Virus record (IMG/VR): IMGVR_UViG_3300025120_000380
Span: 1 to 28,684 of that record
Source: a virus
Reading direction: 5' to 3' (one strand)
DNA length: 28,684 nucleotides
In this document: positions 1 through 28,684 of the stretch, one piece after another
How the letters are laid out: each line of letters begins with the position of its first letter
How positions within the stretch are numbered: the stretch's first letter is position 1
The notes under the pieces: generated by a model
The model's database searches: none
What the model was told of the DNA's origin: nothing
What the model saw: the letters and a program-made list of their open reading frames with translations, nothing else
Made by a program: the position numbers and the translations under genes

Positions 1-105
1 ACTGGAATAGATGTAGATTGTGCGTTTGGTAGGGTCTATAACACATCGTGTGAGAAACTCGTCTTGCATATTGCCTTGGTTGCTTACCCTGTTATTATAA
101 GGCAT
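1..105 (-). CDS. Partial small protein of unknown function, 5' end only
   Basis: This reading frame stays open to the window edge, so only the N-terminus is seen. I place the start at the ATG at 103-105, giving a protein that begins MPYNNRVSNQGNMQDEF. An inner ATG at 67-69 has an AAGG four bases upstream and is an equally good start. The segment has about 43% GC, clearly above the genes to its right, which suggests a separate and more conserved gene. The frame is also open upstream of the ATG to the TGA that ends the neighbouring gene at 148-150, but no standard start codon lies there. I do not recognise the family. It may be a short gene that follows the coiled-coil structural gene in the same transcript. 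Confidence 0.45.
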   Translation of the reverse strand, partial: MPYNNRVSNQGNMQDEFLTRCVIDPTKRTIYIYSS

Positions 106-147
106 CTGAGTGCTGGTGTCAAGTGTGCCAGTCGGGGAAGTGACTAA

Positions 148-1233
148 TCACATATTATTGACAATATTAATAATACTCTGATTAGAACTTTCTCTATCTA
201 TTTGTTTTTGTTGTATAGTACCTGTTCCCCAATTTTGCAATTCTTTCTCCATTTTTTTCTTCATAATTTTATTAAAATCCAAAAGGTTAATGCTTGCATC
301 CCTCTTACTCCTAAGTGCAACTATTTCTTGTTTTAAAGAATCAATTTTATTTGATATTTTTACACACCTATTAGCAGCAGCATCTCCAGTTAATGATGCA
401 TCATTTGCTCCACCACCAAGTGTTCCGATACCAATTCCACCAGCTCCTGAATATGTGTATGATACTGCACCAATTGCAATAATTTTAGGTTTATGATCAA
501 TTTTTATATTAGAAAAAGTTCTAGCAGTTCCAATTACCACTGTATTTTCAAACGATGATAAAAAATCATTATCAAAGTCTTCATCTTCACCCGATATACT
601 ATAATCATCTCGTTCAACTTCAATGCTGTTAGAATTTAAACCACCATTATCTCTTATGATTTCATACCCAAAACCAGAGTTACTAGAACTTAATGTTTTT
701 AAATTAGTAGGGAGAAAAGGATTTTCGGCAGAATAATTAGCATCAGGACCTGCCATGCTGCTGTAAATTTCTAACACATGTCTATCTTGATTAAAATTAT
801 ATCCAGGTGCTCCAAAGTCTTTTGGACCACCCACAGTGTTACTCTCTAGGTTAGATAAACTTACTGCAATTCCTGGCCAACAATTTCTTCCCTGTGCTTC
901 CACAACTAGTTCGATAATTTCTTCTTTTTTTGAATTTATTTGTGTATTAAAAGATATGATATTATCATGCACCACCTTACAAAATTCTTGTAGGGTGTTG
1001 GCATCTTTTTTAATTTTAGATTCTTGTATACCAACTACAGAATCATCATAAAAAGTTGATTCAATTTCTGTCACATTTTTTGAATAAGTTCCATTACTAT
1101 TTTGTATAATAGAAACTTTCTCTAAAGTTTTTGGGGCATTTATACCAGGTGATTGTGGTTCAAATGCGGATTTTAACTGATCTTGTTCATCTTGTAGTAA
1201 CTCAAGAGTTCTCGTTCTTAGTTCTTCATCCAT
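148..1233 (-). CDS. Putative virion structural protein with terminal coiled coils
   Basis: Encodes about 361 residues. I chose the ATG at 1231-1233 (MDEELRTRTL) because GGAG sits seven bases upstream and the ATG follows the TGA of the S74-chaperone gene by one base. A frame extension to a TTG at 1251 is less likely. The N-terminal part and the last 60 or so residues are rich in Glu, Lys, Gln and Leu and look like coiled coil. The middle has a Gly-rich stretch (residues about 260-285, with SYTYSGAGGIGIGTLGGG). No enzyme motif was seen. Its position directly after a self-cleaving fibre-type protein suggests a tail-fibre accessory or partner subunit, but this rests on context only. Confidence 0.7.
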   Translation of the reverse strand: MDEELRTRTLELLQDEQDQLKSAFEPQSPGINAPKTLEKVSIIQNSNGTYSKNVTEIESTFYDDSVVGIQESKIKKDANTLQEFCKVVHDNIISFNTQINSKKEEIIELVVEAQGRNCWPGIAVSLSNLESNTVGGPKDFGAPGYNFNQDRHVLEIYSSMAGPDANYSAENPFLPTNLKTLSSSNSGFGYEIIRDNGGLNSNSIEVERDDYSISGEDEDFDNDFLSSFENTVVIGTARTFSNIKIDHKPKIIAIGAVSYTYSGAGGIGIGTLGGGANDASLTGDAAANRCVKISNKIDSLKQEIVALRSKRDASINLLDFNKIMKKKMEKELQNWGTGTIQQKQIDRESSNQSIINIVNNM

Positions 1234-1234
1234 T

Positions 1235-2050
1235 TCAATTCTCCAGTTCAAATACTCTTTGTTTTAACTCGTCAATTTGTTTTTGTTGCTCTTTCATCCC
1301 ATCAATAAGATGAGCAACTAAATTTTCATAAAGAACTCTTTTATAAATTCGTCCCTTTTCTTTTCCATCTTTGACACTATTTACCATCGTTTTATAAACG
1401 ACTTCTGGCACAACTTCCTCAACTTCTTGTGCGATCAATCCAACCATATGTGGATATTTTCCGGAGAGATCTGGGACAATTGTTTCATCCCAGTCAAAGG
1501 TTACTGGATTTAGTTTCATAATCTTATCCAGACCATTTGTCAATGGTTCTATATTCTTCTTAAGTCTTATATCGGATACGCATGGTCCAGTACAAATAAA
1601 TGAACCATTATACATCCAAAATCCATTTAGATTTCCAAGTGGACTATTTTGAAGAATAGTTGCTCCATTACTCTTAATAATAGGTGCAGTAGCTCCCCAA
1701 TCTGGAGTAACTGAAGATTTGAGTCCATTTAATTCGGAAAAAATAGCACTATAATCAACAGTCAATGGTCCAATTGAAACATCAGTTCCAAGTCTTATAT
1801 CTGTTCCCAATGTATTCCATACACCAGTATGAACATCAAGACCAATAGAATTGAAACTTAATGGTGAAGTTGCTGATGGTCCTGCTACAAGTGAAGCACT
1901 AAAAGGAACTGCTAATGCACCTTGCCCAAAGTGACCCTTATGTGCCGAAAGTGTTCCCGGTTCCCAAAAACCTTTTGGTATATTTAATGCACTTCCCAAT
2001 ATAGGGTTGAAAACATCTAAAGAACCGGTATCTAAAGTTTGAAAAGCCAC
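1235..2050 (-). CDS. Tail fibre/spike-type protein with C-terminal S74 intramolecular chaperone
   Basis: Encodes 271 residues from a GTG start at 2048-2050. The C-terminal half is a clear peptidase S74 (endosialidase-type) intramolecular chaperone: SDIRLKKNI begins at residue 159, followed by LNPVTFDWDE near 180 and LIAQEVEEVVPEVV near 205. In this family the domain folds a trimeric fibre and then cuts itself off just before the Ser. By comparison with the known Ser-Lys dyad, Ser159 and Lys164 are the likely catalytic pair. The last 20 residues (EQQKQIDELKQRVFELEN) form a short coiled coil, typical of the family. The N-terminal 155 residues are beta-rich and give a short fibre shaft or tip. 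The gene is probably transcribed from the GATAAATA box at 2075-2082. Confidence 0.88.
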   Translation of the reverse strand: MAFQTLDTGSLDVFNPILGSALNIPKGFWEPGTLSAHKGHFGQGALAVPFSASLVAGPSATSPLSFNSIGLDVHTGVWNTLGTDIRLGTDVSIGPLTVDYSAIFSELNGLKSSVTPDWGATAPIIKSNGATILQNSPLGNLNGFWMYNGSFICTGPCVSDIRLKKNIEPLTNGLDKIMKLNPVTFDWDETIVPDLSGKYPHMVGLIAQEVEEVVPEVVYKTMVNSVKDGKEKGRIYKRVLYENLVAHLIDGMKEQQKQIDELKQRVFELEN

Positions 2051-2074
2051 TAATAATAATTTTTTCTTTGTTTT

Positions 2075-2082
2075 TATTTATC
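2075..2082 (-). promoter_or_regulatory. Putative late promoter box GATAAATA
   Basis: On the minus strand this reads GATAAATA, one base from the T4 late consensus TATAAATA. It lies 24 bases before the GTG of the S74-domain gene, in the 63-base divergent gap that also holds a plus-strand box. Assignment is by motif and position only. Confidence 0.5.
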
Positions 2083-2089
2083 TATTGTT

Positions 2090-2096
2090 CTAAATA
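2090..2096 (+). promoter_or_regulatory. Putative late promoter box CTAAATA for the PA14 gene
   Basis: CTAAATA lies 17 bases before the ATG at 2114. The same seven-base word precedes gp4, the gp48-like gene and, on the minus strand, the gp54-like gene, which supports a shared late promoter element. The resulting leader would be very short. Confidence 0.5.
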
Positions 2097-2113
2097 ACTA
2101 AAAATCCAAAAGT

Positions 2114-4300
2114 ATGGCACAAAAGTTATACAAAAGAGTTGGTTTAAGAAGAGATAGAAATCTTAGTGATTTAGGAAACTCTACAGAGTCATTAAATAAT
2201 TTACTTAACCCACTTGCAGACATTCAGGATGCTACTTTTATAAGTGAGGACTTAAATTGTATTAGAGGAATTTCTAATACGGGTTTTACATCCACAAACT
2301 ATAGAAGCATAGCACAATTAACATTAAAACAGACTAATCAAAATGGAGTTGATCAAATTGTATCTCCAATACAAACAATTAAGAATAGAGTTGACATATT
2401 ACAAATCACTGCAGGTGATCCTAGATTGAATGGAGGACCTGGAATATTTCCTCGATACTATTCTTCAGTCAATGGTGATGGGTATACTGATGGAAATTTA
2501 GTTGTTGGTTCTGGTTTTGAATTGTCAGATGAGCAAAAACTTGATTTTGAGTGGTTATCAGGAGAATTTAGTTTTAGTGAAGGGATAAACCAGAATGCAG
2601 AAGGTGCTCTTGTTTGGGAAGGATTCTTTATTCCGACCGAAACTGGTAATCATATATTTAGAATTATAAGTGATGGATATTATAGATTTGAATTTCAAAA
2701 TGAATTATATACCGGCGTTGGAATCAATACATATTCAACAGTAATTAAAACTGGTATAACAACAACAATTACTGCTGATCTAACTGCGTCTTCTGACAAA
2801 ATTGATAATATTTCTGCTAGTGATAGAATTCTTGTTGGAACTGGATTTACAGTCAGTGGACCTAATATAAATGCGAATTCTATTATTGAGTTTAGAGATA
2901 CTAATAGTTCATTTCTTCTCAATTCTGGTGCAATAACAGGTGATGCTACAGGAAGTACACTTACTTTATTTAAGGATCAATTGGGATTTTCAGAAACAGA
3001 ACATCGATATAGAACATATCCTTTGATTGCATATAAACAATATTATTTTAAATTAACATACTTTATTCCAGATTCTTATACACCAGAAGAATCTAATGTT
3101 AATCAGTCTCTTTTTGTAAGAGTAAATAGACCAGGAGAAGATAATCCAGATGCAAAATTTCCATATACCTACCTATATCCTTTAGATTATGATTTTACTC
3201 CTTTTGCCGCTGGAACGTTTGATGGTTTTGTGCAGCAAAATATACCTATATCTGGTGGTTCTATAGGAAGCACTGAATCAAGTGATGATTATGTTTCAGT
3301 GAAAACTAGTTCAAAAGTTATAATAAATTATACTCCACCCTCTTCAGTTTCAGATGTAAAAAATAGAACACTTTCAGATGTAGGAATAAAAACTAGTTCT
3401 AGATTACTACAAGTCCCTAATACTGATGGGATTGAAATAGGAAATTATGTTTTTTCTGTAGGAGGTTCTGAAGTTCCTGACGGAACGAGAGTAGAAGATA
3501 TTCTTCTTAATAATTCAGTTGTGTTAAATACTCTTCCTACTGTTAATGTAACTAGAACTCTAGAATTTTTTGATCATAGAGGATTTGTCAAAAAAGTAAC
3601 GGGGTCAATATCTGGAACAACATTAACAATTTCTTCAGGAAATACTGATACATTAAAAACAGGGATGTTAGTTGTTGGTGATGGTGTTACACAATACACC
3701 GGTATCACAACTTCTGCATCAAGCACACAAGTTACAGTGAGCCCATCACAAACAGTCGGTGCAGGAACTACACTGTATTTTTATCAATCTAAAGGACTAA
3801 TTAATGAATCTCTCACTGCATTCTGTCCAGTTGCAGAGACTAGATGCTTGATTGCCAATGGAATACAATCATCTGGTTCAACGCAATTGAGTGTTGTAAG
3901 CACTGCAGGTGTGAGTAATGGGTGGTATGTCTACGGATCTCAATTCGATGATGGAACTACTATTACTAATGTTAGCAATTCCACCACAATAACATTATCA
4001 AATGGAACTACTAATGCTATAGGAAATGGTGCTAACTTTACAGTCTCTAGTAGTACTATATCACAGAAAACTCTTTGCTGCCCTCCTACAGATACTTCAC
4101 CACCATTTGATGCCACAACAGAAGGTATAGATACTTCTTCATCTTTTCCATCTTTAAATCTTGCAGGAACAGTTTCTTTCGAATCGTTATCTATTGGAGT
4201 ATCAACTGTCGCTTCGATTTATTCTGGTTCTGGTAATGATTCTGGTTGTAGATTGATTATTGGATCTCCTGATGGAGATTATGATATATTATGCGACTGA
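2114..4300 (+). CDS. Virion adhesion protein with PA14 domain and beta-sandwich repeats
   Basis: Encodes 728 residues. After a probable virion-attachment N-terminus (about 1-100) comes a PA14 domain. Residues about 108-200 include YYSSVNGDGYTDGN, LVWEGFFIPTETGNHIFR and SDGYYRFEFQ, and the last strands follow at about 298-342 (HRYRTYPLIAYKQYYFKLTY). PA14 domains commonly bind carbohydrate and are frequent in phage adhesins. An extra module of about 75 residues (about 217-290) is inserted inside the PA14 fold. It resembles three further modules at about 418-490, 493-558 and 582-648 (pattern: GxxVxGxxIxxGTxI, then an S/T-rich strand). The C-terminus is Cys- and Ser-rich. It is the only plus-strand gene in the left half, and its stop overlaps the stop of the opposing gene by 12 bases. 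A role in host-surface binding is inferred. Confidence 0.8.
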   Translation: MAQKLYKRVGLRRDRNLSDLGNSTESLNNLLNPLADIQDATFISEDLNCIRGISNTGFTSTNYRSIAQLTLKQTNQNGVDQIVSPIQTIKNRVDILQITAGDPRLNGGPGIFPRYYSSVNGDGYTDGNLVVGSGFELSDEQKLDFEWLSGEFSFSEGINQNAEGALVWEGFFIPTETGNHIFRIISDGYYRFEFQNELYTGVGINTYSTVIKTGITTTITADLTASSDKIDNISASDRILVGTGFTVSGPNINANSIIEFRDTNSSFLLNSGAITGDATGSTLTLFKDQLGFSETEHRYRTYPLIAYKQYYFKLTYFIPDSYTPEESNVNQSLFVRVNRPGEDNPDAKFPYTYLYPLDYDFTPFAAGTFDGFVQQNIPISGGSIGSTESSDDYVSVKTSSKVIINYTPPSSVSDVKNRTLSDVGIKTSSRLLQVPNTDGIEIGNYVFSVGGSEVPDGTRVEDILLNNSVVLNTLPTVNVTRTLEFFDHRGFVKKVTGSISGTTLTISSGNTDTLKTGMLVVGDGVTQYTGITTSASSTQVTVSPSQTVGAGTTLYFYQSKGLINESLTAFCPVAETRCLIANGIQSSGSTQLSVVSTAGVSNGWYVYGSQFDDGTTITNVSNSTTITLSNGTTNAIGNGANFTVSSSTISQKTLCCPPTDTSPPFDATTEGIDTSSSFPSLNLAGTVSFESLSIGVSTVASIYSGSGNDSGCRLIIGSPDGDYDILCD

Positions 4301-5317
4301 TTTTTTCAATAATAAGTAGTAAATTTCACCATCAACTTTTATTGGGAGTTTATGTGTAAATGTATTCGGATTTGTGCTGATGCCGGATTCAGGTTGACCA
4401 GTTTCTGGATTTACAAGAAATGCTGTACCTATTCCTGTTATCTGCACTTGATCATAAAAAAATAATTCATTAATGGAAATTGCTGTAGAAGATGATTTTA
4501 ATGCAGAACTAATACCAGTTGTTTGATCTCCATTATTTTCTTCAGTCCAAGGATTATTATCACTAGAAAATGCACGAATATCTCCTACAAAAAGTCCTGG
4601 AGATATGTCATTTCCCAAATTAGTTGTAGTTGAATTAAATGAGACCGGATCAAAAATTTTTAAAACTCCCTCATATTTTAAAATTTGATTTGTATCAATA
4701 TCTCCAGTTTTAGTATATTTTTGTTGAATTAAAAAATTTGTTCTTTCTACATTGTCTTGTGTTATTTCTATTGCATTCTTTAATCTCTGTGTACCTGTAC
4801 CAAAAATTGAATTACCTAGGATTGAAGGTTGTCCATTTGATTCGGTAGAATCATTATTTAAATTGTTTTCAGATGGATCGTTAATATTAATTAAATTGCC
4901 AAAAGAAACCGAATCATCTCGAATAAAATTAAAATTATCTTTATTTACTTCAGTAACATCAAAAGTAGTAAATCCCACAGATGAACTTGTAGTGGATATT
5001 TTAAATTTATTTTTTCCATTCGAATTACATACAAAATAATTACTATTTTTGTTTAATGTTGTAGATCCTATAGAAACATTTTTACTAACTTTAATTTTAT
5101 CATCATCAGTAAAAACAAATTCTAAATTATCAAATTGAAAGAATCCATCATTCGAAAAAGTATCATATGAAATAGTGGAAATATTTCTTAAATTGTTCTG
5201 AATAATTTTCAGGTCTGCAGGAATTGTAACTCCAGCTAAATTTGCTATTGCTAAAGATGGATTTATAGTTTCTCTGAGATTTAAATTACTGATATAACCT
5301 TGATTTTCTATTGCCAT
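4289..5317 (-). CDS. Virion structural protein of unknown function, 342 residues
   Basis: Starts at the ATG at 5315-5317, two bases after the stop of the leucine-rich-repeat gene, so the two are almost certainly co-transcribed. The sequence is rich in Asn, Ser, Thr and Ile with alternating hydrophobic strands (for example FQFDNLEFVFTDDDKIKVS near residue 60), typical of beta-structured tail proteins. No signal peptide, membrane segment or catalytic motif was seen. Its 3' end overlaps the convergent PA14 gene by 12 bases. It may be an adaptor or small fibre for the neighbouring adhesins, but I do not recognise the family. Confidence 0.7.
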   Translation of the reverse strand: MAIENQGYISNLNLRETINPSLAIANLAGVTIPADLKIIQNNLRNISTISYDTFSNDGFFQFDNLEFVFTDDDKIKVSKNVSIGSTTLNKNSNYFVCNSNGKNKFKISTTSSSVGFTTFDVTEVNKDNFNFIRDDSVSFGNLININDPSENNLNNDSTESNGQPSILGNSIFGTGTQRLKNAIEITQDNVERTNFLIQQKYTKTGDIDTNQILKYEGVLKIFDPVSFNSTTTNLGNDISPGLFVGDIRAFSSDNNPWTEENNGDQTTGISSALKSSSTAISINELFFYDQVQITGIGTAFLVNPETGQPESGISTNPNTFTHKLPIKVDGEIYYLLLKKSVA

Positions 5318-5319
5318 TT

Positions 5320-7740
5320 TTATTCTGTTGTGATTGACCAGCCAGCTATATTTTTCAAGAAAAGTAGTTTATCTATAACTTCGTCTCCACTTGGAGATCC
5401 ATTATCTTTCAAATTAATTATAACTCCAGATCTATTGAAACTTTCATAATTATCAAATAAATCTTTTATAATATTATTTATGGCACCTGAGCTAAGATCA
5501 TTATTTTGTAAAAGTATTAATTTAATGGATGTCAAAGATGCAAATGATCCCGAAAAATATGTTGTAAACTTATTATTGTAAAGATATATTCTTTGTATTT
5601 TTGGACATCCAGAAAAATCCGGAATTTGTCCATCAATAATATTATCGTTTGCATACAGATATTGTAATCTTGTTAAATTAGTAAATGTACCTAAATTGGT
5701 AAATTTATTATTTGACAAGAACAAATACCTCAAATTAGTTCTATCTGTAAACCCTGGTATACTTCCAGTAAAAGCATTACCTGTCAAATTGACATAGTAA
5801 ATAACCGGATTAAAGAGAAAATTAGGGAATGAACTATTAAAAAGATTTGAAGGTGCTACAATATATCTTAACTTTGAACATGCGGATAATGATGGAAAAG
5901 GTCCACCTGTTTTGCCGTAAGTCTTAAACCAAAAATAATATAGTTCAGTGTTAAATGCAAATGCAGTTGAATCTATGCTTGTAGTTTCTTTCCAATATCT
6001 AGAATCAATTAAAAGATATTTTATTTTTGGGGTAAGTTTAAAAGTATCTGCAGATATACAGTTACTTCCAGGTTGTCCTTCAATTCTAGAAAATCTTAAG
6101 TCTAAAGTACTCAACTCTTCATTTTCAAATTTTGGTAGTGTTCCATTTAGATAAGAACCATATGCTCTAAAATTTTCTAATGCTAGACATCCCTTACATT
6201 TAAAATCACCAGTTGTATCACTTGCAATAATACTAGCACCTATACCAATTGTACTAGCAAAATTATAGTTAAATTCTATGAGACTTGTTTTATTTCTTAA
6301 ATCTGGTATTGGTAGTCTTGTTAATCCAATATTAATACTTTCTATAACAGAAGACCGTATGGTAAAGGTAGAAGTAGAAAGTCCAGTGTTAGCATATAAA
6401 CCTAAAGTTTTTAACTCTGTTAACTCTTGACAATTAAGTTGACTATTACCCGCACCAACAACACCAAAAGAAGTAAAATTTTGACGAGTCATACTGTAAT
6501 TAACTACAGTATTTCCAACATTTGGTAATTGTGCCGGATTTTGATCATTATCAAGTGTATGAATAGGAGATTGAGTTCGATTAGTATTCCGATCCAAGTT
6601 AAAAGTAATTAAATTTGGAAAATCAACACCATTAAATATATTTTGTTCTATAGATCCATTAAAACATTTTCCTAATTTTAATGACGTAATAGTATCTGGT
6701 ATTTTATTTGCTATATTTTGATTTAATTTTTTTTCGTCAGAATTTTCCGTAAGGATAAACGGATTATCTTCTAGATTTAAAATTGATAATTTTGGTGTTA
6801 ATTTAGTAAAATTGGGAAATTCTGATAATTGATTTCTGTCCAATGATAAAGACGTTAAATTTAATAAAACTGTCTCAGGTATATTAGTTATTCCTGCTCC
6901 TCTTATAGAAATTGACGTAACATTATTTGGATTATAATAATACTTTACAAATCTTTCTGCTCCTACAGTTCCTCTATAATTTATTGTGTTTGCGGTTCTA
7001 TTTGTATAATCTGTCTTTTTACTTGAGTCAAGTACTTCTTCTATTCTCCATGAAGGTTTTATAGATGCAATATTAATTCTTTCAATTGTTGCATTTATAT
7101 TTCTAAAAAATCCACGAAAAACCAAAGGGATTCCTTTCATAGCAAACAAACTAACCGTTTGACCTCCAATAATACATTCAATTTTTGAAGTTGGAAGTTC
7201 GGCAGGAAATTCTTTTATCTCTGGAGTGTATGAAGTTTTTAGTCTAATTCCACTAGCATTGCCAGAAAATTGAAGTTGTCCACCAGTTAGGATACCTACT
7301 CTAGATCCATAAGAAATTGGTGATGTATCTAAAACTGGAGAATCTGTAGAATTCCAAGAACTAGATCTAGAGGTAGAAACATCTCCAAATTTTATACTTC
7401 CAGATCCATCTACAAATTTAAATCTTATAGAGTTTGCAGTTACTCTTCCATTTACTGTTAAATTTCCACGTAATAATTTATCAAATCCAGAACTATTAAC
7501 CAATATTTTTTCATACTGTTGACTATCTGTCCAAAGTCTATCTACAGTTTTGTATAAAGGTATATCTAAATTAGAAAGAGTTACAAAATCAGTTTGAGAA
7601 ACATTGACAGAAGATCCTCTTATAATATCTAAATCTTTAGGAGGAAGATTTAATGTTTCTAAACATGTATCTTTATCTCTTATATCCGCAAATAAATTAT
7701 TTACTTCTAATCCAAATAACTTGGCATTTCTAAGTGTCAT
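5320..7740 (-). CDS. Leucine-rich-repeat virion protein
   Basis: Encodes 806 residues. The N-terminal part (about 1-260) is a beta-structured virion-type region with LRGNLTVNGRVTANSIRF near residue 90 and no repeats. From about 270 to 790 there are many leucine-rich repeats, for example LTSLSLDRNQLSEFPNF, LSILNLEDNPF, NLRYLFLSNNKF, LQYLYANDNIIDGQIPDFSG and IQRIYLYNNKF. Several carry a GxIP-like segment (GSIPGF, GQIPDF), as in the plant-specific or Bspa-like LRR classes. LRR solenoids bind proteins or glycans, so host receptor binding is the likely role. It sits between two giant structural paralogues and the 342-residue gene in one operon and is preceded by an AATAAATA late box at 7765-7772. 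Confidence 0.85.
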   Translation of the reverse strand: MTLRNAKLFGLEVNNLFADIRDKDTCLETLNLPPKDLDIIRGSSVNVSQTDFVTLSNLDIPLYKTVDRLWTDSQQYEKILVNSSGFDKLLRGNLTVNGRVTANSIRFKFVDGSGSIKFGDVSTSRSSSWNSTDSPVLDTSPISYGSRVGILTGGQLQFSGNASGIRLKTSYTPEIKEFPAELPTSKIECIIGGQTVSLFAMKGIPLVFRGFFRNINATIERINIASIKPSWRIEEVLDSSKKTDYTNRTANTINYRGTVGAERFVKYYYNPNNVTSISIRGAGITNIPETVLLNLTSLSLDRNQLSEFPNFTKLTPKLSILNLEDNPFILTENSDEKKLNQNIANKIPDTITSLKLGKCFNGSIEQNIFNGVDFPNLITFNLDRNTNRTQSPIHTLDNDQNPAQLPNVGNTVVNYSMTRQNFTSFGVVGAGNSQLNCQELTELKTLGLYANTGLSTSTFTIRSSVIESINIGLTRLPIPDLRNKTSLIEFNYNFASTIGIGASIIASDTTGDFKCKGCLALENFRAYGSYLNGTLPKFENEELSTLDLRFSRIEGQPGSNCISADTFKLTPKIKYLLIDSRYWKETTSIDSTAFAFNTELYYFWFKTYGKTGGPFPSLSACSKLRYIVAPSNLFNSSFPNFLFNPVIYYVNLTGNAFTGSIPGFTDRTNLRYLFLSNNKFTNLGTFTNLTRLQYLYANDNIIDGQIPDFSGCPKIQRIYLYNNKFTTYFSGSFASLTSIKLILLQNNDLSSGAINNIIKDLFDNYESFNRSGVIINLKDNGSPSGDEVIDKLLFLKNIAGWSITTE

Positions 7741-7764
7741 TTGTATATGAAGACCTAATATTAA

Positions 7765-7772
7765 TATTTATT
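7765..7772 (-). promoter_or_regulatory. Putative late promoter box AATAAATA for the LRR gene
   Basis: Minus-strand AATAAATA, one mismatch from TATAAATA. It overlaps the TAA stop of the 1188-residue gene and lies 24 bases before the LRR gene ATG. The 30-base gap also contains the palindrome AATATTAATATT. Confidence 0.5.
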
Positions 7773-10700
7773 ATTGTTCTATATAGTTTAAACTCATCTC
7801 AACATTTGCAGTGACATTTGAACTAATATTCTCTGCAACTATGAACAGTCCTTCATTAGATCTTCTATTACGAATAATTTTATATCTATCTACTCCAAAT
7901 ATTTTACTTAAGTCAACGGTTCTAGAATCATTTTCACCAATGTAAAAAGTATCAATTATTCTATTTTGAGACCCAACCCTTAGTTTTTGTTGATTTAAAG
8001 TATCAATTTTCAAAGATGATAATCTATTAACCTCCAAAAAGTTAGGTGGAGATAATCCAACTAAATCGGCATTTCCATCAGCATTAGTAAGTGATAATTT
8101 ATTGTTATAAGTAAACGAAGATTGTACAGGACTTAATACTTTTTGATTTAATCCAATAGTTTCTTTTATACTAACAGAATTTACAGCAGAATTATCTCTT
8201 AGTTGCATAACAAAGTATAATGGAAAAGGGTCATAATTAAATACAGATGTTTTAGATGTAATTGTATTATTTCCATCAGTAAAAATAATTTTTAATGGTG
8301 TAACAAAAAGTTTATATGGTACTTTTACATTTTGTATATTTTTAATTGTATCTGATGATATTTTTATGTAAGATCTTTTGGTTTGTGGTACATTAGAGTC
8401 TGGAGTAAATGTAGAAGTAACTCCAACATATCTTATACCCGTGCTTACTACATTATTATTATTATCTTCTAAAGCTATTTCTCCCTGATTATATCCAGCA
8501 TCATTTCCGGATTCATCTATTGATAACTCTGGAAATGTTCCATTTACTACTAAGAAAAATCCATTCTCATCAATTTCTGGGTCTGGATTAGAACCCTGAT
8601 AAGTTACGTTAGGAATTTCTATGGAAGTTTGAACTTCTAATGAAATTCTAGAACATACTCCAGAACCTGAACCTGAAATTTGTGGGGTACTTATATCAAT
8701 TTCAAGGGATGTAAATGGATCATTGTTTCTTTCTCCCCTTTCGATACCATTTTCTGTTAAATCAATTGACCTAGATTTATTTTCAGCAAATAAATAACGT
8801 TCTTCTGGTAATTTTGTGGTATATCCAATTCCAGGAACATTAAATATATCACCATCTATTCTGTCAACATCTACTTCTACATTAGTAAATCCAATTCTAA
8901 AATCTGCAACTTGTAATCCTGCATTAGTTCCATTATCTCTAAATGTAGGATTTAAAAATTCAACATCTACTTTTGATCCTGTTATTTTATAACTAGAAAC
9001 AAATAAACCATCATAATTACTCAATCTAACTGGATATGGATAATTTCCATTTGTACCAGTTTTAATAGAAGTAGTTATTCCACTATCTATTACAAATTCT
9101 CCTCCAACTGGTCTACTTAATCTAGCAGATATGAAAGATCCTGCATCATCGCCAGGTTGTGTAAGTTCTTCAATGTAAACATCCCACAATGTTTTTCCAA
9201 TTAATTTTGCACCCTTGTCCGTCTCATACAAATAATCATCATCACCCAAGATTGTAATATTACTTGCATCATCAAATTTTATGTTTAAAGATCTACCATT
9301 TTCTGTAGTAGCAACTCCTGGTCCATATGTATAACCAAATCCATCTGGACAACCTGTACAATTAATAATATTAACTTTTATCAGTGAATCACTATTTACA
9401 GTCAATTCTTTTGGAATAACAATTTTATTATTAGGTGTTGAACCTCCGGAGGAAGAAAGTATATTTGCTTTTGGAACAATACCAAATAAAGATTTTGGAC
9501 CAGAAGTATTTGTTATGGTTTTTAATTTTGATGTTTGTGTGTTTATCACAAAATTTCCTTCATCTCCACCATCAATATAAAATGATGAACCATATTTGTA
9601 AAGAAATATTGGTTGTCTTATAAATGTATTATCAGTGACATCTATTTGATATTTAAACTTAAAGGCAGCTTCTTTTAAGCATGGTTGACCCAATTGATTT
9701 TCTAGAATAAGAGTATGTAGAGCAACCCATCTTGCTTCTCCAGGACCTGCTGGAATATATGCATAGAATTTTGCCCCAATAGCACCATACCAACCAAACT
9801 CAATTTTATACATAGTGACATTTTGAAGTTGAATCTGATATCCAGATGGTCCATTTCCATTTAATGAATCACCATTAAAATTATCTCTGGGTATTACTAT
9901 TTCATTCAATGAAATTGGTTTATAAGGATCAGAACTAGTTACTAATGTTTGATCTTTAAGTTCTAATTTATTTCTGAATAAAACATCTTCACTTAAAGGT
10001 ACAGTACTTCTTCTTACTATACTTAAATCTCCTTTATTAACTCTAAAAACGTATTCGTCGGAATCATTAAATATTCCAAATTCACTCACATATCCTGCTA
10101 CAGGTTCTGCAGAACAACTTGTTCCAAAAGTATAACCACTAATCCTTCCTGGTTGATATCTAAAATTTTGTTTGGATTGTAATATAATATAATTTCTATA
10201 ATTTGCCCGATATCCTGGTCTTGTATCCGTTACTTTTGTGATGGTATTTAAATCAGATGCCTTAGAAAAAGTAAAAGGTTCGTTTGTAGTTGGATCTATT
10301 AATTGAGACTCGCTCATGTCTCTCCAAGTTTCAGTCCAATCATCTATAATTCCAAATGCGAAATCTAAATCTTCATTGTATATAACGTCTCCACCTTCTA
10401 CTTTTGCAGCAGTTTCTGGCAAAAAATTATTCTTCCAAGAACTGGGATAACCTAAAGATGTTCCAAATTCATCGAAAAAATTATATAGTTGATTGCCTAA
10501 TACTACAAATCTTAAGTATTTTTGAAAGAGATTATCATTATATAGATTAAGTTTTTCAAAATTTGGACCAAACGGAAAAATATATGGTGTAGGAAAAGCT
10601 TCTAATTTTAATGCAGATTCGTTTGTTTCTTCAGTCAATTTAGCAGAAAATCTATTTCCGTAAATTTTATTTTTTCTAGTCCTCCATATTACAGATGAAC

Positions 10701-11337
10701 TACTAGGATTTCCTCTAAAAGTTACAGTTTCCCACTGATCAACATCGAGACCATAAGAAGCAACATCAGAAAATAAGGATATTTGAGTTTCTGCTCTAGG
10801 TATTCCTAAAAGATTTGTACTGACTTCACTAGTTTCTCTAAATTGTTCTTCAATTTTAATTATAGGTTCATAACTTTTATTTTCTGTAGATCTTTTAATT
10901 ATTTCAACATCTGGTTCTGTTGTAGGTACTGTATTTGTAGCATTGTTAGATAAAAATATACTACCAACACCTATTCTACTTACAAATGTTCCATCTTGAA
11001 TATACTTTCCAGATAAACTATCACCTATTTTCAAATTAGAAGTATCGATTCCAATATTGTTAGAATTACTATAGTAATAAGTTACTTCTGTATTTCCAAT
11101 TGATGTAATAACCTTTGTGGTACTATTATCAGATTTAATTGGAAGTGTTATAGAAGTTGAATTATCTGTTAATGCATCTTTAATGAAAATAATTTCTTGG
11201 TCAGCAAATAGTGGTTGTCCAAAAGCATCAGTCAATATTTCACCATTAAAAATATTGTATAAAAATTCTTGGGAAGGGACAATAGATACTGGTCTTTTGT
11301 CTTGCCCAAGTTTTATATCCTTACCACCATTTGTCAT
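7771..11337 (-). CDS. Large virion structural protein, paralogue of the next gene upstream
   Basis: Encodes 1188 residues. It shares a clear core with the 1229-residue protein upstream: LLGIPRAETQISLFSDV (residue about 176), FRYQPGRISGYTFG (about 392), VTMYKIEFGWYGAIGAKFYAY (507-527), GEARWVALH (about 534) and YGSSFYIDGGDEG (about 581). The region between the first two blocks (about 205-370) is unique to this copy and includes a Trp- and Phe-rich segment. The C-terminal 600 residues are beta-rich and diverged. The start ATG follows the upstream stop by three bases. The size and the shared core suggest a baseplate or tail-periphery component or fibre connector. No T4 equivalent can be named from sequence alone. 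Confidence 0.8.
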   Translation of the reverse strand: MTNGGKDIKLGQDKRPVSIVPSQEFLYNIFNGEILTDAFGQPLFADQEIIFIKDALTDNSTSITLPIKSDNSTTKVITSIGNTEVTYYYSNSNNIGIDTSNLKIGDSLSGKYIQDGTFVSRIGVGSIFLSNNATNTVPTTEPDVEIIKRSTENKSYEPIIKIEEQFRETSEVSTNLLGIPRAETQISLFSDVASYGLDVDQWETVTFRGNPSSSSVIWRTRKNKIYGNRFSAKLTEETNESALKLEAFPTPYIFPFGPNFEKLNLYNDNLFQKYLRFVVLGNQLYNFFDEFGTSLGYPSSWKNNFLPETAAKVEGGDVIYNEDLDFAFGIIDDWTETWRDMSESQLIDPTTNEPFTFSKASDLNTITKVTDTRPGYRANYRNYIILQSKQNFRYQPGRISGYTFGTSCSAEPVAGYVSEFGIFNDSDEYVFRVNKGDLSIVRRSTVPLSEDVLFRNKLELKDQTLVTSSDPYKPISLNEIVIPRDNFNGDSLNGNGPSGYQIQLQNVTMYKIEFGWYGAIGAKFYAYIPAGPGEARWVALHTLILENQLGQPCLKEAAFKFKYQIDVTDNTFIRQPIFLYKYGSSFYIDGGDEGNFVINTQTSKLKTITNTSGPKSLFGIVPKANILSSSGGSTPNNKIVIPKELTVNSDSLIKVNIINCTGCPDGFGYTYGPGVATTENGRSLNIKFDDASNITILGDDDYLYETDKGAKLIGKTLWDVYIEELTQPGDDAGSFISARLSRPVGGEFVIDSGITTSIKTGTNGNYPYPVRLSNYDGLFVSSYKITGSKVDVEFLNPTFRDNGTNAGLQVADFRIGFTNVEVDVDRIDGDIFNVPGIGYTTKLPEERYLFAENKSRSIDLTENGIERGERNNDPFTSLEIDISTPQISGSGSGVCSRISLEVQTSIEIPNVTYQGSNPDPEIDENGFFLVVNGTFPELSIDESGNDAGYNQGEIALEDNNNNVVSTGIRYVGVTSTFTPDSNVPQTKRSYIKISSDTIKNIQNVKVPYKLFVTPLKIIFTDGNNTITSKTSVFNYDPFPLYFVMQLRDNSAVNSVSIKETIGLNQKVLSPVQSSFTYNNKLSLTNADGNADLVGLSPPNFLEVNRLSSLKIDTLNQQKLRVGSQNRIIDTFYIGENDSRTVDLSKIFGVDRYKIIRNRRSNEGLFIVAENISSNVTANVEMSLNYIEQ

Positions 11338-11340
11338 GTA

Positions 11341-14300
11341 TCACTGCTCCTCCCAGGTAATGCTTGTAGAAATTTCACCAATAGTAGATCCTATTCCATA
11401 TGCTTTAGAACTTGATCCGCAAATAAACAGACTTTCAATTTTATCGGTTAGTGGGAATGATAGATACTCTTTATTATAATCAAAATATGAACTTAAATCA
11501 TAATCTTCCCCACTAGCAGGAACAAATAATGTTGCAACTGAAGTTCCAGTTTTTGGAATTGGACTTCTGATTTGAGGATTAATCAATACTGAAGATAAAT
11601 TATCCAAAGAAAATTCTGAAGTAGATGAAGTAACGACGTTACCAACTGATGTGGTATTTTCTTCTCTTAAAAATGGGAGATTAGTTGTTAATATAACATT
11701 ATCACTAGTTGAATTTAATGTGAAGAAATAATATCCATCATTTTCAATATTTTTAGTTCTATCAAAACCTCTGTTTTCTAAGAATCCTAAGATAGATATT
11801 GGTTTTTGGGATGGATCATTCTCAAGATATCCTCTAAAGTATCCATAAGTTCCTTTATTTGTATCTCTAATGTACTCTGCAGCAGAAGCAACATCAGTAG
11901 CAGTATTACTAGAAGTATCTGTAGTTACACTGAATACTAATGTGCTTCCGGTAGTTCCAGTTAAAAGTCTGATTGGTCTACTATAATTACCACTTATAGC
12001 ACCACCAAAGTCTGTTCCTCCAGGAGCATTGCCATCGAATATAGGATCTGTTAAACGGGGATATGAATGTTGTGTAGCATTATTATCTAAAGAACAAGTA
12101 AATGTAAGAGATTCTTTTAGAATTCTAATCTCAGTTCCAGCAGATAATCCATGAGCAGAAGCAGTTGTTACTGTAATCTTTCCAGTCGTTGAGTTATAAG
12201 CAACTCCACTTGCTGAGTTTGCAATTGCATATTTAGTGCTGGTATTTGAAGAAGCAATCGCATTTGCAAGATCACTTGCACCATTAACAAATGTATGAGA
12301 ACCTGCATAGACACCTGTAGGAATACCCACTTTAGTTGGTTTTCCTCTCTTACCAATATTGACATCTTGTTCTAATATTGGGGCATCTTGAGATCTAGTT
12401 GCAGTTACAATAGTCGTTGTTTGAAATTCTGGTGATTTTAAGAAATTTACCTTAAGAACACCATCAGAACCAGAAGAGAATCTTGTAGGATAAACCTGTG
12501 ATCTATTTCTCACATCAATACCAGTACTACTTTTGATATTTTCTTTACACTTCAATCCAATTAAAGGAACTGGTCTATCAACCAAAACATCAATACTCGA
12601 AAGAGATGTGTTGTTTAGTGGAGAACTTAAATAAAGTTTTTGTTGACCATCTCTTGGATCCGCAAAATTAATTTCAATACCCTGATCTAAAGGATCATTT
12701 GTGATAATTTGACTTCCGACATAGTAAGATGATGCAATGCCAGATCCAGCAATAATATATGGGTCTGTTGCAATACCCGCACTTGTAAGATCAAACATTG
12801 TTGAAGCAATTCCAACTCCCCCACTATTATTAACATCAAACGTTCTCTTTGATCCAAACACTTCTAAAGGTGTTGGTGTTGAGTAACTGAATAATTTTAC
12901 TGTTCCTCTATCACCACCATCAATATAGTATGAAGCACCATATTTGATAATATGTTCTGATGTAGATCCGTAAGAAAATTGAGTTTCTGGTCTATCTACA
13001 TCCGCATATCCATACTTAGCTTGACTTCCTCCACCATAAGTTAAGTAAGTAATTGGAAGAGTCGCATTGCCCAATGAAGAGACCTTCAACTGGTTTGATG
13101 CCCTCAAGTGGTGAACACGTACCCAACGTGCTTCACCGTTGCTTACAGGGACATATGCGAGGAATAGAGCACCAACAGCACCATACCAAGAGAATTCAAT
13201 CTTATACATAGTAACCTTGGTAAAATCAAGGTCCCAGATACTGATATCAGTTAAACTTTCCTCTGTACTAGCATCTTGTACTTGTTCACCAGGTCTCTTA
13301 TCTGCTACAGCATCACTATATAAAAGTGCTTTTGTAGTATTATCTAATCTATCACCACTAAATCTTGATCTTGGTACTCGGTATTCATAGACATTTAGAT
13401 AATCAATATTAACATTTTGATTGACCCACTTTTCATAATATCCATTTATATCATCTATTTGCCCTTTAAGTGTAGAAGCTTCGGACTGATTGGCACCTAG
13501 TGTAGTATCAATATAACCTTCTATATTACCTTGCCCATCATCATAAAGATAAGGGAACATTCCTCTACTTTCAGAAGTACTATTAGAGATATACTTATTT
13601 TTTCCATCAATCTCACCAGTGCTTGGTTGTATGAAAGGAACTGGAGTTACAATATTTTGCTTTGTATAATTTCCATTTGTAAGTCCTGATACTGCAGTAC
13701 CGTCAATATCTTTGAGAGTAATTGCTCCACTAGTGCTTATCCCTGCAATTTTATAAATCTGTTGATTGGTTAATCCAGTAATTCCTGCACCAACAGAACC
13801 ATCAGCATTCAAAGTATCATTTGAATATGAAATATGTTGTCCAGTAGATAATCCTACTACATGACCACCACTAACATAAAACGTTGGAACTGTAGAAACA
13901 CCAACATTAACAGTAAATTGATTTAGTGAATTAATATTTGTAATTGTATATTGCTGAAGTCTATTTGGATATAATTTAGGAGTAACTCCATCCAAATAGC
14001 AAGTCATTGCTATTCCAGAAAGAGTAACATATCTTCCTCTATTAAACTTATGTTCTTTTTCAGTGGTAATCACCATCAGACCACTGTTTATATTATAAGA
14101 TGCAGTACTCACTCCTATAACAACATCAGGAGCTTGGAGGGTATTTCCTCCAGTTACAGTGGTAACTCCAATCTTTGTTTCTTTTTGTAGTAATGAAGGA
14201 TCATAAACTGCAGCATGAGTCATTAAGAGTTTATCTCTTAAAATGACAAGATCACCAAATTTTTTGGGTGTTGCTGAAGGATTATCATCTGCAACACCCA

Positions 14301-15030
14301 AACCTGCATTCTCAGATCCTCTAGGAGCTACTGGATCTTGAGGATTAGTTCTACCATAATCATCAAATTGAGTTGTTCCAAACGGTAATGGATTTTCATA
14401 GATAATTGATTGAGTTCTTCTTACTACACAAAAATTATCTTCCTGCCCATCATTTCTGGTTTCCCAATAATATCCATCAAAGTTATCAAAGATACCATAC
14501 TTTCTGATAGCAGGATTTTGTGCATTTTTATTAATAGTTGTTCCATCAAGAACAGTGGTTTTTACACCAAAAGTTGCCGAAGAAACTCTACCTGGTTGAT
14601 ATCTAAAAAATCTTTTAGATGTTAAAATTCCATACTTATCAATAGGACCTTCAATAAGAGCTCCTGACTCTTCGGGGACGTGAGTTACACCCCAACCCAT
14701 GTCTACTCCAGAAACATTACCATAAGTTCCCGTTCCGACTCCAATAGACGAAAATTGTTCTGGGAATGATGACCACTCTGAAGGATTTACGTCATACGTA
14801 TTAACATCAGCAAAAATACCAAGAGCAACCTCGGATCTGGGAATACCTAAAAGTGATAGAGCAACTTCAGACTGCTGCTTATTTTGTTCAGCAACAGGAA
14901 TAGTGGATTGATCACTAGCAATTACAACTGGAATTGATTTTGATGATTTTTGTTGTCCAGGAGGAACTGGTGCTGTTCTACCAACAACTACTACTGCGGC
15001 ATTATTATTGACATTAGAATTGTCTGGCAT
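11341..15030 (-). CDS. Large virion structural protein, paralogue of the next gene downstream
   Basis: Encodes 1229 residues and is the longest gene here. Core blocks shared with the downstream 1188-residue protein are LLGIPRSEVALGIFADVNTY (about 60), FRYQPGRVSSATFG (about 142), CVVRRT (about 201), VTMYKIEFSWYGAVGALFLAY (606-626), GEARWVRVHH and YGASYYIDGGDRG (about 698). Relative to its paralogue it has about 220 extra residues (about 260-480), with SNDTLNADGS and GLTNQQIYKIAG motifs typical of inserted beta modules. It begins one base after the stop of the beta-helix gene, so it is co-transcribed from the late box at 17305-17312. GC is slightly higher than in the neighbours, as expected for a more conserved core structural gene. 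The function is inferred as baseplate or tail structure. Confidence 0.8.
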   Translation of the reverse strand: MPDNSNVNNNAAVVVVGRTAPVPPGQQKSSKSIPVVIASDQSTIPVAEQNKQQSEVALSLLGIPRSEVALGIFADVNTYDVNPSEWSSFPEQFSSIGVGTGTYGNVSGVDMGWGVTHVPEESGALIEGPIDKYGILTSKRFFRYQPGRVSSATFGVKTTVLDGTTINKNAQNPAIRKYGIFDNFDGYYWETRNDGQEDNFCVVRRTQSIIYENPLPFGTTQFDDYGRTNPQDPVAPRGSENAGLGVADDNPSATPKKFGDLVILRDKLLMTHAAVYDPSLLQKETKIGVTTVTGGNTLQAPDVVIGVSTASYNINSGLMVITTEKEHKFNRGRYVTLSGIAMTCYLDGVTPKLYPNRLQQYTITNINSLNQFTVNVGVSTVPTFYVSGGHVVGLSTGQHISYSNDTLNADGSVGAGITGLTNQQIYKIAGISTSGAITLKDIDGTAVSGLTNGNYTKQNIVTPVPFIQPSTGEIDGKNKYISNSTSESRGMFPYLYDDGQGNIEGYIDTTLGANQSEASTLKGQIDDINGYYEKWVNQNVNIDYLNVYEYRVPRSRFSGDRLDNTTKALLYSDAVADKRPGEQVQDASTEESLTDISIWDLDFTKVTMYKIEFSWYGAVGALFLAYVPVSNGEARWVRVHHLRASNQLKVSSLGNATLPITYLTYGGGSQAKYGYADVDRPETQFSYGSTSEHIIKYGASYYIDGGDRGTVKLFSYSTPTPLEVFGSKRTFDVNNSGGVGIASTMFDLTSAGIATDPYIIAGSGIASSYYVGSQIITNDPLDQGIEINFADPRDGQQKLYLSSPLNNTSLSSIDVLVDRPVPLIGLKCKENIKSSTGIDVRNRSQVYPTRFSSGSDGVLKVNFLKSPEFQTTTIVTATRSQDAPILEQDVNIGKRGKPTKVGIPTGVYAGSHTFVNGASDLANAIASSNTSTKYAIANSASGVAYNSTTGKITVTTASAHGLSAGTEIRILKESLTFTCSLDNNATQHSYPRLTDPIFDGNAPGGTDFGGAISGNYSRPIRLLTGTTGSTLVFSVTTDTSSNTATDVASAAEYIRDTNKGTYGYFRGYLENDPSQKPISILGFLENRGFDRTKNIENDGYYFFTLNSTSDNVILTTNLPFLREENTTSVGNVVTSSTSEFSLDNLSSVLINPQIRSPIPKTGTSVATLFVPASGEDYDLSSYFDYNKEYLSFPLTDKIESLFICGSSSKAYGIGSTIGEISTSITWEEQ

Positions 15031-15031
15031 A

Positions 15032-17248
15032 TTATGATACCCCTACTCTTCCTTTTGCGATGGTGAATATTTTTCTTAATACTATATAGCCATTATCCGT
15101 ACCATTGGTTCCTGAGGTAGTAGTAAATCCTGTCAATACAAGTTTTTTGACTAATGAAGAATCTACGACTTTTTCACTGACTGTTAATTCAGTTGCTTCT
15201 AAACTTGGAGATGAATCATGATCAACTAATTTTAGAACGTCTCCAGTAGAAATTCCAGAGAAATCATTTACATTTTTAAGAGTAATAGTATATTGTGTGG
15301 AACCTGCTCCACTAGTATTAAATGTGCCTATTCCAATAGAGATTGATGTTGTAAATCCAGGAAGTATATCTATAAATTCTTTAGCTCTTATCTGATAACC
15401 ATAAGACTTATTTAATGCTAACTGATTTGTTTGGGCAGCAGTTAGTTTTAATTGGAGATATCCATTTCCCCTACCATAACTTCCTGCATTAGGAGTAATA
15501 ACTTCAAAATCTACCTCAGTTGTATCAGATAATCTCTCATTATTTTGATTTTCGTTGATAATAGTTGAGATTCCTAAACTAGTAAATGGAACTTTAGTAC
15601 TACTAATATCTTTAGGTTCACCATCTTCAATATATTGAATAACAGGACCGTAGAAATCGACTCCTCTTTCAACATTTAAGTTTACAGAATCAAAATCACT
15701 ATCGTAAATATCATTAGTTGGAATAAATTCATCTGCTGGTCCAAGAATAATATTATCACTAGACCTAATCTTATCAACACCAAAAGTTTTTAATCCAGTT
15801 CCACAATTTCTTACAACATTTCCAACAAGAGAAACAATAGTGGATGCAGATACATCCACAGGACCACTGTAGTTTTCAAATATTGAATTGTTAATTCTTA
15901 TAACATTCGATGATTGTGTGTATAATGGAATATAAGTTTCTCTGTCGGATAAAGACCCATCAGTAATTGAAATATTATTAAGGTTCATTCTAGTAGAATT
16001 ATCTAGATATACTCCATCAGCCGGAGCATTTCTAACTCTTATGTCATTAAATGTAGATTCTTCAAGGTTAGGAAAATATAAAAGATAGTTATCTAAACTT
16101 GATTGATATACAATGTTATTTCCATTATTACCATCAAAAGTTATATTATTTAAACTTACATCCTTTCCAGTTACTGTACCTAATCCAACAATATTTCCTT
16201 CAAAATTTAAATTAGTTGATGTTCCGTCATTTATGTCGGTTGCAAAATACTGCTGTTTAATTATAGTATTATTTCCAGATCCATTTAACGAAAAATTACT
16301 AGGAATTGTAAAAGTATTGGTTAAGTAAGTTCCAGAAGGAAGAGTTATTGAACGACTATTGTTATTGACTACTTTACTAATAGATTGTTCAAATTCTTTA
16401 GTGTTATCATGAACAAATTTTACTGCACTCGTGGTTCCTATGCCAACATTAGTTTTTAAATCACGATCTAAAGTAATAGAAGTAAGAGATACACTCTTAA
16501 TTTGTGCAATATCCCATCCCCGAAGATTTGTAGTAGATGGAGTATTTGGGAAATGAATTTGATCACTTGTAAATTCATTATCAGTCCCTTTGGGTGACCA
16601 TGCAGTTTGATCAAAGTTTCCGTAATCCTTCCAAATTATACTTGATGTACTTGACCCTAACTCTTTTGGACCAAGAATAGCAGTTAATTTTGCACTGTTT
16701 ATATTAGCATTACCATCAGTTCCTACACCAGAAAACTTTTGACGATATACTAGAAGTCCGTGATTAGTATCCTGTCTTGCTACAGTTAGTGTAATGTGAT
16801 TTTCTAGATTAAAATTATCAAGTCCAAGATGAGCAACTCCATCTAAGGAACTTATTTGCGAAGAAATTCCAATCTTTCCATTTCTGAGATGATACTGCGA
16901 AACCCAATAGTAATAAGTAAATCCAGTTCCAACGCCAGTTTTTGCAAATGTTGTATTACTAGTATCGGGAACTGGTGCGAATACATTATCATCAAATTCG
17001 GTAACTCCAAATATCTTAATGTATTGATCAGTAGAAAATCCAGAAATTATTGAATTAGTGTCAATCTTCAGAACATTAATTCCACCATCTTGTATTGTGG
17101 ATCCATTTCCAGAATATACAGTACCATCACCCGAAAGTTTTGCTACTGTATCTACTATTACCTGCGAAACGATAATTCTTCCGGAAATTTCAATATCTTT
17201 AATTTCTTCTGGGGGTCTGTCCGGAAAATATTGAAATAATTTTGTCAT
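15032..17248 (-). CDS. Virion structural protein with right-handed beta-helix domain
   Basis: Encodes 738 residues. The ATG at 17246-17248 has GAGG nine bases upstream. Residues about 297-500 read as a pectate-lyase-like parallel beta-helix: RSITLPSGTYLTNTFTIPSN, then FSLNGSGNNTII, and regular short strands such as NITFDGNNGNNIVYQSS, GVYLDNSTRMNLNNISIT, NVIRINNSIFENY and IVSLVGNVVRNCG. This fold is common in tailspikes that bind or cut polysaccharide. No catalytic residues could be assigned, so a purely structural or binding role is possible. The N-terminal 290 residues probably anchor to the baseplate, and the C-terminal 200 are beta-rich. It is the first gene after the perfect TATAAATA box and heads the run of large structural genes. 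Confidence 0.78.
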   Translation of the reverse strand: MTKLFQYFPDRPPEEIKDIEISGRIIVSQVIVDTVAKLSGDGTVYSGNGSTIQDGGINVLKIDTNSIISGFSTDQYIKIFGVTEFDDNVFAPVPDTSNTTFAKTGVGTGFTYYYWVSQYHLRNGKIGISSQISSLDGVAHLGLDNFNLENHITLTVARQDTNHGLLVYRQKFSGVGTDGNANINSAKLTAILGPKELGSSTSSIIWKDYGNFDQTAWSPKGTDNEFTSDQIHFPNTPSTTNLRGWDIAQIKSVSLTSITLDRDLKTNVGIGTTSAVKFVHDNTKEFEQSISKVVNNNSRSITLPSGTYLTNTFTIPSNFSLNGSGNNTIIKQQYFATDINDGTSTNLNFEGNIVGLGTVTGKDVSLNNITFDGNNGNNIVYQSSLDNYLLYFPNLEESTFNDIRVRNAPADGVYLDNSTRMNLNNISITDGSLSDRETYIPLYTQSSNVIRINNSIFENYSGPVDVSASTIVSLVGNVVRNCGTGLKTFGVDKIRSSDNIILGPADEFIPTNDIYDSDFDSVNLNVERGVDFYGPVIQYIEDGEPKDISSTKVPFTSLGISTIINENQNNERLSDTTEVDFEVITPNAGSYGRGNGYLQLKLTAAQTNQLALNKSYGYQIRAKEFIDILPGFTTSISIGIGTFNTSGAGSTQYTITLKNVNDFSGISTGDVLKLVDHDSSPSLEATELTVSEKVVDSSLVKKLVLTGFTTTSGTNGTDNGYIVLRKIFTIAKGRVGVS

Positions 17249-17304
17249 TATTTTTTACCTCTACGGAAATCTATAATCACCATTTGTGTCAATATACTTT
17301 CTAA

Positions 17305-17312
17305 TATTTATA
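17305..17312 (-). promoter_or_regulatory. Late promoter box, exact T4 consensus TATAAATA
   Basis: Minus-strand TATAAATA, an exact match to the T4 late consensus read by gp55. It sits in the 68-base gap between the spike-like gene and the beta-helix gene, about 57 bases before that ATG. It probably drives 17248 down to at least 11341. Confidence 0.72.
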
Positions 17313-17316
17313 AATC

Positions 17317-17919
17317 TTACTTACAGTTATCTACAATAGATTTAATCAATTTTTTCGTTTCATCAATTGAAAAAGTTTGTAGATTAACATTATATGGTGA
17401 ACTTTGTATGATATCGGAATATAAAGTTCTTAAGTAACCATTTGCATTTAGTGTAATACTATCAGCCGATGAAATACATACTTTTCCTCCAGCAACATTA
17501 ATTTGCTCCTCTGCCCTTATTATAATATGATCATTTGCTTTAACTAAAATAGATCCATCATTTTTTTCTCCTTGTGCTTCAATGTATATATTTTTTGCTT
17601 TTAATTTTATATTTCCATTCTCAGCATTAATTACAATGTCACCATTCTCTGCGATGATAGATTTTGCAATTGCCTCACTTTCTGAATCATTTCTTCCCTT
17701 ATCCAATTCAGTTCCAACAATTTCATGAGATTGTCCAGGAACAATCTCACCTTTATTTCCACCTAAAGTATAAGTTTGGTTTTGTCCTCCTTTTAGAGAT
17801 ACGACCATATTAGTATCTAAACTTTCACCTAACTCATCTATTTCTCCGGCTGGTCCCATAAAGATGAGACCATACTCATTATCTGCAATAATTTGCTCTG
17901 CTGGATTTGGTTTTGACAT
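17317..17919 (-). CDS. Spike/needle-like protein (beta-rich, gp5 C-terminal analogue)
   Basis: Encodes 200 residues from the ATG at 17917-17919, which overlaps the TAA of the preceding gene by one base (TAATG). A longer frame from a TTG at 17931 is unlikely. The middle (about 100-165) consists of short alternating strands, for example GDIVINAENGNIKLKAKNIY, GSILVKANDHIIIRAEEQI and ADSITLNANGYL, the pattern of gp5/VgrG-type beta-prism spikes. There is no regular VxGxxxxx octad. It follows the OB-fold and hub genes in the same operon. In T4 the OB fold and the spike belong to one protein, gp5. I infer that it forms or caps the central spike. It could also be a separate membrane-puncturing accessory. 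Confidence 0.6.
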   Translation of the reverse strand: MSKPNPAEQIIADNEYGLIFMGPAGEIDELGESLDTNMVVSLKGGQNQTYTLGGNKGEIVPGQSHEIVGTELDKGRNDSESEAIAKSIIAENGDIVINAENGNIKLKAKNIYIEAQGEKNDGSILVKANDHIIIRAEEQINVAGGKVCISSADSITLNANGYLRTLYSDIIQSSPYNVNLQTFSIDETKKLIKSIVDNCK

Positions 17920-19778
17920 TAATTTACGCAATCAACAATACGAACAACACTCTTTCTTGTAAATCCTTGTTTTCTCAAATTTTCTGTGAAGACTTGTCTA
18001 CCTCTAAGAGTAGTTATAGGTTTATCAAGAACCAAACCAGAATCTTCCGGAACATCTTCCAACACTTTTGTGAAGGTTAGATTGGGTCTAATGACTACTC
18101 CTTCTCCTCCTGTATTACTATCTATAACAATATCAGGATACTCAGTAATTCCACAAATTTCTTCAGTAATTTGAATGTCAATAATTTGTCCGAATTCCGT
18201 TAAAGATACCACAGCATTTAAACCAGGAATATCTGGAGTAATTTGAATACTATCATTTTCCGTATATCCAGTTCCAGTATTTACAATTGTAAATCCATTC
18301 AAACAAACTATATAATCATCAGTAATTTTATTATCACCACCAGAACCTGATCCATCACCACCAGAACCTGATCCATCACCACCAGAACCTGATCCATCAC
18401 CACCAGAACCTGATCCATCACCACCAGAACCTGATCCATCACCACCAGAACCTGATCCATCACCACCAGAACCAGCACCAGTACCTAAACCACCATCAGT
18501 GGGACTGCTATCAACCAAAGATCCTAATAAAGTATAATCATATTCATCTTTACCATCTGCAGGAGCTGATGGTGCAATATTGGTCATTACAATATCTATA
18601 ATCTGTCCATTCGTGGAAGAATCTGGATTATCGTCAATTACTGCATAACCTGAAGTAAAGGTAGTTGCACAGTTATCTACAAAAGAAACAAATGGTGGTC
18701 TTTTATATCCAGATCCTCTATTTAATAAACTTACCCCGATAGTTCTACCAATATTATCTATAACTGCTTCTCCAACTGCACCAATACCACCTCCACCAAA
18801 AATCAAAATCTTTGGTGGTCCACATCTATACGCATCTGCATCACATTCAGTAATGCTGGATGAAGGAGATGAAGCATCTCCAAGTCTATCTCCAAATATT
18901 TCAATATTACTAATATAATCATCAACTTTTCCAACAATTCCTTCTGCTGTTGGAACTTTTGCAAAATTATTAAACGTATCTATTTGGGCAGATGATGGTC
19001 CCCCCCAAGGACCGGCTTTAAATTCTTTCAATTCTGGACAATTTGGTGCCGCACACAAGAAAGATTCAAATCCGAGAATATAATCTATAGCCTCAAAAAC
19101 ACTTCCAACAATTTTTCCAACTCCTCCAAGAATATCATTAACTTGATCTAAAATTGGTCCAAGTGTTTTATCAATAATTGCTGCCAAATTATTAATTAAT
19201 GCATTTACAAATTGTTGTGTGGCACAAAATGGAACATTAATAATTTTACCTATTAATTCATTTAAGAAATCAATAACTAAATTTAATAAATTAGAAATTA
19301 TATCTTTAAAACTGCAAAATATTTGATCTATTATTAGTTGAATTGTGGTATTTTTATATTGTTTTGCAACTGTTGGTAATATACTATCTAAAACTGAATC
19401 AAGTGCTTTTCTAATTTTATCGATTAAAAAATCTCTAAGTCTACTTATTAAACTTTTTAAAACACTAGCAATAATTTTAGAGGTACTCTTGATGAGATTA
19501 GTTATATTAGAAATTTTATTGATTGAACCATTGATGTAAAGTTCTCCATATTCTTTTATTCCTTTCAATGCAGTGAAAAACTTTTTAAGTGCTATATTAA
19601 TTTTAGATAATTCACCTTTACCACAAGGGTCAGGAAGATCTCTTTCTTTATTATAAATTTGAGAAATTCGTGCAAAATCTGAAGACTTTATATATTTTTC
19701 CCAAGCAGGAGTATCAGAAAGTGCAAATGACTTTGATGTCTGTCTAGTAGTTGGAAAAGAAGAAAATGAATCTGACAT
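17919..19778 (-). CDS. Hub-region structural protein with amphipathic helices and a Gly-Ser-Asp hinge
   Basis: Encodes 619 residues. GGGAAG lies 12 bases before the ATG at 19776-19778. Residues about 40-230 are nearly all amphipathic or hydrophobic helices (for example IIASVLKSLISRLRDFLIDK and IIDQIFCSFKDIISNLL), followed by a Cys-containing segment (FLCAAPNCPELK). Residues about 325-430 contain a GSGYKRPPFVSFVDNC beta module. A hinge of seven GSGGDGS units spans about 435-481. A second module with NTGTGYTENDSIQITP follows, and the protein ends in a basic tail. The two GxGY modules flanking the hinge look like repeated beta domains. Its place between the OB-fold and spike genes argues for a part of the hub or central spike complex. 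I do not know a T4 equivalent. Confidence 0.65.
   Translation of the reverse strand: MSDSFSSFPTTRQTSKSFALSDTPAWEKYIKSSDFARISQIYNKERDLPDPCGKGELSKINIALKKFFTALKGIKEYGELYINGSINKISNITNLIKSTSKIIASVLKSLISRLRDFLIDKIRKALDSVLDSILPTVAKQYKNTTIQLIIDQIFCSFKDIISNLLNLVIDFLNELIGKIINVPFCATQQFVNALINNLAAIIDKTLGPILDQVNDILGGVGKIVGSVFEAIDYILGFESFLCAAPNCPELKEFKAGPWGGPSSAQIDTFNNFAKVPTAEGIVGKVDDYISNIEIFGDRLGDASSPSSSITECDADAYRCGPPKILIFGGGGIGAVGEAVIDNIGRTIGVSLLNRGSGYKRPPFVSFVDNCATTFTSGYAVIDDNPDSSTNGQIIDIVMTNIAPSAPADGKDEYDYTLLGSLVDSSPTDGGLGTGAGSGGDGSGSGGDGSGSGGDGSGSGGDGSGSGGDGSGSGGDGSGSGGDNKITDDYIVCLNGFTIVNTGTGYTENDSIQITPDIPGLNAVVSLTEFGQIIDIQITEEICGITEYPDIVIDSNTGGEGVVIRPNLTFTKVLEDVPEDSGLVLDKPITTLRGRQVFTENLRKQGFTRKSVVRIVDCVN
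18334..18474 (-). repeat. 21-bp tandem repeat coding GSGGDGS
   Basis: Six identical 21-bp units (18334-18459) plus a degenerate seventh, in frame within the 619-residue gene. Each unit adds seven residues, so unit gain or loss keeps the frame and only changes the length of a flexible linker. The identity of the units points to recent expansion. Confidence 0.95.
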
Positions 19779-19801
19779 ATTATATTTACTTCCCGTTCTT
19801 G

Positions 19802-20317
19802 CTATTTAGTCTTGGCATTATTAAAAAATTTGGGATTTAAAGACTTAAATCTAGATCTAGCACTATTTTGACTTACAATTTGAGTTGCATTTGCTGGATT
19901 AGACAGATTAAATCGATTTACGGGTTTACCCAAAGTTGTTCCGTTGGTAGATTTTTTTATTTTAAGATTTTTTTCATCATTAATATTATTTCCCAATACA
20001 TGAGTTATTACAGGAATTTGACAGTCATCATCCATAAAAAATCCAATTACCCATTCACCCCCACATATTCCAGAAGATTGAAAATTTCTATTTCCATATG
20101 TTGTTGGCATGGCAACAATTGCCCAAGGTAAAACATCATCAACAACTTCTGTCGCATCATCAGAACTAGCCATTGGATGAAGACCTGGTATTCTAACTTT
20201 TACTCTGTCTCCATGAGCATCTTTCCATTTAATACCTTTTAAATGCTGGTCTTTACCTGGAGGGACTTGACCCAAAAACCACTTTTTACTCCCCCAATTA
20301 TATGCTGATGCTGTCAT
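19802..20317 (-). CDS. 5: Baseplate hub OB-fold protein, gp5 N-terminal domain homologue without lysozyme
   Basis: Encodes 171 residues and matches the N-terminal OB fold of T4 gp5: KKWFLGQVPPGKD, then DRVKVRIPGLHPM near residue 37, LPWAIVAMPTTYG near residue 64, and GEWVIGFFMDDDCQIPVITH near residue 86. T4 gp5 has the same order (WFVGVVEDRMDP, RVRVRVVGLHP, LPWMSVIQP). In T4 this domain binds the gp27 trimer. Here it starts two bases after the stop of the gp27-like gene, which fits a gp27-gp5 pair. Unlike T4 gp5 (575 residues) it ends shortly after the OB fold. There is no lysozyme or beta-helix in this chain. Those roles may lie with the 558-residue and 200-residue proteins of the same operon. 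Confidence 0.85.
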   Translation of the reverse strand: MTASAYNWGSKKWFLGQVPPGKDQHLKGIKWKDAHGDRVKVRIPGLHPMASSDDATEVVDDVLPWAIVAMPTTYGNRNFQSSGICGGEWVIGFFMDDDCQIPVITHVLGNNINDEKNLKIKKSTNGTTLGKPVNRFNLSNPANATQIVSQNSARSRFKSLNPKFFNNAKTK

Positions 20318-20319
20318 GT

Positions 20320-21606
20320 TTAACTACCCGTGTATAATCCATAAGTATCACGAACAAGAGTCATTGATGTAAATGACCTTTGTGTATCATAGTGATGACA
20401 TAAATCTAATATTAAATATCTACCACTTTCTACAGGATCAAATGGTTCCCCACTTTTGTTAGATAATGTAATTTTCTCAATTTTACATTCTACAACATCC
20501 CCTGCTTTTAAATTGGGATTGCATGGAACTTGCATTTTTGCCACTTGAGTCATTAAAAAATTATATCTCATTTGAACTGCACCTTGCCACTCATTGGAAT
20601 CACTCACCGCATTTCCTCCAGTAACTTGAGGAGATAATGCTCCAACATCTTTTATATCATAAAAAACTCTAGCATAATCTTTATTTTCTGGAGTATGAAT
20701 AATATTATTACCTAAGGAATTTGATAAGATATTTTCATCTAAAACAAATGATGTTTCTTCTAATTTAAAAGTTTTGGGATTAAAAAGTAATCTTCTACTA
20801 GAATAGACACCAGCAGCAATAGCATTAATTAAATTCTGATTTTTAGTAACACTAAACGAAGATATTTTGAAATCATTATCTTCGTTTACACTAGATTTAG
20901 TAACTCCAGTTTTGTAATATGTTTGTTTAGATGGTTGTTTTAATAAAGAATCAATAGATTTGAAAAAGTGTCCATCTCTAGTCTCATAAAAGAAAAATCC
21001 AGGATTTCCATTATTCAACGGAACTGACTTTCCAGCAAGTGACATAATAACTTCAAATGGAGTCCTATTATTTCCAATAAAAGAATATTTATTAGAAGTT
21101 TCTTCGATATTAATTTTTGATAAATCTAATACTTCCTTTGCTATCAAAGTTACAGATTGATTATTTGATGTTGAACCTGAATAACTCCTTTTTACTCTGC
21201 TTTCCTTGTTCTTAATTGCCGATTGAGAAACTAAACTCAAGAATACAGATTCTCTTTGTGACTCCTGATCTAAGTTTACAGAATTGTTGACAATCAAAGA
21301 AACTTCAGAAAAATCCAAAATTCCAAGTTTAGATGAAATTTTAAAGTTTACCTTTTCCGATCCATCTGCAGTTAAAGGTAGAGCATTATAAATTGTCCCT
21401 AAATTTTTATCTCCTTGACGATCATAATCAGTACTATAATTTGTTGATCCACCCACATCAACAAAAGTAAGTCTTGCAGTTATATTTGGAGACCTTAAAC
21501 TTTCATAGTAGTCAAAACTTACAGTCTTTCCATCTAATCGAACAACTTTGTCACGTTTAGTTAACTTAAGTATTTCGTAGATTGAAGGTGATGCTGAGTT
21601 TGACAT
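20320..21606 (-). CDS. Baseplate hub protein, gp27-like
   Basis: Encodes 428 residues, close to T4 gp27 (about 390). Features of the gp27/gpD/VgrG-head hub family include the C-terminal block MQVPCNPNLKAGDVVECKI (about 362-380), followed by SGRYLILDLCHHYDTQRSFT and the ending MTLVRDTYGLY. Hub proteins of this type show the same 'P-N-L-x-G-D-V-V ... Y-x-I ... H-x-Y ... T-x-L-x-R-D' pattern. The ATG directly abuts the TAA of the transglycosylase gene. The OB-fold gp5-like gene follows at two bases, which supports the gp27 assignment. It would form the trimeric centre of the baseplate that holds the spike. Confidence 0.72.
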   Translation of the reverse strand: MSNSASPSIYEILKLTKRDKVVRLDGKTVSFDYYESLRSPNITARLTFVDVGGSTNYSTDYDRQGDKNLGTIYNALPLTADGSEKVNFKISSKLGILDFSEVSLIVNNSVNLDQESQRESVFLSLVSQSAIKNKESRVKRSYSGSTSNNQSVTLIAKEVLDLSKINIEETSNKYSFIGNNRTPFEVIMSLAGKSVPLNNGNPGFFFYETRDGHFFKSIDSLLKQPSKQTYYKTGVTKSSVNEDNDFKISSFSVTKNQNLINAIAAGVYSSRRLLFNPKTFKLEETSFVLDENILSNSLGNNIIHTPENKDYARVFYDIKDVGALSPQVTGGNAVSDSNEWQGAVQMRYNFLMTQVAKMQVPCNPNLKAGDVVECKIEKITLSNKSGEPFDPVESGRYLILDLCHHYDTQRSFTSMTLVRDTYGLYTGS

Positions 21607-23283
21607 TTATACAGGAATATAAGTTGGGAAAGGTATAGTTTTTGTATTATATATTCTCTGAAAAGTAACTAGTACTTCTGTTCCTTCTCCCTCATCATCT
21701 ATAGGTTGATTTATGGTGCTTATTTCTTTATCTTTTTTGGATCTTTTATTGGAGTTGTCGATCCAATTTTCAAATAAATTCCTTTCTTTTTTTTCACTTA
21801 AAGGGGGTGATGCTTCTTTCTCTTTCAATACTGCTGCTTGCCGTTTTGCAATTTTAGTCATTATTTCATCATATTTCTCTGTTGTTCCTGCTGCCAGCAA
21901 AGCATTTATTTCTTCTTGTGTGTATGGGATGTCGTCTATACCATCTGGTCGTTCTGGGTCTGGAGTTGGGTCTGGAGTTGGGTCTGGAGTTGGGTCTGGG
22001 GTAATTGCCTTTGCTTCTCTAAGGTTTTCATTATATACAGACATAGATTGAGATGCCGTTCTTGATGTTTGTCCATATCTTGGTGTGAGTGATGCCCAAA
22101 TATTTCCAGCTTTAGTCATTTGAGTCGTATTCATATCTTCAATATTAATACCACCTTGTCTTGCCAAAGCCAAGATCATTCTATTCTGAGTTGCTGGACT
22201 AAACGTATCATTCCAACTAAATCTTCCAGTATTAACCAATCCTTTTAAAGTTTCTGGCATCAACTGTAGAGCACCAGAAGCAGAAGAATTATATTGGTCT
22301 TTATAGTAAGGAATAGCACCACCACCCAGTCTATCAGGAAGTCTATCAGTGCCACCCAACTTAGATGCTTCATATAATTCCGCAAGGGTCATTTCTGTTA
22401 GACCAGAAACGACTGCCCCACCATAAACTGTATTATATCCACCAGATCCTCCAGTTCCTTCAAGTTCCCTAACAGTAGCAATAAATGCCTTTTCTTCTGG
22501 GGTATCTGCTTTAATATCCGCAGCATTTATATTTCCACCACCACCACCACCACCACCACCTCCTGCTCCTGCTCCTCTACCTCCTGCTCCTGTATATCTG
22601 TCTCTCTCTGCTTGAGTAAATTGTCTTGGGGTAAATTCTCCAGTTGTATTATTTTTTACTCCCTCCTGTCCATTCTTGACTGCTAATACTTTATCCTTTC
22701 CACCTGCAACATTTCTGAATAATTCTATGGCTGGTTTAAGAAATTTAATTAACCCCTCAAGTGGTCCTGCATTTTCCGCAATTTGATCAATTAACCCACC
22801 ATCCTCTGATAATTGACTTAATGAATCATCAAATCTTTTTTTATCTGCGTCATACTTAGTTTTATCAATTTCACCTATGAAGAGTCCTTTTAACAAATTA
22901 AATCCACTTTGTATAGGGGTAAGAAAATTGACAATGCTATCAATAATACCTCTGACTGTTTCAATAATTTTTGGGAGATTATTTACTAATATACCTGATA
23001 ATATTAATCCACCAAAATTTAATATCTTAGCTATGATATTTTGTCCGATATTTTTTATATTTGAACCTACTTTACCAACTACTGGTATTTTTTTAGCATT
23101 TTCTAATATTTTTTCTTTATTTTTTAACTTTTCAAAACTTTTTTTCTTCTTTTCATCAGATTTTTTTTCTTTCTTTAATTTTTCCTTTCTTTTGTTTTCC
23201 CGAATTAGTATACTACGTATATTAGTAACATTTAATTTGAGAGTTTTTACCTCATTATTAATTTTTAAAGGAGTTTTTTCCAT
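21607..23283 (-). CDS. Tail hub protein with lambda-R-type lytic transglycosylase domain
   Basis: Encodes 558 residues. A Lys/Glu coiled coil occupies 1-70 and a hydrophobic helical segment 80-138 (ILNFGGLILSGILVNNLPKI). A Gly-rich linker with ten consecutive Gly ends near 250. Residues about 260-425 resemble the lambda endolysin R, a lytic transglycosylase: VRELEGT (271-277) with Glu275 in the place of the catalytic Glu of SEGT, YNTVYGG, SASGALQLMPETL, FSPATQNRMILALARQGG and GNIWASLTPRYGQ. A TPDP repeat follows at about 429-443, then a charged tail. It probably opens peptidoglycan during DNA injection, the job of the lysozyme domain inside T4 gp5. It lies four bases after the tape-measure-like gene and abuts the gp27-like gene. 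The helical N-terminus resembles that of the tape-measure-like neighbour. Confidence 0.82.
   Translation of the reverse strand: MEKTPLKINNEVKTLKLNVTNIRSILIRENKRKEKLKKEKKSDEKKKKSFEKLKNKEKILENAKKIPVVGKVGSNIKNIGQNIIAKILNFGGLILSGILVNNLPKIIETVRGIIDSIVNFLTPIQSGFNLLKGLFIGEIDKTKYDADKKRFDDSLSQLSEDGGLIDQIAENAGPLEGLIKFLKPAIELFRNVAGGKDKVLAVKNGQEGVKNNTTGEFTPRQFTQAERDRYTGAGGRGAGAGGGGGGGGGGNINAADIKADTPEEKAFIATVRELEGTGGSGGYNTVYGGAVVSGLTEMTLAELYEASKLGGTDRLPDRLGGGAIPYYKDQYNSSASGALQLMPETLKGLVNTGRFSWNDTFSPATQNRMILALARQGGINIEDMNTTQMTKAGNIWASLTPRYGQTSRTASQSMSVYNENLREAKAITPDPTPDPTPDPTPDPERPDGIDDIPYTQEEINALLAAGTTEKYDEIMTKIAKRQAAVLKEKEASPPLSEKKERNLFENWIDNSNKRSKKDKEISTINQPIDDEGEGTEVLVTFQRIYNTKTIPFPTYIPV
21959..21999 (-). 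repeat. 12-bp tandem repeat coding a TPDP linker
   Basis: Three identical 12-bp units and a partial fourth, in frame within the transglycosylase gene. They code for a Pro-Asp-Pro-Thr linker that separates the enzyme domain from the C-terminal tail. Confidence 0.9.
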
Positions 23284-23287
23284 TGTA

Positions 23288-25291
23288 CTATACTATTATC
23301 CCGTAAATATCCAATGATGTTTTAATGTAAGGATTAGAAGCATCAAAACTAGAAATTGAAGGAACTCTAGTTGCTGGAGCACTTGGAACTGAAATTTCTG
23401 GAATATCAGTGTCATTATTAAAAATTGGTGGAAATTCCATCGTTTTAATATTAGTTCCTTTCTTTCTCTTAGAAGAAATCGTATTATAAATTTTTTGTGA
23501 TTTTAGATTATTAATAATTTTATTATTGTCATTATTAATAATTGTAGGCAATTCTATCGTTTTAATATTAGATACTTTCTTTCCCCCGGAAGGAATCGGA
23601 TTATAATTTTTTTGGAATTTTGTATTATCAATAATTGGTGGAAATTCCATCGTTTTAATATTAGATACTTTCTTTCCCATGGAAGGAATCGTATTATAAT
23701 TTTTTTGTTTTAGATTACCAATAATTTTATTTGTATCAGTATTATTAATAATTGTACCATCCTGTTTTGGAACGAACAATTCAGCCGTTTTCATACCAAG
23801 TTGATCACCTACAATATAAGGTTTTCCTGATTTTACGGGACCACCCATTTTCATTGTCTCTATCTCTCTAGGATCAATTATAGTTTCAATTTTTGGAATG
23901 TATGATTCTTCAACTTCTTTTTTAACTTTTAGACGTTCGGCATCTCTATTAGATCCAGTTCCAGTTCCCATTGCTCCCACATCCCCAGGTTTATCTGGAA
24001 ACTTTGTATAATCTATTTCTCTTTGTTTTTTTGTTATTTTTTCCTCCATATCATTTTTTAATTCATCCAATTGTTTCCTTTTGTCCTCAACTTCCTTAAA
24101 TATTTTTTCTTGTTCCTCAGTTCTGTTTTTTGTATTGTTTCTATTTCCTTGTCTACTTCTATCTTCAGGAACGCCTGCCGAAGTCATACCAGCATCTTTT
24201 AATTTTTGATTTAATTGATCATCTGCTTCGGCAAAATTTTTACCTCCAAGCATATTTTCTCTAATCTTTTTAATAGCCCATTCTCCTGCCTTATAAATCA
24301 GAACACCGGCACCAATTGCAAGCAATGCTTTGAGTGTAAGTGGATTTACAAGAAAACCTATTAGTAAAGGAACTGCCTTTGCAATTAATGCAATGAGTAT
24401 CTTCAAAGGACCCAATACTGTAAGAATACTACTAACAACTGGCAAAAAAGTAAACGCACCAACTGCTACTGCCATCCATTTCCAATTGTCTTTTATCCAA
24501 CCAAACCACCCTTTCACTGTCTCTACATTTTTTGGAGATTTTAACCATTCAAAGACACCATTGACTGCAATACCTGTTCCCAGAGTGAGTAAGAAATCAG
24601 TAATTTTATCGAAAATATTTTTGATTGGTGATAGCATTTTATCTGCTACTTTTTTAACACCTATACCGATTGATTTACCTGTTTTTTCAAGTAAATTTTC
24701 CTCAGTCTTTAACTTTTTCTTTGATTTTTTAATACCTTCTCTTCTCTCTGCATCTAAAGAATCTTTAGTTTCTTTTGATATAGATTTCACTAACTGTTTT
24801 TGTATGTCTATCAGAAGTTTATTTGTTTCAACTAATGTTTTATAAAGATTATCTTGATCACTTCCAGGAATTTTCTGTCCTATTTTACTTTGTTGATTTT
24901 TTATTATATTTTTTATTATTGATATTTTTTTATCTTGCCCTACCTTATCCTTCACCAAAGAATTGATTGATATTTTTTTATCTTGCCCTACCTTATCCTT
25001 CACCAAAGAATTGATTGATATTCTATTCTTTCTTACGATTTTTGCAAGAGTTCCTATTTTAGAAGTTCCTCCCTGCCCTACTTTTCCAAGAGAAAAATTA
25101 TTATTATTAAAAATACTCTTAATGTTAGTAGATTTTAGTTTAGGAGTATTTTTTTGTTCTATTCCAATCGTTCTTTTTTCTGCTTTTCTCTGCTGTTTTT
25201 CGGATTCTTTTTTATCAATAGAATCTTTCACCTCATCAACAGAAGGTCCACCTCTTCTTCTTTTTGCTGGTCTACCTCTTTTATAATCCAT
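23288..25291 (-). CDS. Tape-measure-like tail protein (gp29 analogue candidate)
   Basis: Encodes 667 residues. The very basic N-terminus and Lys-rich helices (1-215) are followed by a long hydrophobic stretch at about 271-333 (FLPVVSSILTVLGPL, LLIGFLVNPLTLKALLAIGA), then a coiled coil near 390-425. At 483-517 it has GGPVKSGKPYIVGDQLGM followed by AELFVPKQDGTI. This matches the 'GGPV-x-AG-x-PY-x-VGE ... ELFVP' motif seen near the C-terminus of many tape-measure proteins. It directly follows the gp26/gp51 chaperone-like pair, as tape-measure genes follow G/T in lambda. T4 gp29 is 590 residues, a comparable length. The start ATG lies 11 bases inside the end of the gp51-like ORF. Two repeats are present: a 16-residue duplication at 91-122 and a triple imperfect repeat at about 531-625. 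Confidence 0.75.
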   Translation of the reverse strand: MDYKRGRPAKRRRGGPSVDEVKDSIDKKESEKQQRKAEKRTIGIEQKNTPKLKSTNIKSIFNNNNFSLGKVGQGGTSKIGTLAKIVRKNRISINSLVKDKVGQDKKISINSLVKDKVGQDKKISIIKNIIKNQQSKIGQKIPGSDQDNLYKTLVETNKLLIDIQKQLVKSISKETKDSLDAERREGIKKSKKKLKTEENLLEKTGKSIGIGVKKVADKMLSPIKNIFDKITDFLLTLGTGIAVNGVFEWLKSPKNVETVKGWFGWIKDNWKWMAVAVGAFTFLPVVSSILTVLGPLKILIALIAKAVPLLIGFLVNPLTLKALLAIGAGVLIYKAGEWAIKKIRENMLGGKNFAEADDQLNQKLKDAGMTSAGVPEDRSRQGNRNNTKNRTEEQEKIFKEVEDKRKQLDELKNDMEEKITKKQREIDYTKFPDKPGDVGAMGTGTGSNRDAERLKVKKEVEESYIPKIETIIDPREIETMKMGGPVKSGKPYIVGDQLGMKTAELFVPKQDGTIINNTDTNKIIGNLKQKNYNTIPSMGKKVSNIKTMEFPPIIDNTKFQKNYNPIPSGGKKVSNIKTIELPTIINNDNNKIINNLKSQKIYNTISSKRKKGTNIKTMEFPPIFNNDTDIPEISVPSAPATRVPSISSFDASNPYIKTSLDIYGIIV
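23400..23700 (-). repeat. Three imperfect repeats in the C-terminus of the tape-measure-like gene
   Basis: Three copies coding YNTIPSMGKKVSNIKTMEF, YNPIPSGGKKVSNIKTIEL and YNTISSKRKKGTNIKTMEF, each followed by PPII/PTII/PPIF and an Asn-rich spacer of unequal length. At the DNA level, long blocks around 'ccatcgttttaatatta' are identical, suggesting fairly recent duplication. Confidence 0.88.
24921..25016 (-). repeat. 48-bp tandem duplication in the tape-measure-like gene
   Basis: Two adjacent 48-bp copies (24921-24968 and 24969-25016) that appear identical. They encode a repeated 16-residue unit, ISINSLVKDKVGQDKK (residues 91-106 and 107-122). The frame is kept. Confidence 0.93.
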
Positions 25292-25460
25292 TCTGTTGCT
25301 GTTGTTTTAGATTTTCTTCTTCGATATATTGTTGGAGAAGAGCTACATATATATCCCTTTCCCAAGGAATCATATCTTCTAACTCTGTTAATGAATATTT
25401 ATGATGTTGTATTAATGCAAAGTTAATTTTATAGTATGATTCAAGAGTTTCGTGAACCAT
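25281..25460 (-). CDS. 51: gp51-like small tail-assembly protein, probably expressed as a frameshift extension of gp26
   Basis: Encodes 59 residues beginning MVHETLESYYKINFALIQ, with the core LTELEDMIPWERDIYVALLQ and the tail YIEEENLKQQQQNGL. This 'L-x-x-M-x-P-W-E-R-x-x-Y' pattern resembles short proteins annotated as gp51 (hub assembly catalyst) next to gp26 in marine T4-like phages, and the C-terminal parts of tail-assembly chaperone fusions. T4 gp51 is much longer (about 250), so the symbol is tentative. Its ATG has only AGG one base upstream, too close to act as a ribosome site. The ATG also lies inside the stem at 25434-25462. The frame is continuous with the -1 frame of gp26, so the main product may be a gp26-gp51 fusion of about 302 residues. 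It overlaps the tape-measure-like gene by 11 bases. Confidence 0.75.
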   Translation of the reverse strand: MVHETLESYYKINFALIQHHKYSLTELEDMIPWERDIYVALLQQYIEEENLKQQQQNGL

Positions 25461-25475
25461 ACCTAAGCGAAAAAA
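25434..25475 (-). promoter_or_regulatory. Putative programmed -1 ribosomal frameshift element at the gp26/gp51 junction
   Basis: On the minus strand, T TTT TTC (25475-25469) is a perfect X XXY YYZ slippery heptamer in the gp26 frame (codons for residues 239-240). The zero-frame TAG follows at 25465-25463. Six bases after the heptamer begins a 10-bp stem: GTATGGTTCA (25462-25453) pairs with TGAATCATAC (25443-25434), with one G-U pair and a nine-base loop. The -1 frame continues CGC TTA GGT ATG into the gp51-like ORF with no stop. Confidence 0.75.
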
Positions 25476-26188
25476 CCTGCTAACCCTTCAATTACAACCT
25501 CAGATTCTACTCCAGTCTTCGGATTCTTTATCATTACTTTATGTGAAAGTTTTGGCATTGTAGTAAAGAATGTTTCAATTTCTTTAAATTGCTTTGTATT
25601 CAATTGTTCAATAAATTCATCAAGTTCTTCTTTAGTATATTCAGATGCCTGCCAACTTGTTTCTTTATCATAGATCATTTCAACAGAAGAAGAAATCATT
25701 GAAAGTGATTCTGATAAATTATTTGCTGATCCACCATCTGTTTCAAAATTATTTTCAACAAACTGTTCTAAAGATGGATACTTAAGTTTCATTGAAAGAT
25801 CATCATCAATTTTAATGATATTCTTATGACCTTTAGTTTTTTGAACTTTAATCCTGTCAATATCAATAGTAATATCTACGGTTGTTTCCATATCATCAGG
25901 ACATATAACAGAAATGTCTACAGTTTCACCGACAGACTTAGCACGAACATTTAAAAACAAATATTCAATATCAAAAGTTGCAAGAGATTCTACTTTTACA
26001 TCTTTAGTAATAATACAATCAGAGATAATTTGAACAACTGCGTTCGTAATCTCTTTCATATTTTCAGTTTCCATTGCCATAATAAGAATCTTTTCTTCTC
26101 TGACAAGAAAAGGTCTATACTTAATCTTTTTGTTTGTAGATGGCAGAGTCAACTCATATGTCGGAACACTAATCTTAGGTAATGTCAT
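25463..26188 (-). CDS. 26: Baseplate hub / tail-assembly protein gp26
   Basis: Encodes 241 residues (T4 gp26 is 208). The N-terminus MTLPKISVPTYELTLPSTNK, followed by KYRPFLVREEKILIMAMETE and VVQIISDCI, is the typical start of the T4-type gp26 baseplate family. The rest is acidic and helical, ending VVIEGLAGFFA. T4 gp26 is needed to build the central hub. By position here (gp26, short ORF, tape-measure-like gene) it corresponds to the G chaperone of lambda-type tails, which coats the tape-measure protein. The last codons are the slippery site of the putative -1 frameshift, so two products, 241 and about 302 residues, are expected. A late box (AATAAATA at 26215-26222) precedes it. Confidence 0.82.
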   Translation of the reverse strand: MTLPKISVPTYELTLPSTNKKIKYRPFLVREEKILIMAMETENMKEITNAVVQIISDCIITKDVKVESLATFDIEYLFLNVRAKSVGETVDISVICPDDMETTVDITIDIDRIKVQKTKGHKNIIKIDDDLSMKLKYPSLEQFVENNFETDGGSANNLSESLSMISSSVEMIYDKETSWQASEYTKEELDEFIEQLNTKQFKEIETFFTTMPKLSHKVMIKNPKTGVESEVVIEGLAGFFA

Positions 26189-26214
26189 ACTAATCGTTAC
26201 AATTCAGGTTTAAT

Positions 26215-26222
26215 TATTTATT
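26215..26222 (-). promoter_or_regulatory. Putative late promoter box AATAAATA for gp26 and the hub operon
   Basis: Minus-strand AATAAATA, one mismatch from the T4 late consensus, 26 bases before the gp26 ATG and just after the stop of the tube-fold gene. The genes from gp26 to the spike-like gene follow with overlaps or gaps of at most 23 bases, so this box may drive the whole run. Confidence 0.55.
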
Positions 26223-26227
26223 ACGGA

Positions 26228-27028
26228 TTAAGCAATATCATTTGGAATAAATATTCCAGAAGGTGAAAATGGTCTATTAGGATCAGAAGCCCCAGTATAA
26301 AAGTCTCCTAGTTGACCTTCTATAAGATTTATTGTATCTAAATTATCATATGCGAAATCCGAAGTTGCTGTATTTTGATAATTAGAAATATATCTATCAT
26401 AATTAAAAGATACACTTACTTTTAAGAGTTGTGCTTCACCATAAGCAACTGGAACAGCAGCAATTGATTTTGGAAAAACATTTATAAATTGATAGTCTAT
26501 TCTTTTACCACTTTTTAGATTAAAATCTCTTTCAAATTTAGTAATATACATAGTATCCACTTTATAAAAGTCAGGATATCTCATTCTGCGATAATAGTTT
26601 TTTGTATCTCCTTCATTTGCACCATCTCCTAAAGGTCCTTTAGTTTCACTTCCTCCAGATATATAATCAATCCATCCTTCAAAAATTCTTAAATTAGTAT
26701 AATCTTTTGATACATAAAAAGTAAAATCAGAATCAGTATATAATCTAGTATGGGCAAATTCTTGAGGAATTCCCATAAAATTATCATTTACTCCAACTGT
26801 TGCTAAACTAGTTGCTGGCAAAACTGCTTCTGAACAAAGAATTCCTCCATTACGATTCATATATCCCGAAGGATCAGAAATATTATACTTATCTTTCAAA
26901 TGACCCGAAATTTGAGTTCTAAATCCTTCAAAACTTACTTGAAAGTGCGTGTTAAGAGAAATTTTTCCAAAAACTTCTCTTGGATCCCTTTTTTCCGATG
27001 AAAAATTTTTTATATTTGGTACGGGCAA
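26228..27028 (-). CDS. Tail-tube-fold protein, probable tube initiator (gp54-like)
   Basis: Encodes 266 residues from a TTG start (27026-27028) with TAGG at good spacing; no ATG is available near it. The N-terminus is MPVPNIKNFSSEKRDPREVF. The body has a tail-tube-fold pattern: SEAVLPATSLATVG (about 66), FTFYVSKDYTNLRIFEGWID (about 103) and a final LLKVSVSFNYDRYIS. T4 gp54 shows the same order (a Pro-containing N-terminal strand, a residue pair in 'x-x-W-x-x-x-I/V', then 'V-x-F-x-Y'). gp54 or gp19-type subunits start or build the tube on the hub. It reads away from gp4 across a divergent gap, while the gp48-like partner is on the other strand. The assignment as gp54 rather than another tube-fold hub protein is tentative. 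Confidence 0.6.
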   Translation of the reverse strand: MPVPNIKNFSSEKRDPREVFGKISLNTHFQVSFEGFRTQISGHLKDKYNISDPSGYMNRNGGILCSEAVLPATSLATVGVNDNFMGIPQEFAHTRLYTDSDFTFYVSKDYTNLRIFEGWIDYISGGSETKGPLGDGANEGDTKNYYRRMRYPDFYKVDTMYITKFERDFNLKSGKRIDYQFINVFPKSIAAVPVAYGEAQLLKVSVSFNYDRYISNYQNTATSDFAYDNLDTINLIEGQLGDFYTGASDPNRPFSPSGIFIPNDIA

Positions 27029-27029
27029 T

Positions 27030-27036
27030 CTAAATA
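27030..27036 (+). promoter_or_regulatory. Putative late promoter box CTAAATA for gp4-gp53
   Basis: CTAAATA, 32 bases before the gp4 ATG and two bases from the start codon of the divergent gene. It mirrors the minus-strand box at 27062-27068. No clear ribosome binding site precedes gp4. Confidence 0.58.
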
Positions 27037-27061
27037 CCTATAAGACTACTTGATTATTAGT

Positions 27062-27068
27062 TATTTAG
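27062..27068 (-). promoter_or_regulatory. Putative late promoter box CTAAATA for the gp54-like gene
   Basis: Minus-strand CTAAATA, 33 bases before the TTG start of the tube-fold gene and immediately next to the gp4 ATG. The 40-base divergent gap is therefore framed by the same word on each strand. Confidence 0.58.
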
Positions 27069-27506
27069 ATGTCCTATAAGGGAAATTATAGACCTTCTTA
27101 CCCTAAAAAGTATAAGGGTAATCCATATAACATCGTTTATCGTTCATTGTGGGAACGTAAATTTATGATCTACTGTGATAAGAATGAAAATATTTTAGAG
27201 TGGGCAAGTGAAGAATTAGCAGTTCCATATCGTTCCCCAATTGATAATAGAGTTCATCGTTATTTTCCAGATTTTTATATTAAGGTCAAAGAATCTAACG
27301 GAACAATCAAAAAGAAAATTATTGAAATCAAACCATTTAAACAGTGTATCGAACCTAAAGTTAAAAAAATAACATCGAAAGGTTATATATTTGAAGTCGT
27401 TCAGTATGCTAAAAATAAAGCAAAGTGGAGAGCCGCCAAAGAATGGTGTTTAGATCATGGTTATGAGTTTCAGGTGCTCACGGAACATGATTTAGGAATT
27501 AAGTAA
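27069..27506 (+). CDS. 4: Head completion protein gp4, nuclease-like
   Basis: Encodes 145 residues, close to T4 gp4 (also called gp50, about 150). Conserved blocks are YRSLWERKFMIYCDKN (24-39), WASEELAVPYRSP (45-57), RYFPDFYIK (64-72) and KIIEIKPFKQ (83-92). Glu29, Asp68 and the ExK pair Glu86/Lys88 form a PD-(D/E)xK nuclease pattern like that of TnsA. In T4, gp4 acts in the filled head before tail joining, together with gp2 and gp65-type factors, and may trim or process DNA ends. The TAA overlaps the gp53 ATG (TAATG), so the two are translationally coupled. Confidence 0.92.
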   Translation: MSYKGNYRPSYPKKYKGNPYNIVYRSLWERKFMIYCDKNENILEWASEELAVPYRSPIDNRVHRYFPDFYIKVKESNGTIKKKIIEIKPFKQCIEPKVKKITSKGYIFEVVQYAKNKAKWRAAKEWCLDHGYEFQVLTEHDLGIK

Positions 27507-28027
27507 TGGCAAGAACGATCAAAAGGGGTGGAAAAACAGGAAGATCATATTATTATGTTTCTCAAACTGGTGAAGTAACTACAAGTAGTGATCCAAATGT
27601 AAAAGTAGGTTCTAATGTTTATGATGATGGAGTCCTAAAAAATCCAAATAGACCAACAGATGATGATGGTAATCGAGTAAGAAATATTGTTGGAGATTTA
27701 ATCGGTATTGAAACACCTGATGAATTAATGTCAAAAATATTAGAGGCAGTTAAAGATTCTATAACTCCTGTTCCAATTCCTGGAAAATTTTATACTTATA
27801 TTTACACTGCAAGATCACCAGATATACAATATGACCAACATCCATTAATTGCTTGTACAGATATATACAGTGTACCGAATGATTTCGCATTTATTGGTTT
27901 TAATTATCACTGGGGAAAAATAAGAAAATATAAACTAAGTAGAGCAGATACACAATTTTATGAGATATATGCAGGTGAAATTGCCGACCTGAGAGAAATT
28001 CCTTATGCTAAGTTTCTAAATACTTAA
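27506..28027 (+). CDS. 53: Baseplate wedge subunit gp53
   Basis: Encodes 173 residues (T4 gp53 is 196). The C-terminal part, GKFYTYIYTARSPDIQYDQH, PLIACTDIYSVPNDFAFIGF, NYHWGKIRKYKLSRADTQFY and EIYAGEIADLREIPYAKF, is the conserved gp53 core found across marine T4-like phages. gp53 joins adjacent wedges (gp6/gp7/gp25) to close the baseplate ring. The N-terminus (MARTIKRGGKTGRSYYY) is basic and followed by a DDG-rich linker. It is coupled to gp4 by a one-base overlap. Its last codons contain the CTAAATA box that probably serves the next gene. Confidence 0.88.
   Translation: MARTIKRGGKTGRSYYYVSQTGEVTTSSDPNVKVGSNVYDDGVLKNPNRPTDDDGNRVRNIVGDLIGIETPDELMSKILEAVKDSITPVPIPGKFYTYIYTARSPDIQYDQHPLIACTDIYSVPNDFAFIGFNYHWGKIRKYKLSRADTQFYEIYAGEIADLREIPYAKFLNT
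28016..28022 (+). promoter_or_regulatory. Putative late promoter box CTAAATA inside the end of gp53
   Basis: CTAAATA lies within the codons for the C-terminal residues of gp53 and 43 bases before the ATG of the gp48-like gene. It would give that gene its own late transcript in addition to readthrough from gp4-gp53. Confidence 0.5.
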
Positions 28028-28065
28028 AAAGAAAGATAGATAGATGTCACCTTCAGGACAGACTG

Positions 28066-28684
28066 ATGAACGTTAACTCAGGAGCACAGACAACAGCAGA
28101 CCAACGTACTGTACCTGGAATTAATAAACAGGAAATAAGAAAATCATCTAAATTTGGTCCACTTAGATATCCAAATAAAGAAATATATGGAGACACAGAT
28201 TATTTGCAAATAGATGTTTTACAGTATAAAGCATTAGGTCTTGACCTTACAAAAGAAAGAAATAATACGATTAAATCATTAAAAACATCTAAAGGAAATT
28301 ATAATAAAAAAGAAGACATACTAGGATCAATACTTTTACCAATACCACAAAATATTTCATCAACAAATTCTACGGGTTGGGGTGAAGATAGTTTAAATCC
28401 ATTTGCAGCATATGGTCTTGGACTTTCAAGTGATGTGATGAATTCTAAGAACCTTTTTAAAGGAGGAATTGATGCGTTGACTCAACTATTCGGTGATGCC
28501 GGAAGTCTTGTACAAAGTGGTGAAGCACAGCAACTATCTAATGCATTTTTTGCTTCAAAGGCAGTAAATATTTTAGGAGGAAACACTAGTTTTGAAGGAG
28601 TTTTAGCAAGATCAACAGGTCAAATCTTAAATCCAAATACAGAACTATTATTTAATGGTGTAAAATTAAGAAGTTTTAATTTTT
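28066..28684 (+). CDS. 48: Baseplate tail-tube cap protein gp48-like, 3' end outside the window
   Basis: The first 206 residues are seen and the frame is open to the window end. The ATG at 28066-28068 has AGGA seven bases upstream; a small overlapping frame from the ATG at 28044 ends after ten codons. Recognisable blocks are FGPLRYPNKEIYGDTDYLQI, ILGSILLPIPQNISSTNSTG, WGEDSLNPFAAYGLGL, and NPNTELLFNGVKLRSFNF at the cut end. In marine T4-like phages a protein with this 'LPIPQNI ... WGED ... NP-x-x-E-L-L-F-x-G' pattern downstream of gp53 is annotated as gp48. T4 gp48 (364 residues) caps the hub with gp54 so that the tube can start. The missing C-terminus should carry the tube-like fold. Confidence 0.75.
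   Translation, partial: MNVNSGAQTTADQRTVPGINKQEIRKSSKFGPLRYPNKEIYGDTDYLQIDVLQYKALGLDLTKERNNTIKSLKTSKGNYNKKEDILGSILLPIPQNISSTNSTGWGEDSLNPFAAYGLGLSSDVMNSKNLFKGGIDALTQLFGDAGSLVQSGEAQQLSNAFFASKAVNILGGNTSFEGVLARSTGQILNPNTELLFNGVKLRSFNF

Follow-up and report, generated by a model that had tools for sequence, protein, structure and literature searches.

The end of gene 26 in this virus carries what appears to be a programmed -1 frameshift signal, and gp26 is very probably made both as a short tail assembly chaperone and as a -1 frameshifted gp26-gp51 chaperone. Sequence, codon phase, conservation, an RNA structure signal and domain homology carry this reading, together with a chaperone fold obtained by prediction. 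In the mechanism that we infer, which extends to the slippage, its efficiency and the binding roles of the products, most ribosomes would stop at the gp26 TAG and yield the short chaperone, while a minority would slip by -1 on T_TTT_TTC, aided by a hairpin located six bases downstream, bypass the stop and append the 62-residue gp51 domain to give a long form of 302 residues. Extending the parallel with lambda G and G-T, we would expect the short form to coat the product of the following gene, the likely tape measure protein, and the long form to connect that protein to the tail tube or hub.

A candidate frameshift site at the end of gp26

The window analysed here, by which we mean the whole 28,684-nucleotide stretch of DNA from an IMG/VR virus record, contains a single match to PF12322. 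This match is gp26 (E 5.5e-71; 239 bits against a curated cut-off of 24.5), which also matches phrog_150 (E 9.8e-77). The features of the locus are as follows, each with the evidence on which it rests:

25463..26188, minus strand: gp26, 241 aa, zero-frame (short) product, proposed short tail assembly chaperone (TAC-N, lambda G-like); PF12322, phrog_150 and predicted fold
25469..25475, minus strand: slippery heptamer T_TTT_TTC in the gp26 frame; sequence, conservation and synonymous-site test
25463..25465, minus strand: zero-frame stop TAG of gp26, one codon past the heptamer; sequence
25434..25462, minus strand: putative stimulatory hairpin, stem 25462-25453 / 25443-25434, containing the ATG at 25460; folding and compensatory changes
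25281..25469, minus strand: -1 frame extension (gp51 domain), 62 aa from RLGMVHE..., proposed TAC-C or lambda T-like part; phrog_634 and HMM
25281..26188, minus strand: predicted frameshift product gp26-gp51 (TAC-NC, lambda G-T-like), 302 aa; open -1 frame and T4 gp51 domain order
23288..25291, minus strand: next gene, 667 aa, likely tape measure protein, overlapping the end of the gp51 domain; identity from position

On the minus strand, the end of gp26 reads ...GGG TTA GCA GGT TTT TTC GCT TAG GTATGGTTCA CGAAACTCT TGAATCATAC..., and a -1 slip on the heptamer would convert this to TTT TTT CGC TTA GGT ATG, that is FF-R-L-G-M, leading into a 59-aa ORF (25460..25281) that matches phrog_634, a family described as ‘baseplate hub assembly catalyst’ (E 1.6e-28). 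The first-pass annotation of this DNA had placed a perfect slippery heptamer in the gp26 frame, a 10-bp stem with one G-U pair and a nine-base loop six bases beyond it, and an R-L-G-M junction giving a fusion of about 302 residues; rereading the sequence bears out all of these figures, the heptamer lying at 25475..25469, the stem-loop at 25462..25434 and the fusion amounting to 240+3+59 = 302 residues. The same annotation had observed that the gp51 ORF has no usable ribosome site. This turned out to be weak evidence, as three other genes of the window (gp26, gp27 and the gene after gp51) show no better Shine-Dalgarno match upstream, and we have dropped it as an argument for frameshifting.

Three further features of the window are recorded here for completeness. 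In the gene that follows gp51, a tandem repeat of 48 bases (24920-25032) encodes KISINSLVKDKVGQDK twice, and may be real or an assembly effect; a run of GGDGSGS repeats (18308-18478) lies inside a 619-aa ORF (19778..17919); and an 806-aa minus-strand ORF with leucine-rich-repeat-like sequence occupies positions 5320-7740, in the tail gene region.

The predicted fold of gp26 resembles tail assembly chaperones

Because searching the gp26 sequence against solved structures gave only chance-level matches, a comparison of folds was needed. The AlphaFold2 model of gp26 has a mean pLDDT of 92.9. Foldseek alone returned no significant match for this model (E near 1), and a second-look structural alignment matched residues 1-92 to 3fgx (Z 8.2, rmsd 4.1, 86 residues aligned), to 2ob9, which is named the HK97 tail assembly chaperone in its title (Z 7.7, rmsd 3.8, 84 aligned), and to YqbN, 3klu (Z 7.3, rmsd 4.0, 86 aligned). 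Z-scores of 7-8 are middling; a fourth match, 5ir0, scored 5.4, and the next chain fell to 2.9. We take 3fgx (rbstp2171) and YqbN to be phage or prophage tail assembly chaperones as well. The fourth structure, 5ir0, is ORF19 of a Vibrio cholerae PICI-like element; a satellite protein that resembles a tail chaperone in this way could interfere with phage tails.

The chaperone pair is followed directly by a long variable ORF, in the window and in the relatives checked. No tape-measure profile among the Pfam and PHROG collections matched the 667-aa gene of the window, which from its position is likely to encode the tape measure protein.

In the T4 literature gp26 and gp51 are hub-assembly factors, and they might be only that in these phages too, with the frameshift unrelated to chaperoning of a tape measure. 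The resemblance of the gp26 N-terminal fold to solved chaperones speaks against such a restricted role, as do the short and long architecture and its place ahead of a long tape-measure-like gene, both of which match lambda; the assignment of these proteins as tail assembly chaperones was moreover reached by Vladimirov et al. 2022, judging by the title of that paper as cited. We therefore regard a role confined to the hub as improbable. The best reading, supported by the conserved signal, the modelled gp26 fold and the fusion architecture of T4 gp51 described below, is that gp26 and gp26-gp51 are tail assembly chaperones like lambda G and G-T, as the first-pass annotation had proposed.

The heptamer and its phase are conserved across T4-like phages

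We drew gp26 loci from viral contigs and annotated phages, of which 338, T4 excluded, had a complete gp26 end. They come from marine cyanophages, from phages of Vibrio, Aeromonas, Stenotrophomonas, Sinorhizobium, Agrobacterium and Methylophilales, and from one Citrobacter phage, and clustering at 80% identity (NR80) grouped them into 88 lineages. A query with vibriophage D491s retrieved no relatives among the viral contigs. An in-phase T_TTT_TTN is present near the gp26 stop in 336 of the 338 loci and in 86 of the 88 lineages (TTTTTTC in 260 loci, TTTTTTT in 39, TTTTTTA in 35 and TTTTTTG in 2). Since in-frame TTTTTTN occurs elsewhere in gp26 at only 0.00074 per position, its presence at the gp26 end is far above chance. 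Exactly one codon separates the heptamer from the stop in 68 of the 86 lineages.

The phase of the T-run is equally constrained. At the slip site it starts at the third codon position in every lineage (86/86), compared with 8 of the 37 runs of six or more T found elsewhere in gp26, most of which lie in another phase. The residue preceding the two phenylalanines varies among seven (S, N, D, A, T, G and H) and its codon ends in T every time, while the first Phe codon is TTT in every heptamer lineage (n=86); the corresponding mean expected frequencies are 0.59 and 0.65. The resulting synonymous-site constraint has a log10P of about -45, a value that treats the 86 lineages as independent and would be less extreme if their relatedness were taken into account.

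Conservation of the heptamer and its phase at the gp26/gp51 junction had been put forward in the first-pass annotation as a check, along with the absence of relatives that lack the heptamer or place gp51 beyond the reach of a -1 slip. The junction alignment agrees with the first of these expectations, and with the second apart from two Ackermannviridae-type Vibrio phages (2/338 loci), L092 (SD25) and L093 (K444), which have GTTTTTC and CTTTTTG instead of T_TTT_TTN, show a TAATG overlap and encode a gp51-like domain in the -1 frame; none of the 88 lineages has gp51 in a frame that -1 slippage cannot reach. The motifs of these two phages recall the GTTTTT reported for phage Adele.

A gp51 domain in the -1 frame, often without a start codon

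Past the gp26 stop the -1 frame stays open in all loci, by 158-248 nt, and a gp51-domain HMM matches this frame, and no other, in 88 of 88 lineages. The same arrangement might be read as a separate small gp51 protein whose translation begins, through re-initiation or coupling, at the ATG lying two bases past the gp26 stop (TAGGTATG), with the T-run merely coding for Phe-Phe. Such an ATG is present at 25460 in the window, one occurs near the stop in 36 of the 88 lineages, and database annotators treat gp51 as a gene of its own. However, a scan of the -1 frame that ran from the heptamer to 32 bases beyond the stop and took in the upstream open overlap found no ATG, GTG or TTG for gp51 in 39 of the 88 lineages, where separate initiation consequently cannot explain its expression. 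In such cases annotators begin the gene within the conserved domain (P-HM1, Syn9 and Melnitz-3) or leave it out (S-WAM2 and avDM6). A separate gp51 would also leave the T-ending preceding codon and the fixed phase of the T-run unexplained, and in T4 the domain is present only as a fusion. We accordingly reject independent initiation as a general explanation and consider a separate gp51 protein to be quite improbable.

Phage Aeh1 was reported to be the only T4-like genome of its set without gp51 (Sullivan et al. 2010; PMC3037559). We found its gp51 in the -1 frame after GAT TTT TTC GAC TGA, where it reads RLTLVNDSVYDLF... with no ATG near its start; the gene was reported missing because it is start-less and is overlooked by annotation that relies on start codons. 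In Aeh1 (L348, from 3238 onward) and avDM6 (L095, from 3730 onward) gp51 can be read in the -1 frame downstream of T_TTT_TTC, and no usual start codon lies close to its beginning. Given that other genes in the window match Shine-Dalgarno sequences no better, the start-less lineages make a stronger argument for frameshifting than the missing ribosome site.

Downstream hairpins differ between clades

We folded the 48 bases past the heptamer and compared them with shuffles preserving the gp51 protein. In the window the stem gives an MFE of -12.9 vs -4.8 for the synonymous shuffles (z -3.4), and over 86 lineages the mean z is -1.57, with a p of 8e-11 that is optimistic owing to the relatedness of the lineages; in these same lineages a control stretch 60 bases further on gave a z of -0.26, which is not significant. 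Within the clade of the window, pairing in the 10-bp stem holds for 92.6% of cells, against 30-35% for slid-register controls. Compensatory changes at three stem pairs, with nine double-change cells, a count that none of 500 shuffles reaches, provide the covariation that the first-pass annotation had suggested looking for, and we regard this stem as a putative stimulatory structure for slippage.

The stem is confined to its own clade. In some other clades unrelated hairpins occur at a comparable distance, for about 40% of lineages the folding test gives no clear downstream hairpin, and the P-HM1-like group showed no covariation at the tested register, so that a single family-wide hairpin is rejected. 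In L033 the hairpin loop after the heptamer is longer, the extra bases preserving the -1 frame and the stem still forming. A signal for an upstream Shine-Dalgarno stimulator is weak (z -0.67, p 1e-5), and we do not claim one.

Slippage of RNA polymerase rather than the ribosome, for which a homopolymeric run of T6-T8 and possibly the downstream RNA structure might speak, is extremely improbable, as the run has only 6 T in 75 of the 86 lineages, which is short for polymerase slippage, and in all 86 it sits in the phase of tandem -1 slippage, which a polymerase would not need.

Gene 51 of T4 as a permanent fusion

As in the predicted products of the window, gp26 of T4 corresponds to the short form, and T4 gp51 combines a gp26-like part with the gp51 C-terminal domain; T4 differs in that genes 26 and 51 are divergent, on opposite strands, with no frameshift site found at the end of gene 26. 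Both proteins match PF12322 (216 bits for gp26 and 178 bits for gp51), the match in gp51 covering residues 1-201 (E 3.9e-52). The C-terminus of T4 gp51 is 35% identical over 37 residues to the small ORF of the window, and its residues 207-245 score 19 bits against a gp51-domain profile built without T4. By sequence, then, T4 gp51 is a paralogue of gp26 that carries the gp51 C-terminal domain as a permanent fusion, and is thus the fixed equivalent of the proposed frameshift product, with T4 gp26 equivalent to the short one; T4 would so use two genes in place of a frameshift. Most of the length of T4 gp51 can be matched in 1,334 phage records, the majority from phages of enterobacteria and Acinetobacter, and phage 44RR has the T4 arrangement of the two genes. 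In Klebsiella phage CP-p-KP-21068 (L350, 2501-3792) a full-length gp51-like gene and, directly after it, a gp26-like gene share one strand, which is a tandem version of the T4 arrangement.

Taken together, most T4-like phages outside the T4 clade probably have no free gp51. Their ‘hub assembly catalyst’ would be the frameshift-encoded C-terminal part of a long chaperone, produced from an ancestral, often hairpin-assisted T_TTT_TTN, and the separate gene 51 found in T4 and its near relatives would have arisen later, by a duplication that fixed the frameshift product as a gene.

Comparison with known systems

The sequence signal in the window is real and very widely conserved among T4-like phages, but the principle behind it has been in print since 2022, when Vladimirov, Gautam and Davidson (Virology 566:9-15) identified T4-like tail assembly chaperones, according to PMC10885494 and PMC12846349; citing that study, the PRFect paper (PMC10885494) states that some T4-like phages have separate short and fused genes and no frameshifting, and the phage Adele paper (PMC12846349) refers to it for poly-T slippery signals in T4-like TAC-N genes. 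As far as these citing papers describe it, the present findings share with that work the TAC-N/TAC-NC pair, the poly-T slippery sites and, in some phages, separate genes for the short and the fused long form. The link from T4 hub factors to the lambda system, drawn in the first-pass annotation, is hence supported but not new, having been made in the 2022 study as those papers cite it. Covariation evidence for the hairpin, a start-less gp51 and a survey of this breadth were not found in the literature consulted, where the 2022 study is represented by its title and the papers citing it.

Reading the pair as short and long chaperones assigns it a role in common with lambda-type tails, and bears on the many T4-like genomes outside the T4 clade in which gp51 is annotated as separate, assigned a questionable start or listed as missing; the start-less lineages, together with the covarying hairpin, form a clean test set for frameshift assays. 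A further parallel is offered by the chaperones of Vandenendeviridae and Andersonviridae (phage Adele; PMC12846349), which share a -1 shift at a poly-T motif conserved towards the end of TAC-N and a -1 frame that is open group-wide, and differ in the motif (GTTTTT) and in belonging to other phage families.

The lambda slippery heptamer is G_GGA_AAG, and that of the window T_TTT_TTC. Unlike lambda, gp26 is also larger than gpG, and its stop usually lies one codon past the slip site. In common with lambda G and G-T (Levin 1993; Xu 2013, 2014; reviewed in PMC5009743), the -1 slip would occur close to the 3’ end of the gene for the short chaperone, at a site upstream of the likely tape measure gene, and would yield a short and an extended product.
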